Of a stretch of 64,000 nt of DNA, positions 1-64,000 are shown one piece after another (position 1 is the stretch's first letter; the number at the start of each line of letters is the position of its first letter). Location of the stretch: contig NZ_VWSG01000009.1 in assembly GCF_008629655.1 (NCBI RefSeq), positions 62,001 through 126,000 on the forward strand. Direction: 5' to 3'. A program made the translations under genes and the position numbers. Source of the DNA: Paenimyroides baculatum (GTDB lineage Bacteria > Bacteroidota > Bacteroidia > Flavobacteriales > Flavobacteriaceae). The notes beneath the pieces were generated by a model. It saw only the letters and a program-made list of their open reading frames with translations. It was not told the origin of the DNA and did not search any database.

Positions 1-215
1 ATAGTAGATACTGCTTTTTGTCCTGTAATTTTTGTTAGTTCTTCAACAGCGTGATCAACTAATTTTTTATCAGAAACAGCAGCACCAACTCCACGGCTTA
101 CAACTATTTTCTCAAGTTTAGGAACTTCCATTACGTTTTTGTAACCGAATTCTTCTTTTAAAGCAGAGACTACTCTGTCTTTATATTCTTGTTTAAGTCT
201 TGGTATATAAGTCAT
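1..215 (-). CDS. rplE: 50S ribosomal protein L5 (N-terminal part)
   Basis: Large-subunit protein L5, which binds 5S rRNA in the central protuberance. Only about the first 71 residues are present because the gene runs off the left edge. The translation starts [15 protein letters not shown] and continues to a VSRGVGAA segment, both typical of L5. The ATG (213-215) lies 2 bases after the rplX stop, so it is co-transcribed as the last visible gene of the S10/spc ribosomal operon. Confidence 0.95.
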
Positions 216-217
216 GA

Positions 218-535
218 CTATAATGCTTGATTAGATTTTTTAGAAACGCGTACTTTCTTATCTCCTTCTACTTTGTAAGCCACTTTAGTAACACTATTTG
301 TTTTAGTATCGATTAAAGCGATGTTAGAAATATGAATTGCAGCTTCTTTTTTTACTATACCACCTTGAGGGTTTGTAGCACTTGGCTTAACATGTTTAGA
401 AACCATGTTTACACCTTCAACGATAGCTTTGTTTTTTTCGCGGAAAACGCGTAAAACTTTTCCTTCAGATCCTTTGTGATCTCCAGCAATAACGCGAACG
501 TTATCTCCTGATTTAATTTTTAGCTTTGTCATCAT
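218..535 (-). CDS. rplX: 50S ribosomal protein L24
   Basis: L24 is an early assembly protein of the 50S subunit. The 105-residue product begins with a KOW motif ([21 protein letters not shown], about residues 7-27) that contacts 23S rRNA, and has the usual length. Two consecutive ATG codons (533-535 and 530-532) could start it; the difference is one residue. It sits between rplN (9-base gap) and rplE (2-base gap) in standard S10/spc order. Confidence 0.97.
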
Positions 536-544
536 TTGAAAGAA

Positions 545-913
545 TTAAAGCACTTCAGGTGCTAATGATACAATTTTCATGAATTGTTTTTCACGAAGTT
601 CTCTTGCTACAGGACCAAAAACGCGAGTTCCTCTCATTTCACCTGCCGCATTTAATAACACACATGCGTTGTCATCAAAACGGATATAAGATCCATCAGC
701 TCTTCTCACTTCTTTTTTGGTACGTACAACAACTGCAGTTGATACAGCACCTTTTTTAACGTTACCGTTAGGTGTTGCGTCTTTGATAGACACTACAATT
801 TTATCTCCAACAGAGGCATAACGACGTTTCGTTCCTCCTAAAACACGGATCGTCAAAACTTCTTTTGCGCCTGTGTTATCTGCTACTTTTAATCTAGATT
901 CCTGTTGTACCAT
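545..913 (-). CDS. rplN: 50S ribosomal protein L14
   Basis: L14 lies at the subunit interface of the 50S and forms bridges with 16S rRNA. The product is the standard 122 residues, starts [18 protein letters not shown] and contains the conserved [16 protein letters not shown] segment and the C-terminal [10 protein letters not shown]. It is separated by 2 bases from rpsQ upstream, which indicates translational coupling inside the ribosomal operon. Confidence 0.98.
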
Positions 914-915
914 AA

Positions 916-1173
916 TTACTTAGCTCTTTCAATGATTTCAACTAATCTCCAACATTTGTTTTTAGATAATGGACGTGTTTCCATGATTCTAACTTTGTCA
1001 CCAATGTTACAGTCGTTCAATTCGTCGTGTGCAACATATTTCTTTGTCTTTAACACGAACTTTCCGTATAATGGGTGTTTTACTTTACTTGTTTCAGACA
1101 CAACAATAGATTTAACCATTTTGTTGCTTGTAACTACACCGATTCTTTCTTTTCTTAAATTTCTTTTTTCCAT
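916..1173 (-). CDS. rpsQ: 30S ribosomal protein S17
   Basis: S17 is a primary 16S rRNA-binding protein with an OB fold. The 85-residue product shows the family segments [29 protein letters not shown] and [16 protein letters not shown]. Length and neighbours (rpmC upstream, rplN downstream) are as expected. The opposite-strand open frame over this gene is a shadow. Confidence 0.98.
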
Positions 1174-1190
1174 CTTTCAGCAGAATACAA

Positions 1191-1382
1191 TTATTGTAAG
1201 TCTTTTTTGCTAATCTCAGTATTCACTCTTGCGATAGCTCTTCTTACAGTTCTTAATTGCAAAGGGTTAGCAATAGGCGAAATAGCATGAGCATGTTTTA
1301 ACTCAGCGTATTGGTTTGTTAATTCACCAAGTTTTGCTTGTAACTCAGCTACAGATAGATTATTTATTTCTTGTTTCTTCAT
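1191..1382 (-). CDS. rpmC: 50S ribosomal protein L29
   Basis: L29 sits near the peptide exit tunnel beside L23 and helps dock trigger factor and SRP. The 63-residue, mostly helical product has the ELQAKLGELTNQYAELK helix and a C-terminal LRTVRRAIARVNTEI helix typical of the family. It lies 12 bases after rplP and 17 bases before rpsQ. Confidence 0.97.
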   Translation of the reverse strand: MKKQEINNLSVAELQAKLGELTNQYAELKHAHAISPIANPLQLRTVRRAIARVNTEISKKDLQ

Positions 1383-1394
1383 AATGATCTAAAA

Positions 1395-1814
1395 TTAAGC
1401 TTCGAAATCTCTAGCAATGATAAACTTGGTTTTTACTGGAAGTTTTTGAGCAGCTAAACGTAATGCTTCTTTTGCAACTGCTAAAGGCACACCACCTACT
1501 TCAAACATTATTCTTCCTGGCTTAACAACTGCAGCCCAATACTCAACTGCACCTTTACCTTTACCCATACGTACCTCTAAAGGTTTTTTAGTAATAGGTT
1601 TATCTGGGAAGATTTTAATCCATAATTGTCCTTCACGTTTCATGAAACGAGTTGCAGCGATACGTGCAGCTTCGATTTGACGAGAAGTAATGAACGAGTA
1701 ATCTAAAGATTTAATACCGAACATTCCGTTAGAAAGTTCGCTACCTCTTTGAGAAACTCCTTTCATTCTACCTTTCTGTACCTTACGGTACTTGGTTCTT
1801 TTAGGCTGTAACAT
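1395..1814 (-). CDS. rplP: 50S ribosomal protein L16
   Basis: L16 organises the A-site region of the 50S subunit. The 139-residue product starts [19 protein letters not shown] and has the conserved [23 protein letters not shown] and [11 protein letters not shown] segments. The basic N-terminus is intact. It lies 17 bases downstream of rpsC in canonical order. Confidence 0.98.
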
Positions 1815-1831
1815 TTTTCGTTAGTTTTAAA

Positions 1832-2572
1832 TTACTTTCGTTTGTTGTTGCGTTGTTGGTTTGGTCTTCCATTTGGTTTTCCAGATCCTGCCGGTTTAGA
1901 CGATTTTTGTTGTTTGTCCATTCCAGCTAACGGAGAAAGATCTCTTTTACCATAAACCTCACCTTTCATGATCCATACTTTAATACCCATTCTACCGTAA
2001 GTAGTATGCGCTTCAGCTAAAGCATAATCAATATCCGCACGGAAAGTAGATAAAGGAATACGTCCATCTTTAAAGTTTTCAGAACGTGCCATTTCTGCCC
2101 CGTTCAAACGACCTGAAATTTGCACTTTCATACCTTCAGCGTTCATTCTCATTGCCGCAGCAATAGCCATTTTAATAGCTCTACGGTAAGAAATACGGCT
2201 TTCGATTTGACGCGCGATGCTTGTTGCAGCCAAATAAGCATCTAATTCTGGTCTTTTAATTTCAAAGATGTTAATTTGTACCTCTTTGTTAGTAATTTTC
2301 TTAAGTTCTTCTTTTAACTTGTCTACCTCTTGTCCGCCTTTTCCGATAATGATACCAGGTCTTGCAGTAGTGATAGTAACGGTTACAAGTTTTAAAGTTC
2401 TCTCGATAATGATTTTAGATACACTAGCTTTTGCTAAACGAGCATGGATATACTTTCTGATTTTTGCATCTTCAGCAAGTTTGTCTCCATAGTCATTTCC
2501 ACCGTACCAGTTAGAGTCCCATCCTCTGATGATCCCAAGGCGATTTCCGATTGGATTAGTCTTTTGTCCCAT
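1832..2572 (-). CDS. rpsC: 30S ribosomal protein S3
   Basis: S3 lines the mRNA entry channel of the 30S subunit. The 246-residue product has an N-terminal KH domain with the [14 protein letters not shown] motif (about 75-88) and the C-terminal ribosomal S3 domain ([26 protein letters not shown]). After the core there is a roughly 35-residue basic, Gly/Pro/Asn/Lys-rich tail from about residue 212 ([10 protein letters not shown] to NNKRK), longer than the E. coli tail. It lies between rplV and rplP. Confidence 0.98.
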
Positions 2573-2580
2573 ACTGTTTA

Positions 2581-2991
2581 TTAATTGCTTTGTGTGTTAT
2601 TGTTTGATCCTAATACGATTGTAACGTGATTAGAACGTTTTCTGATTCTGTGCGCGCGACCTTGTGGTGCAGGACGTAATCTTTTCAACATTGCCCCACC
2701 GTCTACACGGATTTCTTTAACAAATAATTCTGCTTCTTCGATGCTTGCTTCAGCGTTTTTAGCTTGCCAGTTAGCAATTGCTGATAACAATAATTTTTCA
2801 ATTCTTCCCGAAGCTTCTTTAGTATTAAATTTTAATATGTTAAGAGCATTCTCAACTTTCTGTCCTCTTACTAAATCTGCAACCAAGCGCATTTTACGAG
2901 GTGAAGTTGGGCAATTGTTTAGCTTAGCAAAAGCAATACTTTTGTTTGCTTCTTTTGTCTGCTCTGCTCTTTCTCTTTTACGAACTCCCAT
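2581..2991 (-). CDS. rplV: 50S ribosomal protein L22
   Basis: L22 lines the peptide exit tunnel with its beta-hairpin. The 136-residue product carries the family core: [16 protein letters not shown] (about 29-44), the ALNILKF helix and the tunnel hairpin [19 protein letters not shown] (about 103-121), where macrolide-resistance changes occur in other bacteria; no deletion is apparent. A short N-terminal extension ([18 protein letters not shown]) and a Thr/Asn/Ser-rich tail flank the core. Confidence 0.97.
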
Positions 2992-3000
2992 AGCTTCTTA

Positions 3001-3279
3001 TTATTTTTTACCTTTATTTTTTGCACCTGCATGTCCACGAAATGAACGTGTTGGTGAAAACTCTCCTAATTTATGTCCTACCATGTTTTCTGTTACGTAA
3101 ACTGGTACAAATTGACGACCGTTGTGTACTGCAATTGTTTGTCCTACGAAATCTGGAGTTATCATAGATGCTCTAGACCAAGTTTTAACAACTGCTTTGT
3201 TACCGTTTTCTGCGTTCTCTAAAACTTTTTTCTCAAGTTTAAAGTGAACATAAGGTCCTTTTTTTAATGAACGTGCCAT
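3001..3279 (-). CDS. rpsS: 30S ribosomal protein S19
   Basis: S19 is in the head of the 30S subunit and pairs with S13. The 92-residue product begins [18 protein letters not shown] and contains [14 protein letters not shown] and [17 protein letters not shown] plus the basic [10 protein letters not shown] end, all diagnostic. It is between rplB and rplV with 9-10 base gaps. Confidence 0.98.
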
Positions 3280-3289
3280 ACTTACTTAA

Positions 3290-4114
3290 TTATTTCTTTC
3301 TACGTTCTACAATATACTTACTACTTGCTTTTACTTTAGAACGAGTTCTATAACCCTTCGCTGGTAAACCTTTTCTTGAACGTGGGTGACCTCCTGAAGA
3401 GCGTCCTTCACCACCTCCCATTGGGTGATCAACTGGGTTCATAGCTACCGGTCTAGTACGTGGTCTTCTACCTAACCAACGAGATCTACCTGCTTTACCT
3501 GAAACGATTAACTGGTGATCTGAGTTAGATACCGCGCCAATTGTTGCCATACATGTTAGCAAGATCAAACGAATCTCACCTGAAGGCATTTTAATTGTTG
3601 CGTATTTACCATCACGAGCAACTAATTGTGCAAAAGTTCCTGCAGAACGTGCGATAACAGCACCTTGACCTGGACGTAACTCGATACAAGAAATAATTGT
3701 ACCAAGAGGAATGTTTGCTAAAGGCATTGCATTACCAACTTCTGGAGCTGCATCTGGACCAGAAACTACTTTCTGACCTACTTGCAATCCTGCTGGTGCT
3801 ACGATGTACGTTTTTGCTCCATCTGCATATGCTAATAATGAGATAAATGCTGAACGGTTTGGATCGTACTCGATTGTTTTAACTGTTGCTGGAACACCAA
3901 CTTTAGTTCTTTTAAAATCGATAATACGATATTGTTGTTTATGACCACCACCAATATAACGCATGGTCATTTTTCCTTGACTATTTCTACCTCCAGAGTT
4001 TTTTTTCGGTGCTAATAATGAACGCTCCGGCTTATCAGTTGTAATAGCGTCAAAACTATTAACAACTCTAAAACGCTGACCTGGGGTAATAGGTTTTAAT
4101 TTTCTAACTGACAT
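3290..4114 (-). CDS. rplB: 50S ribosomal protein L2
   Basis: L2 is a core 23S rRNA-binding protein needed for subunit association and peptidyl transfer. The 274-residue product is full length. It has the RNA-binding [19 protein letters not shown] region (about 43-61) and the C-terminal [14 protein letters not shown] loop (about 225-238), which carries the conserved His near the peptidyl transferase centre. It sits 5 bases from rplW. Confidence 0.98.
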
Positions 4115-4119
4115 TGTTA

Positions 4120-4410
4120 TTAGATATTAGTGTAAAAATCGATTGAATCTCCTTCTTTCAATGTTACAATTGCTTTCTTGTATGAAGACGTTTTACCAGT
4201 AATCATTCCGCTTTTCGTGAACTTTGTGCTTCTATCAGCTCTGTAAATCATTGTGTTTACATCTAAAACAGAAACTCCATAAGCTTTTTCAACCGCTTTT
4301 TTAATTTCTACTTTGTTAGCTTTTTTAGCTACTATAAATCCAAAACGGTTAAATAATTCACCGTCTTTTGTGATTTTTTCGGTAATGATAGGTTTAATAA
4401 TTATACTCAT
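4120..4410 (-). CDS. rplW: 50S ribosomal protein L23
   Basis: L23 surrounds the exit tunnel and is the trigger-factor docking site. The 96-residue product has the family features [13 protein letters not shown] at the N-terminus, [25 protein letters not shown] in the middle and [14 protein letters not shown] near the end. It is located between rplD and rplB. Confidence 0.97.
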
Positions 4411-4418
4411 TTCCCTAT

Positions 4419-5048
4419 TTATTTACTTAAATTTTCTACAATTCCTTCTAATGAACCTTCAGTTAACACTAACGATTTTGCATTTAAAATACCGTAAGTA
4501 TTTAATTCTGAAGAAGTTACAACAGAAGTTCTCTCTAAATTGCGTGATGACAAATATACATTTTTATTTGATTCACCCAACACAAATAATGATTTTTTAC
4601 CTTCTAACCCTAAAGCTTTCAATACGTTAATGAAATTTTTAGTACTTGGTGCTTCGAAAGTAAAATCTTCTACAACAAATAAATTAGCTTCTTGAGCTTT
4701 AATTGTAAAAGCAGATTTACGAGCCAAACGCTTTAAAGCTTTATTCAATTTAAATGAATAACTTCTTGGGCGTGGACCAAAAATAGTACCACCACCTTTG
4801 AAAACAGGTGATTTTGCAGAACCTGCACGTGCAGTACCTGTACCTTTTTGTTTTTTAATTTTACGTGTAGATCCCGCTACTTCAGCTCTTTCTTTAGCTT
4901 TGTGCGTACCTTGACGTTGATTTGCCAAATATTGTTTAACATCTAAATAGATAGCATGTTTGTTAGGCTCAATTGCGAAAACTGAATCAGCCAGTTGTAC
5001 TGATCTGCCAGTTTCTTTTCCGTTGATATCTAAAACTTTTACTTCCAT
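4419..5048 (-). CDS. rplD: 50S ribosomal protein L4
   Basis: L4 contributes a tunnel-lining loop and in E. coli also represses the S10 operon. The 209-residue product has the loop region with [25 protein letters not shown] and [15 protein letters not shown] (about 47-88) and the [19 protein letters not shown] segment. Its ATG overlaps the rplC stop by one base (TAATG), implying coupled translation. Whether L4 autoregulates here is unknown. Confidence 0.98.
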
Positions 5049-5665
5049 TACTTTTGAACGATTACGTAAGAGTTTTTGTGACCTGGTACAGCACCTTTAA
5101 CTACTAATAAGTTTTTGTCTGCAACCACTTTTAAAACTCTAAGGTTTTGAACTGTTACTTTTTCTCCTCCCATTCTACCTGCCATACGCATACCCTTGAA
5201 TACTCTTGAAGGGTAAGACGATGCACCAACAGAACCTGGAGCTCTTAAACGGTTGTGCTGACCATGCGTAGCCTGACCAACTCCACCAAATCCATGACGT
5301 TTTACAACACCTTGGAATCCTTTACCTTTAGAAGTACCTTGTACATCAACAAAATCTCCTTCAGTAAATAAGTCTACAGTGATAACATCACCTAAACCAT
5401 AATTGCTTTCAAAATCTTGAATTTCAACGACTTTTTTCTTAACAGAAGTTCCTGCTTTTTTAAAGTGACCTGTAGCCGCTTTAGTTGCATTTTTTTCTCT
5501 AGCGTCATCGAAACCAAGTTGATAAGCTTCATACCCGTCAACCTCTTTGGTTCTGACTTGGGTAACGACACATGGACCTAATTCGATAACAGTACAAGGA
5601 ATATTTTTCCCGTTCTCATCGAAGATTGAAGTCATGCCGATTTTCTTTCCAATTAACCCAGACAT
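5048..5665 (-). CDS. rplC: 50S ribosomal protein L3
   Basis: L3 is an early-assembling 50S protein reaching the peptidyl transferase centre. The 205-residue product starts [19 protein letters not shown] and has the [24 protein letters not shown] region (about 114-137), with the Gln methylated in other bacteria. A 99-base gap with a strong hairpin separates it from rpsJ, the only sizeable gap among the S10-operon genes. Confidence 0.98.
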
Positions 5666-5697
5666 AATTTTAAATTAATAATTATTAAATATAAAAA

Positions 5698-5734
5698 TTT
5701 CAAGCATCGGCAAAATTAATACCAATGCTTGAAA
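5698..5734 (-). terminator. Hairpin with T-run between rpsJ and rplC (attenuator or terminator)
   Basis: On the minus strand TTTCAAGCATTGG pairs with CCGATGCTTGAAA (13 pairs with one G-T), with an 11-base loop, directly followed by TTTTTATAT. This has the form of an intrinsic terminator, yet it lies inside a conserved ribosomal gene run, 31 bases after rpsJ and 32 bases before rplC. It may end part of the str-operon transcript or act as a regulated attenuator. Confidence 0.7.
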
Positions 5735-5764
5735 TATACAAGTTTTTTATAAAATATTTTATTA

Positions 5765-6070
5765 TTATACTTTAATCTCTACTTCTACTCCTGAAGGAAG
5801 CTCTAATTTCATTAAAGCGTCGATCGTTTTTGAAGATGAAGAATAGATGTCTAATAATCTTTTATACGAACTTAATTCAAACTGTTCTCTTGACTTTTTG
5901 TTAACGTGTGGAGAACGTAAAACAGTAAAGATTTTTTTATGAGTTGGTAATGGAATTGGTCCTGTTACCACTGCACCTGTACTTTTTACAGTTTTTACGA
6001 TTTTTTCAGCTGACTTGTCAACCAAAGCGTGATCGTAAGATTTTAATTTTATTCTGATTTTTTGACTCAT
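5765..6070 (-). CDS. rpsJ: 30S ribosomal protein S10
   Basis: S10 is a 30S head protein that also acts as NusE in transcription antitermination. The 101-residue product starts [20 protein letters not shown] and has [31 protein letters not shown] (about 36-66), diagnostic for S10. It is 11 bases after fusA, so it belongs to the str transcript here; tuf, found between fusA and rpsJ in many other bacteria, is absent. Confidence 0.98.
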
Positions 6071-6081
6071 TTTCTTAATTA

Positions 6082-8217
6082 TTAAGCGTTACCTTTTGCT
6101 TTTTTAATTACTTCTTCTTGAATGTTAGAAGGTGTTTGCTCGTAGTGAGAGAACTCCATTGTTGAAGTTGCACGACCTGAAGATAAAGTACGTAACGTTG
6201 TTACATAACCAAACATTTCTGATAACGGCACAGATGCTTTTACAACTTTTGCTCCGTTACGATCGTCCATAGAGTTGATTTGACCACGACGACGGTTTAA
6301 GTCACCTACAATATCACCCATATTTTCTTCTGGTGTTAATACTTCTAACTTCATGATTGGTTCTAATATAATAGCACCTGCAGCTTTAGCAGATTCTTTA
6401 TATCCCATTTTAGCTGCTAATTCGAAAGATAGTGCATCCGAATCCACCGCGTGGTAAGAACCGTCAGTTAAAGTAACTTTTAATGAATCCATTTCAAATC
6501 CTGCTAAAGGACCTTGTTTCATAGACTCACGGAAACCTTTTTCTACAGCAGGAATGTATTCTTTTGGTACGTTACCACCTTTAACTTCGTTAACGAACTG
6601 TAATCCCATTGGAACTTTTCCGTCAACTTCGTCAGCTGGACCAATTTTAAATACGATATCACCAAATTTACCACGACCACCAGATTGCTTTTTGTAAGTT
6701 TCTCTGTGGCTTGCACTTTTTGTGAAAGCTTCTTTGTACTCTACCTGAGGCTCACCTTGGTTAACCTCTACTTTAAACTCACGACGCATACGGTCAACAA
6801 TGATATCTAAGTGTAACTCACCCATACCAGAGATGATTGTTTGCCCAGAAGCTTGGTCTGTACGAACTGTGAAAGTTGGATCTTCTTCTGCCAATTTAGC
6901 TAAAGCCATACCCATCTTATCAATGTCAGCTTTTGTTTTAGGCTCGATAGCGATACCAATTACCGGATCAGGGAAATCCATAGATTCTAACACAATTGGG
7001 TGTTTTTCGTCTGATAATGTATCTCCTGTTTTAATATCCTTGAAACCAACAGCAGCACCAATATCACCGGCTTCGATGAAATCAATTGGATTTTGCTTGT
7101 TAGCGTGCATTTGATAGATACGAGAGATACGTTCTTTGTTTCCTGAACGGTTGTTTAATACGTAAGAACCTGCATCTAAACGTCCTGAATAAGCACGGAA
7201 GAAAGCTAAACGACCTACGAAAGGATCGGTAGCAATTTTAAATGCTAATGCAGAGAACGGATCTGTTACAGATGGTTTACGTGTAATTGGCTCATCAGTA
7301 TCAGGGTTAGTACCTTCGATCGCTTCCTTGTCCATTGGAGAAGGTAAGTAACGACAAACAGCATCTAACATGAACTGAACACCTTTATTTTTGAAAGATG
7401 AACCACATGTCATTGGAATGATACTCATATCTAAAGTTGCAGCACGCAAAGCTCTGTGTACTTCATCTTCTGTGATAGAGTTTTCATCTTCCATGTATTT
7501 CTCTAACAAGTTTTCGTCGTAAGCAGCAATTTCCTCGATTAATTGACCACGGTATTGTTTTACCTCGTCAACCATTTCTGCAGGAATATCGATAATATCA
7601 AAAGTAGCTCCTTGTGTATCATCATGCCATACAATAGCACGATTTTTCACTAAATCTACTACTCCTCTAAAATCAGCTTCGTCACCAATTGGTAAAACGA
7701 TAGGCACTGCGTTAGATTTCAACATATCTTTAACTTGCTGACAAACTTTTAAGAAGTTAGATCCTTGACGGTCCATCTTGTTAACAAATCCCATACGTGG
7801 AACTTTGTAGTTATCAGCTAAACGCCAGTTAGTTTCAGATTGTGGCTCAACTCCGTCTACTGCAGAGAATAAGAATACTAATCCGTCTAATACACGTAAT
7901 GAACGGTTTACCTCTACGGTAAAGTCAACGTGTCCTGGGGTATCGATAATATTGAAGTGATAATCTTTAGAATCATCAGTTTTTTTACCTTGATCTGTTG
8001 GAAAAGACCAAGTACAAGTTGTAGCTGCAGAAGTAATTGTGATACCACGCTCTGCTTCTTGCTCCATCCAGTCCATTGTTGAAGCACCATCGTGAACTTC
8101 ACCAATTTTGTGATTTTTACCTGTATAAAAAAGAATACGCTCTGTTGTTGTTGTTTTACCAGCATCAATGTGAGCAGCGATTCCTATATTTCTAGTAAAT
8201 AATAAATCTCTAGCCAT
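6082..8217 (-). CDS. fusA: Translation elongation factor G
   Basis: EF-G is the GTPase that drives ribosomal translocation and, with RRF, ribosome recycling. The 711-residue product is full length. GTPase motifs are visible: AHIDAGKTT (about 15-23), RGIT (switch I, 57-60), DTPGH (92-96) and NKMD (146-149). The C-terminal domains IV-V follow ([33 protein letters not shown]). A short polar insertion (about 71-86) separates switch I from G3. It lies between rpsG and rpsJ as in the str operon. Confidence 0.98.
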
Positions 8218-8236
8218 TTTTGTTCTTTATGAAAAA

Positions 8237-8713
8237 TTAAAATCTAAAGTGAGAGAATGCTTTATTAGCATCAGCCATTTTGTGAACATCCATTCTTTTC
8301 TTAACAGCAGCACCTTCTTCTTTAGCAGCAGCTAAAATTTCAGCAGCTAATTTAGAAGCCATAGATTTGTCGTTTCTTTTTCTTGCATAAAGAATCATCC
8401 ATTTCATCGCCATAGAAATTTTTCTATCCGGACGAATTGGCATTGGAATTTGGAATGAAGCACCACCTACACGGCGAGAACGTACTTCAACGTGAGGCAT
8501 AACGTTTGTTAATGCATCTTTCCATACTTCCAAAGAGGTTTTTTCTTCATCTTGCTTTTTAGTTTCAACGATTTCTAATGCATCGTAAAATACTTTAAAA
8601 GCAGTAGATTTTTTACCATCCCACATTAAGTTGTTCACGAAACGTGTTACTAACTGATCGTTAAATTTTGGATCTGGTAAAAGAGGTCTTTTCTTTGCCT
8701 GTCTTTTTCTCAT
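8237..8713 (-). CDS. rpsG: 30S ribosomal protein S7
   Basis: S7 nucleates assembly of the 30S head and contacts the E-site tRNA. The 158-residue product starts [17 protein letters not shown] and has the [24 protein letters not shown] beta-hairpin region (about 75-98) and the C-terminal [15 protein letters not shown]. It is separated from rpsL by 119 bases of low-complexity AT-rich sequence and from fusA by 19 bases. Confidence 0.98.
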
Positions 8714-8832
8714 TTCTTTGTTACTTTTAAAAGTTTCTAGTTTAAGGTTTCAAGTTTGAAGTTTTGTATTGATTAAAATCAGCACATAAATCTTTACGAC
8801 TTTTAACTTTTGACTATTCTACTTAAATTAAA

Positions 8833-9216
8833 TTACTTTTTTGCGTCTTTAGGGCGTTTAGCACCATATTTAGATCTTCTTTGTGTACGACCGTTAACAC
8901 CGGCTGTATCTAAAGCACCACGTACAATGTGGTATCTAACTCCTGGTAAATCTTTTACCCTTCCACCTCTAACTAATACTATCGAGTGCTCTTGTAAATT
9001 GTGTCCTTCTCCTGGGATGTAAGCGTTTACTTCATTACCGTTTGTCAAACGTACACGCGCTACTTTACGCATTGCAGAGTTTGGCTTTTTAGGTGTTGTA
9101 GTATAAACACGCGTACACACACCACGTCTTTGAGGACATGAATCCAAAGCAACCGATTTACTCTTCTTAGTTAATTGGGTTCTCCCTTTTCTTACTAATT
9201 GTTGAATTGTTGGCAT
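8833..9216 (-). CDS. rpsL: 30S ribosomal protein S12
   Basis: S12 is in the decoding centre and affects accuracy. From the ATG at 9214-9216 the product is 127 residues, [12 protein letters not shown] to the end. An upstream in-frame ATG at 9276 is rejected because it overlaps the promoter -7 box and would add 20 residues unlike S12. Lys43 (TTPKKPNSA) and Lys88 (GRVKDLPGV), the residues altered in streptomycin-resistant mutants, are wild type. It is the first gene of the operon, with a leader of about 50 bases. Confidence 0.98.
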
Positions 9217-9273
9217 AATGTTTATTAAAAATTTTCTACATTCAAATTTGTTTCCCGTGTATTTTCGGGGATG

Positions 9274-9304
9274 CAAATATATAAATTATTATAATCAAAA
9301 CAAA
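9274..9304 (-). promoter_or_regulatory. Promoter of the str-S10 ribosomal operon
   Basis: On the minus strand TTTG (9304-9301), a 19-base spacer and TATATTTG (9281-9274) match the Bacteroidota primary-sigma consensus TTTG-N19-TAnnTTTG exactly. Transcription should start near 9267, about 50 bases before the rpsL ATG. No other promoter of this quality is visible in the next 9 kb. Confidence 0.85.
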
Positions 9305-9363
9305 CGTATTTCGTTTATTTTCAAAATATTTCTACATTTACGTTTATTAATCTAACAGTACTA

Positions 9364-11046
9364 ATGCATTTAAAAAAAACATACCTTATATATATAGTAA
9401 GTTATTTTCTGTTGTGCTTTACAACCTTAAATGATTTATACGGCCAGCAAATTTACTTAAAAGTAAATGGTAAAAATACCAGCGAAACATCTTTTTTAAA
9501 ACAAAATATTAAAGACAGTATTTTTAATAACGGACAAGAAGTTGAAAACAAATTGATTTTTTTGCAAGATTTTCTAAGAACGAACGGATATTTATACCAC
9601 CAAATAACATCGGCAGAAAAAAAAGACAGTCTGTATCTTGTACATTTTGATTTAGGTAAGAAAACCGATAGTTTAAAAATTAACTTCAACAAGCACGAAG
9701 CCCAGTTAAAATCGATCTTACAAATTAACGAACCTACCAAAACCATCGCCATACAAAACACCGAAAGCTTTCTTAAAAACATTGTTGAAAAATTAGCCAA
9801 AAAAGGTTATTCTATAAGCACGGTTAAGTTAACAAATCATCAATTTTTAAACGATATTATTACTGCCGATTTAGACTTACATTTAGATAAACAGCGCAGA
9901 ATTGACCAACTGGTTTTTACGCCTTACAACAACTTCCCTACCGGAATTAAACAGCGATTGATTAAGAAATACGAAAAACAACCGTTTACTGATGCCGTTA
10001 CAAGCGAACTGCAAAAAGAAATGAGTCAGTTTCCGTTTATAAAAACAACCAAACAGCCCGAAGTTCTTTTTACCGAGAGCAATACCGCTTTATATTTATA
10101 TGTAGAGCGACAAAATATTAGCCAATTTGACGGATTGATTGGTTTTACGAACGATGATAACGGTAAAGTGCAGTTTAACGGTTATGCCGATTTGCAGTTA
10201 ATGAATATTTTAAATAAAGGCGAACAGCTGAAATTGTATTGGAAAAACGACGGAAACCAGCAAACGCAGTTTAATCTTTCGGGCGAAGTTCCTTATTTGT
10301 TCAACACGCCTTTTGGGTTGAAAGCTTCGTTGGAATTGTTCAAACAAGACAGCACCATGATGAACACCAAGTTTAATGCGGCGATTTTGTATTACCTGAA
10401 TTTTAACCACCGGGTTGGTGTGGGATATCAATCAACATCGTCAGTTGCGGGAACAGAGAATTTTTATCAGGCTGCCGATTACAACAACCAGTTTATTACA
10501 CTGAATTATTTATTAAACAAATATCAGGATCATCCCCTATTCCGACAAAAATACTATGTCACCGGTTTAGCAGGTTTTGGATCTAAAACCGAAGAAAAAG
10601 ACAACCGCAAAGGTTCTCAACAATTTATAAACCTAACCGCAAGTTATCTGTGGCAGATAAATAACCGTTGGTACATTAACCAGCAATTGGAAGGATCGCT
10701 CTTGCGAAGTGCCATACCTTTATTATATAATGAATATTATCGTTTTGGTGGAATACATTCTATTCGTGGGTTTAGAGAGAATTCTTTGCTTGCAAAAAGT
10801 CTAGTAGGCTTATATAACGAAGCTCGATATTTACTCGCGCCCAATATGTACATACACTCAATTACCGATGTTGCTTATTACGAAGGTGAAAACACGAACG
10901 ATTTATTATATTCTTTTGGTTTAGGATTTGGGATACAGACCGGCGGCGGATTATTCAATATTATTTATGCAAACGGTATACAGCCAGATACCGATTTTAA
11001 ACTATCAAATTCTATTTTTCATTTAAGCTACAAAACGCAGTTTTAA
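9364..11046 (+). CDS. Omp85/BamA-family outer-membrane barrel protein
   Basis: The 560-residue product has an N-terminal signal peptide (about 1-27, ending LNDLYGQQ), a POTRA-like periplasmic region (about 28-230) and a C-terminal beta-barrel rich in alternating aromatic strands. The motif FGGIHSIRGFRENS (about 460-473) matches the loop-6 (V/I)RGF signature of Omp85 proteins, and the chain ends in an aromatic (YKTQF), as expected of BamA substrates. It is shorter than BamA (about 800) and closer in size to TamA or a patatin-type accessory barrel. Its precise substrate is unknown. It is divergent from rpsL. Confidence 0.8.
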   Translation: MHLKKTYLIYIVSYFLLCFTTLNDLYGQQIYLKVNGKNTSETSFLKQNIKDSIFNNGQEVENKLIFLQDFLRTNGYLYHQITSAEKKDSLYLVHFDLGKKTDSLKINFNKHEAQLKSILQINEPTKTIAIQNTESFLKNIVEKLAKKGYSISTVKLTNHQFLNDIITADLDLHLDKQRRIDQLVFTPYNNFPTGIKQRLIKKYEKQPFTDAVTSELQKEMSQFPFIKTTKQPEVLFTESNTALYLYVERQNISQFDGLIGFTNDDNGKVQFNGYADLQLMNILNKGEQLKLYWKNDGNQQTQFNLSGEVPYLFNTPFGLKASLELFKQDSTMMNTKFNAAILYYLNFNHRVGVGYQSTSSVAGTENFYQAADYNNQFITLNYLLNKYQDHPLFRQKYYVTGLAGFGSKTEEKDNRKGSQQFINLTASYLWQINNRWYINQQLEGSLLRSAIPLLYNEYYRFGGIHSIRGFRENSLLAKSLVGLYNEARYLLAPNMYIHSITDVAYYEGENTNDLLYSFGLGFGIQTGGGLFNIIYANGIQPDTDFKLSNSIFHLSYKTQF

Positions 11047-11151
11047 ATTATTTCGTTTGATAAATCGGTCAATCAGAAAAAAATTATTATATTTAAATTA
11101 CATAAAACATAATATACACTCATTTACATTATAATTTTGAAAATTACAATT

Positions 11152-11769
11152 ATGAGAATTTTATGTTTTTTACTTTTATTATTTACACTGCAGTCATGTG
11201 CTACCAAAAAGCACACCGAAGCACATTTGTTACCTGATGGAATAAAATCCGCAACTGAAGAAACCTTTATCGTTAAAAACAATCAGAAGAAACTTCTACA
11301 GAAAAAAGAAATTGTTTTTAAAAACGGTCGAATTAAACATTCAAAAACGTTTGATTCATCTGGTAATCTGTTGCAGGAAACCAACAAGAAAATGTGGTTC
11401 ACCGAAGAATTGTATCCAAACAAAGAAACACTTTACCGTAAAACCCGCTGGAAACCCAACCGACGTGAGCGTATTAGCACTTACTTAAAAAAGCAAGACA
11501 AAAAAAGTGAAAGTATCTATCATTATAATAAAGATGGATCGATCAATAAAATTGTCGATAATTTTTCTACTTTTCAAACGCAGCATTTTTATTACACCGA
11601 TAACGAATTGTCTAAAATTGAAATAACATCAAAAGAAGGGAAAGTTGTTGACGAAGTTTCCATTGAATGCAAAGAAAAAGACAGCCAAGGAACATGTTTA
11701 AAACAAATTAGAACATCAACCAAGAAAGCCACAAAAGAAGAAATTACTATTACCCCTATTTACGATTAA
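11152..11769 (+). CDS. Hypothetical lipoprotein
   Basis: The 205-residue product starts MRILCFLLLLFTLQSC, a signal peptide with lipobox LQSC (Cys16). The ATG at 11152 is preferred over an in-frame TTG at 11137. The rest is Lys-rich and contains MORN-like or RHS-like short repeats (KTFDSSGNLLQETN, YHYNKDGSINKIVDN, HFYYTDNELSKIEI), suggesting a beta-stranded repeat protein anchored in a membrane facing the periplasm or surface. I do not recognise a specific family. Its TAA overlaps the stop of the convergent gene. Confidence 0.75.
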   Translation: MRILCFLLLLFTLQSCATKKHTEAHLLPDGIKSATEETFIVKNNQKKLLQKKEIVFKNGRIKHSKTFDSSGNLLQETNKKMWFTEELYPNKETLYRKTRWKPNRRERISTYLKKQDKKSESIYHYNKDGSINKIVDNFSTFQTQHFYYTDNELSKIEITSKEGKVVDEVSIECKEKDSQGTCLKQIRTSTKKATKEEITITPIYD

Positions 11770-12203
11770 CAATCATAAGCATTGTAATGTTCTTTTTCTA
11801 AAGTATCTTCTAACTTTTCAATTTGTTCTTTACTTGTTTTTACTTTTGTTAGTTGCACCGGAAGTTGCTTTTTACCATCGGGCGAAATCCAGGTTCCTTT
11901 TAATTCATTACCGCTTCTGTGTAACAACATTAACCCGGTATTAAAATGTTCTACAAAAGTATATTGCTGTTTTTGTTCAGAAAAAGTAGTTTCTAAAAGT
12001 ATCCAATTATCTTGTTTATTGTTTTGATATTTATAAATTGCCGAAACAACGGTTCGCGGACAATCGTCTTCTTCGATCTTTAAATAAAACGAAACTTTTA
12101 TATCTTTAGAAATGGTTCCTTCGTAAAGTTCTTGGGCAATTAAAACTTGTGCAAACGATACATTTGCAAGTAAGAATGCAAATATTAAGAGTATTTTTTT
12201 CAT
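11766..12203 (-). CDS. Hypothetical secreted protein
   Basis: From the ATG at 12201-12203 the product is 145 residues with signal peptide MKKILLIFAFLLANVSFAQ. The longer open frame (46 extra residues) would run into rlmB and is rejected. The mature part has a beta-rich pattern (LYEGTISKDIKVSFYLKIE, NELKGTWISPDGKKQLPVQL) resembling small periplasmic beta-barrel/lipocalin-like proteins, but I recognise no family. Its terminal TAA overlaps that of the preceding plus-strand gene by the TTAA tetranucleotide. Confidence 0.7.
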   Translation of the reverse strand: MKKILLIFAFLLANVSFAQVLIAQELYEGTISKDIKVSFYLKIEEDDCPRTVVSAIYKYQNNKQDNWILLETTFSEQKQQYTFVEHFNTGLMLLHRSGNELKGTWISPDGKKQLPVQLTKVKTSKEQIEKLEDTLEKEHYNAYDC

Positions 12204-12206
12204 AGG

Positions 12207-12238
12207 TTGAATTTTAATTAAATATAGTAATATCTTTG
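12207..12238 (+). promoter_or_regulatory. rlmB promoter, apparently giving a leaderless mRNA
   Basis: TTG (12207-12209), 21-base spacer, TATCTTTG (12231-12238) fits the Bacteroidota TTTG/TAnnTTTG pattern. The rlmB ATG begins at 12243, only 5 bases after the -7 box, so transcription would start at or next to the A of the ATG. Confidence 0.7.
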
Positions 12239-12242
12239 CGCT

Positions 12243-12980
12243 ATGCAAAATGAACATCAAATATTTGGAATTCGTGCAGTTATCGAGGCGATAAACGCGG
12301 AAAAGGAAATAGATAAAGTATTTATACAAAAAGAAGCTCAAGGCGATTTAATGCAGGAGCTTATGAAAACGTTGAAGAAAAACAACGTTAATTTTTCGTA
12401 TGTTCCGGTTGAAAAACTGAACAAATTAAGCAAATTCAACAACCATCAAGGTGCAGTTGCATCTATCGCGCCGATTAAATTTGTTACGATGGAACAATTG
12501 GTTGAAGGTGTGTTGGAGAACAAACAAAATCCGTTGTTTTTAATTTTGGATCAATTGAGCGATGCTCGAAATTTTGGTGCGATTATTCGTACGGCAGAAT
12601 GTACGGGTGTTGACGGAATTATTATTCAAAAACAAGGTTCGGCTCCGGTAAACGGCGATACGGTAAAAACATCGGCAGGTGCGGTTTTTAATATTCCGAT
12701 CTGTAAGGTGGATCACATTAAAGATGCTGTTTTTTACTTACAAGGTTCGGGAATTGCAACAGTTGCTGCTACCGAAAAAACCGAAAACAACATTTACGAT
12801 ATTGACTTTAACAAAGGAATTGCCATTATTATGGGATCTGAAGATAAAGGTGTAAACCCGTCGGTTTTAAAAATTGTCGATGAAAAAGCGAAGTTACCAA
12901 TGTACGGAACTATTTCATCATTAAACGTATCTGTTGCTTGTGGCGCTTTTTTATACGAAGCTGTTAGACAACGTTTGTAA
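12243..12980 (+). CDS. rlmB: TrmH-family rRNA 2'-O-methyltransferase (RlmB-like)
   Basis: SPOUT methyltransferase expected to methylate the 2'-O of a conserved guanosine in 23S rRNA using S-adenosylmethionine. The 245-residue product has an N-terminal L30e-like substrate-binding domain (about 1-85, MQNEHQIFGIRAVIEAI) and the C-terminal knot domain with the three family motifs: DARNFGAIIRTAEC (motif 1), IIMGSEDKGV (motif 2) and LPMYGTISSLNVSVACGAFLYE (motif 3). Length fits RlmB. The start lies almost on the predicted transcription start site. The exact target position is inferred from family only. Confidence 0.9.
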   Translation: MQNEHQIFGIRAVIEAINAEKEIDKVFIQKEAQGDLMQELMKTLKKNNVNFSYVPVEKLNKLSKFNNHQGAVASIAPIKFVTMEQLVEGVLENKQNPLFLILDQLSDARNFGAIIRTAECTGVDGIIIQKQGSAPVNGDTVKTSAGAVFNIPICKVDHIKDAVFYLQGSGIATVAATEKTENNIYDIDFNKGIAIIMGSEDKGVNPSVLKIVDEKAKLPMYGTISSLNVSVACGAFLYEAVRQRL

Positions 12981-12995
12981 GTTTCATTATTTAGC

Positions 12996-13073
12996 TTGTC
13001 ATTCCGTGCTTGACACGGGATCGCATTTATCAAATAATTTTTATGAGATGCTGAAATAAGTTCAGCATGACAA
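12996..13073. repeat. Dispersed palindromic repeat, full copy
   Basis: The element begins TTGTCATTCCG and ends CAGCATGACAA, giving a terminal inverted repeat TTGTCAT/ATGACAA, with an internal arm GCTGAA..TTCAGC. A second full copy is at 52255-52334 and a right-arm-only copy at 34042-34077. It lies between rlmB and the shared terminator, with no coding potential. Confidence 0.8.
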
Positions 13074-13083
13074 CAGGAATATA

Positions 13084-13119
13084 AAAAAAGCTCTCTTTAA
13101 ATTTAAAGAGAGCTTTTTT
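13084..13119. terminator. Bidirectional terminator between rlmB and katG
   Basis: A perfect 36-base palindrome: A6 then GCTCTCTTTAAA, followed by its reverse complement ending in T6. It serves rlmB on the plus strand and katG on the minus strand. The central 18 bases are identical to those of the terminator at 37699-37722. Confidence 0.85.
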
Positions 13120-13133
13120 CATTAAAATCTATT

Positions 13134-15437
<2,304 letters not shown>

Positions 15438-15476
15438 TTACTAATAAAACAGGCAATTACCATTTGGGTTGATATT

Positions 15477-15502
15477 AAAAATCTATTAAACTATAGATTT
15501 TT
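15477..15502 (-). terminator. Hairpin after the rhomboid gene
   Basis: AAAAATCTAT (15477-15486) and ATAGATTTTT (15493-15502) form a perfect 10-base-pair stem with a 6-base loop just after the minus-strand rhomboid stop. It is AT-rich, with a weak T-run (TTTTTAAT), so it could equally be an operator in front of katG. Confidence 0.5.
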
Positions 15503-15515
15503 TAACTGCACGATA

Positions 15516-16289
15516 CTATTTCTGCAACGTATTTTCTTTTATAATGTATGATTGATGGATTGAATTGTTCTTACGGTGAAAGGTGTCGTTGTAAAGATAT
15601 CCTTCGGAATCTTTCCTTAACAAAGGTTGCGGATTGAAATTTCCTGTGGCATCAAACTGTCTTATGAAATCGTCTTTTGTTTCATCGTAATCGGGATGTT
15701 GCCAATCGTATTTATATTCGGGTTCGAACTGTGGTCTTTTCAAAATATACGAAAGAAGAAATCCAGAAATGAAGCCCGCCAAATGACCTTGCCATGAAAT
15801 TCCTTCTTCAATATCGGGCAACATATACCAAACCGACCCGCCGTACAAAATAATCATTAAAAACGAAATTGCCATTAAACGGTATTGTTTACTGCGAATT
15901 CCCGTAAAAAACATGTAAGCTGTTAAAACGTAAATTAATCCGCTGGCTCCAATGTGCGTTCCTGTTTTCGCGATAAGCCACGTACCTATTCCCGATAATA
16001 AGATTCCGCCGAAAATAAGAGTTTGCCAGTTTTTATAGTAGTAATAACAGATTAACGGAAGCAAGACCAAAAGTGCCAAGGTGTTGTTCCATAAATGTTG
16101 AATGGATCCGTGTAAAAATGGCGAAAAAAGTACACCGCGCAAACCTTTAAATGTTCTTGGAACGATTCCGAAATTATTAAGCTCGAAAAAATAACGCCAA
16201 TCTAAATAATAAACCAACCAGATCACCAAAAGTGAAACAAACGGAATCCAAAAAACTTGCGGACGATATTTTAACTGATCTATTTCCAT
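15516..16289 (-). CDS. Rhomboid-family intramembrane serine protease
   Basis: The 257-residue product has six predicted membrane helices and the rhomboid catalytic pair: Ser116 in GASGLIY and His169 in QGHLAGF. The upstream HLWNN (His65-Asn69) that lines the active site is also present. A soluble 60-residue C-terminal tail rich in charged and aromatic residues follows. Rhomboids cleave transmembrane segments of other membrane proteins; the substrate here is unknown. It stands alone, divergent from rarA. Confidence 0.92.
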   Translation of the reverse strand: MEIDQLKYRPQVFWIPFVSLLVIWLVYYLDWRYFFELNNFGIVPRTFKGLRGVLFSPFLHGSIQHLWNNTLALLVLLPLICYYYYKNWQTLIFGGILLSGIGTWLIAKTGTHIGASGLIYVLTAYMFFTGIRSKQYRLMAISFLMIILYGGSVWYMLPDIEEGISWQGHLAGFISGFLLSYILKRPQFEPEYKYDWQHPDYDETKDDFIRQFDATGNFNPQPLLRKDSEGYLYNDTFHRKNNSIHQSYIIKENTLQK

Positions 16290-16419
16290 GAAGGAATGAA
16301 ATCAAAAATAAACCCAAATAAAAAAGACTGCCTTTTTGGCAGAATACGTCATATTTCACAACAACTTAAATAATACATATTTTTTTGCTACGACATAATC
16401 TATTTTATAATTTTACGAT

Positions 16420-17697
16420 ATGAAAGCACCTTTAGCAGAACGTATTCGCCCAAAAACATTAGAAGACTATATTAGTCAGGATCATTTGGTTGGTGCAACG
16501 GGTATTTTAACGCAAAGTATTAAACGCGGCATTATACCGTCGATGATTTTTTGGGGACCACCAGGAATAGGAAAAACGACTTTAGCCGAGATTATTGCAC
16601 AAGAAAGTAAACGACCCTTTTATGCGTTGAGTGCGATAAATGCCGGTGTTAAAGATGTACGCGAAGTTATTGAAAAAGCCAAAGGAAACAACGGTTTATT
16701 TACACCCAAAAATCCTATTTTATTTATTGATGAAATTCACCGTTTTAGCAAATCGCAACAAGATTCACTATTGGCTGCTGTTGAAAAAGGATGGATTACA
16801 CTGATTGGTGCTACAACCGAAAATCCGAGTTTTGAAGTAATTCCCGCATTGCTTTCGCGTTGTCAGATTTACACGTTGAACGCGTTTACAAAAGCAGATT
16901 TAGAGGAGTTACTGAATCGTGCGTTAATTGTTGATGAGGAACTGAAAGAAAAAAATATTTCGATTATAGAAAACGAGGCTTTGTTCAGAGTTTCAGGTGG
17001 CGACGGTAGAAAACTTCTGAATACTTTTGAATTGATTGTAAATTCGATTGGTGATGAAACCGTTGAAATAACCAACGAAAAAGTACTACAGATTGTCCAA
17101 AAAAATACTGTTTTGTACGATAAAACTGGCGAACAACATTACGATATCATATCGGCTTTTATAAAATCGATTCGTGGAAGTGATCCAAACGGAGCTGTTT
17201 ACTGGTTAGCCCGAATGATTGAAGGTGGTGAAGATTTAAAATTTATTGCACGTCGTTTAGTTATTTCAGCTTCTGAAGATATTGGTCTGGCAAACCCAAC
17301 GGCAATAATTATGGCGAATAATATTTTTCAGGCAGTATCGGTTATTGGTTACCCCGAAAGTAGAATCTTGTTAAGTCAGTGTGCTATTTACTTGGCAACA
17401 TCGCCAAAAAGCAATGCCAGTTATATGGCAATTGGCAAGGCACAAGCAGCAGTAAAACAGACGGGAGATTTATCAATTCCGATTCATTTACGAAACGCTC
17501 CGACCAAATTAATGAAGGAATTGGGTTACGGCGAAGATTATAAATACAGCCACGATTATCCGGGAAATTTTACCTATCAGGAATATTTACCAGACGATTT
17601 AGTTAACACACCTTTTTACGAACCCGGAGAAAATGCGCGTGAAAAACAAACCAAAGACTTTTTACATCAGCGTTGGCAGGGAAAATATAATTATTAA
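16420..17697 (+). CDS. rarA: Replication-associated recombination protein RarA (MgsA-type AAA+ ATPase)
   Basis: AAA+ ATPase of the clamp-loader/RuvB-like clade that acts at stalled replication forks. The 425-residue product shows Walker A GPPGIGKT (46-53), Walker [11 protein letters not shown] (about 100-109), sensor-1 [11 protein letters not shown] and the C-terminal MgsA domain ([32 protein letters not shown]) typical of RarA and eukaryotic WRNIP1. Full length. It ends in a hairpin terminator and is transcribed alone. Confidence 0.96.
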
Positions 17698-17698
17698 A

Positions 17699-17722
17699 AA
17701 AACACTTCTTTTGAAGTGTTTT
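17699..17722. terminator. Bidirectional terminator between rarA and the convergent operon
   Basis: AAAACACTTC (17699-17708), loop TTTT, GAAGTGTTTT (17713-17722): a perfect 10-base-pair stem with A/T tracts on both sides. It separates the ends of rarA and the minus-strand operon. Confidence 0.85.
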
Positions 17723-18136
17723 TTATTTCTTGTTTAAAGCCGAATATTCTAAAGCATTTTTCAACGCATCAACGTGAGATTTTGAACGTAATTTCACACG
17801 ACTTTCTCCGTTTGCTGTAAAAATTTGTTCGTTTTTGCAGTTAATCAAAGTTACTGTTAATTTAGTAGCAGTCATTGATTTTCCGCGCTCTACGTTACAT
17901 TTTAAAACCTTACAAGGATCTGCTTTTGCTTCTTGCGGTAATTCCTGATCGTCGTAAAAAACGGTATAACCGGCTTCTTCTAATTTATGTTTTAAAAAAG
18001 AATTTACACGGTATTCGTTAAATTCTTCCTGAAAATTATAAACCTTTTTCATTTGAACATATTTAGCGTTCAAACCTTGTGCCTGCATGCCTAAACCTAA
18101 ACATGCGAAAAGCATTAAAAATAAAAATTTCTTCAT
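17723..18136 (-). CDS. Hypothetical small secreted protein
   Basis: The 137-residue product has a signal peptide MKKFLFLMLFACLGLGMQAQ. The mature part contains two close Cys (DPCKVLKCNVERG), then a stretch of beta strands (ATKLTVTLINCKNEQIFTANGESRVKLRS) and a final helix. I do not recognise a family. It is the last gene of the ABC-transporter/DUF3299-like operon and lies one base after the YjjG-like gene, so it is co-transcribed; whether it takes part in the same function is unknown. Confidence 0.75.
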   Translation of the reverse strand: MKKFLFLMLFACLGLGMQAQGLNAKYVQMKKVYNFQEEFNEYRVNSFLKHKLEEAGYTVFYDDQELPQEAKADPCKVLKCNVERGKSMTATKLTVTLINCKNEQIFTANGESRVKLRSKSHVDALKNALEYSALNKK

Positions 18137-18137
18137 T

Positions 18138-18827
18138 TTATAATATCTCTAAAAGTTGATTTAATTGTTGTACTTCTGCCACACCAATGGTATTTTCTAA
18201 TTTAAATTCGTTAAACCAGACAACCTGCATACCTACATTTAATGCACCGTGAACATCGGCATTTATGTTATCGCCAATCATTAAACTGTTTTCGGCTTTA
18301 GTCTTTGCGGTTGTTAAGGCATGTTGAAAAATTTGCGGATGCGGTTTTTTCACTCCTGCTATTTCGGAATTTGTTATTGTTTGAAAATATGCTGTTAAAT
18401 TGGCATTTTTCAGTTTTCTCTCTTGAACAACATCAGGTCCGTTGGTAATAATGTGCAAGCGATAATTGTTTTTCAATACATCTAACGTTTCATAAGCACC
18501 ATCAAAAACATGATTATAATTAGGCAGTTTACCGATAAATTCATCTGCAATGTAATAGATATGATCATCGCTAATCTTTACATCAATTGCATCAAAAGTA
18601 TCTTTTAATCTGCCATAGCGCAGAAAATCACGCGATATTTCTTCTTTCGAAAATCGTTCCCAATAAGAATCGTTAATCGGTTTAAAATTTGTCATAAAAT
18701 TATCAACACCAATTAATTGCATCTCGGTAAAAATTGCCTGAAAAGTTAATGCAGAATTTTTATCGAAATCATAAATGGTATGATCCAGATCAAAAAACAA
18801 ATCGGTAATATATTCCTTTTGTATCAT
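18138..18827 (-). CDS. HAD-family nucleotidase, YjjG type
   Basis: A 229-residue haloacid-dehalogenase-fold phosphatase. Motif I is FFDLDHTIYD (nucleophile Asp13, acid Asp15), motif II IITNGP, motif III KKPHPQIF (Lys) and motif IV MIGDNINADVHGA (Asp pair). Architecture and length match YjjG-type pyrimidine nucleoside 5'-monophosphatases, which remove non-canonical nucleotides. Cytoplasmic. Its ATG overlaps the stop of the DUF3299-like gene by one base, so translation is coupled. Confidence 0.88.
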   Translation of the reverse strand: MIQKEYITDLFFDLDHTIYDFDKNSALTFQAIFTEMQLIGVDNFMTNFKPINDSYWERFSKEEISRDFLRYGRLKDTFDAIDVKISDDHIYYIADEFIGKLPNYNHVFDGAYETLDVLKNNYRLHIITNGPDVVQERKLKNANLTAYFQTITNSEIAGVKKPHPQIFQHALTTAKTKAENSLMIGDNINADVHGALNVGMQVVWFNEFKLENTIGVAEVQQLNQLLEIL

Positions 18828-19309
18828 TATTTCTGATGTGTAATAACGGCATTTTCAATATGGTAAATCCAATCGTCGATATCGTCTGCATTGTATCTAA
18901 ACGTACCCTCCATAGTAACATAGGTATCGGTTTTTAATCGCGGCGTACTACCTTTAAACTTAATTCCCATAATGGTTTCAGGACCGGCATTTCCGCAGAA
19001 AAAACACTGCGCAAAAACATTTTTACTTAATGCGTACGATTTACTGTCGATAGGCACAATAAAGCCCGAAGCTTTGATTTTTTTACCTTGCAACGCTTTT
19101 AACGTTCCATTTACCATTGGATACATTACTTCGCCGTAATGCGGATTTTTCTTTTTAATGAAATCAATCTGTCCTAATAATTTCCAAGTGACTTCGGTTG
19201 GGTTTTGATAGTATAATTCCGATGGTTTTTCTGTTGTATTTTTCACCGAGAAGCTCATTAAAAAAACGGCTAATCCGCAATAAGCTGCAACGAATATTTT
19301 TTTTAACAT
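18827..19309 (-). CDS. DUF3299-like exported CxxC protein, copy 2
   Basis: The 160-residue product has an N-terminal signal or anchor (about 1-20, MLKKIFVAAYCGLAVFLMSF), a VTWKLLGQ segment, KKIKASGFIVPIDS, and a CxxC (QCFFCGNAGPET, Cys102/105) followed by TYVTMEGTFRYN. This strand pattern (G..VP....FFLC..P) resembles DUF3299, found next to FtsX-like ABC transporters and, in vibrios, in zinc-regulated operons. It is a clear paralogue of the next gene upstream (same N-terminus, same CxxC, same ENAVIT end). Function unproven. Confidence 0.7.
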   Translation of the reverse strand: MLKKIFVAAYCGLAVFLMSFSVKNTTEKPSELYYQNPTEVTWKLLGQIDFIKKKNPHYGEVMYPMVNGTLKALQGKKIKASGFIVPIDSKSYALSKNVFAQCFFCGNAGPETIMGIKFKGSTPRLKTDTYVTMEGTFRYNADDIDDWIYHIENAVITHQK

Positions 19310-19322
19310 GTGATCTATTTTA

Positions 19323-19787
19323 TTATTTTTTATTGGTAATTACTGCGTTTTGTATATTAAAAATTAAATCGTCTTTAGTTTTATCGTTATAAAAAAATGT
19401 TCCTTCTAACGTAATATAAGTATCGGTTTTTAAACGTGGTGTTTTGTTTTTAAACTGAATTCCCATTAGTGTTTCGATACCAGCATTTTTATTGCAAAAA
19501 AAACAGTGCGAATACACATTCTTACTTAATACGTACGATTTACTATCTAAAGGAATTACAAAACCGCTTATCTTAATCTTTTTGCCTTGTAATGACTCCT
19601 TAATAACATCACCATAATTTTGCATAACTCGCAAGCTGCCTCCCATTCTGCCTAACATTTGCCAAGTGACTTCAGTCAGCTGATCTTGAACATTAATTTC
19701 CGCAAAAGATTTAGCCTTTTTAGTAGAAAAGCTCATTAAAAAAACGGCTAATCCACAATAAACTGCAATGATTATCTTTTTAAGCAT
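19323..19787 (-). CDS. DUF3299-like exported CxxC protein, copy 1
   Basis: The 154-residue product shares nearly its whole length with the downstream neighbour: MLKKI(I/F) start, YCGLAVFLMSFS, EVTWxxLG, LQGKKIK(I/A)SGF, LSKNV, CFFC (Cys95/98), TPRLKTDTY and xIxNAVIT. It differs in the loop around residues 48-60 and after the CxxC (NKNAGIETL instead of GNAGPETI). It begins inside the last 8 bases of the permease gene, so it is coupled to it. Probably periplasmic, membrane tethered. The CxxC could bind metal or act in thiol redox; neither is shown. Confidence 0.7.
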   Translation of the reverse strand: MLKKIIIAVYCGLAVFLMSFSTKKAKSFAEINVQDQLTEVTWQMLGRMGGSLRVMQNYGDVIKESLQGKKIKISGFVIPLDSKSYVLSKNVYSHCFFCNKNAGIETLMGIQFKNKTPRLKTDTYITLEGTFFYNDKTKDDLIFNIQNAVITNKK

Positions 19788-21045
19788 TTGCCAACGTTTT
19801 TGATATGTTTAACGAATACGCTTTAATTGCCGGAATAATTGCGGCTACAATTCCTACGGCTAATGTGGCTACAAATAACATTCCTTCTTCTTTCCATAAA
19901 AATTCAAACGGATCAAATGCCATTTTAAATTCTTCTTGTGATGAAACGGATAAGAAATACAATCCGATTCTACCAAATACAATACCAAGAATAAAACCTA
20001 TCGTGCATAAAAAGATACTTTCTAGCAAAACCAACCATAATAATTGAAATTTGGTAGCTCCGGTGATGCGAAGCAACGCAAATTCGTATCTGCGTTCTTT
20101 CAACGTATTATATAATGCAACGAAAATACTAATGCCTGAAATAAACATAATGCCATATGCTAAATAGGTTAATGCCGAAATTCCCACACCGAACAAAGCA
20201 AATAAACGGTTCACTTCTAAAGCCGGTGAGGCTGCCTGCATTTCGGTATTTTGAGGAATAATTCTTGGCCAGGTCATTTTAGCCATATTGTTGCGCAATT
20301 TTAAAAGAACTGCTGTAATTTCTTTTCCTTCGTGTGGATTGACTTCTTCGTGATGATGCTCCTCACCTTCTGTATGAACGTGTGGTTCTTCGGCAGAATG
20401 ATTATGAGCCTCTTCGGCATGACCTTTGTGCTCATGGTCGTGCATGTGCCAAACCGATGCAATGTTTGTCAAAATTAACTGATCGGCAACTTTACCAGAC
20501 GGAACCAATATTCCCACCACTTTATACGCATGGTGATCGTGCACTTCGCCTTCTTCTACATCGCCATGTGTTCCAAAAAAGGTATCACCAATTTTCAAGC
20601 CGATATTTGCCGCAATGTTAGATCCTACCACCACTTCAAAATCTTTAGCAAATAAATTTCCTTGCTGAATTTTCAAATCGAAATGTTTGGTGTAATTTTC
20701 GGTGGTTCCTACAATTTTATACCCCAAATAATTATCGCCATAAGCCAGCGGAACCGCACTTTCTACCATTGGTTTGTTCATCCACGCTTCGGCTTCGGTG
20801 TACGAAATATTTCCCGGAGGAGCATCGATCTGATAAACCGACGAAAGGATCAATTGCAACGGACTTCCTTTTGCTCCCAACACCAAATCGATATTATCCA
20901 TTGATGAGGAAAATTTTTCCTCGAACTGTTTTTGAAGCAAAATCAATATCGATATAATTGAAACCGACGCGGTTAAAAGTATGATGCTTAAAAACGTATT
21001 CAGCGGCTTAAACCACGTATTTTTCCATGCTATTTTACTAATCAT
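19780..21045 (-). CDS. FtsX-like ABC transporter permease with His-rich periplasmic segment
   Basis: A 421-residue MacB/LolC-type permease: one membrane helix near the N-terminus (about 17-38), a large periplasmic domain, then three helices at about 280-305, 330-357 and 388-412. The periplasmic domain ends with an unusual stretch, residues 200-238, containing 13 histidines among acidic residues (for example HMHDHEHKGH and EEHHHEE). Such stretches bind Zn2+, Ni2+ or Cu2+ in other proteins. FtsX-like permeases usually act as mechanotransmitters or lipoprotein releasers rather than channels. It overlaps the ATPase gene by 4 bases (ATGA). Confidence 0.88.
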   Translation of the reverse strand: MISKIAWKNTWFKPLNTFLSIILLTASVSIISILILLQKQFEEKFSSSMDNIDLVLGAKGSPLQLILSSVYQIDAPPGNISYTEAEAWMNKPMVESAVPLAYGDNYLGYKIVGTTENYTKHFDLKIQQGNLFAKDFEVVVGSNIAANIGLKIGDTFFGTHGDVEEGEVHDHHAYKVVGILVPSGKVADQLILTNIASVWHMHDHEHKGHAEEAHNHSAEEPHVHTEGEEHHHEEVNPHEGKEITAVLLKLRNNMAKMTWPRIIPQNTEMQAASPALEVNRLFALFGVGISALTYLAYGIMFISGISIFVALYNTLKERRYEFALLRITGATKFQLLWLVLLESIFLCTIGFILGIVFGRIGLYFLSVSSQEEFKMAFDPFEFLWKEEGMLFVATLAVGIVAAIIPAIKAYSLNISKTLANA

Positions 21046-21671
21046 GACAAGGTGATTTGGTGGTTAAACAATGATTTTAAGCGTTGATCGTGTGTTACAA
21101 TAATTAATGAAGATTGGTATTCTTTTGCTAAATCGCTCAATAATCGGGCTACAATTAAAGCATTTTCATCATCTAAACTCGATGTTGGTTCATCTGCCAA
21201 AATTACCGACGGATTGTTTATTAACGCTCGAGCAATGTTTACGCGCTGTTGTTGTCCTATACTTAATTGACTTGGCAATTTATGAACGTGATCTTTCAAT
21301 CCTAAATTATCCAAAATGCTTAAGGCTTTTTCTTTGGCTTTTGATTTTTTAGCAATCCACGATGCCAGCACAACATTATCTAAAACCGAAAGTGCTTCGA
21401 TAAAAAACGATTTCTGTAAAATCATTCCGATCGATTGTCCACGAAAGGCATCTAATTTAGCTGCGTTTAACTGTAAAATATCCTGATTGTTTATAGTGAT
21501 GTTACCTGCGGTTGGCTGCAACAAACCACCCAGCAAATGCAGTAAAGTGGTTTTACCTGTACCCGAATTTCCTGTAACCAACAAAGTTTGTCCGTTTGGA
21601 CAATCGATATCAGGAAAATGAAATTTTTGCGTAGCCGAATAGGAAAAAGTAACGTTTTGCGTTTTAATCAT
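21042..21671 (-). CDS. ABC transporter ATP-binding protein (LolD/MacB type)
   Basis: A 209-residue nucleotide-binding subunit. Walker A GNSGTGKT (34-41), Q-loop ILQKSFF (about 83-89), signature LSIGQQQR (135-142), Walker B VILADEP (155-161), D-loop SSLD and H-loop His193 (VTHD) are all intact, so it should hydrolyse ATP. It is the first gene of the six-gene operon with the His-rich permease and two DUF3299-like proteins. The YEFALLRITGAT segment of the permease supports a MacB-type complex. Confidence 0.93.
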   Translation of the reverse strand: MIKTQNVTFSYSATQKFHFPDIDCPNGQTLLVTGNSGTGKTTLLHLLGGLLQPTAGNITINNQDILQLNAAKLDAFRGQSIGMILQKSFFIEALSVLDNVVLASWIAKKSKAKEKALSILDNLGLKDHVHKLPSQLSIGQQQRVNIARALINNPSVILADEPTSSLDDENALIVARLLSDLAKEYQSSLIIVTHDQRLKSLFNHQITLS

Positions 21672-21766
21672 TTTATATATTCTTAAACGGTATGCAAGAT
21701 AGTGAATATTCTGCGGATTTAATAACAGTTTAGGTTTGTTTCAGGTTTAAAGTTTATAGATTTGTT

Positions 21767-22465
21767 CTACAAAATATCATCATCGGCAAAACTAAAATAA
21801 CCGGTTTGGGTAATAATTAAATGATCAAGCAGTTTAATATCCAAACTATTGCCTGCGAGTTTAATCTTCTGCGTAATATCTTTATCGGCACCACTCGCAA
21901 CTAATTGTCCCGACGGATGGTTATGAACCAAAATTAGTGCAGTTGCCAAATGTTCCAAAGCAGTTTTAAACAACATTCGGATATCAACAATGGTTTGGGT
22001 TAAGCCACCTTTGCTTAACTGCAATTTGTAAATTACTTTATTGCTGTTGTTCAACAATAAAACCCAGAATTCTTCGTGCGGTAAATCGCCAATTATTGGC
22101 TGCATTAGTTTGCAGACATCTTCTGAAGATCCAATTTTTGTAAGTTCTTTGGTTTCTGATAACTGTAAACGCTTCACTAGTTCTAACGCGGCTACAATGG
22201 TTATTGCTTTTGCTTCGCCAATGCCTTTAAACTGCATTAACTGTTGAATACTTTGTTTTTGCAACTGATGCAACTGATTACTATTTTGCTGTAAAATGCG
22301 TTTACACAAATCAACTGCACTTTCGTTACGGCTTCCCGACCCTATTAAAATGGCAATTAATTCGGCATCACTCAAACAGCTTTTACCTTTGTACAATAAT
22401 TTTTCGCGCGGCTGATCGTCTTCAGACCAATTTTTTATGGAGAAATGTTTACCTTCGTTACTCAT
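21767..22465 (-). CDS. radC: RadC-family JAB-domain protein
   Basis: The 232-residue product has an N-terminal helix-hairpin-helix region (about 1-100; LIAILIGSGSRNESAVDLC, QLMQFKGIGEAKAITI) and a C-terminal JAB/MPN domain with metal motif HNHPSGQ followed by SGADKDIT (Asp). Despite the name, a DNA-repair role for RadC is disputed; many copies travel with mobile elements, but this one looks chromosomal. ATG at 22463-22465 is preferred over an upstream TTG at 22471. Only 28 bases separate it from the divergent DUF1287 gene. Confidence 0.92.
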   Translation of the reverse strand: MSNEGKHFSIKNWSEDDQPREKLLYKGKSCLSDAELIAILIGSGSRNESAVDLCKRILQQNSNQLHQLQKQSIQQLMQFKGIGEAKAITIVAALELVKRLQLSETKELTKIGSSEDVCKLMQPIIGDLPHEEFWVLLLNNSNKVIYKLQLSKGGLTQTIVDIRMLFKTALEHLATALILVHNHPSGQLVASGADKDITQKIKLAGNSLDIKLLDHLIITQTGYFSFADDDIL

Positions 22466-22493
22466 GCCCAACTAATTAACGTTTTATAAATAT

Positions 22494-23150
22494 ATGAAAG
22501 TATTTTTGTTTTTGATGTTTTCTGCTGTGATTACTTCGTGTACTTTGAAAAGCCAGGAAGGTGCTGATGTTGCTATATTTTCATCTGACGAAACAACCAT
22601 CAAAAAAGATACAATTAACGACGATGTTTCAGATTTTAGGAGAAAACTTTCAAAAAAGGCTCTCTCAATAATTGATCCTTCGGTTCGATACACGCCAGAT
22701 TATGTCAGCATCAGTTATCCGAATGGCGATGTGCCTGCAAAAACTGGAGTTTGTACCGATGTGGTGATTAGATCGTACAGGAAATTAGGAATCGATCTGC
22801 AAAAAGAAGTGCATGAAGATATGTGTGCGAATTTTAGCATCTATCCGAAAAATTGGGGTGCAACTAAAACCGATACCAATATTGATCACCGACGTGTGCC
22901 TAATTTAGAAACTTTTTTTACCAGAAAAGGTAAGAAACTAAAGGTCACTCAAAATGCTGATGATTATAAAACAGGAGCCATTGTTACTTGGATGATTAAC
23001 GATAAATTACCGCATATTGGCATTGTTACCAACAAATTATCGAAAGACGGTAAACGCAGACTGATTGTTCACAACGTTGGCGGCGGACAAGTTTTAGAGG
23101 ACTGTTTGTTTAAATACACTATTGTGGGGCATTTTGTTTATGAGGGTTAA
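22494..23150 (+). CDS. DUF1287-family lipoprotein, probable NlpC/P60-like fold
   Basis: The 218-residue product has signal and lipobox (AVITSC, Cys16). The conserved block TGVCTDVVIRSYRKLGIDLQ (about 84-103) contains a likely catalytic Cys87, followed by DHRRVPNLETFF, HIGIVT and HNVGGG. This is the DUF1287 pattern, related to papain-like cell-wall amidases. A role in envelope peptide or peptidoglycan turnover is inferred. The TAA overlaps the stop of the convergent gene by TTAA. Confidence 0.85.
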   Translation: MKVFLFLMFSAVITSCTLKSQEGADVAIFSSDETTIKKDTINDDVSDFRRKLSKKALSIIDPSVRYTPDYVSISYPNGDVPAKTGVCTDVVIRSYRKLGIDLQKEVHEDMCANFSIYPKNWGATKTDTNIDHRRVPNLETFFTRKGKKLKVTQNADDYKTGAIVTWMINDKLPHIGIVTNKLSKDGKRRLIVHNVGGGQVLEDCLFKYTIVGHFVYEG

Positions 23151-23773
23151 GCGTTATATCTTGGATTATGCTTTCTAAAATCGCTTTTGCTTTCAAAACT
23201 ATGATTACCAAGAATATCATGAAGATTTAATTCGCGGATTAATCCCAATTTATAGTAATGAATTAATTCTTTTCTAAAGGAAAACATGTGAATTTCATTC
23301 AATAATTTAAATTGATATTTTACAACCGTTTTATCTGCAAAACGAATAGACAAAAAGTTATAAATCCCTGCAGAACTGACTGGACTGTACAAATTCCCAC
23401 CACCAATATATTTATCCTCAAAATCAACACAAGTAAACTCCATATTTTCAATTTCAAACAAATCATATCGTCTTTTTAAAATCTCTACAGAATTCATATA
23501 AAAATGTATTTTACCTAAAGTATTGTAAGTTATATTTTGACTTCTAAACATGTTACCTACTTGTATATAGAAAAAGTAAACCATATAATAAACAACACTT
23601 AAAATAAAGATAAAAATTGCAACAAAATCAGGAAGATATTTATGGAAAAATAGAACTATTCCTAATAAGGGTAGAATAACAAACAATCCTTTGTCTATAA
23701 TATTATAAAACTTATATTGTGGTTCGGGCAGAACCTCAACAATACTTAAACCTTCTTCGGCATACACCCTCAT
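23147..23773 (-). CDS. Hypothetical membrane protein
   Basis: From ATG at 23771-23773 the product is 208 residues (MRVYAEEGLSIVEVLPEP). A longer frame from 23830 is rejected because it would cross the terminator hairpin at 23799-23820. It has two membrane helices (about 28-48 and 52-72) followed by a soluble 130-residue domain with a PH-like alternation of strands (YNTLGKIHFYMNSVEIL, FLSIRFADKTVVKYQF). No family recognised. It lies downstream of, and is probably transcribed separately from, the LytTR regulator. Confidence 0.7.
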   Translation of the reverse strand: MRVYAEEGLSIVEVLPEPQYKFYNIIDKGLFVILPLLGIVLFFHKYLPDFVAIFIFILSVVYYMVYFFYIQVGNMFRSQNITYNTLGKIHFYMNSVEILKRRYDLFEIENMEFTCVDFEDKYIGGGNLYSPVSSAGIYNFLSIRFADKTVVKYQFKLLNEIHMFSFRKELIHYYKLGLIRELNLHDILGNHSFESKSDFRKHNPRYNA

Positions 23774-23798
23774 AAAAATGTTTTTACGAATATAAAAA

Positions 23799-23820
23799 AA
23801 AGCAACAAAAATGTTGCTTT
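23799..23820 (-). terminator. Terminator of the lytS/lytT-like operon
   Basis: AAAGCAAC (23799-23806) and GTTGCTTT (23813-23820) form an 8-base-pair stem; on the minus strand it is followed by an eight-base T-run into TATATT. It starts 3 bases after the response-regulator stop codon. Confidence 0.85.
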
Positions 23821-23822
23821 CC

Positions 23823-24539
23823 TTAATCAATATTCAAAGATCCGTTAGAATATTTATCGAAAAAATCTTTTTTGTAAACATCGCCCAAAGGAATTTCGGC
23901 ATCGTTAATATAAAGCGTGTGATTGGTAAACGAATCGATATAATCTAAATTTATAACATACGATTTACTTACACGCTGAAAATACGTTTCGGGCAATTTC
24001 TGGTGGATGCTTTTTAAATTCATTGCCGTAATAAGCTTTTGATTTTGGGTATGAATAATCACGTAATCTTTTAAGCCTTCTACAAACCAGATATCCTTGA
24101 AATAAATTTTATGGTAACGGCGGTCGGCTTTTATAAATAAAAAGTCGGTGGTGTTTGATTCTATCGTATTCTTTTGCTCGGCAAGTAAATCTATATATAA
24201 AGTGGCTTTTTTAACGGCTTTGTCTAATCGGTTAACATCAATTGGTTTCAGTAAATAATCAATCGCATCAAATTCGTAGCTTTTCAGTGCATACTGCGGA
24301 TATGCGGTTGTAAAAATAATCAGCGTTTTTTCGGGTATCTGCATGGCAAATTCCAAACCGTTCATTAAAGGCATTTCGATATCGAGAAAAATCAAATCAA
24401 CATTATTTTCCTTAATAAAATCTAACGCTTTTAGGGCTGTAGAAAATTTTGCTTTAATTTCAATGTTCGATACTTCTCCCAAAAGTGCCTGCAGTTCTTC
24501 GCGTGCCAAAGGTTCATCGTCTACTATAATGCAGTTCAT
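23823..24539 (-). CDS. LytTR-family response regulator
   Basis: A 238-residue two-component regulator. Receiver domain (about 1-120): acidic pair Asp7-Asp8 (IVDDEPLA), phospho-acceptor Asp53 (LIFLDIEMP), Thr in FTTAY and Lys98 (LLKPID). LytTR DNA-binding domain (about 135-235): FLFIKADRRYHKIYF, DYVIIHT, FQRVSKSYVINLDYI. It overlaps the kinase gene by 4 bases (ATGA) and forms a classical pair with it. LytTR proteins bind short direct repeats; a candidate pair lies in the divergent promoter region. Confidence 0.95.
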   Translation of the reverse strand: MNCIIVDDEPLAREELQALLGEVSNIEIKAKFSTALKALDFIKENNVDLIFLDIEMPLMNGLEFAMQIPEKTLIIFTTAYPQYALKSYEFDAIDYLLKPIDVNRLDKAVKKATLYIDLLAEQKNTIESNTTDFLFIKADRRYHKIYFKDIWFVEGLKDYVIIHTQNQKLITAMNLKSIHQKLPETYFQRVSKSYVINLDYIDSFTNHTLYINDAEIPLGDVYKKDFFDKYSNGSLNID

Positions 24540-25636
24540 AACGGAATGGTTAAATTAACAATATACTCTTTTTGGTTGTTGGTAATGTTTAATTGGTAAT
24601 TGTTGCGGTACAGCAATTCCAAACGTCTTTTTATGTTCGCCAAGCCCAAGCCGTTGCTTTTATTTTTTGAAAGATGCTGGTTTTCTTCAGATTTTGAATT
24701 GATACACACAAAATGCAATTGTTTGTCTTTAATATCGATAGTTATCTTTACAAACGTTTCATCGCCATTGGGATCTACGCTGTGTTTTATAGCATTTTCT
24801 ATAAAAACGGTAAATAATCCGGGTGATATAAAAGTGCTATTCAGGGTATTTTTATCGATACGATTTTCAATTTCAACCTTAAAATTGTCTTTGCGGATTT
24901 GTTCCAGATTTAAAAAGTTCGAAATAAATTCAATTTCCGATGCTAAAATGGTTTTTTCGCCACTGTTTTCGTATAGCTGATATCTTAAAAATTCTGACAA
25001 ACGAATAATTACTGTGTTTGCCATTTCGGGATTTGTACGAATCAACGCTTTTACGTTGTTCAACATATTAAACAAAAAATGCGGACTTACCTGATTTTTC
25101 AATTCGTTTAATTCCATAGCAAACGTAATGTTGTTTAGTTCGGTTATACGTTCGTTGTCTTTAAGCCAGCGCTGCAATAATTTTATGGTGGTTGAAACCG
25201 AAATCAACGACGCACAGACAATGATCACTCCGTAAAAATCGGCTTTTGTATTATTCTTGTGCATTAATTTATGTGCTTCCAAATAATCTTTATGCAAATA
25301 CAAGTTAAAATAATTTTCGTGAAAATAACTTAAAATCTGTACACCTAAAACCGCCAATAGAATTAGAAAAATTGCATACGGAACGTATTTTGATTTAAAC
25401 AAAAAGCACGGAACCAGCACATACATATTTACATAAAACATAACTACAAATATTATGTAAACCGTTGCTGCAGCGTAATATCCGTAAGGTGTTCCGTACG
25501 AATCTATAAAGCTTCCAAAACAAAGCATCAAGAAAAATACCGTTAAAAAAAGCACATGGCGTTTAATACGGTAACGTTTTTCTATCAAAAAATCCAATAC
25601 TTTTTTATCCCTGAAATCCTGGCATTCTGCAATCAT
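24536..25636 (-). CDS. LytS/YehU-type sensor histidine kinase
   Basis: The 366-residue product (ATG at 25634-25636; a TTG three bases upstream is less likely) has four predicted membrane helices in the first 150 residues, no extracytoplasmic sensor domain, then a linker helix and the His_kinase domain (QVSPHFLFNMLNNVKAL, phospho-accepting His about 186). The ATPase part has FIENAIKHSVDPNGD and the G-box NGLGLANIKRRLELLY. The signal is unknown; membrane stress is typical of this class. Divergent from the cyclase operon. Confidence 0.94.
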   Translation of the reverse strand: MIAECQDFRDKKVLDFLIEKRYRIKRHVLFLTVFFLMLCFGSFIDSYGTPYGYYAAATVYIIFVVMFYVNMYVLVPCFLFKSKYVPYAIFLILLAVLGVQILSYFHENYFNLYLHKDYLEAHKLMHKNNTKADFYGVIIVCASLISVSTTIKLLQRWLKDNERITELNNITFAMELNELKNQVSPHFLFNMLNNVKALIRTNPEMANTVIIRLSEFLRYQLYENSGEKTILASEIEFISNFLNLEQIRKDNFKVEIENRIDKNTLNSTFISPGLFTVFIENAIKHSVDPNGDETFVKITIDIKDKQLHFVCINSKSEENQHLSKNKSNGLGLANIKRRLELLYRNNYQLNITNNQKEYIVNLTIPL

Positions 25637-25680
25637 CAATACAAAAAAATTTAGAGTACAAAGTTAAGGCTTCTTTTACA

Positions 25681-25756
25681 ACCACTTACCTATATTATAC
25701 AAACTGCCCAATTTATTATATAAAACCACTAACATTTCTGTTTGGTATAAAAAAAG
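25681..25756. promoter_or_regulatory. Candidate LytTR-type direct repeats in the divergent region
   Basis: ACCACTTA (25681-25688) and ACCACTAA (25725-25732) are direct repeats 44 bases apart, about four helical turns, followed by an inverted partner AGTGGGG. They lie between the histidine-kinase gene and the divergent 25832 operon. The placement suggests binding sites for the neighbouring response regulator, but the motif is inferred, not known. Confidence 0.3.
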
Positions 25757-25831
25757 TGGGGTTTCATCTAAAAACTGCATTTTACGTACTTGTATTTAAT
25801 TCCTTTGCACCTGTATTTAAACAAAAGGTTT

Positions 25832-26272
25832 ATGAATATTGATACTTTTCAGACATTTTTAGAACGAATCGACCCTACTTTAACCAAAGAGGAAAAGAAA
25901 GATAAAATGGTGCAGATTGCCGATATTAGTTTGTTTACCCAATGTTACAGCACGCAGCTTACGTTTATGGGCTGTATTGAATACGACATTAATATTATGG
26001 AACATAACGGCATTAAAACCGGCATTTTGTTTTGTGATTTAAAGAAACTGAAAAGAGATTCTTTTAACCCTTGGTTGTACACTCCGTTTTCGTCGGAATT
26101 TTTCAGATCGCAGACAAACATAGACGATTTTTGGTTTGTTTTTGTTGAAGAAACCATCAATACACCTTTTAAAAAGTTTATTGATTTTATGGAAGATAAC
26201 CATTTAACCGATTATTACAGTAAAATTTTCCTGTTGAGTTATTTTGAATCGAACCTTCATCAGTTAAAATAA
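25832..26272 (+). CDS. Hypothetical protein upstream of the nucleotidyl cyclase
   Basis: The 146-residue product (ATG at 25832 chosen; the longer frame adds an unsupported 14 residues) is soluble, without signal peptide, rich in aromatic residues and Asp/Glu (FQTFLERIDPTLTKEEKKDK, NPWLYTPFSSEFFRSQ). No family recognised. It is the first gene of a three-gene unit (gaps of 29 and 15 bases) ending with the cyclase, and is transcribed away from the LytTR pair. Cytoplasmic location is inferred. Confidence 0.7.
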   Translation: MNIDTFQTFLERIDPTLTKEEKKDKMVQIADISLFTQCYSTQLTFMGCIEYDINIMEHNGIKTGILFCDLKKLKRDSFNPWLYTPFSSEFFRSQTNIDDFWFVFVEETINTPFKKFIDFMEDNHLTDYYSKIFLLSYFESNLHQLK

Positions 26273-26301
26273 CCATTGCTTTAAATTTAAGACGATTGAT
26301 C

Positions 26302-26514
26302 ATGATAAAGATTTTTAAAACAAACGTTACACATGCTACAGACGGAAACCATTTGTTGGAAAATGTTTTGCAGCAGAAATATCCGCACTTTAAAATTAAT
26401 TTTGATCTGGAAGATTGCGATAAAATCCTGCGTATTGACGGTTCTGATTTTGACTCAAACGAATTGGTTACGTTGATGGATACCTACGGTTTTTTGTGCG
26501 AAGAATTACATTAA
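26302..26514 (+). CDS. Small ferredoxin-like-fold protein (HMA-like without CxxC)
   Basis: The 70-residue product starts MIKIFKTNVTHATDGNHLLE (ATG at 26302; the TTG at 26296 is less likely). The pattern strand-helix-strand-strand-helix-strand (IKIFKTNV, HLLENVLQQKY, KINFDLEDCDKILRIDG, ELVTLMDTYGFLCEEL) resembles heavy-metal-associated domains, but the N-terminal metal-binding CxxC is missing. It could be a protein-interaction partner in the neighbouring signalling unit. Function unknown. Confidence 0.65.
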   Translation: MIKIFKTNVTHATDGNHLLENVLQQKYPHFKINFDLEDCDKILRIDGSDFDSNELVTLMDTYGFLCEELH

Positions 26515-26529
26515 CATAAAAATACACCC

Positions 26530-27657
26530 ATGTTTAAAGATTTCGCAGCCTGGTTTAAAAATAAAATCAACAATAATTTAGCCTACAATTTACGTCAGGT
26601 TTGCTACATTGTAGGCATTTGGGTTTTTGTTACGCTGTTTTTTGTTTACTTAAAGTTTAACGATATTCCTGAAAGTTTTTTGGTAGAAATTTATCAGCTA
26701 AAAAGCGGTATTTCTAAAAAGCTTATGTATCAGGCAGCACTTTTCATTGGGTTGACTTTTGGTTCTGTACTGGGATTTCTGCATGTGTTTGTATATCCTT
26801 ACATTGAACGAACCCAGAAACTTTTATTCAATATTTTATTTAGAATTATCATTTTCTGTCTGCTTTCGCACGTAGTTTATTTTGCGCTGCTTACCACTTA
26901 CGGATATTCTATGAACACCCAATTTATGATTTGGGGTTTTAACGATCCCGGAACCATAAACATTTTACTATATGCCTTTGTCACCGAATTTTTGGTAGGA
27001 TTGATCATACTTTTACGACGAAATTTGGGTAGAAAATACTTTATTAATACTATTAAAAACACCTACAGACATCCGAAAGAAGAAAACCGAGTTTTTATGT
27101 TTTTAGATTTGGAAGATTCTACGGTTATTGCCAACAAAATGGGACATTTGAATTTCAGCAGATTTATTCAGGATTGTTTTTGGGATTTATCGGATATTAC
27201 ACTTAAATACGGAGCCGAGATTTATCAGTTTGTCGGCGATGAAGCTGTAATAACGTGGAAAGTTTCTAAAAATTTCGATTATGAAAAATGTATCGCCCTT
27301 TATTTTTCTTACAAAGAACTGTTAGAAAGTAAAAGCGATTTCTACATGCAGAAATACCAGACAACACCTAATTTTCGCAGTGCCGTTCACAGCGGAAAAG
27401 TTTCTGCAGCTTTGGTTGGCGATTACAAAAAAGAAATTGCCTATCACGGAAACGTCTTAAATTTAGGATCGCGCTTGCAGAAAACCTGCAAAGAACACAA
27501 TGCCGATATTTTAATTTCCGAAGATTTTTCAGACAATCTAAAAGATCATTGGTATGGTTTAACTCCGATTACTTTGCACCATTTAAAAGGCATAAACGAT
27601 ATACAAACCGCTTACAAAGTGTGCGAGGAAAACAAGAAATATTATTTTTATTTGTGA
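26530..27657 (+). CDS. Membrane class III adenylate/guanylate cyclase-like protein
   Basis: The 375-residue product has four membrane helices (about 20-42, 68-90, 98-124, 141-160) and a cytoplasmic catalytic domain from about 190. Metal-binding aspartates are in FLDLEDST and FVGDEAV; the transition-state pair is in the NLGSR segment (Asn and Arg). The positions that normally select ATP or GTP appear to be Gln (in YQFVGD) and Ala (in EIAYHGN) rather than Lys/Asp or Glu/Cys, so its product cannot be predicted. It is the last gene of the unit divergent from the LytTR pair, with a terminator behind it. Confidence 0.85.
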   Translation: MFKDFAAWFKNKINNNLAYNLRQVCYIVGIWVFVTLFFVYLKFNDIPESFLVEIYQLKSGISKKLMYQAALFIGLTFGSVLGFLHVFVYPYIERTQKLLFNILFRIIIFCLLSHVVYFALLTTYGYSMNTQFMIWGFNDPGTINILLYAFVTEFLVGLIILLRRNLGRKYFINTIKNTYRHPKEENRVFMFLDLEDSTVIANKMGHLNFSRFIQDCFWDLSDITLKYGAEIYQFVGDEAVITWKVSKNFDYEKCIALYFSYKELLESKSDFYMQKYQTTPNFRSAVHSGKVSAALVGDYKKEIAYHGNVLNLGSRLQKTCKEHNADILISEDFSDNLKDHWYGLTPITLHHLKGINDIQTAYKVCEENKKYYFYL

Positions 27658-27695
27658 TCCTTGTATCGTTCAACACACAAAATAATATAAACAAA

Positions 27696-27717
27696 AAAGC
27701 GACTTTTTAGTCGCTTT
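27696..27717. terminator. Bidirectional terminator between cyclase and mpl
   Basis: AAAGCGACT (27696-27704), loop TTTT, AGTCGCTTT (27709-27717): a perfect 9-base-pair stem with A-tracts before it and AT-rich sequence after it, between convergent genes. Confidence 0.85.
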
Positions 27718-27720
27718 AAA

Positions 27721-29076
27721 TTATTCTATAATGCTTTGAACCTCATCAAAATTAAGTCCGCCGTAATTGCCGGAACTCATCAGCAATAAAACTGAATCGG
27801 TAAAATCCTGTACCAGTAAAAACGACTTAAATTCTTCGGGATTGGTGTAAACAATTAAATTTTCACGGTTAAACGCTTGTTCTATCTGTTCTTTTGTAAC
27901 TTCTTCCAATTTTTTAATAGCAACAGCATCGGGCGAATAAAATACAACGGCCACATCGGCAGCATCTAACGCTCCTTGATATTCCGTTAAGAATTCGGCG
28001 TTTAAACTACTGTACGTGTGTAATTCTAGACAAGCAATCAGCTTTTTCTGCGGATACTGTTTTTTAACTGCCTGAGTAGTTGCCGACACCTTACTTGGCG
28101 AATGGGCAAAATCTTTATATGCAACTGCGGTTTCAGTAACAGCAATTTTTTCTAATCGCTTACTTGCACCTTTGAACGATGCAATAGCTTCGTAAAACTC
28201 GGCTTCATCGATTCCCATGTTTTGGCAAATCCATTTTGCACCTGCCAAATTACTCAAATTATGCGCTCCGAAAACTTCAATTGGCATTGCTCCGTCTAGC
28301 GTTTCCAAATACGTTATTCCGTTATCAATGGTATATTCTGGTAACGAATACGGCATTTTACGGATTGGTTTTTCGGCTTCTTCGGCAATTTGTTTTACAA
28401 CGGCATCGTCTTCGTTATAAACCAAAATTCCGCCGTTTGTAATTTTATCTATAAATATTTTGAACTGATCTACATAGTTTTCAAACGTTGGAAACACGTT
28501 GATATGATCCCATGCGATACCGCTTATTAAGGCAATATTTGGTTGGTATAAATGAAATTTCGGACGTAAATCGGTTGGAGATGATAAATATTCATCGCCT
28601 TCAATCACAATGAAATCGTTTTCTTTTGTTAAATGCACCATATTGGTAAAACCTTCTAACTGTGCGCCTACCAAGAAATCGACTGCTACGTTGTGATAGT
28701 TCATTACGTGCAAAATCATTGAAGTAATGGTTGTTTTACCGTGCGATCCGCCAATAACAACTCGAGTTTTGTTCTTTGAATGTTCAAAAATAAATTCAGG
28801 ATACGAATAAATTTTCGATCCTAATTCTTGCGCTTTTAACAATTCAGGATTATCGGCTTTTGCGTGCATTCCTAAAATTACAGCATCTATTTCACCGGTA
28901 ATTTTTTCTGCAAACCATCCTTCCTCTGCCGGAAACAAACCTTTTGCCTGCAAACGTGATTTCGATGGTTCAAAAATAGCATCATCGCTACCTGTAACTA
29001 CATCACCTTTATCATGTAAGGCTAAAGCCAAATTGTGCATGGCGCTGCCGCCTATTGCTATAAAATGTACGCGCAT
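27721..29076 (-). CDS. mpl: UDP-N-acetylmuramate:L-alanyl-gamma-D-glutamyl-meso-diaminopimelate ligase
   Basis: Mur-ligase family enzyme that reattaches recycled tripeptide to UDP-MurNAc in peptidoglycan recycling. The 451-residue product starts MRVHFIAIGGSAMHNLALAL, has the ATP loop GGSHGKTT (109-116), IEGDEYLSSPTDLRPKFHLY (metal and substrate) and the C-terminal MSSGNYGGL. The GGSAMHNLA start is diagnostic of Mpl rather than MurC. Cytoplasmic, transcribed alone. Confidence 0.93.
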   Translation of the reverse strand: MRVHFIAIGGSAMHNLALALHDKGDVVTGSDDAIFEPSKSRLQAKGLFPAEEGWFAEKITGEIDAVILGMHAKADNPELLKAQELGSKIYSYPEFIFEHSKNKTRVVIGGSHGKTTITSMILHVMNYHNVAVDFLVGAQLEGFTNMVHLTKENDFIVIEGDEYLSSPTDLRPKFHLYQPNIALISGIAWDHINVFPTFENYVDQFKIFIDKITNGGILVYNEDDAVVKQIAEEAEKPIRKMPYSLPEYTIDNGITYLETLDGAMPIEVFGAHNLSNLAGAKWICQNMGIDEAEFYEAIASFKGASKRLEKIAVTETAVAYKDFAHSPSKVSATTQAVKKQYPQKKLIACLELHTYSSLNAEFLTEYQGALDAADVAVVFYSPDAVAIKKLEEVTKEQIEQAFNRENLIVYTNPEEFKSFLLVQDFTDSVLLLMSSGNYGGLNFDEVQSIIE

Positions 29077-29094
29077 TGTTTTTTATTTTAGTAA

Positions 29095-29102
29095 CAAAAC
29101 TA
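29095..29102 (-). promoter_or_regulatory. mpl promoter -7 box
   Basis: On the minus strand TAGTTTTG matches TAnnTTTG and sits 18 bases before the mpl ATG. No clear -33 TTTG is visible at the right distance. Confidence 0.45.
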
Positions 29103-29148
29103 CATTTTTTTAAGGGAATAGAAAAGGGGAAATATTACTTCTGAAAAA

Positions 29149-29442
29149 CTAAATATTTTGCCAGCTTTCAGGATTTTGTGCAGTATGAAAAACAGAGTAA
29201 ACAATTATTTCGTTATTATTTACCTGATAAATGATTAAATAAGGAAATTTACTTACTAATGCTTCTCTAAAAGGTGGTGTCTTCTCTGAAAATTGAAACG
29301 GATTTTTCAAAATTATATTAAACAATTTGTCAACACATGAAATAAAACGCTTACCTAATTTAGTTCGTTGCAGTTCATACCAATCCACAGCATCAGCCAT
29401 TTCAGCCTGCGCTTTAGGTAAAATTACTAAACGATAATTCAT
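29149..29442 (-). CDS. RelE/ParE-family toxin
   Basis: A 97-residue type II toxin-like protein. The start MNYRLVILPKAQAEMADAVDWYE and middle RFISCVDKLFNIILKNPFQF, then FPYLIIYQVNNNEIIVYSVFHTAQNPESW, follow the ParE/RelE fold pattern (YxV..Y.v....i.I..v.h..r.P..W). RelE-type toxins cleave mRNA in the ribosome; ParE-type toxins poison gyrase. The pattern ending here cannot separate the two. It overlaps the upstream small gene by 4 bases (ATGA), as toxins often do with their antitoxins. Confidence 0.85.
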   Translation of the reverse strand: MNYRLVILPKAQAEMADAVDWYELQRTKLGKRFISCVDKLFNIILKNPFQFSEKTPPFREALVSKFPYLIIYQVNNNEIIVYSVFHTAQNPESWQNI

Positions 29443-29699
29443 TTATTTACTCGTTCTAACAATTCTTTTTTACAATTTTCCCATGACAAACCTTGAACTT
29501 TTCCGTTTTCATAATCTTCTTTTCTTTCTGTAAGTTCAGTGATAAAATCTTCTGGAATTAAAGATCCATTAACACGTGGAATTTGAAAATCTTCAGTAAC
29601 TGTTATAGACACAGGTTTTCCGTTATAGAAACTTTTTAGTTTTTCTATAAACTCTTCTGTAATTTCATTTGCAGATGAAAATCGAAATGTAGTATCCAT
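29439..29699 (-). CDS. Probable cognate antitoxin
   Basis: The 86-residue acidic product starts MDTTFRFSSANEITEEFIEKLKSFYNG and has a helical C-terminal half (LTERKEDYENGKVQGLSWENCKKELLE) that could wrap the toxin; DNA-binding motif is not obvious but a short N-terminal strand region is compatible with a ribbon or AbrB-like fold. The order antitoxin-toxin with ATGA overlap and the promoter in front support a type II module. The role is inferred from position. Confidence 0.75.
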   Translation of the reverse strand: MDTTFRFSSANEITEEFIEKLKSFYNGKPVSITVTEDFQIPRVNGSLIPEDFITELTERKEDYENGKVQGLSWENCKKELLERVNK

Positions 29700-29718
29700 A
29701 GCTCTAATGTATTTCTTT

Positions 29719-29726
29719 CAAAGATA
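29719..29726 (-). promoter_or_regulatory. Toxin-antitoxin operon promoter -7 box
   Basis: On the minus strand TATCTTTG (29726-29719) matches TAnnTTTG exactly and lies 19 bases before the antitoxin ATG. The -33 element is weak. Confidence 0.6.
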
Positions 29727-29752
29727 ATGATTTTTAGAGAATTGGTAAAAAT

Positions 29753-30085
29753 ATGGAGTTACTGATTTTTTTAATTACATTGCTACGAACTATAACCCAT
29801 TTCATGAAACATATAATTTTAAATATTGCGTGTGTTTTAATGTTCGTGTTTTATTATTGCATTAACAATAATGATTTCACGAAACGACAACTTGTTGCGC
29901 AGTCTGGTTCTCGATCAATTTTATTTGAATTATCAATAGTAATTCTTATGATAATTTTTATTGTAAACCTTTTTTACTTTTTAAAATTGAAGAAAAGTAC
30001 TCAAAAGTGGATCAGCTTATCTTTCGTTATAATTGCTGTTGTAAGTTTATATGCATTTTTATTTCGATCTCCATTATTAATTTAA
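29753..30085 (+). CDS. Hypothetical small membrane protein
   Basis: The 110-residue product has three predicted membrane helices (about 19-38, 56-75, 87-104) separated by a short polar loop (NNNDFTKRQLVAQSGSRS). An in-frame ATG at 29804 (MKHIILNIACVLMF) could be the true start, giving 93 residues and a cleaner N-terminus. No family recognised. AT-rich; a partial repeat follows immediately after the stop codon. Confidence 0.55.
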   Translation: MELLIFLITLLRTITHFMKHIILNIACVLMFVFYYCINNNDFTKRQLVAQSGSRSILFELSIVILMIIFIVNLFYFLKLKKSTQKWISLSFVIIAVVSLYAFLFRSPLLI

Positions 30086-30091
30086 TAAGTT

Positions 30092-30117
30092 GAGATTCCT
30101 CCTTCGTCGGAATGACT
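30092..30117. repeat. Partial dispersed repeat
   Basis: GAGATTCCTCC and GGAATGAC flank a short centre and form an imperfect inverted repeat (GATTCC..GGAATg). The arm resembles, in reverse, the TCATTCCG...GGAATCTC end of the element at 52255, so it is probably a fragment or a relative of that family. No coding potential. Confidence 0.55.
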
Positions 30118-30131
30118 AACTAAAATAACAA

Positions 30132-30164
30132 AAAAGAGTAAAAACATTCCGTCTTTACTCTTTT
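30132..30164. terminator. Terminator before the TPR-like gene end
   Basis: AAAAGAGTAAA (30132-30142) and TTTACTCTTTT (30154-30164) form an 11-base-pair stem with A/T tracts on both sides. It can serve the small membrane protein gene and, on the minus strand, the large gene ending at 30189. Confidence 0.8.
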
Positions 30165-30188
30165 ATCTATATTCTATTTTCTAAAAAA

Positions 30189-32522
30189 CTATTGCAACCC
30201 TAAATATTTACGGAAATAACCACATTCTGCAATTACATCTTGGTAATATTTGGTATCGCTGTAATTTGTTTTCAAATCTACAAAACCTTGCCATTTCTGA
30301 ACTACCGGTCCATCGGGATAGCCCCAATAAGTAGTCGTTGAAAAATATTTATTGTAGTAGAAATCGTTGCGTTGCGTTTTAGCCAGCATATACGCCATTT
30401 TAGCTTTTTGTTCGTTATCTGCTGCTGCCTTTTTTGCTATGTTGTAATATTTCTGCACGTTTTCCATACCGTACAACATTTTGCTATGTTCATTGCTTAT
30501 ACTGTTACCGTATTCGTTAATGATTTCGTTGTAATAAAAAAATCGAGCATTTCCAAAGTACGATGTATTGTAAAAGGCATTTCCAACCAAAAGTGCATTT
30601 CTGTACACATCTTCGCCGGCAGCGATTTTAGCTTTCATTTCTTTTATCTTGTATAGAAATTCCAATTGCGAGTATTTTACCGATTGTTTTGCTGCATGAT
30701 CGCAATCGTTACAATCTTTAATTTTTCCGTTGAATGGATTTCCAGGAAATTGAGCCGTTTTGTAATCAACCATTTCGGTTTCGTACTGCTCTTTGTTCCA
30801 ATTATAGGTTTTACTTTCAAACGGAGTAATCTTCTCGAATTCTGCAATAGCTTCATCGATCTTATCCTGATAAAACAGATAAATTCCGCGGCTTTCATAA
30901 ATATCTGCCAATTTGTAAGGATAAATTCCTACAAAAATATCCTGCCAAGCCGAACGCTGACTGCTTAACAACAGTTTTTCCATAGCGTTGCTCTGCTTTT
31001 GATCTTTAAAGAATCCTTTAATCGGATAGGTTAATTCCGACATCAACCCATCACCTTGTTTTTTATAAAGCGCACTGATGTATTTTTTTGTAAACGATTG
31101 CAGATAATCAGTTCTGCCTTCGCTTACATAATCTTTCACCGGAAATGTTTCTTCGTAAAACAACCAGTTTACATCTTCGATCAGTTTTCCTTCGGCTTTT
31201 AAATCGATCTGATCAACACTTAAAAGATTGTTCAACAAACGCAAACTGCGGACCTGTCCTTTTTGATTGGAATTTTCTGCCAAAGTATGTGCACTTTTCA
31301 GCAAATTATCGGCTTTAGAATAATCGCCCGCCAACGAATTAAAATACGCCGCAGTTGCTTTCCAGATGTACGGATTATGAACTTTTGAATCGTTCGCAAC
31401 TTCGTTAATCCATTTTAATTCACTTGCATTTACCTTATCTTTCAGTTCCTTTTTGACCTTTTTGGCATCAATATCCAACTTCTCGTATTCGTTATAAATA
31501 TTGATACTTTGCTCGTTGATATTTACCCAGCGCGATAGTACAAAATCGATATGTGGCGAGTTTGGATTTAGCTTATACAATTCCTGCATGGCACTGAATT
31601 CGTTGGTATAATAGCCCTGCAAAGCATACATTGCTTCTTTTGCAGACTGATTTGGCGCCTGATTTAAGGATGCTTTAAAAGCAGCGGCATCTAAAGGTTT
31701 ATAATCAAAAAGTGCAGACGGCATCATAGGTTTACACTGATTAAAAACCTGTGCAAAAGTGGCGTTTGCCTTTTCGTAATTTTTAAGATTTTTATAAGCG
31801 CCGCCCACATAACTTAACGCCTGATAATACAAATTGTTTTTAGGCTGATCTTTCTGGGTATCGTTAAAAAAAGTAATAACCGAAGCTCTATCCGATGAAT
31901 AAAATTTAGATCGAACCACCTGAAACCACATACGGTTTTTAAAGAAATCGTCTTTTTGCGACGCCTGTTTCTTGTACAAATTTTCTACTTTACCGGTAAA
32001 ATCGGTATCGGCATTTAGCTGCACCCGATTGTCATAATCCCAATAATTGTAAGTTTGGTTAGAATAGGTTTCGATACCGCGCGCCAACATGGCAAACAGC
32101 ACAAATTTCTGCGTTTTCTCGTCAGATGTATCCAAAGTGAATTTAAAATTCTGTTTTTTAAACTCGGCTTCCGGATTTTTAGCCTGACTTATTGTTCTTA
32201 AAGGGACATCTAACTCTTTATTGTACAGATAATATTCAACCGTTTCGGGTGTGTATTTTTTTAAATAACTTGTCCAATCTGCAACGTTTTCATCCTTGAA
32301 CAAATCGCCGGGCGACTGTACGCTGTATCCATTGTAAAAAGTAGTGTAATCATCGTAAAAAAACGGTTGATACTCTTTGTTGTTAACTGTAATTTCGGGT
32401 GAAAATATAGAAGTATATCCCGCTCCCCACTCACCTCCTGCACAAGCATAAACGTAAGCTCCGTAACCTAATATAGCAGTTAAGCTACCAGCGGCTAACA
32501 GTTTTAAAATCTTCTTTTTCAT
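30189..32522 (-). CDS. Large exported TPR-like protein of unknown function
   Basis: The 777-residue product has a hydrophobic N-terminus (about 1-25) ending in VYACAGGEWG, a possible lipid-anchor Cys27 although the lipobox is not canonical. The body is almost wholly helical with many paired-helix units of TPR/SEL1 type (NLYYQALSYVGGAYKNLKNYEKANATF around residue 240; KADNLLKSAH; KIDEAIAEFEKI). No enzyme motif seen. Likely an envelope scaffold. The gene starts 38 bases inside the preceding lipoprotein gene, so the two are translationally linked. Confidence 0.75.
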   Translation of the reverse strand: MKKKILKLLAAGSLTAILGYGAYVYACAGGEWGAGYTSIFSPEITVNNKEYQPFFYDDYTTFYNGYSVQSPGDLFKDENVADWTSYLKKYTPETVEYYLYNKELDVPLRTISQAKNPEAEFKKQNFKFTLDTSDEKTQKFVLFAMLARGIETYSNQTYNYWDYDNRVQLNADTDFTGKVENLYKKQASQKDDFFKNRMWFQVVRSKFYSSDRASVITFFNDTQKDQPKNNLYYQALSYVGGAYKNLKNYEKANATFAQVFNQCKPMMPSALFDYKPLDAAAFKASLNQAPNQSAKEAMYALQGYYTNEFSAMQELYKLNPNSPHIDFVLSRWVNINEQSINIYNEYEKLDIDAKKVKKELKDKVNASELKWINEVANDSKVHNPYIWKATAAYFNSLAGDYSKADNLLKSAHTLAENSNQKGQVRSLRLLNNLLSVDQIDLKAEGKLIEDVNWLFYEETFPVKDYVSEGRTDYLQSFTKKYISALYKKQGDGLMSELTYPIKGFFKDQKQSNAMEKLLLSSQRSAWQDIFVGIYPYKLADIYESRGIYLFYQDKIDEAIAEFEKITPFESKTYNWNKEQYETEMVDYKTAQFPGNPFNGKIKDCNDCDHAAKQSVKYSQLEFLYKIKEMKAKIAAGEDVYRNALLVGNAFYNTSYFGNARFFYYNEIINEYGNSISNEHSKMLYGMENVQKYYNIAKKAAADNEQKAKMAYMLAKTQRNDFYYNKYFSTTTYWGYPDGPVVQKWQGFVDLKTNYSDTKYYQDVIAECGYFRKYLGLQ

Positions 32523-33474
32523 AAGCTTTTAAATTATTTTCATTTAAATCGTAAAATATAATTTCGTTGGGTTTGTGTTTGCTGTTCTTTTTAATATCGT
32601 GCATCATTTCCTTTAACTGATCTGCACTTACAGCTTCAATTTTAATTTCATCGTCTTTTGCAAGATATCTGCCTTTAAAAACAATATCTTTCACCACTTT
32701 AAACCGGTTTTCTCTGGTCTTTTCAAATTGATCTCCCTTTAAATCGTTCACACGCAAACCACCTATTAAATTGGTAACCTGATTGCTTCGAACGTGCACG
32801 CCCCAACTAAAAACGGGCAAGGCAACATTTAAAGGCAGATTGTAATTTTGTAACGAATTGATGTAGTTTTTTGCTGTTTTTTGACTGTAGATGGAATTAT
32901 CGTCGCCGGCATTGATAACGCCCATGTTGTAATACATTAACACCCCTGTTTTTACTGAAGGAATGCCAGTTTTTTCGGGATACTTGATTTGATGCAAACG
33001 AATGGTTGCCGATAAATTAGGATGCAGTTTTTTAAAGTCTTCTATAAACTGAAAGTAGTTTTTTTTCGATTTCAGACTCCAATCACAATCAAACTGAATT
33101 TCGTTTACCGATACATCTGCCGATTTATTAATCTGTTGGATATAATTGTAAACTTTTAGCGCCAAACTATCAGCAGCACCGTTTTGTAGAAAAACTTCAT
33201 TCTTAATATAAACAACCGGAACAATGTTGTAACCCGATGGTTTCTGATTAAAAACTACCGGAGCCACAGGAATAGCTTCATTGTTCTGTAAAGCCACATC
33301 AAAATACCGAATGTACAGTTTTTTGACATCCAGATCTTTTAAATACTGCTGTTCTGTTTGGGTTAAACTAAACGTTGTACGCCAAAAGTAAAATGCCGTG
33401 CTTATTTTTTCTGTTTTTGCCGAACAAGCTATCAATAAGGAAACCAGCAACATTAACAACCAAATCTTTTTCAT
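32485..33474 (-). CDS. Lipoprotein with probable TIM-barrel fold (DUF3142-like)
   Basis: The 329-residue product has signal and lipobox (SLLIAC, Cys17). The following pattern of hydrophobic strands (VKKLYIRYFDV, NIVPVVYIKNEVF, VNEIQFDCDWS, LSATIRLHQI, GVLMYYNMG, LNVALPVFSWGV, NEIIFYDLNE) alternating with helices suggests a glycoside-hydrolase-like beta/alpha barrel; FDCDW in strand 4 may hold an acidic residue of an active site. I infer resemblance to DUF3142; a sugar substrate is not shown. Its 3' end overlaps the next gene by 38 bases. Confidence 0.65.
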   Translation of the reverse strand: MKKIWLLMLLVSLLIACSAKTEKISTAFYFWRTTFSLTQTEQQYLKDLDVKKLYIRYFDVALQNNEAIPVAPVVFNQKPSGYNIVPVVYIKNEVFLQNGAADSLALKVYNYIQQINKSADVSVNEIQFDCDWSLKSKKNYFQFIEDFKKLHPNLSATIRLHQIKYPEKTGIPSVKTGVLMYYNMGVINAGDDNSIYSQKTAKNYINSLQNYNLPLNVALPVFSWGVHVRSNQVTNLIGGLRVNDLKGDQFEKTRENRFKVVKDIVFKGRYLAKDDEIKIEAVSADQLKEMMHDIKKNSKHKPNEIIFYDLNENNLKAYEKEDFKTVSRW

Positions 33475-33489
33475 AATGCAAAGAAAAAA

Positions 33490-33921
33490 CTATTCCTGCA
33501 AAGTAGCGTTATCTTCGGTTAACAATTTAATTTCGTTTGTTTGCACCGCATCTTCGTATCGAACAAAAACAGGCGTTGCCCCCAAACCTTTACAAGTAAA
33601 GAACACACTGTAACCCTTTTTATCGTCGCCCGATACATTTATAGCTTTCAGCTTTAATTTTTTGTTCATATTGTCGGCACGCAGGTAGGCATCGTTCTGG
33701 GTGATGTACATGTAACGTTCAAAATTACTCGGGTTGTTAATTTGCAGACTGTCGCCTACTTTAACTGTGGCACCGCTTCTTGAAACATATTCGGTATAAG
33801 TACCCGCTTTGGATAAAGCATCGTGCGAAACTGATTTTACTTTTTTGTTTTGTGCCAAAACATGCTGACCAACAACAATTAAAAGAAGTAGTATGATTTT
33901 TTTAAAATGGATCTTTTTCAT
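33490..33921 (-). CDS. Hypothetical secreted protein
   Basis: From ATG at 33919-33921 the product is 143 residues with a signal peptide ending at about VLAQ (residue 24). The mature chain is beta-rich (GATVKVGDSLQINNPSNFERYMYI, KLKLKAINVSGDDKKGYSVFFTC, TNEIKLLT), compatible with a small SH3-like or lipocalin-like domain. No family recognised. It is 15 bases upstream of the lipoprotein gene and so forms a three-gene unit with it and the TPR-like gene. Confidence 0.7.
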   Translation of the reverse strand: MKKIHFKKIILLLLIVVGQHVLAQNKKVKSVSHDALSKAGTYTEYVSRSGATVKVGDSLQINNPSNFERYMYITQNDAYLRADNMNKKLKLKAINVSGDDKKGYSVFFTCKGLGATPVFVRYEDAVQTNEIKLLTEDNATLQE

Positions 33922-34041
33922 AATTAATAGCATTTAATTTCAATTAAAAGTAATCAATTTTAATGTTAAATGCTATAACGTTAATTATTTTTTCCAATGA
34001 TGAATATCTGAACTTACGTAAGTTGAATTTGAATGATGTTG

Positions 34042-34077
34042 ATGATGAGAAGCTGAAACAAGTTCAGCTTGACAAAA
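34042..34077. repeat. Right-arm copy of the dispersed palindromic repeat
   Basis: GATGAGAAGCTGAAACAAGTT followed by CAGCTTGACAAAA matches the right half of the elements at 12996 and 52255 (GCTGAAACAAGTTCAGCTTGACAA); the left half is missing. The surrounding 241 bases (33922-34162) hold no other feature except the terminator at 34110. Confidence 0.7.
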
Positions 34078-34109
34078 CTTATATCATAAAAAAATCAATA
34101 TCAATAAAA

Positions 34110-34138
34110 AAATCCAAGAACAAATTGCTCTTGGATTT
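34110..34138. terminator. Terminator of the S46 peptidase gene
   Basis: AAATCCAAGA (34110-34119) and TCTTGGATTT (34129-34138) form a perfect 10-base-pair stem with a 9-base loop, 24 bases after the minus-strand stop at 34163. Minus-strand sequence after it is TTTTTATTG. Confidence 0.8.
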
Positions 34139-34162
34139 CTTATTATTTTGAAATTATCGGTA

Positions 34163-36316
34163 TTACTTAATAATCTTCAATTCATTGATTAAGTTGGTTG
34201 CACCCGCGTATTTATCAATAATGAACAATACGTAACGAATATCAACATTAATGGTACGTTGTAATTTAGGATCAAAAATAACATCACCAGCCATAGCTTC
34301 AATGTTACCGTCGAAAGCTAAACCAATCAACTCCCCTTTTCCGTTTAAAACCGGTGAACCAGAGTTACCACCTGTAATATCGTGATCTGTTAAAAAGTTT
34401 ACGTGTAACGATCCGTCTTTATCGGCATACTGTCCGTAATCTTTTGCGTTGTACAAGTCAATTAAACGTTGTGGATTTTCAAACTCTTCGTCGCCTGCTT
34501 TATGTTTTGCAATGGTTCCTTTTAGAGTCGTGTACCAGTTTTCTTTGGCATCGTTCACTTTGTTTCCACGAGGTAAATCGATCACTTTTCCATACGTTAA
34601 ACGCAAAGTTGAGTTTGCATCTGGATAGTATTTTGTTTTTGGATTTGCTTTACGTAATCCGTCAACCAATTTGCGGAATGCTACATTGTATTTTTCTTGT
34701 AATGGAGCCAATGTTGCTGGTTGCTCGCGGTATTTTGTCAATAAATCTGACGATATTTTGTATAATTCGTCGTTTTCGATCATTGATTTTTCAGGATTTT
34801 TCAAGTACTTCAACAATAAATCTTTTGATGAAAAGATACTTCCTGCAAATGCTTTATCAACAATTTTAGAATAGTCGAAATTATTTTTCTCTCCTAAAGA
34901 TTTCACATAAGGCGCTACTTCATATCCAGTAGATTTTGTTGCATACAGATTTAACTGTCGCGCCAACATTTCTGCTTCTAACGGACCGTGAAATTCTTTG
35001 TACGAATCGTTAATTGCTTCTTCTAACATTGGGCGCATTTCTGCACGCTTTGCTTCGTTTTCACCAGCATACTGTATCAACGCACGACCAAAACTGTAAG
35101 GCAATGCTGCCAAGTTTGATGTACGTAAAATGGTCATTAAATAATTATCGTGACGTGCCTTTTCGTTGGTTGCAGCGTAATATGTGTTGATATCGGCAAC
35201 AACCGTTCCGTACTCTTCTTTATTGTTTTTCTTGTTAGCCCATTTGTTAAATTTGGCTTCGTTTTTACGTTTTTCATCAGCTGTTTTTTGCTCTGTTAAC
35301 GCATCAATCATTCCTTGACGGTTTTTCCAGTAGTTTGCAACACCTGCGTATTTACTTGCGTATGCCAAACGAACTTCGTCGCTTTTATCCATGTATTTTT
35401 TCATCACGTCTAAACCTAAACGAGATCCTTCAACCCAAGCAGGATAAGCAAATTCAACGTTTTGCTGAATTCCTTCTGCCGGCATCCAACGGTTTGTTCT
35501 ACCAGGATATCCTAAAATCATAGAGAAATCGCCTTCTTTTAAACCTTGAATGTTTACAGGTAAAAAGTGTTTTGGTTTTAACGGAACGTTGTTTGCAGCG
35601 TATTCTGCAGGATTTCCGTTAGCATCACCATACACACGGAACAATGAAAAATCGCCTGTGTGACGTGGCCATTCCCAGTTGTCTGTATCGCCACCGTATT
35701 TTCCGATTGATGCTGGCGGAGTTCCTACCAAACGAACATCGGTATAATCTTGGTAAATAAAATAGTAATATTCGTTCCCTTGGAAGAAAGATCGAACAGA
35801 AACAGTGTATTTACCGCCTTCGTTATTTTCTTTATCAATTTTTGCTATTTCCTGATTGATCGCTTTTTCACGTTCAGCTTCGGTCATTCCTTTAGTAACA
35901 ACTCCTAAAATACGTTTGGTAACATCGTCCATACGAACAAAGAAACGTACCGAAATATCTTTAGGTTTACGCTCATCAGCTTTTGTTTTAGCCCAGAAAC
36001 CTGTTGTTAAAATATCGTCTTGCGGAGTAGAAAGTTCTGCAATTTTATCGTATCCACAGTGGTGATTCGTTAAAACCAAACCTTGATCCGAAATAATTTC
36101 TGCAGTACAACCGCCGTCAAACTGTACAATAGCATCTTTTAACGAGTGGTTGTTTATGCTGTAAATTTCGTCAGGAGTTAATTGCAACCCCATTTTTTGC
36201 ATATCGCGGTGGTTTAAACGTTCAATAAACATTAAAAACCACATTCCTTCGTTTGCAAACATACCTAAAGGCATTGCAAGCATGAACAAAGAAAGGATTA
36301 AGCTTAATTTTTTCAT
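34163..36316 (-). CDS. S46-family dipeptidyl-peptidase (DPP7-like)
   Basis: A 717-residue periplasmic serine peptidase that removes dipeptides from oligopeptide N-termini. Signal peptide 1-21. Catalytic residues visible are His85 (VLTNHHCGYD), Asp222 (RHTGDFSLFRVYGD) and Ser652 (TGGNSGSPVLNG). The residue 18 after the catalytic Ser is Gly670 (AFDGNIE). In P. gingivalis this position is Arg in Asp/Glu-specific DPP11 and Gly in DPP7, so a hydrophobic P1 preference is inferred. Alone, transcribed leftward. Confidence 0.93.
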   Translation of the reverse strand: MKKLSLILSLFMLAMPLGMFANEGMWFLMFIERLNHRDMQKMGLQLTPDEIYSINNHSLKDAIVQFDGGCTAEIISDQGLVLTNHHCGYDKIAELSTPQDDILTTGFWAKTKADERKPKDISVRFFVRMDDVTKRILGVVTKGMTEAEREKAINQEIAKIDKENNEGGKYTVSVRSFFQGNEYYYFIYQDYTDVRLVGTPPASIGKYGGDTDNWEWPRHTGDFSLFRVYGDANGNPAEYAANNVPLKPKHFLPVNIQGLKEGDFSMILGYPGRTNRWMPAEGIQQNVEFAYPAWVEGSRLGLDVMKKYMDKSDEVRLAYASKYAGVANYWKNRQGMIDALTEQKTADEKRKNEAKFNKWANKKNNKEEYGTVVADINTYYAATNEKARHDNYLMTILRTSNLAALPYSFGRALIQYAGENEAKRAEMRPMLEEAINDSYKEFHGPLEAEMLARQLNLYATKSTGYEVAPYVKSLGEKNNFDYSKIVDKAFAGSIFSSKDLLLKYLKNPEKSMIENDELYKISSDLLTKYREQPATLAPLQEKYNVAFRKLVDGLRKANPKTKYYPDANSTLRLTYGKVIDLPRGNKVNDAKENWYTTLKGTIAKHKAGDEEFENPQRLIDLYNAKDYGQYADKDGSLHVNFLTDHDITGGNSGSPVLNGKGELIGLAFDGNIEAMAGDVIFDPKLQRTINVDIRYVLFIIDKYAGATNLINELKIIK

Positions 36317-36627
36317 TCTTATTGTTGATTTTTTCTTTACAGCGAAGATAATAAATTGTTTTTAGTTGGAAGTTATTAGTTTTATGTACTTACTTTTTTA
36401 ATAAAGAATAAACTTTATGCGGAATTTCTCCACAAAAAGCTACAATCTATCGGTAAAACAATCTGCTTTTATATTCTTTTAAATTGACATTTTTCAAAAT
36501 CATCAAACAATAATCAGCTGATTTTGTAACGGATACTATTAAATATCAATTTAAAAAACCATACACATTGTAACATTATAAGAAATGGTTCAGTTTTAGT
36601 AAATGGTTTTATTAAAAATTTTAAACC
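36317..36627. other. 311-base intergenic region between divergent genes
   Basis: AT-rich, no open frame. It must hold the promoters of the S46 gene (minus) and the lipoprotein at 36628 (plus), but I find no good TTTG/TAnnTTTG pair. At the right end ATGGTTT (36603-36609) pairs with AAACCAT (36623-36629), so the lipoprotein start codon falls in a hairpin arm. Confidence 0.5.
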
Positions 36628-37107
36628 ATGAAGAAAATATTCAAAAATTTTATCGGCTTGTGTACTTTAGCCGTTGTAACAAGTGTTCTTTTTGTAAATT
36701 GTAGCAGTAGCGATGATGGAGCTAATCCAGGGATTCCGGGAATGGAAGGAAAAAACATGAAATTTACCATTACTATTGATAATGTAACTATGGACGATTA
36801 TATTTCGTTTGTTGCAGTAAGTTCTTCTTTCAACACCAATACTATTTGGAAAGTGAATGGAGCAGAACGTGCAAACGAAACAGGTATTTCTTTAGATAAA
36901 CAAAGCTTTTCAGGATCTACTAAAACGTATGTTATTGAAAGTATTTCACCATTACCTGCTGCAAGTTTAAGTATGCAGTTTATCCCTTTTACAGATAAAA
37001 GTATCACCTATTCTTACAAAGCAGAAATTAATGGAACGGTTGTAAAAGACGAACAAAATATTACGGTAACCAACCCAAACAGCCATACAGCACAATATAG
37101 TTATTAA
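36628..37107 (+). CDS. Hypothetical surface-type lipoprotein
   Basis: The 159-residue product has signal and lipobox (LFVNC, Cys25) followed by SSSDDGANPG. Acidic residues soon after the Cys resemble the lipoprotein export signal that sends lipoproteins to the cell surface in Bacteroidota. The rest is a beta-sandwich-like domain (MKFTITIDNVTMDDYISFVAV, SMQFIPFTDKSITYSYKAEI). No family recognised. Transcribed alone, with a terminator behind it. Confidence 0.75.
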   Translation: MKKIFKNFIGLCTLAVVTSVLFVNCSSSDDGANPGIPGMEGKNMKFTITIDNVTMDDYISFVAVSSSFNTNTIWKVNGAERANETGISLDKQSFSGSTKTYVIESISPLPAASLSMQFIPFTDKSITYSYKAEINGTVVKDEQNITVTNPNSHTAQYSY

Positions 37108-37110
37108 TAA

Positions 37111-37141
37111 AAAATGTCTCTAAAATTTTTAGGGACATTTT
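37111..37141 (+). terminator. Terminator of the lipoprotein gene
   Basis: AAAATGTCTCTAAAA and TTTTAGGGACATTTT pair with a single G-T, giving a stem that starts 3 bases after the stop codon and runs into TTTA. Confidence 0.75.
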
Positions 37142-37231
37142 ATTTAGTACGATATTAAATTCAGTTGCTAAAATTTGATCACATTATATATTTTTTATTA
37201 CATTTATTAAAATTTAAAAATTAATTACGTT

Positions 37232-37690
37232 ATGGGATTATTTTCATTTATTAAAGAAAAGGGCGCTAAAATTTTTGGCAAAAAAGAACAGGAAGCTCCT
37301 GTTGAAGAGAAAAAAACATTGCAGGCACAAGCTTTGTTAGATTATGTTAAACAATTGGGTTTAACTTACAACAAACTAAAATTATCGGTTACTGATGATG
37401 ATGTTAAGGTTGAAGGCGAAGTAGCTGCACAAGAAGATGCCGAAAAAATTATTTTAGCTATTGGTAATGTTGAAGGCGTAGATCAGGTTGATAACTTAAT
37501 GACTGTTGCCACACCTGCACCACAAGCAAAATTTTATACTGTTGTTAGTGGCGATACATTATCGAAAATTTCTAAAGAGTTTTACGGCGATGCCAACAAA
37601 TACAACACTATTTTCGAAGCAAATAAACCCATGTTAACCCATCCTGATAAAATTTATCCGGGTCAGGTTTTAAGAATACCTAATTTATAA
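37232..37690 (+). CDS. kbp: BON/LysM-domain protein, Kbp (YgaU)-like
   Basis: The 152-residue product starts MGLFSFIKEKGAKIFGKKE, as Kbp/YgaU does, then has a BON domain (about 30-95; KLSVTDDDVKVEGEVAAQEDAEKI) and a C-terminal LysM domain (about 101-150; FYTVVSGDTLSKISKEFYGD, PGQVLRIPNL). In E. coli Kbp is a cytoplasmic K+ sensor-binding protein of the same size (149 residues); it has no signal peptide here either. A K+-related role is inferred. Confidence 0.88.
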   Translation: MGLFSFIKEKGAKIFGKKEQEAPVEEKKTLQAQALLDYVKQLGLTYNKLKLSVTDDDVKVEGEVAAQEDAEKIILAIGNVEGVDQVDNLMTVATPAPQAKFYTVVSGDTLSKISKEFYGDANKYNTIFEANKPMLTHPDKIYPGQVLRIPNL

Positions 37691-37698
37691 ACTGAAAG

Positions 37699-37722
37699 AT
37701 CCTCTTTAAATTTAAAGAGGAT
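37699..37722. terminator. Bidirectional terminator between kbp and obgE
   Basis: ATCCTCTTTAAA and its exact reverse complement TTTAAAGAGGAT form a perfect 24-base palindrome followed by a T-run. The central CTCTTTAAATTTAAAGAG is identical to that of the rlmB/katG terminator. A smaller hairpin at 37745-37767 (ATACATGTTT/AAACATGTAT) overlaps the obgE stop codon. Confidence 0.85.
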
Positions 37723-37766
37723 TTTTTTATTAAGAACCAAAATGATACATGTTTAAAAAACATGTA

Positions 37767-38765
37767 TTAATTCAACATCTGCCACAATTTATCTTTTAGC
37801 TCGGTTAAGCCTTGCTGTGCAACTGATGATATAAAGATATACGGAAGTCCGTCAAATTCTTTATCAAGCTGTATTTTTAGTTCTGCTTTTAATTCATCGT
37901 CTAACATATCGCATTTAGAAATGGCAATTAAACGGTCTTTATCCAACATTTCCGGATTGTATCTTCTTAATTCATCCAGCAAAATATCGAATTCTTTTTT
38001 AATATCGTCGGTATCGGCAGGAATCAAAAACAACAACGTTGAATTTCGTTCAATGTGTCGTAAAAAATAATGTCCTAATCCTTTACCTTCGGCAGCACCT
38101 TCGATAATTCCAGGAATATCTGCAATTACGAATGATTTAAAATCGCGGTATTCTACAATTCCCAAATTCGGCTTTAAAGTTGTAAACGGATAATCGCCAA
38201 TTTTTGGTTTTGCCGATGTTAAAACAGATAGCAACGTAGATTTTCCTGCATTTGGAAATCCAACCAAACCAACATCTGCCAAAACTTTTAATTCTAAAAT
38301 AATATCAACCTCTTGCGGTGGCATTCCAGGTTGTGCGTAACGCGGTGTTTGGTTTGTTGAAGATCTAAAGTTCCAGTTACCCAAACCACCTTTACCGCCT
38401 CTTGCAAGAATTACTTCCTCGCCGTTTTCGGTAACTTCAAAAAGCAATTCACCAGTTTCTTTGTCTTTAACAACTGTTCCAAGCGGCACATCAATATAAC
38501 GGTCTTCACCATCGCTACCTGTACTGCGCGAACTACCTCCGTCGCCACCGTGACCTGCTTTTATATGTCGCTGAAAACGCAAATGATGCAGTGTCCATAA
38601 ACTTTCGTTACCACGAATAATTACGTGACCGCCACGACCACCGTCTCCACCATCGGGACCACCTTTTTCAATAAACTTTTCACGGTGTAAATGCGATGAT
38701 CCTTTACCACCTTTACCAGATGCTACATATATTTTTACGTAATCTACAAAATTTCCTTCTGTCAT
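37767..38765 (-). CDS. obgE: Obg-family GTPase
   Basis: Ribosome-associated GTPase in late 50S maturation and stress responses. The 332-residue product has the Gly-rich Obg domain (about 1-158; [31 protein letters not shown]) and a GTPase domain with G1 [10 protein letters not shown]3 DIPG, G4 SKCD and SSV G5. It lacks the C-terminal OCT domain of B. subtilis Obg. Starts 4 bases after the stop of the upstream CBS protein gene, so it is co-transcribed. Confidence 0.96.
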
Positions 38766-38769
38766 TGTT

Positions 38770-40044
38770 TTAATCTTTTAATAAGCTAATGCCTATTTTA
38801 TCAATTTTTACTCCGTTTGAAGCCAATACTTCAAACTCCATTTTATTCCAAATTAATTTTTCGCCAGTTTTTGGTATGTACGATAATTCTTTCATAACCA
38901 AACCGCTTATAGTTGTTACATCGTAATCGGGCATTAATTCATCTAACTCAAAATACGACAGTAAATCGTGCAACGGATAAAATCCATCTACAATCCATTC
39001 GCCTTCGGCAACTTCTTCTAACTTAAATTCTTCTTCGTAAAATTCAGATGCATCGCCCACCAACGATTCTAAAATATCGTTTAAGGTAATTACTCCTTGA
39101 ATTACTCCGTATTCATCTGAAACCAGCGCATAATGATTTTTAGACGATTTAAAAAGTTCTAACGCTTTGTAAGCCGATGTATGTTCAATGAAAAATGTAG
39201 GTTCTTTTATGATCGATTTTAAATCGATATTGTCTTTTTCAAACAAAATAAACAGATCTTTTAAAGAAACTACACCAATAACTTCGTCTAAACTACCCTC
39301 ACAAACTGGGTAGAACGAATGTAAATCTTCAATTACTTTTGCTTTTAATTCCTGCAAATTGTCTTCGCAATCTAAATACATAACCGATTTTCGGTGCGTC
39401 ATTAAAGCGTTTACCTTTAAATCGCCAATATTGAAAACGCGTTCTACAATGTCTTGTTCAATTTCCTGAACCTCGCCAATTTCGGTACTTTCTTTAATGA
39501 TCGATCTAATTTCTTCTTCGGTAACTTTTCCGTCGGCAGTTGGTTTAATGTTGAAGATATTCAATAGTAAATCAGACGATTTTGTAAGCAACCACACAAA
39601 CGGTGCGGCAATTTTTGAAACAAATGTCATTGGAATAGCTACCATTTTGGCAATGGCTTCGGGATAATTCAAACCTAAACGTTTTGGAACCAGCTCACCT
39701 AAAATCAATGTGAAAAAAGTAAGCAAAACCAACACCACACCAACGCTTAAAGATGATGCATAAGGCTGTAGCGATGGAATTTGTGCAATTGTAGTCTGTA
39801 AATCAGTGGTTATTTTATCGCCCGAATAAATACCTGTTAAAATACCGATTAAGGTAATACCGATTTGTACGGTTGACAGGAAGTTGTTGGGCTCTTCAAC
39901 CAGCTTTAAGGCGGCTTTTGCACTGCTGCTGCCTTTTTTTGCTGCCATTTCTAAACGGTTTTTTCGAGATGAAACCAATGCCATTTCTGACATTGAAAAG
40001 ATGCCGTTTAAAATGATTAAAATAAAGATGATTAAAATTTCCAC
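38770..40044 (-). CDS. CNNM/CorC-type membrane protein (hemolysin family)
   Basis: A 424-residue membrane protein with a DUF21 domain of about three to four helices (1-195, [20 protein letters not shown]), a pair of CBS domains (about 205-335; [32 protein letters not shown]) and a CorC_HlyC C-terminal domain (about 345-424). Such proteins are linked to Mg2+ or Co2+ efflux; the old name hemolysin is misleading. The start codon is GTG (40042-40044). Pairs with obgE. Confidence 0.9.
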
Positions 40045-40065
40045 TATTGTTGTTCTATTAAATGC

Positions 40066-40107
40066 AAATAATCTTATCCTAAATTACGAAAAAGGATAAG
40101 ATTATTT
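40066..40107 (-). terminator. Long hairpin between adk and the CBS-domain gene
   Basis: AAATAATCTTATCCT (40066-40080) and AGGATAAGATTATTT (40093-40107) form a perfect 15-base-pair stem with a 12-base loop. On the minus strand it follows the adk stop. The T-run after it is weak. Confidence 0.6.
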
Positions 40108-40126
40108 AAAATTATTTTTTTTAAGA

Positions 40127-40699
40127 TTAAAAGCGATCAATCACCGCGCTTAATCTTTCGGTAATTTCCTGTATGGATCCGATACCGTTTACTGCATGGT
40201 ATTTATTTTTGTTGGTGTAATACTCAATTAACGGAGCCGTTTTTTCATTGTATTCTTCGTAACGTGTACGGATTTTTGTTTCGTCTTGATCATCTGCTCT
40301 GCCCGAAGTTTTACCGCGCTCTAAAATACGAGCAACCAAAACATCGTCATCAGCTTCTAAACCAACGGTTGCTGTTACTTCTAAATTAATCGATTGTAAA
40401 AAAGTATCCAACGCTTCGGCTTGTGCAATTGTTCTTGGAAATCCATCAAACAAAAAACCAGCTTTATCCATGTTGTTGGTTACTTCGTTCTTTAACATAT
40501 CAATCGTAATTGCATCGGGAACCAGTTCGCCTTTATTAATAAATTCTTGCGCTTTCTTGCCCAACTCTGTTTCGTTCTTAATATTAAAACGGAAAACATC
40601 GCCCGTAGAAATGTGCGTTAAATTGTATTTTTCTTTTAAAAACTCTGCCTGCGTGCCTTTGCCTGCACCCGGCTTTCCGAATAAAACTATTGCAATCAT
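40127..40699 (-). CDS. adk: Adenylate kinase
   Basis: Catalyses ATP + AMP to 2 ADP. The 190-residue product has the P-loop GKPGAGKGTQ (8-17), ISTGDVFR (AMP binding), LFDGFPRTIAQAEAL (AMP lid) and ARILERGKTSGRADDQ. The LID is short, as in the short-form adenylate kinases. It lies 9 bases downstream of hpt and is probably co-transcribed with it. Confidence 0.96.
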   Translation of the reverse strand: MIAIVLFGKPGAGKGTQAEFLKEKYNLTHISTGDVFRFNIKNETELGKKAQEFINKGELVPDAITIDMLKNEVTNNMDKAGFLFDGFPRTIAQAEALDTFLQSINLEVTATVGLEADDDVLVARILERGKTSGRADDQDETKIRTRYEEYNEKTAPLIEYYTNKNKYHAVNGIGSIQEITERLSAVIDRF

Positions 40700-40708
40700 T
40701 TTTGTATG

Positions 40709-41239
40709 TTATTTTATTTGATAAACTTCGCTTAAATTTCTGCCTTGTTTGTTGTAATCTAATCCGTAACCAACAATAAACTTATTTTCGATACTAAAAC
40801 CTGTGTATTTAATATCAATGTTTTGTTTGTAAGCTTCTGGTTTAAAAAACAAGGTTGTTGTGTTTATGCTTTTTACCTTAAATCTATTCACTAAATTGTA
40901 CAGCGCTGCAATGGTGTTGCCGGTATCAACAATATCTTCTACAATAACAACATGCTTGTTGGTTAGATCAATATCCAATCCTAAAAGTTCTGTTACGTTG
41001 CCCGTAGTTTCTGTACCGTTGTACGATGCCATTTTTATAAATGAAATTTCTGCCGCACTGGTGTAATGTTTCATTAAATCGGCAGCAAAAATGAACGCGC
41101 CGTTTAAAACTACTAAAAAAACAGGAACTTCGTTTTTGTAATCATTCAATAAATCTTTTGCCACACGCTGTACTTCTGCATCAATTTCTAATGCCGAAAG
41201 GTAGGGTACAAAGGTTTTATCTAAGATTTGAATTTCCAT
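40709..41239 (-). CDS. hpt: Hypoxanthine phosphoribosyltransferase
   Basis: Purine-salvage enzyme making IMP or GMP from hypoxanthine or guanine and PRPP. The 176-residue product has the PRPP loop VVIVEDIVDTGNTI (about 95-108), an early VFLVVLNGAFIFAADL segment and IKYTGFSIENKFIVGYGLDY near the end, with the LDY typical of Hpt. With adk it makes a two-gene purine-nucleotide unit. Cytoplasmic. Confidence 0.95.
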   Translation of the reverse strand: MEIQILDKTFVPYLSALEIDAEVQRVAKDLLNDYKNEVPVFLVVLNGAFIFAADLMKHYTSAAEISFIKMASYNGTETTGNVTELLGLDIDLTNKHVVIVEDIVDTGNTIAALYNLVNRFKVKSINTTTLFFKPEAYKQNIDIKYTGFSIENKFIVGYGLDYNKQGRNLSEVYQIK

Positions 41240-41255
41240 ATTATTTTTAACCGTG

Positions 41256-41263
41256 CAAATATA
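41256..41263 (-). promoter_or_regulatory. hpt-adk promoter -7 box
   Basis: On the minus strand TATATTTG (41263-41256) matches TAnnTTTG exactly, 16 bases before the hpt ATG. The -33 region (CTTTAA) is weak. Confidence 0.55.
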
Positions 41264-41352
41264 CGAATACGTGTACTTTAATTAAAGTTTATTCGCAGTT
41301 TTGCCAAATATATTTTTATTTTTAACTTAAATTTCCTTTTTAATAATTTTAT

Positions 41353-41898
41353 ATGGATGTAATTACCTATTTCTCAACGCATCACCACAACTTAAGTACA
41401 CCAAGCCGAACTTTGGCTATGAATCATATTTTAGATCAGGGCATTTTGGCTGATGCTTTTATTGAAGTAATTTATTTTGTTGATGATAAACAGAAAATTG
41501 TGCTGTATCATGCGTTGGATATGTTGGTGGAACGCCATATTGATTATTTGAACGATTTTTTGGATCTGTATCTGGAAAAAGCGTTGAAAGAAACTCATGA
41601 ATCTACCAAACGCTGTGTTTCCCGAACGATATTTCATCAGTTAAAAAACAATAAAAACCTTTACAATAAAGAACAAAAACAGCAGATTATTCATACAATG
41701 TTCGATTGGATTATTCTACCATCGGCAGTGGCAACAAGAGTTAACGCTATTAATATTCTGTATTTTTTGGTCGATCAAGAAGAGTGGATTAAAGAGCAGT
41801 TAATCGCGCTAATCGAGCAAAATTTGCTATTGCAGGAACCATCGTTTTTAAGTCGAGGAAGAAAAATATTAAAACTTTTGCATAAGCAAAAATCATAA
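41353..41898 (+). CDS. Hypothetical helical-repeat protein upstream of purK
   Basis: The 181-residue product is all helical and resembles HEAT/ARM repeat proteins (LADAFIEVIYFVDDKQKIVLYHALDMLVE, HLKNNK.., ATRVNAINILYFLVDQEEWIKEQL). No catalytic motif, no signal peptide. A similar gene is often placed near purine genes in Flavobacteriaceae, which may reflect a partner role, but I cannot assign a function. purK starts 59 bases after it and has its own promoter. Confidence 0.7.
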   Translation: MDVITYFSTHHHNLSTPSRTLAMNHILDQGILADAFIEVIYFVDDKQKIVLYHALDMLVERHIDYLNDFLDLYLEKALKETHESTKRCVSRTIFHQLKNNKNLYNKEQKQQIIHTMFDWIILPSAVATRVNAINILYFLVDQEEWIKEQLIALIEQNLLLQEPSFLSRGRKILKLLHKQKS

Positions 41899-41929
41899 TT
41901 TTACATTTTTATAATGTGGTTTGAAACAG

Positions 41930-41937
41930 TATCTTTG
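41930..41937 (+). promoter_or_regulatory. purK promoter -7 box
   Basis: TATCTTTG (41930-41937) matches TAnnTTTG exactly and lies 20 bases before the purK ATG (41958). No good -33 TTTG is seen at the usual distance. Confidence 0.55.
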
Positions 41938-41957
41938 CCACTTAAAACAACAACATA

Positions 41958-43112
41958 ATGAACTATTTTTCATCAGATTTTAAATTGGGAATTTTAGGTG
42001 GCGGACAATTAGGTAAAATGATGCTGACCGAAACCCGAAAGTTCGATATTCAAACGTATGTAGTGGATCCAAGTGCCGAAGCACCTTGTCAGTTTGGTGC
42101 TACCAAATTTTTTCAAGGTTCGTTGAACGATTACGACACCGTGATTAATTTGGGAAATCAGGTTGATGTTTTAACCATTGAAATTGAAAACGTAAACCTG
42201 GAAGCTTTGGAAACCTTGGAAAACGAAGGTAAAAAAGTGTATCCGTCGCCAAAAACGTTGCGATTAATATCAAACAAAGGAAATCAAAAAGATTTTTATA
42301 CTTTAAATAATATTCCTACTGCACCTTACAAACGTTACAAAACCTTACCAGCATTAAAAATGGATGTTGAAAACGGTTTGGTGGAACTTCCATTTGTGTG
42401 GAAAGCAACCGAAGGTGGTTACGACGGAAACGGAGTTAAAGTGGTTCGCCAGGTAATTGATTTGGAAAATTTACCAGAAACAGAATGTATTGCCGAAACC
42501 ATGATTCCGTTTAAAAACGAATTAGCGGTAATTGTAGCTCGTTCGGCATCGGGCGAAATTAAAACCTATCCTGTGGTAGAAATGGAATTTCATCCGGAAG
42601 CCAATCAGGTAGAATATGTAATTTGTCCGGCACGTATTAGCGAAACTGTTGCTAATAACGCTCGCGAAATTGCTTTGAAAGTTTCCGAAAGTTTTAACCA
42701 TGTTGGTTTGTTGGCTGTTGAAATGTTTCAAACCGAAGATGATGAAATTTTAGTAAACGAAGTAGCTCCGCGTCCGCACAATTCTGGTCATTATTCAATC
42801 GAAGCGAGTTATACTTCACAATTTGAGCAACACATTCGCGCCATTTTAGATTTACCTTTAGGAAACACCGACAGTAAAGTTGCCGGAATTATGGTGAATT
42901 TAGTTGGTGAAGAAGGTTTTTCGGGTGAGGTTGTTTATGAAAACATAGAAAAAATCATGGCGATTGATGGTGTCACTCCACATATTTACGGAAAACGCGA
43001 AACACGTCCGTTCAGAAAAATGGGACATGTTACCATTGTAAACGAAAACATGACCGAAGCACGTAAAGTTGCCCAACAAGTCAAAGAAACCATTAGAGTG
43101 ATTAGTAAATAG
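41958..43112 (+). CDS. purK: N5-carboxyaminoimidazole ribonucleotide synthase
   Basis: ATP-grasp enzyme that carboxylates AIR with ATP and bicarbonate in purine synthesis. The 384-residue product has the N-terminal dinucleotide-type motif LGILGGGQLGKMM, TIEIENVNLEALE, the ATP-grasp region (LPFVWKATEGGYDGNGVKVV, LAVEMFQTEDDEILVNEVAPRPHNSGHYS) and QFEQHIRAILDLPLG. Full length. It is followed by purE, its partner. Confidence 0.96.
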   Translation: MNYFSSDFKLGILGGGQLGKMMLTETRKFDIQTYVVDPSAEAPCQFGATKFFQGSLNDYDTVINLGNQVDVLTIEIENVNLEALETLENEGKKVYPSPKTLRLISNKGNQKDFYTLNNIPTAPYKRYKTLPALKMDVENGLVELPFVWKATEGGYDGNGVKVVRQVIDLENLPETECIAETMIPFKNELAVIVARSASGEIKTYPVVEMEFHPEANQVEYVICPARISETVANNAREIALKVSESFNHVGLLAVEMFQTEDDEILVNEVAPRPHNSGHYSIEASYTSQFEQHIRAILDLPLGNTDSKVAGIMVNLVGEEGFSGEVVYENIEKIMAIDGVTPHIYGKRETRPFRKMGHVTIVNENMTEARKVAQQVKETIRVISK

Positions 43113-43180
43113 TTTTAAAACTGAAAATGAGATAATTAAAAGCTAACGACTAAAAACCGAAAGCTAAAAAACTATATAAA

Positions 43181-43660
43181 ATGAAAGTAGCAGTAGTAAT
43201 GGGCAGCATTTCGGATATGCCGGTAATGCAAGATGCCATAGATATATTAAAAGAATTTGGCGTAGAAACACATGTTGATATTGTATCAGCACACAGAACT
43301 CCAGAAAAATTAGTCGATTTTTCTAACAACGCACACAAAAACGGCATCAATGTAATTATTGCAGGTGCAGGTGGTGCCGCGCATTTACCGGGAATGGTTG
43401 CAAGTATGAGTCCGCTGCCGGTGATTGGTGTTCCAGTAAAATCGAGCAATTCTATTGACGGTTGGGATTCTGTTTTATCAATTCTGCAAATGCCGGGTGG
43501 TGTTCCAGTGGCAACCGTAGCTTTAAACGGAGCAAAAAATGCAGGTTTATTGGCAGTTCAAATTTTAGCAAGTCAAAATACAGAGTTGCTACAAAAAATG
43601 ATCGACTACAAATTAGGTTTAAAAGAAGCTGTTTTAAAAGCAGCCGAAGGTTTAAAATAA
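43181..43660 (+). CDS. purE: N5-CAIR mutase
   Basis: Class I PurE isomerises N5-CAIR to CAIR, the step after PurK. The 159-residue product shows MGSISDMPVMQDAIDIL, VDIVSAHRTPEK (active-site His), IAGAGGAAHLPGMVAS and ILQMPGGVPVATVALNGAKNAGLLA, all diagnostic. It is 68 bases downstream of purK; the gap holds low-complexity sequence. Followed by a strong terminator. Confidence 0.97.
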   Translation: MKVAVVMGSISDMPVMQDAIDILKEFGVETHVDIVSAHRTPEKLVDFSNNAHKNGINVIIAGAGGAAHLPGMVASMSPLPVIGVPVKSSNSIDGWDSVLSILQMPGGVPVATVALNGAKNAGLLAVQILASQNTELLQKMIDYKLGLKEAVLKAAEGLK

Positions 43661-43661
43661 C

Positions 43662-43691
43662 AAAAAGAGCAACTGATCGGTTGCTCTTTTT
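43662..43691. terminator. purE terminator
   Basis: AAAAAGAGCAAC (43662-43673) and GTTGCTCTTTTT (43680-43691) form a perfect 12-base-pair stem with loop TGATCG, directly after the purE stop. Confidence 0.88.
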
Positions 43692-43698
43692 GCTGCTG

Positions 43699-43774
43699 CA
43701 AGGTTTTTAAAACCTTGTAGCTATGTTTTTTAGACAACTCAACACATACAAGGTCAGAAAGACCTTGCAGGATT
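43699..43774. repeat. Dispersed CAAGGT-type inverted repeat, overlapping a gene end
   Basis: Two related palindromes: CAAGGTTTT/AAAACCTTG (43699-43717) and CAAGGTC/GACCTTG (43749-43767), 31 bases apart and followed by CAGGATTT. On the minus strand the second encodes the last residues (NPARSF, stop) of the convergent gene. Confidence 0.7.
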
Positions 43775-44536
43775 TCTTTCAAAAACCATTGATTCATTCA
43801 TTTTTTTACCAAGTTGATAACTATCATAATAAAATTTTTGTGCTTGTGTAAGATAAAAAGCATCTGTTATTTGAGCATCAATTTCATTAATTAAAGTAAA
43901 TAGTTTCTTTTTCAACTCTGGTTTTTCGGTTTCATCAATATCAAATGTATTTTCTAATCTATCAGTAACAATTTGTTGTAATGTTTGCTTAAACAAATCT
44001 TTTTGCTTTGAAATATCGTATTTTACTGAAAAATCATCTCGATCCCGCGTTAAAGCATATAAATAAACAGCATACTCTGCTTCGCCAAAAGTACGTCGGT
44101 ATGAATGCATGTATCCCGGACCGCCACCATCAAGCAAACTAAATATTCTGTTTAATCGGGTGTAAATGATCATTATTTTATTACGTTGATGACCAAAATC
44201 ATCATCAATCTTATACATTTCGTTGGTGTTCCTTAAGAAGTATGCATAATATAAATAATAATCATCCTGTCCTACTTCACTTCCAAACTCAACAGAACTT
44301 GGTATTGAACTATAAGTAACATACGGATCAGTTGGATATTCTTTAAAAAATTCAGGGTGTTTACTAACTACGTCATTAAAATTATCTTTTAAAACATATA
44401 CGATATCTTCTTCAAAAGATGCCAGTAAAACCGAATCTTTAGTTGTATAATACTTTTCCGGATCAAATGTACCATTTTGCGCAAAGCTTATGCAGCAAAA
44501 ACAAACGACAAAAACAACTAATATATAATTTTTCAT
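43754..44536 (-). CDS. Hypothetical secreted protein with repeat-derived C-terminus
   Basis: From ATG at 44534-44536 (a GTG at 44542 is less likely) the product is 260 residues with a signal peptide ending at about CCISFAQ. It is rich in Tyr, Asp and Glu (EFGSEVGQDDYYLYYAYFLRN, YRRTFGEAEYAVYLYALTRDRDDF) and helical in the C-terminal half. No family recognised. The final six codons (NPARSF) lie within the CAAGGT repeat, so the original C-terminus was probably nearer MNESMVFER. Confidence 0.7.
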   Translation of the reverse strand: MKNYILVVFVVCFCCISFAQNGTFDPEKYYTTKDSVLLASFEEDIVYVLKDNFNDVVSKHPEFFKEYPTDPYVTYSSIPSSVEFGSEVGQDDYYLYYAYFLRNTNEMYKIDDDFGHQRNKIMIIYTRLNRIFSLLDGGGPGYMHSYRRTFGEAEYAVYLYALTRDRDDFSVKYDISKQKDLFKQTLQQIVTDRLENTFDIDETEKPELKKKLFTLINEIDAQITDAFYLTQAQKFYYDSYQLGKKMNESMVFERNPARSF

Positions 44537-44649
44537 AAACACTTTAGTTCATATTCCTAATGTAAAAATTAAACAAATACATTTTATTAATTGTTCAATT
44601 TTTTTTACCTAAAACAATAATTCGTTATCTTGTATAAAATGTATTTCTC

Positions 44650-45699
44650 ATGAAAAAATGGTTTTTATGTATTAATTTCATCATTCTGTTAACGGCATGT
44701 GCTGCTACACACAATATACCAAAATCCGAAAATCCTAACGTAAAAGAACAGCCAAATATTATTTACAGTTTTGTTGATCAGAATGGAAATTTCTATCCCA
44801 ACAAATGGCGAGTTATTTACGGAAACCCACCGCAAAATGCTAAAAGAAATGAATACTCTTTAATGAAGATTGCTACCAAAAAAGGTATTGAAAATCAACT
44901 TACACAAACCGAGACTTCTTTTTTAAAGACTATTTCAGAGAGTGTTAAAAACAAAAAGCGCGTCATTATTTTTGTACACGGCTTCAACTCAAACGCCAGA
45001 AGAAGCACGCAAAACTATGAATCAGCCCGAAAAATTATGAATATTAATAATGGAACCGATGAAATTATTCAGTTTTATTGGGATGGCTTATCGTCGGAAT
45101 CTATATTTGGGGGCGCAAAAATATGGTTTAACGCCACCAACTTTAGTCAAATGGCAGGCGAATTTGGCTTACGCAGAATTTTAAATACTATTACAAACAA
45201 AGACATTTACATTATATCGCATAGCAGAGGTGCGTCTGTAGTTTTAAGCGCTCTTAGTAGCCCTAAATTTTCTGAAAGTACTAAAACTGAAACATTAGAA
45301 AACCATAATATAGATGTAGACAATTCAAAAAGTCTTAAAGAAAACAACAACAGTATTACATGTATTATGCTAGCACCTGCAGTTGGCAGTGCCGATTTTA
45401 AATTAAAAGCGTCTATTAATGAAGAACCTGAATTTTGTACTTTTTCGCCACAAATAAAAAAAATTCATATAACGATTAACAATACCGATAATTTACTGAA
45501 AAAATACATTGGCGTTTTGTCAAAAACTTTAAAACCAACCGATTTAGGTTATAAAGAAGATACTTTCAACGAGTTATGCAACCATTTTACCATATTCGAA
45601 AAAACCAGTTTTACAGGTCAAAAGTCACACGATTTTGATCATTATCTTAAAAACCCAAAGTTTAAAGATATTTTACAACTATATGGTTTGCTTAAATAA
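44650..45699 (+). CDS. Lipoprotein alpha/beta-hydrolase
   Basis: The 349-residue product has a lipobox (LLTAC, Cys17). The hydrolase fold shows FVHGFNSNARR (oxyanion region), a later IYIISHSRGASVVLSAL with nucleophile Ser in GxSxG form (SHSRGAS), and a C-terminal LCNHFTIFE..GQKSHDFDHYL with candidate catalytic His. It resembles DUF900-type predicted hydrolases. Substrate is unknown. Located in the envelope; single gene. Confidence 0.8.
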   Translation: MKKWFLCINFIILLTACAATHNIPKSENPNVKEQPNIIYSFVDQNGNFYPNKWRVIYGNPPQNAKRNEYSLMKIATKKGIENQLTQTETSFLKTISESVKNKKRVIIFVHGFNSNARRSTQNYESARKIMNINNGTDEIIQFYWDGLSSESIFGGAKIWFNATNFSQMAGEFGLRRILNTITNKDIYIISHSRGASVVLSALSSPKFSESTKTETLENHNIDVDNSKSLKENNNSITCIMLAPAVGSADFKLKASINEEPEFCTFSPQIKKIHITINNTDNLLKKYIGVLSKTLKPTDLGYKEDTFNELCNHFTIFEKTSFTGQKSHDFDHYLKNPKFKDILQLYGLLK

Positions 45700-45773
45700 G
45701 CTAGTTTTTAACTTTTTTCTAAAACAGTTACATTTTAAAATCTGTACTTTTATGGTTCAATTTAAAACGAATT

Positions 45774-47792
45774 ATGGAAAATATATTATTGTCGGCTTTT
45801 GATACGGCTCCGTTTTCACAGATAAAAACCACCGATTACGAACCGGCATTCAATGAAGCAATTAAGCAGGCAAAAGCAGAAATTCAACAGATTATTACCA
45901 ATACCGATGCTCCTACTTTTGAAAATACGATTGAAGCCATGTCGTTTTCGGGTATGCAGTTAGATCGAATTTCGAACATCTTTTTTAATTTGAATTCGGC
46001 AGAAACCAACGAAGAATTACAGAAAATCGCTCAAATTGTAGCTCCAAAATTATCAGCTTTTGGAAACGATATTTCGCTAAATCCTGAATTGTTCAAACGC
46101 GTAAAACAGGTGTTCGATACCTTTGACAAATCAACTTTAACTACCGAACAAATTACGTTGTTAGACAAAACTTATAAAGGATTTGTGCGTAACGGTGCGT
46201 TGTTAAACGATGATCAAAAAACAGAATTACGTGAGATTGATGCGCAATTATCGGTGCTTTCGTTACAATTCAACGAGAATGTTTTGGCAGAAACCAATGC
46301 GTATCAACTGCACATTACCAACGAAGAAGATTTAGCTGGATTGCCCGATGGTGTAATTGAAGCTGCTAAAAATCTTGCAGAACAACAAGAAAAAAGCGGT
46401 TGGATTTTCACTTTAGATTACCCAAGTTATCTGCCGTTTGTAACCTATGCTAAAAACCGAGAATTGCGTAAAGAAATCGCTATTGCAAATGGTAAAAAAG
46501 GCTTTCAAAAGAACGATTACAACAACGAAGAAATTGTTCTTAAAATTGTAAAATTACGCAACCAACGTGCACAGTTATTGGGTTATAAAAATCATGCTGC
46601 GTTTGTTTTGGAAGAACGTATGGCGCAAAATCCTGAAAAAGTACTATCTTTTTTGAATGATTTATTGGTAAAAGCAAAACCAGCTGCCAAAAAAGAATTC
46701 GAAGAGTTGACGGCTTATGCTAAAAAATTGGATGGAATTGATCGATTAGAAAAATGGGACGGAAGTTATTACAGCGAAAAATTGAAACAAGAACGTTTTA
46801 ATTTAGACGATGAAGCTTTGAAACCTTATTTTAAACTGGAAAATGTTTTGAACGGATCTTTTACCGTTGCCGAGAAATTGTTTGGTTTGCATTTTACCGA
46901 AGTTTTTACGGTTGATAAATACCACGCCGATGTGCAGACGTTTGATGTAACCAACGATAACGGAGAAAAAATAGCATTGTTATATACCGACTTTTTCCCA
47001 CGAAAAGGCAAACGTAACGGCGCGTGGATGACTTCTTTTAAATCGCAATGGATTAAAAACGATGTAAATGAGCGTCCGCACATTTCCATTGTTTGCAACT
47101 TTACTCCTCCTACTCAATCAAAACCATCGTTGTTAACTTTTAACGAAGTTACTACGTTGTTTCACGAATTCGGTCATGCCTTACACGGAATGTTAGCAAA
47201 CACAACGTATCCGTCGTTATCCGGAACATCAGTTTATTGGGATTTTGTGGAATTACCGAGTCAGATTATGGAAAACTGGGTGTATCAGCCAGAAACATTG
47301 GCGTTGTTTGCAAAACATTACGAAACCGGTGAAACCATTCCACAACAATACATTAATAAAATTAAAGAAAGTGCCAACTTTTTAGAAGGAATGGCAACTT
47401 TGCGCCAGTTGAGTTTTGGATTGTTAGATATGGCTTGGCATTCTAAAAATCCAGAAAATATAGGCAGCTTAAAAGAATTCGAAAACCAAGAATTTGAAAC
47501 TACCAAATTATATCCCGATGTTGCCGAAAACGTTATGAGCACTGCTTTTTCGCACATTTTTGCAGGCGGATATGCCGCAGGATATTATTCGTACAAATGG
47601 GCTGAAGTATTAGATGCCGATGCTTTTGATTATTTTGAACAAAACGGAATCTTCAACAAAGAAATCGCTACCAAGTTTAAAGATTTTGTTTTATCGCAAG
47701 GGGGAACTGATCATCCAATGACGCTTTATAAAAAATTCCGCGGACAAGAACCTTCTCCAAACGCACTACTAAAACGTGCCGGTTTGATATAA
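45774..47792 (+). CDS. M3-family metallopeptidase (oligopeptidase A / Dcp type)
   Basis: A 672-residue zinc peptidase that degrades short peptides. The zinc motif is TLFHEFGHALHGM (His464, Glu465, His468) with the third ligand Glu in FVELPSQIMENW. No signal peptide, so cytoplasmic, unlike many Dcp proteins. The C-terminus GSLKEFENQEFETTKLYPDVAEN.. YAAGYYSYKWAEVLDADAF is typical of the dipeptidyl-carboxypeptidase branch. Followed by a hairpin terminator. Confidence 0.93.
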   Translation: MENILLSAFDTAPFSQIKTTDYEPAFNEAIKQAKAEIQQIITNTDAPTFENTIEAMSFSGMQLDRISNIFFNLNSAETNEELQKIAQIVAPKLSAFGNDISLNPELFKRVKQVFDTFDKSTLTTEQITLLDKTYKGFVRNGALLNDDQKTELREIDAQLSVLSLQFNENVLAETNAYQLHITNEEDLAGLPDGVIEAAKNLAEQQEKSGWIFTLDYPSYLPFVTYAKNRELRKEIAIANGKKGFQKNDYNNEEIVLKIVKLRNQRAQLLGYKNHAAFVLEERMAQNPEKVLSFLNDLLVKAKPAAKKEFEELTAYAKKLDGIDRLEKWDGSYYSEKLKQERFNLDDEALKPYFKLENVLNGSFTVAEKLFGLHFTEVFTVDKYHADVQTFDVTNDNGEKIALLYTDFFPRKGKRNGAWMTSFKSQWIKNDVNERPHISIVCNFTPPTQSKPSLLTFNEVTTLFHEFGHALHGMLANTTYPSLSGTSVYWDFVELPSQIMENWVYQPETLALFAKHYETGETIPQQYINKIKESANFLEGMATLRQLSFGLLDMAWHSKNPENIGSLKEFENQEFETTKLYPDVAENVMSTAFSHIFAGGYAAGYYSYKWAEVLDADAFDYFEQNGIFNKEIATKFKDFVLSQGGTDHPMTLYKKFRGQEPSPNALLKRAGLI

Positions 47793-47824
47793 AAAACAGC
47801 AACCTTATCGGTTGCCGTTTTTTT
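47791..47824 (+). terminator. Terminator of the M3 peptidase gene
   Basis: AAAAAACAGCAACC, loop TTATC, GGTTGCCGTTTTTTT, with one A-C mismatch in the stem. Its first 25 bases are identical to the terminator at 48797-48821 on the other side of the next gene. Confidence 0.8.
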
Positions 47825-47857
47825 GTATATTGCTATTTGATTTAAAACTTATTATAA

Positions 47858-48796
47858 ATGAAAAAATTACTTTTAATAATTTTTCTCGTTAACTTTCAAA
47901 ATCTATTAGCTCATGAAGATCAGTTCATTGGCATAGAAAAAAGTAATATCCACATAACTTTAAAACTAGATTCTTACGATACTAATAGAATTAATCAGGT
48001 TACAAATTATGCTGAGTTCTTAAATAATTTCATTAAAAGTAATTTCTCTTCAGAAAAAGTTTATTTAAGATACGACTATGATTACATTATGAAAGCAGAC
48101 CATTACATCATAGGTTCATACACTGATTTTAAAAATATATTACCTTGTAATTTTCGAATTTTCTTTAATGAAAAAGTGCGTCCTACAAACACATTGTATG
48201 ATATGAATTTTATAAACAATAATAAGGGGCCTGCATTAATAATAAATAATTATCAGCTTAATATTGATGAAGTTTTAAAAGCAATTACTTATTTGGTTCA
48301 TACTCAACCACAAAAATTATGTTTATTTTCTGAAAACAGAAAAGATAAATTAATTTGTGTAAAAGGTATGTCTTCAGAAATTAACCATATTAATAATTAT
48401 ATGAATTACCATAATTCATATAATTTAATAAATGATGTTACTTTACATGAAAATAATCACTTTAAAATTGTACTATCAAAAGGAAAACATCAAATAAACT
48501 CTAAAGAAATTGAACCTTATGTTTTAATAAGAGAAATTGGTAAAAAACAACATTTAATATTTATTAATAGACAACAATTTTACTTTTTAAATGGCACAAA
48601 TGATTTTGACAATACACTTTATTCTTTGAAGAAACCTTACAATTATTTTGGAAACTTTCATGTGCAAATTAAAAATGATTTATTAGAAATCAATTCAACG
48701 GAAAATAAGTGGATTTTCATATCATCTTTAGATGATCCACTTACTGCTACAGATCATTTTAAAATACAAGGTAGTAAGTTAGAATTTAAAGATTAA
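47858..48796 (+). CDS. Hypothetical exported protein
   Basis: The 312-residue product has a signal peptide (MKKLLLIIFLVNFQNLLAHE). It is rich in Asn, Ile and Lys and more AT-rich than its neighbours. No family recognised; alternating beta strands (LRYDYDYIMKADHYIIGSYTDF, HLIFINRQQFYFLNG) are visible and a C-terminal ENKWIFISSLDD. It is flanked on both sides by near-identical terminator hairpins, which suggests local duplication or insertion of this gene. Confidence 0.65.
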   Translation: MKKLLLIIFLVNFQNLLAHEDQFIGIEKSNIHITLKLDSYDTNRINQVTNYAEFLNNFIKSNFSSEKVYLRYDYDYIMKADHYIIGSYTDFKNILPCNFRIFFNEKVRPTNTLYDMNFINNNKGPALIINNYQLNIDEVLKAITYLVHTQPQKLCLFSENRKDKLICVKGMSSEINHINNYMNYHNSYNLINDVTLHENNHFKIVLSKGKHQINSKEIEPYVLIREIGKKQHLIFINRQQFYFLNGTNDFDNTLYSLKKPYNYFGNFHVQIKNDLLEINSTENKWIFISSLDDPLTATDHFKIQGSKLEFKD

Positions 48797-48797
48797 A

Positions 48798-48828
48798 AAA
48801 AACAGCAACCTTATCGGTTGCTGTTTTT
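48798..48828. terminator. Bidirectional terminator between the hypothetical gene and the antiporter
   Basis: AAAAACAGCAACC (48798-48810), loop TTATC, GGTTGCTGTTTTT (48816-48828): a perfect 13-base-pair stem between convergent genes. Confidence 0.88.
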
Positions 48829-48831
48829 AGT

Positions 48832-50109
48832 TTATGTTGCTTCATTAATATCAGCAGGTTCATCATCTTTTAAAACCTTTTTGGCTACTTTACCAACGGT
48901 TAATCCTTGTACAACAATAGAGAACAGAACTACGATATAGGTAACTTCTAACAAAACATCTTTTATATCGCCAACCGAATTAGGTATGCTCATAACCAAC
49001 GCAATGGAAACTCCGCCACGAATTCCGCCCCAAACCATGGTTGTTAATGATCCTTTTGAGTAGGTGTTTTTACGCAAAATGGTACGTGCAGGTATAAAAA
49101 TCGCCAACGTTCTTGCCAATAAACAAATGAATATCGCAATAACTCCTAATAACAATTGTTCCTGTAAATCGGGTAACATCAATAATTCAAATCCAATGAA
49201 AAGGAATAAAATTGCGTTTAAAATTTCATCGATCAATTCCCAGAACTTACTCAAATAATCGCGCGTGGTTTCACTCATTGCAGCTGTTTTTCCAAAATTT
49301 CCGATAATCAATCCGGCAATAACCATGGCAAGAGGCGATGAAAAATGCAATTCCTTCGCTATTAAAAATCCACCCATTACAATTGATAACGTTATAAGAA
49401 CCGATACTTTATAATCATCGATCTTTTTCATAAAGTTGCTTGCGGTAAATCCTAAAAGTGCCCCAAGTAAAACTCCGCCACCGGCTTCTAACAAAAACAG
49501 TTTTGAAACAGATCCTACCGAAGCATCAAAATCAACATCAGTCGCCATTTTCAACACAACGGCAAACATTACAACGGCAACACCATCGTTAAAAAGCGAT
49601 TCGCCCGTAATTTTTGTTTCGATCATTTTTGGAACTTTCGCTTCCTTCAAAATTCCTAAAACAACGATAGGATCTGTCGGCGAAATAAGTGTTCCAAACA
49701 ACAAACAATATATAAACGGAATTTCCATGCCCAACATCGGGGCTATCATATAAAACAAGCCGGCAATGATCAAGGCAGACAGCACCACACTTACCGACGC
49801 ATAAGTTAATATGGGCCATTTGTGTTCGCGCAGATCAGAAACGTTGATGTGCAAGGCACCGGCAAAGAGTAAGAAGTTTAGCATGGCGCCCATTAGAATT
49901 TCGGTAAAATCGAATTCCTGGATCAGCATAAAAAACTCTTTTGTAGTTTCGGGAAAATATTGATCACCCAACAAACGTATGGCAACCGATACCAACATGG
50001 CAATAATCATGATACCGATGGTCCCGGGTAATTTTAAAAAGCGGACATTTAAATAAGCAAAAAACGAGGCAAGTACAATTAAAACTGAAAACGTGTAATA
50101 TAATTCCAT
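48832..50109 (-). CDS. CPA1-family Na+/H+ antiporter
   Basis: A 425-residue, roughly 12-helix inner-membrane antiporter. The family core LFNDGVAVVMFAVVLKMA (with Asp of the ND motif), ISPTDPIVVLGILKEA and MVWGGIRGGVSIALVMSIPN are visible. A short charged C-terminal tail (KVAKKVLKDDEPADI) follows. Likely exchanges Na+ or K+ for protons for pH and salt control. Transcribed leftward, ending at the shared terminator. Confidence 0.93.
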   Translation of the reverse strand: MELYYTFSVLIVLASFFAYLNVRFLKLPGTIGIMIIAMLVSVAIRLLGDQYFPETTKEFFMLIQEFDFTEILMGAMLNFLLFAGALHINVSDLREHKWPILTYASVSVVLSALIIAGLFYMIAPMLGMEIPFIYCLLFGTLISPTDPIVVLGILKEAKVPKMIETKITGESLFNDGVAVVMFAVVLKMATDVDFDASVGSVSKLFLLEAGGGVLLGALLGFTASNFMKKIDDYKVSVLITLSIVMGGFLIAKELHFSSPLAMVIAGLIIGNFGKTAAMSETTRDYLSKFWELIDEILNAILFLFIGFELLMLPDLQEQLLLGVIAIFICLLARTLAIFIPARTILRKNTYSKGSLTTMVWGGIRGGVSIALVMSIPNSVGDIKDVLLEVTYIVVLFSIVVQGLTVGKVAKKVLKDDEPADINEAT

Positions 50110-50160
50110 AAAATAAGCGGTTTTTACAAATTTATAATTTTAAGAGTTTTTTTTAGCCGT

Positions 50161-51561
50161 TTACAAGAACTTAAATAACCTTTTTAACAAATTTAACTTA
50201 TTTTTTGTATAAGGCGGATACTTTAATTTATTGTCGTACCACATTTTACGATAAACTACGGCTTTGCTTTGCGAAAAAGCTTCGAAGCTGAATTTTCCAT
50301 GATAATTCCCGAAACCACTGGCACCGATTCCACCAAAAGGCAGTTTGTTGTTAATAATGTGCGATAAGCAATCGTTAACACAGGCGCCACCGTATTTACA
50401 CTGATTTAAAAGCGTTTCGATTTCGGCAGAATCATCTCCAAAAACATAAAAAGCCAAAGGTTTGTCGTTTTCATGATTGTACGCAACAATTTCGTTTATG
50501 CTGTTGTAATTGACAATTGGCAACACAGGTCCAAAAATTTCGTGCTGCATTACCTCATCGTTTAAATCGTCTATCTTTATAAGCGTTGGCGCAATGTATC
50601 GTTTCTTAGAATTGGTTTGTCCGCCAATCAACACATCACCCTTCAACACATATTGTTTAATGCGGTGGTAATGTTGTTCGTTGATAATCCGAGCAAAATA
50701 AGGCGATGCTTCGGGTTCGTCTCCGTAAAAAGTTTCCAGCACTTTCTTTATTTCGGCAATAAACTGTTTTTCTACTTTAGGATGAATAAAAATAAAATCG
50801 GGCGCAATACAGGTTTGTCCGGCATTAACAAACTTACCAAAAGCAATGCGCTTTGCAGCCAAAGGAATATTTGTGCTTGGTGTAACTATACAAGGCGATT
50901 TTCCTCCCAACTCTAAAACAACAGGAGTTAGATTTTTAGCCGCTGCCTGATGCACGATTTTTCCTACCGAAGTACTTCCCGTAAAAAAGATCTTATCGAA
51001 TTTATGATTTAAAAGCTCGGTTGTTTCTTCCACACCGCCTTCAATCACCCGAATATATTCGTAACTAAAATATTTACCGATTAAATTACCAAGCAAAGCT
51101 GAAGTATTTGGCGCTAATTCAGACGGTTTTAAAACAGCACAATTACCTGCCGCCAAAGCTGCAATTAAAGGTTGCAATGCCAACAACAACGGATAGTTCC
51201 AAGGCGAAATAATCAACACCACACCGAAAGGCTGATACGCCAAAGTTTCTTTCGAAGGAAAATTTAATATGCTTGGAAAAACTCTTTTTGGCTGCATCCA
51301 GCTTTTTAACTGATTTTTAAAATACGTCAGTTCTTTTTGCAGGATGGTAATTTCGGTAGCCAGCGTTTCAAAGGCAGGTTTGTTAAAATCGGCCTGTAAA
51401 GCAGCAATCATTTCGTTTTTATGATTGTTCAAAAGCTTTTGAAACTGCTGCAAACAATCCATTCTATGCTTAAAACTTAATGTTTTGCCCGAATAAAAAT
51501 AAGTATGTAGGTTTTGTAGATTTTCCAAATCAATTCTTTTTACTGAAATTATAAAAATCAA
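50161..51561 (-). CDS. Aldehyde dehydrogenase (ALDH3-like)
   Basis: NAD(P)-dependent enzyme oxidising aldehydes to acids. The 466-residue product shows VVLIISPWNYPLLLALQPLIAALAAGN, FFTGSTSVGKIVHQAA, the catalytic Glu in VLELGGKSPC and Cys in NAGQTCIAPD, and the C-terminal PFGGIGASGFGNYHGKFSFEAFSQSK typical of the fatty-aldehyde branch, whose length is near 460. The only start covering the N-terminal homology is a TTG at 51559-51561; the next ATG (51462) would cut it. Confidence 0.9.
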   Translation of the reverse strand: MIFIISVKRIDLENLQNLHTYFYSGKTLSFKHRMDCLQQFQKLLNNHKNEMIAALQADFNKPAFETLATEITILQKELTYFKNQLKSWMQPKRVFPSILNFPSKETLAYQPFGVVLIISPWNYPLLLALQPLIAALAAGNCAVLKPSELAPNTSALLGNLIGKYFSYEYIRVIEGGVEETTELLNHKFDKIFFTGSTSVGKIVHQAAAKNLTPVVLELGGKSPCIVTPSTNIPLAAKRIAFGKFVNAGQTCIAPDFIFIHPKVEKQFIAEIKKVLETFYGDEPEASPYFARIINEQHYHRIKQYVLKGDVLIGGQTNSKKRYIAPTLIKIDDLNDEVMQHEIFGPVLPIVNYNSINEIVAYNHENDKPLAFYVFGDDSAEIETLLNQCKYGGACVNDCLSHIINNKLPFGGIGASGFGNYHGKFSFEAFSQSKAVVYRKMWYDNKLKYPPYTKNKLNLLKRLFKFL

Positions 51562-51657
51562 AATTGTTTCATCTAAAATTTATGTGAAACTATTATTAAT
51601 AAATTATTTTATTCTGAAAAAGCTGTTTTCGAAAATAATTATATCTAAAATGTTTTT

Positions 51658-51665
51658 TATTTTTG
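51658..51665 (+). promoter_or_regulatory. Promoter -7 box before the VOC protein
   Basis: TATTTTTG (51658-51665) matches TAnnTTTG, 29 bases before the ATG at 51695. The -33 region is not clear. Confidence 0.4.
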
Positions 51666-51694
51666 ATAAAACTAAACTCTAAAAAAATAAAACT

Positions 51695-52138
51695 ATGGCA
51701 AAAATTCACGCGTACTTAAACTTTAACGGAAACTGCGAACAAGCGTTTAATTTCTATGAAAAAGTATTTAAATCGCCAAATGTAGGTATGCACCGTTTTG
51801 GCGATATGCCGGCAGATCCTAACTTTCCGATGAGCGACGAAGACAAGCAGAAAATTATGCACACTGCTGTTATGATTAACGAAAGCACAATGGTTATGGG
51901 ATCGGACTGTTTGGAAAACTTCGGACATAAATTAACGTTAGGTAACAGCACTTATGTAATGTTAGATACCGATACGGCTGAAGAAGCTAAAGAGCTTTAT
52001 ACTGCTTTATCTGAAAACGCCATGAAAATTGAAATGGAATTAGGCGAGCAATTTTGGGCAGAATTATATGCATCGTTTCAAGATCAATTCGGCATTTGGT
52101 GGATGGTTCATTTTGAAGGAAACAAAAGAATGGGATAA
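51695..52138 (+). CDS. VOC-family (PhnB-like) protein
   Basis: The 147-residue product has the paired beta-alpha-beta-beta-beta pattern of the glyoxalase/PhnB fold: HAYLNFNGNCEQAFNFYEKVF at the start, VMINESTMVMGSD in the middle and AELYASFQDQFGIWWMVHFE at the end. PhnB-like proteins of this type usually lack a defined catalytic function. Cytoplasmic. No SD-like sequence. Followed by 245 bases without a gene that contain a palindromic repeat. Confidence 0.9.
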   Translation: MAKIHAYLNFNGNCEQAFNFYEKVFKSPNVGMHRFGDMPADPNFPMSDEDKQKIMHTAVMINESTMVMGSDCLENFGHKLTLGNSTYVMLDTDTAEEAKELYTALSENAMKIEMELGEQFWAELYASFQDQFGIWWMVHFEGNKRMG

Positions 52139-52254
52139 CTAATCCTAATTTTAAACTCAACAGAAATTATCAGGAAACTTGTCAGTAATCGGCAAGTTTT
52201 CTAAAATGTTTAATAATTGAAGATCTAATTACAATTACAAAATATGCCCCATAC

Positions 52255-52334
52255 TTGTCATTCCGGACTTGATCCGGAATCTCATTGTACTATTAAAAAA
52301 ATAATGAGACGCTGAAACAAGTTCAGCTTGACAA
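52255..52334. repeat. Dispersed palindromic repeat, full copy
   Basis: Begins TTGTCATTCCGGACTTGAT and ends CAGCTTGACAA. It shares the layout of the 12996 copy: outer TTGTCA/TGACAA arms, inner arm TCCGGA..TCCGGA on the left and AGCTGAA-type (GCTGAAACAAGTTCAGC) on the right. No coding potential. Confidence 0.8.
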
Positions 52335-52383
52335 ATTTGTAAATTACAATTGTAGCAGATCATCATCTCATAAAACTTAAACT

Positions 52384-52905
52384 ATGAAATTTTTAAAATA
52401 CACACTTTTTACCCTTTTAGGGTTGATCGTTTTAGCACTTATTGTTGCTGCCGTTCTTCCTAAAACATTTCATGCAGAAGGTTCGGCAGTTATCAACAAA
52501 ACCAATGCAGAAGTTTTCAATTATGTAAAACACATTAAAAATCAGGAGAATTTTGGCGTTTGGTTTGAACAAGATCCGAACATCATAAAAACTTCGGAAG
52601 GAACTGATGGAACTGTTGGTTTTAAATACAGCTGGAAAAGCGAAGAAGTTGGTAGCGGATCGCAGGTAATCACAAACATTACAGAAAACAAACGTGTTGA
52701 TATTGATTTGTTTTTAATGGACAGCACCGAACCTGCAAAATCGTTTTTTACAACGGAAGCAGTTAGCGCGAACGAAACCAAAGTCCGTTGGGTGGTTGAT
52801 GGCGAAATGCCTTATCCATTTAACTTAATGGGTCTTGTTTACGATATGAACAAAGACTTTGAACAAGGAACCGCAAATTTAAAAGCCGTTTTAGAAAAGC
52901 AGTAA
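52384..52905 (+). CDS. SRPBCC-family protein
   Basis: The 173-residue product has an N-terminal membrane helix (about 7-26, LLGLIVLALIVAAVLP) and a START/SRPBCC-like domain: EGSAVINKTNAEVFNYVKHIKNQENF, then strands SWKSEEVGSGSQVITNI and TKVRWVVDGEMPYPFNLMGL. Such proteins bind lipids or polyketide-like ligands. The function here is unknown. Followed by the GHL10 gene on the same strand with its own promoter. Confidence 0.85.
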   Translation: MKFLKYTLFTLLGLIVLALIVAAVLPKTFHAEGSAVINKTNAEVFNYVKHIKNQENFGVWFEQDPNIIKTSEGTDGTVGFKYSWKSEEVGSGSQVITNITENKRVDIDLFLMDSTEPAKSFFTTEAVSANETKVRWVVDGEMPYPFNLMGLVYDMNKDFEQGTANLKAVLEKQ

Positions 52906-52968
52906 GCTAAAATATCTGTTTTAACAGCAGAATATCTTAAAAATTAGCCAGGTACTCATTTATCTTAT

Positions 52969-52976
52969 TATTTTTG
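52969..52976 (+). promoter_or_regulatory. Promoter -7 box of the GHL10 gene
   Basis: TATTTTTG (52969-52976) matches TAnnTTTG and lies 17 bases before the ATG at 52994. This favours that start over the ATG at 52976, which overlaps the box. Confidence 0.55.
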
Positions 52977-52993
52977 TGCATTATTATATTTGT

Positions 52994-54586
52994 ATGAAAC
53001 TGAAAGTAAATAAATACCTGGCTTTTATAGCACTAGCCTCTTTATCTTTAATATCGTGTGCGGTACAGCAGCAGCAAAAATCGACAAGAGTTACGGTTGT
53101 AAAAAAATCTGAAACCGAACCGGTTACCAAAAATCCGCAACCTGTTGAACAAGTAGCCACAGCTACTGATTTAAAGATTAATTTACCCGAAGTTAAACGC
53201 GAATTCCGTGCGGCGTGGATTGCCACCGTTGCCAATATTAACTGGCCAAGCAGAAAAAATCTATCTACCGAAGAACAAAAAAACGAAGCCATTAAACTGC
53301 TTGACTTATTGCAAGATGCCAATTTTAATGCGGTAATTTTTCAAGTACGTCCGGCTGCAGATGCTCTATACAAAAGTAATTACGAACCTTGGTCGTACTA
53401 TTTAACCGGGGAAACAGGCAAAAGTCCATCACCTTATTACGATCCGTTAGAATTTTGGATCGAAGAAGCCCATAAACGCGGAATGGAACTACATGTTTGG
53501 CTTAATCCTTATCGTGCACATCATTTAAGCGGTGGTTCGGTAAGCAGTGAATCAATGGTTAAAAAATCGCCAAGTAATATCGTGAAACTTAAAAACGGTA
53601 TGTATTGGTTTGATCCGGCAAGCGTAAAAACACAAGATCACGTTTCAAATGTCGTAAAAGATATTGTATCGCGCTACGACATTGATGCGGTTCATTTCGA
53701 TGATTATTTTTATCCTTATGCATCATACAACGGTGGTGCAGATTTTCCTGATTCTGCTTCATGGAATACTTATAAAAATGCTGATGGAACACTTTCAAAA
53801 GCTGATTGGCGCAGAGATCACGTTAATAAATTCATTGAACGTATCAACAAAGAAATCAAACAAGAAAAACCTTATGTGAAATTTGGTATCAGTCCGTTTG
53901 GAATCTGGAAATCGGGTTATCCTTCGGGCGTTGTAGGATCTTCTCAATACGATGAGCTATATGCCGATGCCAAATTATGGTTGAACAAAGGCTGGGTTGA
54001 TTATTTTTCGCCTCAACTATACTGGCCGATTAATTCGCAACGTCAGAATTTTCAAGATTTATTGGAATGGTGGCAAGATGAAAACACTATGAACAGACAT
54101 TTATGGCCTGGTTTGAATACGGTTGAAGTTAAAGCAACCAACAGATCCACCGAAATTGTAAACCAGATAAAAATTACCGCCGACGTTTTAAGCAAAAACA
54201 GCGTAGGTGCGGTGCATTACAGTATTGCAGGATTAACCGACAACAGCGAAATGATTCCGGCATTAAAAAATGGTCCGTATAAAGAAAAAGCGTTAATTCC
54301 ATTGAGTCCGTGGATGAAAATCAATAAAATTGCAACGCCGTCCTTAACCGTAAGCAACGACAATTCTTATATAAACGTAAATTGGTCAAACAGTAAATCG
54401 AATGATGCTTTTCAGTGGGTTTTGTACACGCGTTACGATAACGAATGGCAGGTTGAAATCCTTCCGAAAAATCAGCTGAACAAAAGCGTTGCTCGTTCTA
54501 AAAATGGAAAGAATTGTAATACCGTAGCTTTAAAGGCAATTGACCGTTTAGGTAACGAAAGCGATCACGTAGCCAAAAAAATATAA
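52994..54586 (+). CDS. GHL10-type glycoside hydrolase lipoprotein (DUF187 family)
   Basis: The 530-residue product has a lipobox (SLISC, Cys22) and the GHL10 barrel from about residue 60: REFRAAWIATVANINWPSR, NAVIFQVRPAADALY, GMELHVWLNPYRAHH, IDAVHFDDYFYPY and KFGISPFGIW, with Asp pairs (FDDYF) as likely catalytic residues. A C-terminal fibronectin-like domain (about 445-530; PSLTVSNDNSYINVNWS) follows. Probably acts on envelope or peptidoglycan polysaccharide. The DUF1697 gene follows 4 bases later. Confidence 0.9.
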   Translation: MKLKVNKYLAFIALASLSLISCAVQQQQKSTRVTVVKKSETEPVTKNPQPVEQVATATDLKINLPEVKREFRAAWIATVANINWPSRKNLSTEEQKNEAIKLLDLLQDANFNAVIFQVRPAADALYKSNYEPWSYYLTGETGKSPSPYYDPLEFWIEEAHKRGMELHVWLNPYRAHHLSGGSVSSESMVKKSPSNIVKLKNGMYWFDPASVKTQDHVSNVVKDIVSRYDIDAVHFDDYFYPYASYNGGADFPDSASWNTYKNADGTLSKADWRRDHVNKFIERINKEIKQEKPYVKFGISPFGIWKSGYPSGVVGSSQYDELYADAKLWLNKGWVDYFSPQLYWPINSQRQNFQDLLEWWQDENTMNRHLWPGLNTVEVKATNRSTEIVNQIKITADVLSKNSVGAVHYSIAGLTDNSEMIPALKNGPYKEKALIPLSPWMKINKIATPSLTVSNDNSYINVNWSNSKSNDAFQWVLYTRYDNEWQVEILPKNQLNKSVARSKNGKNCNTVALKAIDRLGNESDHVAKKI

Positions 54587-54590
54587 GCAC

Positions 54591-55133
54591 ATGAAAACTT
54601 ATATTGTTCTATTACGCGGTGTGAATGTTTCGGGCAAAAACATCGTTAAAATGGCGGTTCTTAAAGCTGTTTTAATTGACAACGTTTTTAAAAATGTAAC
54701 AACGTATATACAAAGCGGTAATATTATTTTAAGTTCGGATTTAGAAAAAGATTTAGTTTCAACGAAAGTTCAACAACTTATTCACGATCATTTTCAGTTA
54801 CAGATTGCTGTTTTTTGTCTAGATCTTCAGGAAATGGAAACGGCTTTAAAGCACAATCCGTTTACAGAGAACATCGAACCAAATAAATTGTTTTTTACTT
54901 TTTTGAATGAAGAACCTGTTGCCGATTTACTTGCTGATTTAGAAAAAATCGATTTTGCAACCGATCAGTTTAAGGTAATTGATAAAGTACTATATTTTTA
55001 TCTGCCAAACGGAATGAGTAATTCTAAACTGAACAATAATTTCTTCGAGAAAAAACTAAAGGTAACAGCAACTGGCAGAAATTTAAACACCATTCACAAA
55101 CTGATTGATCTGGCAAAAAACAGCAACAATTAG
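54591..55133 (+). CDS. DUF1697-family protein
   Basis: The 180-residue product starts MKTYIVLLRGVNVSGKNIVKMA, diagnostic of DUF1697, followed by NVTTYIQSGNIILSS, and ends FFEKKLKVTATGRNLNTIHKL. The fold is ferredoxin-like, repeated; no confirmed function. It starts 4 bases after the GHL10 gene stop, so they are co-transcribed, although a functional link is not obvious. Confidence 0.9.
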   Translation: MKTYIVLLRGVNVSGKNIVKMAVLKAVLIDNVFKNVTTYIQSGNIILSSDLEKDLVSTKVQQLIHDHFQLQIAVFCLDLQEMETALKHNPFTENIEPNKLFFTFLNEEPVADLLADLEKIDFATDQFKVIDKVLYFYLPNGMSNSKLNNNFFEKKLKVTATGRNLNTIHKLIDLAKNSNN

Positions 55134-55268
55134 TCGTGATTTGTGTATATCATACTCAAAATGTACTGATTCATTCAAACATTATTCATTAAAACCCTTT
55201 ATTTGAGCGAATTGAGTCTTTGGCATTTTTTTTGAATGATGTATTATACAATTACAAATTTATATGTT

Positions 55269-55742
55269 ATGAAAAAAAGTATCTTCACATTTTTTGTTTT
55301 AGGATTAACCGTGATTTCTTGTAATAAGAAAGAAACTGAAACAACTACCGAAACAACAATAAGTACAGACAGCACGGAGATTATTGCAAACGATACACTT
55401 ACAAATGTACACGATGGTCATACTACACAAAACTCGTTAGATTGGAACGGAACATACGAAGCAACGTTGCCTTGTGCCGACTGTGCGGGAATTAAAACGA
55501 CGATTACGTTAGATAAAAGCGGAACTTTTAAATACGCTGCCGAATATTTAGACAAGAAATTAAAGGTAAACGATGCAGGTGATATTATGTGGCATGATAA
55601 CGGATCGGTTGCTCATTTAAAAGGAAAAGATATTGATATTAAAGTTAAAGTTGTTGAAAACGGCTTGGTTGGTTTGGATACCGAAGGTAAAGAAATTGAT
55701 GGTCCGTTAAAAGAGCATTACAACTACAAAAAATTAAATTAA
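55269..55742 (+). CDS. NlpE-N-domain copper-resistance-like lipoprotein
   Basis: From ATG at 55269 the product is 157 residues: signal and lipobox VISC (Cys18), a Thr/Glu-rich linker (to about 55), then an NlpE N-terminal-like beta-barrel with WNGTYEATLPCADCAGIKTTI (Cys69/Cys72). In E. coli NlpE, which senses envelope and surface stress through Cpx, the equivalent CxxC is diagnostic. Cpx itself is absent in Bacteroidota, so the role here is unknown. Followed by a terminator. Confidence 0.85.
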   Translation: MKKSIFTFFVLGLTVISCNKKETETTTETTISTDSTEIIANDTLTNVHDGHTTQNSLDWNGTYEATLPCADCAGIKTTITLDKSGTFKYAAEYLDKKLKVNDAGDIMWHDNGSVAHLKGKDIDIKVKVVENGLVGLDTEGKEIDGPLKEHYNYKKLN

Positions 55743-55747
55743 TATTA

Positions 55748-55778
55748 AAAAAACCGGAAGTTCAGCTTCCGGTTTTTT
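55748..55778. terminator. Bidirectional terminator, NlpE-like gene and XRE operon
   Basis: AAAAAACCGGAAG (55748-55760), loop TTCAG, CTTCCGGTTTTTT (55766-55778): a perfect 13-base-pair GC-rich stem with A/T tracts on both sides. Confidence 0.9.
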
Positions 55779-55782
55779 GTTT

Positions 55783-55983
55783 TTAATCATCATCATCCAA
55801 CTCAAAAAGACTGTCTAAAGGCATATTGAAAATCTTGGAAATTTTTAAAGCCAGAACCGCAGACGGTATGTATTTTTTTGTTTCGATAGAATTAATTGTC
55901 TGACGTGAAACTCCGACCTTTTCCGCCAAATCTCCTTGTGTTAAATTGTGTCTGGCACGTTCTATTTTAATGTAATTCTTCAT
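55783..55983 (-). CDS. XRE-family transcriptional regulator
   Basis: A 66-residue stand-alone helix-turn-helix protein: IKIERARHNLTQGDLAEKVGVSRQTINSIETKKYIPSAVLALKISKIF (about 5-52). The short acidic C-terminus (LFELDDDD) is polyanionic. The fold matches the Cro/CI type that regulates neighbouring genes. Its start overlaps the upstream membrane gene by 4 bases (ATGA), so it is the last gene of a three-gene unit it probably regulates. Confidence 0.93.
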   Translation of the reverse strand: MKNYIKIERARHNLTQGDLAEKVGVSRQTINSIETKKYIPSAVLALKISKIFNMPLDSLFELDDDD

Positions 55984-56405
55984 TCTTCTCTTTGTTTAGA
56001 TAATGAATATATTTGCTGTCCAAAATTGGATAATATTATAAGTAAAATGAAAAACATTAACCCAAATCCATTATAATGAGTATAATCAAAATCTAACCAA
56101 TTGATCAGACTAAAAATAGAGCTCACTAATAATGTTGTTATACCTGTAATTACTCCTAAAAGAACAGCCGTTAACCTCATCTGCAAGTACATTTCATCTC
56201 CATCATCTTTTGTCCATTGTGTCATAAAAAGTAAGAACATTCCAACCAATGATATACTTGCAGTAATTTTTGAAAGTTTACTAAAGTCTAATAATTCATC
56301 AAAATCTGATGATTTAAGAAATATTAAGATTAAAACAGGCAGAAATATAATTGTTAAACTGATCCACATTCTCTTTTTCGGAATTAATCTACTTTTATTA
56401 TTCAT
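55980..56405 (-). CDS. Hypothetical four-helix membrane protein, copy 2
   Basis: From ATG at 56403-56405 (a longer frame adds 23 residues into the upstream gene) the product is 141 residues with four membrane helices (about 13-32, 44-62, 78-100, 110-130). The central loop QWTKDDGDEMYLQMRLTAVLLG resembles RYKDDDEMLYMIRLQITV of the upstream gene, so the two are paralogues, as found in pairs with small XRE regulators (DUF2975-like arrangement). No function known. Confidence 0.75.
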   Translation of the reverse strand: MNNKSRLIPKKRMWISLTIIFLPVLILIFLKSSDFDELLDFSKLSKITASISLVGMFLLFMTQWTKDDGDEMYLQMRLTAVLLGVITGITTLLVSSIFSLINWLDFDYTHYNGFGLMFFILLIILSNFGQQIYSLSKQREE

Positions 56406-56416
56406 AATCAATCGTT

Positions 56417-56830
56417 TTAAGTTAGTTCTTTTTTCAATTGAAACCTTTTTAGATGAAATATAAGATTTTGCCAAATTAATACAAACATAATGATTTGAAT
56501 AGCCGATTGCGACTGTATTTCATCTTTAAAAATCACTACATCAATTAGCGGGCTTATTATTAAATAGATTATCGCTATAAATAAACTTTGAACAGTTATT
56601 TGCAAACGAATCATGTACAGCATTTCGTCATCATCTTTGTATCTGGAATAAATCATAAAAAACAACCCTAAACACATGATTGCTTGAAATTGTATTTTTA
56701 TAAAATCTGCTGTGTAAATAGTTGATTCAAAATTTAAAACCTTTAATAGTATTGCTGTTATAAAAGGTATTACTAATAGAAATACACCCAGTATCTTAAA
56801 TTTAGATGGAAATAAAAAGTTTGTGTTCAT
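56417..56830 (-). CDS. Hypothetical four-helix membrane protein, copy 1
   Basis: From ATG at 56828-56830 the product is 138 residues with four membrane helices. The shared block SRYKDDDEMLYMIRLQITVQSLFIAI identifies it as a paralogue of the next gene, 11 bases away. Together with the XRE regulator they form a three-gene operon with a promoter at 56857-56864. It resembles other membrane-protein/XRE pairs in Gram-positive and Bacteroidota genomes; a direct role in sensing is inferred. Confidence 0.75.
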   Translation of the reverse strand: MNTNFLFPSKFKILGVFLLVIPFITAILLKVLNFESTIYTADFIKIQFQAIMCLGLFFMIYSRYKDDDEMLYMIRLQITVQSLFIAIIYLIISPLIDVVIFKDEIQSQSAIQIIMFVLIWQNLIFHLKRFQLKKELT

Positions 56831-56856
56831 AATTATATAGTTAAGTTTATTTGCTA

Positions 56857-56864
56857 CAAATATA
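56857..56864 (-). promoter_or_regulatory. Promoter -7 box of the membrane-protein/XRE operon
   Basis: On the minus strand TATATTTG (56864-56857) matches TAnnTTTG exactly, 26 bases before the start at 56830. It lies upstream of that start and inside the longer alternative frame, so it supports the shorter gene. Confidence 0.6.
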
Positions 56865-56970
56865 AACAAACTTTTCAATTTGTAAAGAAAACTTTACTTA
56901 ATGAAATAAAAAAAATCGATATGCTATAAAAACATACCGATTTAAAAAAATATAGTTAGTTTAATTGTAT

Positions 56971-58452
56971 TTATGCTGTTGCAGGTAAATCGCGGGTTAA
57001 CCAACCACTGCGACCTGCGGTTATTATTGCGTAAGGTGTAATCCAAAATAAGGTAAACAAATAGAATACGCTGTAAGTGTATGCCAAAAATGCTTCGGCT
57101 ATATTGTATTTTTTTGCGTAGAAAAACATTTGAATGCTCGAGAACACAAAGATTCCTGCTAAACTTGAACATACAAACAATACTGGATGTGTAACTACAA
57201 AAAACAATAATAACGCCAATAAAGGATACGCCATAATTACTTTAATCCACTGCATGGTTAGTAAAATACGTGATCCTGCGGTTGATTCTTCTCTGAATTT
57301 TGTAAAGGCAAACTTACTCATCATAATGTTTTCACGAACATTGCTTCGTTCCCAACGAACAAACATTTTGTACAGACTTTTGTATTTTTCGGGAATGTTG
57401 GTATATACATACGCATTTTTCTGAAAAAGAACATGCAAGCCTTGTTTTAAAATCATGTTGGTTATTGCTCGGTCTTCGCCAATATCACTTGGTTGTCCCA
57501 TAAAAGTTTGGTTCATCCAATCTTCTAAACAATTCATTACTGCGTCTTTTCTATAAGCTGCCAATGCACCGGGTGTACATAAAACCGAACCAATAGCACT
57601 TTGCGCCGATCGAACAAATTCAAAACTAAAAACAAAACTTACGTTTAACATTTTTGGAATCAAACCTTTTGCTTTGTTCAAAACTCTAACGTTTCCTGCT
57701 ACCGCACCACATTTTTCATTCACTGCAAACGGACTTACCAAGTTTCGCAAAGTATCTTCTTTTACAATAGAATCACTATCTACCGTTACAAAAACATCGC
57801 CCGTTCCTTCTTTAAAACCACGATAAAGCGCATGACGTTTACCCATATTTTTTGGTTGCTGATAAATTGTCAATCGGTCGCCCAATTTTGCTTTTGCTTT
57901 CAACATCCATTGCCAAGTATCATCCTTACTTCCATCATCAATCGATAAAATCTGTAATTTTTCTGGCGGGAAATCACTATCAGCCAAACTCAATAAGGTT
58001 TCATAAACCAGTTTTCCTTCATTATAAGCAGGCACAATTACCGTACAGGTTGGCAATTTATCGTTACTTACAGCTTTTACAGGTTTGTATTTTATGTACA
58101 GCACAATTAAATACGTTAAAAAACTTAACTGCAAAACCAATAAGGTTAAGGCAATGTAGTTTATCGATGCACCCCACCACGTACTCATACGTTCAAAGTG
58201 CAGTTTTTCCATATCGGGCTGAAAGTTTATAAACGTAGCTATAGACAGCACCATTAAAATTAGGGTGGCACCTACTACTAAATAATCTTTGTTTTTTAGG
58301 GAGTTTAGTGAAAGCTGATCTAAAAATTTAGTTCGATCTGCTTTTTGTTTGGATGCATCATCTCTAACAATTTTAAGATGATTAGTCTCCAATGAAGATT
58401 GCGTGTCTAAAAACGGTTTGCTTTTTAAACACTGGTTGGTGGTTGTGGGCAT
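56971..58452 (-). CDS. Processive GT2-family glycosyltransferase
   Basis: From ATG at 58450-58452 the product is 493 residues: two N-terminal membrane helices (about 50-72 and 90-115), a GT-A domain (TCTVIVPAYNEGKLVYETL, DDGSKDDTW, FVTVDSDSIVKEDTL, GEDRAITNMILK) with the RW motif in MFVRWERSN, and three to four C-terminal helices. This is the layout of hyaluronan, chitin and PNAG-type synthases. Product unknown. An N-terminal extension from 58515 is less likely. Confidence 0.9.
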   Translation of the reverse strand: MPTTTNQCLKSKPFLDTQSSLETNHLKIVRDDASKQKADRTKFLDQLSLNSLKNKDYLVVGATLILMVLSIATFINFQPDMEKLHFERMSTWWGASINYIALTLLVLQLSFLTYLIVLYIKYKPVKAVSNDKLPTCTVIVPAYNEGKLVYETLLSLADSDFPPEKLQILSIDDGSKDDTWQWMLKAKAKLGDRLTIYQQPKNMGKRHALYRGFKEGTGDVFVTVDSDSIVKEDTLRNLVSPFAVNEKCGAVAGNVRVLNKAKGLIPKMLNVSFVFSFEFVRSAQSAIGSVLCTPGALAAYRKDAVMNCLEDWMNQTFMGQPSDIGEDRAITNMILKQGLHVLFQKNAYVYTNIPEKYKSLYKMFVRWERSNVRENIMMSKFAFTKFREESTAGSRILLTMQWIKVIMAYPLLALLLFFVVTHPVLFVCSSLAGIFVFSSIQMFFYAKKYNIAEAFLAYTYSVFYLFTLFWITPYAIITAGRSGWLTRDLPATA

Positions 58453-58758
58453 ATACTTTATTTTAAGAAATAAAGCGTTTGAATTTTTATTGGTTAGATT
58501 AAAATGATCAAACACTTTTTTGTTTTGTCTTGTATAAAGTTTTCAAGTACTGTGCCACTGGCTTTTTTAACAAGAAAGCGTTAAATTTTAAGATAAATTG
58601 AGGTTTTATTGTAGAAGCCAATCCCCAAATTGGGTACACCACTACCCTACATCCCGTTTGTTAATGTGTTGATTTTAAATATCAGTTTATATATTTTATA
58701 GGATCAAAAAACAAGGTTTAATAAAAAATCCGTTACCAAACGATAACGGATTTTGAAT
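58453..58758. other. Intergenic region, glycosyltransferase leader
   Basis: 306 bases with no gene. It holds the aminopeptidase terminator at the right end, then a GC-richer island: CCCAAATTGGG (58624-58634) and GGGTA-caccac-TACCC (58632-58647) are overlapping dyads, likely operators. ACCACTACCCTA within it resembles ACCACTTACCTA in the two-component region at 25681. Confidence 0.4.
58725..58754 (-). terminator. Terminator of the leucyl aminopeptidase gene
   Basis: AAAATCCGTTA (58725-58735) and TAACGGATTTT (58744-58754) form an 11-base-pair stem just beyond the minus-strand stop at 58759, followed by TTATTAAA. Confidence 0.8.
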
Positions 58759-60150
58759 TTACTTTTTATAGTTTACAAAGAATTCATGCAGTGCACGGAT
58801 TCCCGTTCCGGTTCCGCCGTTTCCTTTATAATTTTCGGTAGCAGTAGTAAATGCAGGTCCGGCAATATCAATATGCACAAACGGAGCTTTCGCAAAATGC
58901 TCTAAAAACTTACCGGCCGTAATGGTTCCTGCAGTGCTTCCGCCAATGTTTTTCAAATCAGCACAAGTAGATTTCAGCTGCTCTTTATAATCATCCCATA
59001 AAGGCAATTGCACCATACGTTCGTACACTTTTTCACCGGCATTTAAAATATCGTTGGTAACATTGCTTGATGCGTTACTCATTAAACACGCAGCACGTGT
59101 ACCAACCGCAACCAAAGCAGCACCTGTAAGCGTTGCCGAATTTATAATCAACTCGGGAGTGTATTTTGTAGCATAACTAATGGCATCTGCCAAAATCATA
59201 CGTCCTTCGGCATCGGTATTCAACACTTCAACCGTAGTTCCATCCATCATGGTAACAATATCGCCCGGAGCATACGCATCGCCACCCGGACGGTTATCTG
59301 TCGCGGGAATCAATCCTATAATATGAACATTTAGTTTGTTTAATGCTGCTGCGTAAACCGTTCCTGCCATCATTGCTGCACCACCCATATCAGATTTCAT
59401 TAAATCCATTGAGTTTGGCGTTGGTTTTAGCGACAATCCGCCGGTATCGTAAACAACACCTTTTCCAACCAAAACAATTGGTTTGTCGTTGATAGGATTT
59501 GAAGGTTTGTATTCCATCACCGTAAAGGTTGGCGGTTGAATAGAACCTTTATTTACCGCAAGCAATCCGCCCATTTTTAAGGCTTCGATTTCTGATTTAC
59601 GGAAAACTTCTACATGAAAGTGTGCTTCATCGCCAATTTCCTGAATTTCTTTTGCCAATTGATTTGCCGTTAAGAACGAATTTGGTTCGTTAACCATATC
59701 ACGAGCCCAGAAAACTGCTTTTATTACATTGTTGATGCGGTTGATTTCTTCGGCTGAAATATCGCCTAACATAAAAATATTCTCTAAAGTATATTCGCGA
59801 TCGTCGGCATCTTTAAAATATTTTAAAAACTGATAGTTCGATAGCGCCAAACCTTCAGCCAACGCCAAAGTAGTTTCGCCTGATCCGATGATGGTAATAT
59901 CGGTTGCTTTTTTATCTAATTTTTGTCGGATATTAAAACCTGCAACACGCATTTTTTCCAAATCGTTATTTTCTTTTACGAAAAAGTAGAACTGGTTGCC
60001 TATTTTAAAAAAATCTTCTTTTGTTTCTGCGGTTTGAAAGGTTTTAAAAGCCTCACTAACATAATCAGGTGTTTGATTATTTAAAGAAGTTTGCTCGTTA
60101 ACAACATAAACAAAAGCAGTTCCTTTAATTTCTTGAGTTAATTGTAACAT
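58759..60150 (-). CDS. pepA: Leucyl aminopeptidase (M17)
   Basis: A cytoplasmic di-zinc exopeptidase. From ATG at 60148-60150 the product is 463 residues (MLQLTQEIKG); a longer frame from 60279 is rejected because it overlaps the next gene and a -7 box at 60171. Metal-binding and active-site motifs are intact: LVGKGVVYDTGGLSLK, KSDMGGAAMMAG and VLNTDAEGRMILADA. The order of motifs and length match M17 enzymes. Ends at a hairpin terminator. Confidence 0.95.
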   Translation of the reverse strand: MLQLTQEIKGTAFVYVVNEQTSLNNQTPDYVSEAFKTFQTAETKEDFFKIGNQFYFFVKENNDLEKMRVAGFNIRQKLDKKATDITIIGSGETTLALAEGLALSNYQFLKYFKDADDREYTLENIFMLGDISAEEINRINNVIKAVFWARDMVNEPNSFLTANQLAKEIQEIGDEAHFHVEVFRKSEIEALKMGGLLAVNKGSIQPPTFTVMEYKPSNPINDKPIVLVGKGVVYDTGGLSLKPTPNSMDLMKSDMGGAAMMAGTVYAAALNKLNVHIIGLIPATDNRPGGDAYAPGDIVTMMDGTTVEVLNTDAEGRMILADAISYATKYTPELIINSATLTGAALVAVGTRAACLMSNASSNVTNDILNAGEKVYERMVQLPLWDDYKEQLKSTCADLKNIGGSTAGTITAGKFLEHFAKAPFVHIDIAGPAFTTATENYKGNGGTGTGIRALHEFFVNYKK

Positions 60151-60170
60151 TGTTAGTTTTATTTTGATTT

Positions 60171-60178
60171 CAAAAGTA
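60171..60178 (-). promoter_or_regulatory. pepA promoter -7 box
   Basis: On the minus strand TACTTTTG (60178-60171) matches TAnnTTTG, 20 bases before the ATG at 60150. It lies in the end region of the upstream gene. Confidence 0.5.
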
Positions 60179-60205
60179 CGAAAATGAGTGATATTTTCGA
60201 TTGAA

Positions 60206-60832
60206 TTATGTATTTTTTGATCGATACTGTAATCTTTTAGGTATATAATCGTCCCAAATAACATAAGAGAATAATCCATTCATTAATAAGTATAAATAAA
60301 CATACACATTGTTTGCTGTGAGTCTATATCTACTATATCCAGTATACTTGGATTCATAATCTTTCATGAAATCGTATCCATAAAAATGATAAAGCAATAA
60401 GAATGTGACCAAAGCAACAAAACCAAATATCGAGCTTGCTATTAATTTTCGAGTATTAATTTTAGAATTTAAACCCAAATCCTTTAAATTATAAAAAATA
60501 AAATAACCCGCTGCAAGACTAGAAAAAGTGATTCCCATACTTAATACGTACTTCTTGGAATGTAATTTAGGATAGTGACTATTTTCTGGAGTATCTGGAA
60601 CAGAATAATCATCATTATATTCTTGAAAATCTCTTAAATTATCCTGCTCTTTTTGATTTATTACTTCGTCGATTTTTAGTTTTTCACTTTCAGAAAAAAT
60701 ATATTTTCTTTCTTTTTCCAATATATCAACAGCTAACAATAACGCTTCAATAGTGTATGGCGTATTTGGCTTTAAGTAACCCAAAAGTTCTTTGTCTGAT
60801 AATTTTCTGATTTTACTTATATCAATACTCAT
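60206..60832 (-). CDS. Hypothetical membrane protein
   Basis: The 208-residue product has a soluble N-terminal part (about 1-92, helical, charged; LSDKELLGYLKPNTPYTIEAL) then three membrane helices (about 98-115, 130-150, 175-195). No family recognised. Its promoter overlaps that of the divergent glutaminase gene. The gene ends 55 bases before the pepA start. Confidence 0.65.
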   Translation of the reverse strand: MSIDISKIRKLSDKELLGYLKPNTPYTIEALLLAVDILEKERKYIFSESEKLKIDEVINQKEQDNLRDFQEYNDDYSVPDTPENSHYPKLHSKKYVLSMGITFSSLAAGYFIFYNLKDLGLNSKINTRKLIASSIFGFVALVTFLLLYHFYGYDFMKDYESKYTGYSRYRLTANNVYVYLYLLMNGLFSYVIWDDYIPKRLQYRSKNT

Positions 60833-60840
60833 ATTGTTTT

Positions 60841-60873
60841 TTTGTGTTTGCCAAAAATAATATTTTATCTTTG
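60841..60873 (+). promoter_or_regulatory. glsA promoter
   Basis: TTTG (60841-60844), 21-base spacer, TATCTTTG (60866-60873) matches the Bacteroidota consensus closely; the ATG follows at 60894 after a 20-base leader. Confidence 0.75.
60852..60859 (-). promoter_or_regulatory. Divergent promoter -7 box for the membrane protein
   Basis: On the minus strand TATTTTTG (60859-60852) matches TAnnTTTG and lies in the spacer of the glsA promoter, 19 bases before the ATG at 60832. Confidence 0.45.
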
Positions 60874-60893
60874 ATTCTATCTAAATTCCCACC

Positions 60894-61922
60894 ATGCAAA
60901 AATCGCTATTTATAAAACTGTTTGTACTATTTGTTTCAGTAAACATGAGTTGCTTTTCTTTAAATGCACAGAAAAAATCGACTGCAATATCAACTGATAA
61001 TAAAATTACCGAAAAAGTTTTACAGGAAGTTTTAGATCAGAATAAACATTTTGCTTCGCAAGGAAAAGTTGCCGATTATATTCCAGAATTAGGAAAAATG
61101 AATGCCGATGCTATTGCTTTTTCTGTGGTTGATACAAACGGAAAAGTTATAAGCGTGGGCGATACAGACAAGAAATTCACCATGCAGAGTATTTCTAAAA
61201 TTATTGCGCTAATGGTGGCTGTTCAGGAAAATGGAGAAGAAGCTGTTTTTAAAAACATGGGCTATTTTGGATCAGACAAACCTTTTAATCATTTTGGAAG
61301 TTTGGAAATTACGGGCAAACCACTAAACCCAATGATGAATGCCGGAGCCATTTTAACAGTTTCGATGATTGAAGGCGATGGTGAAACTGCTTTTCAAAAG
61401 GTGTTGAAAATGGTTCGGTTTATTACCAAAAACAACAACATTAATTATAATGAAACTGTTTATTTGTCTGAAAAAGAAACCGGTCACCGTAACCGAGGAA
61501 TGTTCTACATTATGAAAAACAGCGGACTGATTAACGGAACGGAAGATCAATTAGACAATTATTTTAAACAATGTTCGATAGAAGTTACAGCGGAAGATCT
61601 GGCTAAAATTGGTTACTTTTTTGCCAATGAATGCGTTCGATTTGATGGTGATGCTATTTACAAAAACACCGATTTATCTAAATTGATCCAATCGCAAATG
61701 ATGGTTGCAGGTATGTACGAATTTAGTGGCGAATATGCCCGCAGAATTGGCTTACCAAGTAAATCGGGCGTTGGCGGCGGAATTACCGTAAGTGTTCCGG
61801 GTAAAATGGGAATTGGTGTTTTTAGTGCGCCTTTAGACAGTCACGGAAATTCGGTTGCGGGTTACCAAATGATATTGAATTTTTCGAAAAGATTCGGTTT
61901 GAATATTTTTGCTCCAAAATAG
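60894..61922 (+). CDS. glsA: Glutaminase A with signal peptide
   Basis: Hydrolyses glutamine to glutamate and ammonia. The 342-residue product has the catalytic Ser99-x-x-Lys102 (FTMQSISKI), GKPLNPMMNAGAI and SGVGGGITVSVPGKMGIGVFSAPLD, all typical of the serine-dependent GlsA family (about 310 residues). The extra N-terminal 25 residues form a signal peptide (LFVLFVSVNMS..LNAQ), so the enzyme should be periplasmic, unlike the cytoplasmic E. coli paralogues. Confidence 0.94.
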   Translation: MQKSLFIKLFVLFVSVNMSCFSLNAQKKSTAISTDNKITEKVLQEVLDQNKHFASQGKVADYIPELGKMNADAIAFSVVDTNGKVISVGDTDKKFTMQSISKIIALMVAVQENGEEAVFKNMGYFGSDKPFNHFGSLEITGKPLNPMMNAGAILTVSMIEGDGETAFQKVLKMVRFITKNNNINYNETVYLSEKETGHRNRGMFYIMKNSGLINGTEDQLDNYFKQCSIEVTAEDLAKIGYFFANECVRFDGDAIYKNTDLSKLIQSQMMVAGMYEFSGEYARRIGLPSKSGVGGGITVSVPGKMGIGVFSAPLDSHGNSVAGYQMILNFSKRFGLNIFAPK

Positions 61923-61983
61923 GTTTCCCGCTGATTAATTTTTACCACATAGAAACATAGTTTTTATAAGTCTTGTTACACCT

Positions 61984-62080
61984 CGTCAGTTCGAGCGAAG
62001 TCGAGAACCGAAGCTTGTCGAGAACTTATACTTTTAAACTTCTCGATACGCTTCACTACGTTATGCTACTCAAAGTGACG
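61984..62080. repeat. Dispersed repeat, second family
   Basis: CGTCAGTTCGAGCGAAGTCG at the left and GCTACTCAAAGTGACG at the right, with TCGAGAAC and GTTCTCGA-like internal arms (CGAGAACTT..ACTTCTCGA), outer arms CGTCA/TGACG. Located between glsA and alkB, inside a 205-base gap with no other feature. Confidence 0.7.
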
Positions 62081-62127
62081 GAAATTCTTACATTTACAAA
62101 CATCCCGCGTCAAGCATCAGTCACCAA

Positions 62128-62730
62128 TCATTTTATCTGTCTAAAAGTCAAACTAATTCTTGGCTCGGTTACTTTTTTTGTCGGAGCAATTCTGTGCAAC
62201 CAATGCTTTTGAGTTTCGCCTTTCATTTCAATTAACGAACCATTTGGCAAATCGAACTGTTTTTTATCTGCCGACTGTTTGTGTTTAAAATCAAAACGTC
62301 GTTGTGCACCCAAACTTAAACACGCAATAGAACCGTTATCAACCAAATCTTTTTCGCCATCGCTGTGCCATGCCATACCTTCTTCCCCGCTGTGATACAA
62401 ATTCAACAAGCAAGAATTGTACATACTGTCGGTATATAATTCAATCAATTGTTTTAATGCTAGTAATTCTTCAATCCAAGGTGTTGCAATGCGTGTATAA
62501 CCTGAATAAGTGTACGAAAAATCTTTAGATCCGTACCAGGCAACCTTTCGTTTGGTAATGATTTCTTTTCCGTAAATAATTGATTTATCGTGATACCACT
62601 CAATTTTCTGCATCAAAACATTGAAAAAATAATCGGCTTCATTGGTATCCAACAAAATTCCATGGTAAATAACTTCGCCATCAAAAGGCAATAAATTATC
62701 GGTCGCAGCGTTGTTTGTAAATAAATCCAT
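62128..62730 (-). CDS. alkB: AlkB-family 2OG-Fe(II) dioxygenase
   Basis: Oxidative demethylase of alkylated DNA or RNA bases. From ATG at 62728-62730 the product is 200 residues (MDLFTNNAATDNLLPF). Fe ligands are in WHSDGEKD (His, Asp) and QKHWLHRI (His), and the 2-oxoglutarate contacts in TEPRISLTFRQI (Arg pair). Nucleotide-binding YxGxxDFSYTYSG is present. A longer frame from 62781 is rejected by a -7 box at 62747. No methyl-adaptive ada gene is nearby. Confidence 0.93.
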   Translation of the reverse strand: MDLFTNNAATDNLLPFDGEVIYHGILLDTNEADYFFNVLMQKIEWYHDKSIIYGKEIITKRKVAWYGSKDFSYTYSGYTRIATPWIEELLALKQLIELYTDSMYNSCLLNLYHSGEEGMAWHSDGEKDLVDNGSIACLSLGAQRRFDFKHKQSADKKQFDLPNGSLIEMKGETQKHWLHRIAPTKKVTEPRISLTFRQIK

Positions 62731-62746
62731 GTTATCAATTGTTAGG

Positions 62747-62754
62747 CAAAGATA
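62747..62754 (-). promoter_or_regulatory. alkB promoter -7 box
   Basis: On the minus strand TATCTTTG (62754-62747) matches TAnnTTTG exactly, 16 bases before the alkB ATG. Confidence 0.55.
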
Positions 62755-62821
62755 CTTAATTTCGATTTTTTGTATCTTCATAAAATTATATCATTAATCT
62801 ATTCAATTAAAATTTAAACTT

Positions 62822-63214
62822 ATGAAAAAACTTATTTTATTATTTGCATTTATTAGTTTGTTTTCATGCACCAGTGAAGAGAATTTTAAGCGTGCTGAAA
62901 TTTCTGGCGAATGGAAAATGACTGCTTATCTTGGTTTTGTACCCGAATTACCGCAGATTGAAAAAGGTTCGGTTGTTTGGAATATTGATGCCACAAACAT
63001 TTCAATGACCAATAACAGTGAACATGCTTATGTTAGCCAAGAAGGAACTTTTGGATATCTTTGGTTAAATGCTGAAACTATTTTGGTTAATTATCCTGAA
63101 TTTCCCGGATATTACAAAGTTAATTTATCAGATAACAAATTGCGATTAACACGTACAGTTCAGCCAGGTACACCAGAGGTTTCAGATCAACCTGTTCTGG
63201 AATTTGAAAAATAA
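62822..63214 (+). CDS. Lipocalin-like lipoprotein
   Basis: The 130-residue product has a lipobox (SLFSC, Cys16) and a lipocalin-like strand set (ISGEWKMTAYLGF, SVVWNIDATNISMTNN, GTFGYLWLNAETILVNY, NKLRLTRTVQ). It matches the pattern of small lipocalin-like domains without a bound ligand known. Monocistronic, divergent from alkB, ending in a hairpin. Confidence 0.75.
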   Translation: MKKLILLFAFISLFSCTSEENFKRAEISGEWKMTAYLGFVPELPQIEKGSVVWNIDATNISMTNNSEHAYVSQEGTFGYLWLNAETILVNYPEFPGYYKVNLSDNKLRLTRTVQPGTPEVSDQPVLEFEK

Positions 63215-63243
63215 AAAAAGCAACTCGGTTTGAGTTGCTTTTT
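63215..63243. terminator. Bidirectional terminator
   Basis: AAAAAGCAACTC (63215-63226), loop GGTTT, GAGTTGCTTTTT (63232-63243): a perfect 12-base-pair stem between the lipocalin-like gene and the convergent hypothetical gene. Confidence 0.88.
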
Positions 63244-63248
63244 GTGTT

Positions 63249-63638
63249 TTAGAATACTTCCATTTGATAATGTTCTGATATAAACGGAATCGATATTAAT
63301 TCACTGTCAAAAATCTGCACCAGACATTCTTCGTCCAAGTTCACAAAAAAATCGATTAACTGTTCGTTTGGTAAATTTTCCTGAAAAAGTTTTCCTTCAG
63401 GGTTTTCATCGCAATCAAGCGTATCAACCACCATATCCAAATTGGTAAAAGTGGTTACAAAAGTGAACTTGTTTAAATATTCTTCTTTTGTAAAAACCGA
63501 TTTCAGATACACTTTTTCATGTGCTTTTACAATGAATAATGCCTTTACGTTTTCGTTTAAAAAAGTAGCGTTTACGGCTTTAAAATAATTGATAAAATTT
63601 TGACTTTCGTCTGTTGATTGAAAATAATTTTCGGTCAT
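63249..63638 (-). CDS. Hypothetical acidic cytoplasmic protein
   Basis: The 129-residue product lacks signal peptide or membrane helices. It is acidic and of mixed alpha/beta type (NYFKAVNATFLNENVKALFIVKAHEKVYL, FTFVTTFTNLDMVVDTLD, ECLVQIFDSELISIPF). No family recognised. Single gene with the shared terminator behind it. Confidence 0.65.
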   Translation of the reverse strand: MTENYFQSTDESQNFINYFKAVNATFLNENVKALFIVKAHEKVYLKSVFTKEEYLNKFTFVTTFTNLDMVVDTLDCDENPEGKLFQENLPNEQLIDFFVNLDEECLVQIFDSELISIPFISEHYQMEVF

Positions 63639-63793
63639 AATAGTACATTTTGTTTAGTTAATTGTCTAAATATACAGCTTACCCTTTACGTACTGTTATT
63701 AAAAATGTTAATTTATAAAATTTAACACATCACAATCATTTAACGACAAACAACGTCATTTCAAATCAGGAAATTTGAACAAAAGAAGAAAAC

Positions 63794-64000
63794 ATGATTA
63801 CATATTACAGACATCAGTACGAATTATTGCAGTTGAATTTAAAAATTGTAAACTGCAATTTAGAAAAACTTACTTGGTTAGAAATTAATGATGAAACGAC
63901 TATCAAAGTGTATCAGGACAAATTGAACAGTTTGGAATTCGAGAAGGAAAATTATCTGAATAATTTACTTCAAAGTTTATCTAAAACCGAAATAACCCAA
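63794..64000 (+). CDS. Hypothetical protein, N-terminal part
   Basis: An open frame from the ATG at 63794 continues to the right edge (69 codons, no stop). It begins MITYYRHQYELLQLNLKIVN and is helical with Lys/Glu-rich coiled-coil-like character (KVYQDKLNSLEFEKENYLNN). It is divergent from the preceding gene. The end and function cannot be seen in this window. Confidence 0.6.
   Translation, partial: MITYYRHQYELLQLNLKIVNCNLEKLTWLEINDETTIKVYQDKLNSLEFEKENYLNNLLQSLSKTEITQ

Follow-up and report, generated by a model that had tools for sequence, protein, structure and literature searches.

A Zrg-like ABC transporter operon of Paenimyroides baculatum with a histidine-rich loop inside its permease

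The closest described counterparts of the locus studied here are the ZrgABCDE systems of Vibrio cholerae and V. parahaemolyticus, which combine an ATPase and a MacB-type permease with an OB-fold protein of the DUF3299 type (ZrgE) and with the His-rich protein ZrgA. V. cholerae zrgA mutants that lack ZnuA as well are described as failing under zinc scarcity (PMC9820375). Pseudomonas aeruginosa has the same core genes in PA4063-PA4066, with a separate His-rich protein (PA4063), and for this related transporter PMC11481552 proposes the export of pyochelin-cobalt. MacB and LolCDE, type VII ABC systems, share the permease fold, and LolCDE also has its ATPase on a separate chain. Proteins of TIGR03943/DUF1980 also occur beside permease genes.

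We analysed a window of 64,000 nucleotides from Paenimyroides baculatum (GCF_008629655.1, contig NZ_VWSG01000009.1, 62,001-126,000), and all coordinates are positions in this window. The sequence-only reading had proposed that six co-directional genes with short gaps or overlaps form a Bacteroidota variant of the vibrio zinc operons in which the permease itself carries the His-rich segment. All six ORFs are present on the minus strand, as are the other features given below unless stated, and they are joined in gene order by a 4-base overlap, an 8-base overlap, a 13-base gap, a 1-base overlap and a 1-base gap; a hairpin at 17697-17724, listed for the plus strand, lies directly 3' of the last gene. 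The first gene encodes a ZrgC-like ABC ATPase (21042-21671; 209 aa; ABC_tran 2.1e-32) in which the Walker A, signature, Walker B and H-loop motifs are all present. It adjoins the gene of a MacB/FtsX-type permease, as expected of a Zrg system, and the Pfam models ABC_tran, MacB_PCD and FtsX all score over their cut-offs. The first four genes look like a Bacteroidota form of Zrg (ZrgB, ZrgC and ZrgE) without ZrgA, and we put at roughly 60% the probability that they constitute an ABC system of the Zrg type, a mechanotransmission (type VII) machine acting on periplasmic zinc.

The ZrgB-like permease (19780-21045; 421 aa; MacB_PCD 6.4e-12, FtsX 3.2e-15) has a structure model with a pLDDT of 89.8, whose first fold match is LolE of LolCDE, with MacB also matched. 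Thirteen of its 18 His lie in residues 200-238 (20332-20448), an acidic loop of His, Asp and Glu, and both segments modelled with pLDDT below 50 (214-221 and 226-232) fall inside this loop. The earlier proposal had been made to depend on conservation of the segment among orthologues, which holds: it lies at the same place in 29/29 loci of a first set. A larger set held 114 interrelated loci picked for their likeness to the window: the window itself, 33 loci in 31 genomes from a family sample of 299, and the 80 best among 589 confirmed stretches; loci L068-L072 were told apart and left out. At least three loop His occur in 103 of these 114 permeases and one or two in the other 11. The family median is 6, and that of permeases in zinc neighbourhoods is 8.5 versus 5 for the others, in rows that are not independent.

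A second feature of the permease is the stretch that carries H160, H169 and H202 (20440-20568). H160 and H202 occur in every one of the 114 permeases, and H169 occurs in 113 (112 with another alignment), L002 and L003 being one and the same ORF in this comparison. All three are also present in a Deinococcus permease, in L068-L070, and in an Aeromonas ZrgB, by way of which the likeness extends to ZrgABCDE, since that locus has the same make-up (in a row, ZrgA, ATPase, permease and DUF3299). The Aeromonas permease groups with three Flavobacteriaceae permeases found beside DUF3299 genes, apart from the 114. Because the same three His occur in the Aeromonas ZrgB and the Deinococcus permease, they suggest a shared putative metal site. 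Neither this set nor the His loop was found in the one FtsX-type paralogue from the organism's own genome that was compared, which also separates the permease from MacB and LolCDE.

The next two genes encode exported CxxC proteins, A (19323-19787; 154 aa) and B (18827-19309; 160 aa; C102 and C105 conserved), which are 58-59% identical. The pair seems to have arisen by duplication within the window's lineage, A being a diverged copy of B. Both had been called DUF3299-like, a point on which the proposal had likewise been made to depend and which withstood the check by fold comparison though not by the Pfam cut-off. The Pfam scores of 17.9 and 13.3 bits fall below the cut-off of 22 (E 0.0035 for A), and where DUF3299 has C-I-H-V-P-P, the window proteins have CxxC instead. 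DUF3299 is matched by 30 of 47 homologues at E <= 0.1 (best, 4e-05). In the fold comparison of B, Foldseek placed 4hsp (PA4066, DUF3299) first (E 1.4e-4, the next 3.8e-3; TM 0.47/0.50), as did VIA-align (Z 9.5, rmsd 2.8, 102 aligned, 24% identity), although by the latter's own rule generic OB folds, at Z 8.9, formally rank equal with it. PA4066, with its OB fold, is the best fold match of B. In a PDB profile search 4hsp came second after an antibody, at an E of 0.035 that is too weak alone, and a single-sequence PDB search with A gave nothing useful. The match of A to TIGR03943/DUF1980 is weak (E 0.0021 and 0.009) and far below cut-off. The PA4066 fold match and the conservation of the His segment together support the kinship with the vibrio operons.

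This gene set is widespread in Bacteroidota. The ATPase gene lies directly 5' of the permease in 103/114 loci, whereas nine permeases lack an adjacent ATPase gene though the contig continues; a CxxC homologue lies directly 3' in 99/114 by BLAST clustering and in 91/114 by stricter phmmer labels. Within seven genes we found members of the Fur family at 35 loci, MerC at 34, CobW at 28 and GTP cyclohydrolase I at 18. At least one of the four is nearby in 50/114 loci and none in 64/114, versus none of the 20 control regions, which held about 12 genes apiece (237 altogether) where a scored neighbourhood had up to 15. These counts run low for small, overlapped or diverged genes, because gene calls were longest-ORF picks labelled by phmmer matches to single reference proteins; at L012/L043, for example, a second CxxC gene seen in one count was missed by the labels. 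CobW and GTP cyclohydrolase I are recorded in PMC2770081 as zinc-scarcity genes in other phyla. Such zinc-linked neighbourhoods in many Bacteroidota members are a further likeness to ZrgABCDE.

What the P. baculatum system lacks is ZrgA: the organism's own genome has no match to PF10986 at E <= 1, and a default phmmer search with the Aeromonas ZrgA against the gene calls of 119 loci gave a sole match at E <= 0.01 (L044.8, 0.00025). The same genome has no match to ZnuA or MerC and one to ABC-3, the ZnuB family (25.6 bits versus a cut-off of 20.1). Two marginal CobW matches, one of 28.8 bits in a frame of 1159 aa and one of 21.1 bits in a frame of 378 aa, were not taken as COG0523. We envisage that the disordered His/Asp/Glu loop would collect Zn2+ or a zinc chelate with low affinity, the job done in vibrios by the separate ZrgA, and would pass it to a fixed site of H160, H169 and H202 in the periplasmic domain. 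ATP hydrolysis would then move the periplasmic domains and hand the metal to the OB-fold CxxC partner, from which it may reach an importer or client proteins, so that usable zinc would rise under scarcity.

The same parts could serve export, with the ATPase-permease pair expelling a metal chelate or excess periplasmic metal and the His loop sensing or holding metal. We regard this as unlikely. It draws on the MacB/LolE-type fold of the permease and on the P. aeruginosa experiments with PA4064-PA4065 and pyochelin-cobalt (PMC11481552), but Pfam detects nothing like an adaptor in the six gene products. The Fur-family, CobW and GTP cyclohydrolase I neighbours also speak against it for the family, the window copy itself being without the palindrome described next.

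A 21-base palindrome, TAATGCAACTNAGTTGCATTA, was found in the family, often before zinc-linked neighbour genes; it resembles a Zur box, and this inferred motif is a candidate for one. Across the 80 loci that had played no part in its discovery, it gave 53 sites of at least 15 bits, 39 of them before zinc-associated genes, versus averages of 2.2 and 0.10 for 30 shuffled motifs. The palindrome is at the operon itself in 30/114 loci. Flavobacterium sp. 9AF, of the window's clade, has in a row a Fur-family gene, the palindrome, MerC, ATPase, permease, CxxC, YjjG and secreted protein. A Zur site had been sought upstream of position 21671 on the strength of the sequence-only reading; the box-like palindrome proved common in the family, but none lies there. 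The gap 5' of the operon (21672-21766) has a TATCTTG promoter-like element, and the palindrome is absent within 300 bases 5' of the ATPase both in the window and in 7/7 Flavobacterium loci. We claim no site anywhere in the window, since a pattern search allowing three mismatches gave 23 matches where 30.3 are expected by chance. No gene starts within the 300 bases that follow the single weight-matrix match in the window (13.9 bits). In the own genome, pattern searches were mostly background (137 matches versus 116 in reversed controls; 425 versus 271), and we used only the pair of palindromes in tandem at a Fur-family (Zur-like) gene, C12:292782. The site C13:20339 scores equal to the second of that pair. 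Because the Zur-like gene has two palindromes while the operon has none, zinc control of the window copy is not supported, and the zinc link rests on the family.

This absence favours the reading that the window's lineage re-used the system, for constitutive envelope work or a YjjG-linked task, and inherited the His loop. So do the loops of L082 and L083, which have shrunk to 4 His, and the last two genes. These encode a pyrimidine nucleotidase (18138-18827; 229 aa), YjjG-type as had been claimed (TIGR02254, 173.1 bits versus a cut-off of 159.9), and a small secreted protein (17723-18136) that matches no Pfam or NCBIfam family and has only 137 aa, its homologues having 233-248 aa in 7/7 Flavobacterium loci. 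Both genes are at the same place in all seven. They had been called unexplained, and the one account reached for them is that of a lineage-specific extension of the operon, added in the Flavobacterium lineage; nothing found here ties them to zinc. We nonetheless consider re-use decidedly improbable: the window loop, with 13 His, lies above the family median, and H160, H169 and H202 are all retained. In L081, a member of this clade, the ATPase is closely preceded by a Fur-family gene, the palindrome and MerC, and the own genome is without ZnuA and MerC matches.

That the operon instead handles lipoproteins or the cell wall, in the manner of LolCDE or FtsEX, with incidental metal features, is very improbable indeed. 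Among NCBIfam models LolD fits the ATPase best, and LolE is the first fold match of the permease, but the models for LolD (182.4 bits, cut-off 307.75), LolCE (36.6, cut-off 362.45), FtsE (161.5, cut-off 264.85) and FtsX (below 18 bits and below cut-off, NCBIfam) all fall short, the compared paralogue lacks the three His, and the family has zinc neighbourhoods. MacB is likewise below its cut-off of 966 (131 bits for the ATPase, 21 for the permease), and its one-chain ATPase-permease layout is absent, the two being separate genes here.

Returning to the zinc-handling reading, we propose tentatively, with somewhat less than even confidence, that these operons may represent a large undescribed Bacteroidota group of type VII ABC systems that handle zinc. 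A metal-collecting His loop fused into the permease would there take the place of the solute-binding protein and supply a three-His site common to Proteobacteria ZrgB and Deinococcus, and in many lineages the system would belong to a Zur regulon that is marked by the palindrome and also holds MerC-family candidate zinc channels. Among the papers listed by word searches of an open-access library, none treats this permease or such a box in Bacteroidota in its title or displayed abstract, which does not prove that no paper exists; text on ZepA and on the Riemerella ZntR had no bearing on the system. The role of MacB-type machines in zinc homeostasis is disputed, V. cholerae genetics indicating import and the P. 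aeruginosa work export. A naturally occurring form whose permease contains the metal-binding part, and whose three His are conserved from phylum to phylum, shows which residues to mutate, and the palindrome provides a testable Zur-box candidate for Bacteroidota.

As a family, the system encoded at 17723-21671 on the minus strand of the window is well supported as a variant of the Zrg kind known from the zinc operon of vibrios, and zinc is the likely metal that it handles. An ORF check of the window found all six genes at the positions assigned in the sequence-only reading and on the same strand, their successive junctions being a 4-base overlap, an 8-base overlap, a 13-base gap, a 1-base overlap and a 1-base gap. 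The first gene product exceeds the Pfam cut-off for ABC_tran and the second for both MacB_PCD and FtsX, the fifth is indeed a YjjG-type nucleotidase, and the sixth protein had no match in a Pfam search. The window corresponds to C31:62001-126000 of a 3.34 Mb genome in 31 contigs.

The third and fourth genes encode the CxxC proteins A and B, which had been called DUF3299-like. Both match DUF3299, but below the Pfam cut-off; among 47 CxxC homologues, 30 match it at E values up to 0.1 (best 4e-05), and W42, G82, S95, C102, C105 and G135 (protein B numbering) are invariant in all 47. A model of CxxC protein B (mean pLDDT 90.9) had as its top match among 350,542 PDB chains 4hsp, the structure of the Pseudomonas aeruginosa DUF3299 protein PA4066 (Foldseek E 1.4e-4, next 3.8e-3; TM 0.47/0.50). 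VIA-align 2 likewise gave 4hsp the top rank, at Z 9.5 with 24% identity and an rmsd of 2.8 over 102 residues, with other OB folds at Z 8.9 counting as tied. In a profile alignment, the CFFCG loop aligns with the CIHVPP stretch of PA4066. Because A and B are 58-59% identical and each of seven Flavobacterium loci has a single CxxC gene, the pair looks like a duplication within the lineage of the window. The window is not alone in this: labels identify tandem CxxC genes in 8 of 114 loci, counting the window, and clustering places a homologue second in 12.

In the permease, 13 of the 18 His residues do lie within the acidic loop at residues 200-238. In the first set, all 29 loci have a His/acidic segment at this place, spanning 23-143 residues and containing 3 to 46 His; across the 114 loci of the permease family the median is 6 loop His, with at least three in 103, at least five in 77 and one or two in 11. 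Of three further residues, counted as outside the loop, H160 and H202 are conserved in 114/114 loci and H169 in 113/114. All three are present in Aeromonas ZrgB, in a Deinococcus radiodurans plasmid permease and in three permeases of Flavobacteriaceae (L068-L070) that are accompanied by a DUF3299 gene, and all three are missing from the one FtsX-type paralogue of the same genome that was compared. In the predicted permease model (mean pLDDT 89.8, with stretches below 50 falling inside the loop), H160 and H169 precede strand 174-180 and H202 lies within helix 195-209.

A quick, midpoint-rooted tree of 121 permeases, with long branches flagged, placed the window in an 11-row set (SH-aLRT 98) with the seven Flavobacterium loci and three from other Bacteroidota (L085, L086, L096); Aeromonas ZrgB and L068-L070 made up a clade of four (SH-aLRT 99) separate from all 114. 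In a 299-genome family sample that included the genome of the window, 35 genomes had a permease match at E < 1e-28, counted from the match list; three of these (G182, G261, G009) have it in a more distant branch, and matches weaker than this belong to other proteins of the FtsX type. The only other sampled genome of the genus had no strong match (best 2.6e-5). A permease-profile scan of species genomes confirmed at least 589 stretches, and the best 80 of 589 are all from Bacteroidota, including Flavobacterium, Pedobacter, Dyadobacter, Spirosoma, Algoriphagus and Chitinophaga. All 29 loci of the first set keep the gene order ATPase, permease, CxxC protein. Nine permeases (L085, L098, L111, L121, L128, L136, L137, L146, L156) have no ATPase gene directly upstream though the contig continues, and may draw on an ATPase encoded elsewhere.

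Within seven genes of the permease, the 114 loci contain genes for Fur-family proteins (35), MerC (34), CobW (28) and GTP cyclohydrolase I (18), as well as TonB-receptor-type proteins (10), PhoX (7) and alkaline phosphatase (7). One or more of the Fur, MerC, CobW and GTP cyclohydrolase I families occurs in 50/114 loci and none in 20 control regions of the same contigs at a distance of about 87-100 kb; since the loci are related, these counts are not independent events. In other phyla, the Zur regulon is recorded to include COG0523 (CobW) proteins and isozymes of GTP cyclohydrolase (PMC2770081). The MerC-family membrane protein genes (e.g. L053 8550-8948, L081 6872-7219), often accompanied by a Fur-family gene and a palindrome, are candidates for a zinc importer or partner. 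DUF4625 lipoproteins and TonB-type receptors share these neighbourhoods (L042 10174-12488; L054 9389-11764), one lipoprotein having a His/Asp-rich stretch.

That palindrome, TAATGCAACTNAGTTGCATTA, came from a search for palindromic motifs in 71 upstream regions of first-set loci, among them the window, and is taken as a putative Zur box. In 80 loci outside motif discovery it gave 53 sites of at least 15 bits in 22 loci, 39 of them ahead of zinc-associated genes; 30 column-shuffled palindromic motifs gave a mean of 2.2 sites (maximum 5), 0.10 near such genes, and the top score over 264,690 control positions was 12.1 bits. Paired sites are frequent, spaced 36-40 bases apart. The palindrome stands at the first gene of the operon or the ATPase in 30/114 loci: 27/50 with zinc-linked neighbours and 3/64 without. 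A pattern search of the genome of the window ranked first a zero-mismatch site before the Fur-family gene at C12:292782, its tandem partner being one of the two sites that follow in rank; the pair lies upstream of this Zur-like gene (G000:C12:292709-293102). A further match, with one mismatch, is at G000:C13:20339-20357. Upstream of the window operon, where a look for Zur sites had been suggested, no such palindrome was found; a TATCTTG element, shared with L080 and L081, precedes the start codon and is similar to the -7 promoter box of Bacteroidota. The L081 locus, which comes from Flavobacterium sp. 9AF and belongs to the clade of the window, reads Fur-family gene, palindrome, MerC (Pfam 1.4e-11), ATPase, permease, CxxC, YjjG and secreted protein, and the form found in the window is therefore tied to the zinc setting. 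The CxxC gene is followed by YjjG and the secreted protein in 7/7 Flavobacterium loci, the latter being labelled in 8/114 loci (window included); that of the window lacks a C-terminal part of about 100 residues present in homologues. No zinc link for these two genes was found in the loci compared.

Two other arrangements were observed. L071 5989-8084 (G266:C2) and L072 (G084:C44) encode a rotamase and a 707-720-aa protein, then a distant FtsX-type permease and ATPase, then a ZnuA-type zinc-binding protein (Pfam ZnuA 1.6e-37 in L071; homologue in L072); their permeases retain only H202 of the three His, and it would be unusual for a ZnuA-type protein to be paired with a permease of the MacB type. 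L195 2282-4589, on D. radiodurans plasmid MP1, encodes a CxxC (CPFC) protein and an ATPase together with a permease that has all three conserved His and lacks the His-rich loop; a gene for alkaline phosphatase lies nearby, and the locus is possibly a third-phylum form.

The type VII fold of MacB and LolCDE implies periplasmic mechanical work more than a transmembrane pore. For related systems, published reports state that Vibrio cholerae requires ZrgA at low zinc if ZnuA is missing (PMC9820375), that low zinc induces the operon of V. parahaemolyticus 76- to 206-fold (PMC9817125), that PA4063 of P. aeruginosa is a His-rich zinc-binding protein (PMC8561739) and that pyochelin-cobalt export is proposed in that species (PMC11481552). 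Whereas the Zrg system has a separate ZrgA, the His-rich loop of the window is built into the permease and its genome has no ZrgA match, which together suggest that metal collection has moved into the permease. As this genome also has no ZnuA or MerC match and one weak ABC-3 match, the operon may matter for zinc in P. baculatum.
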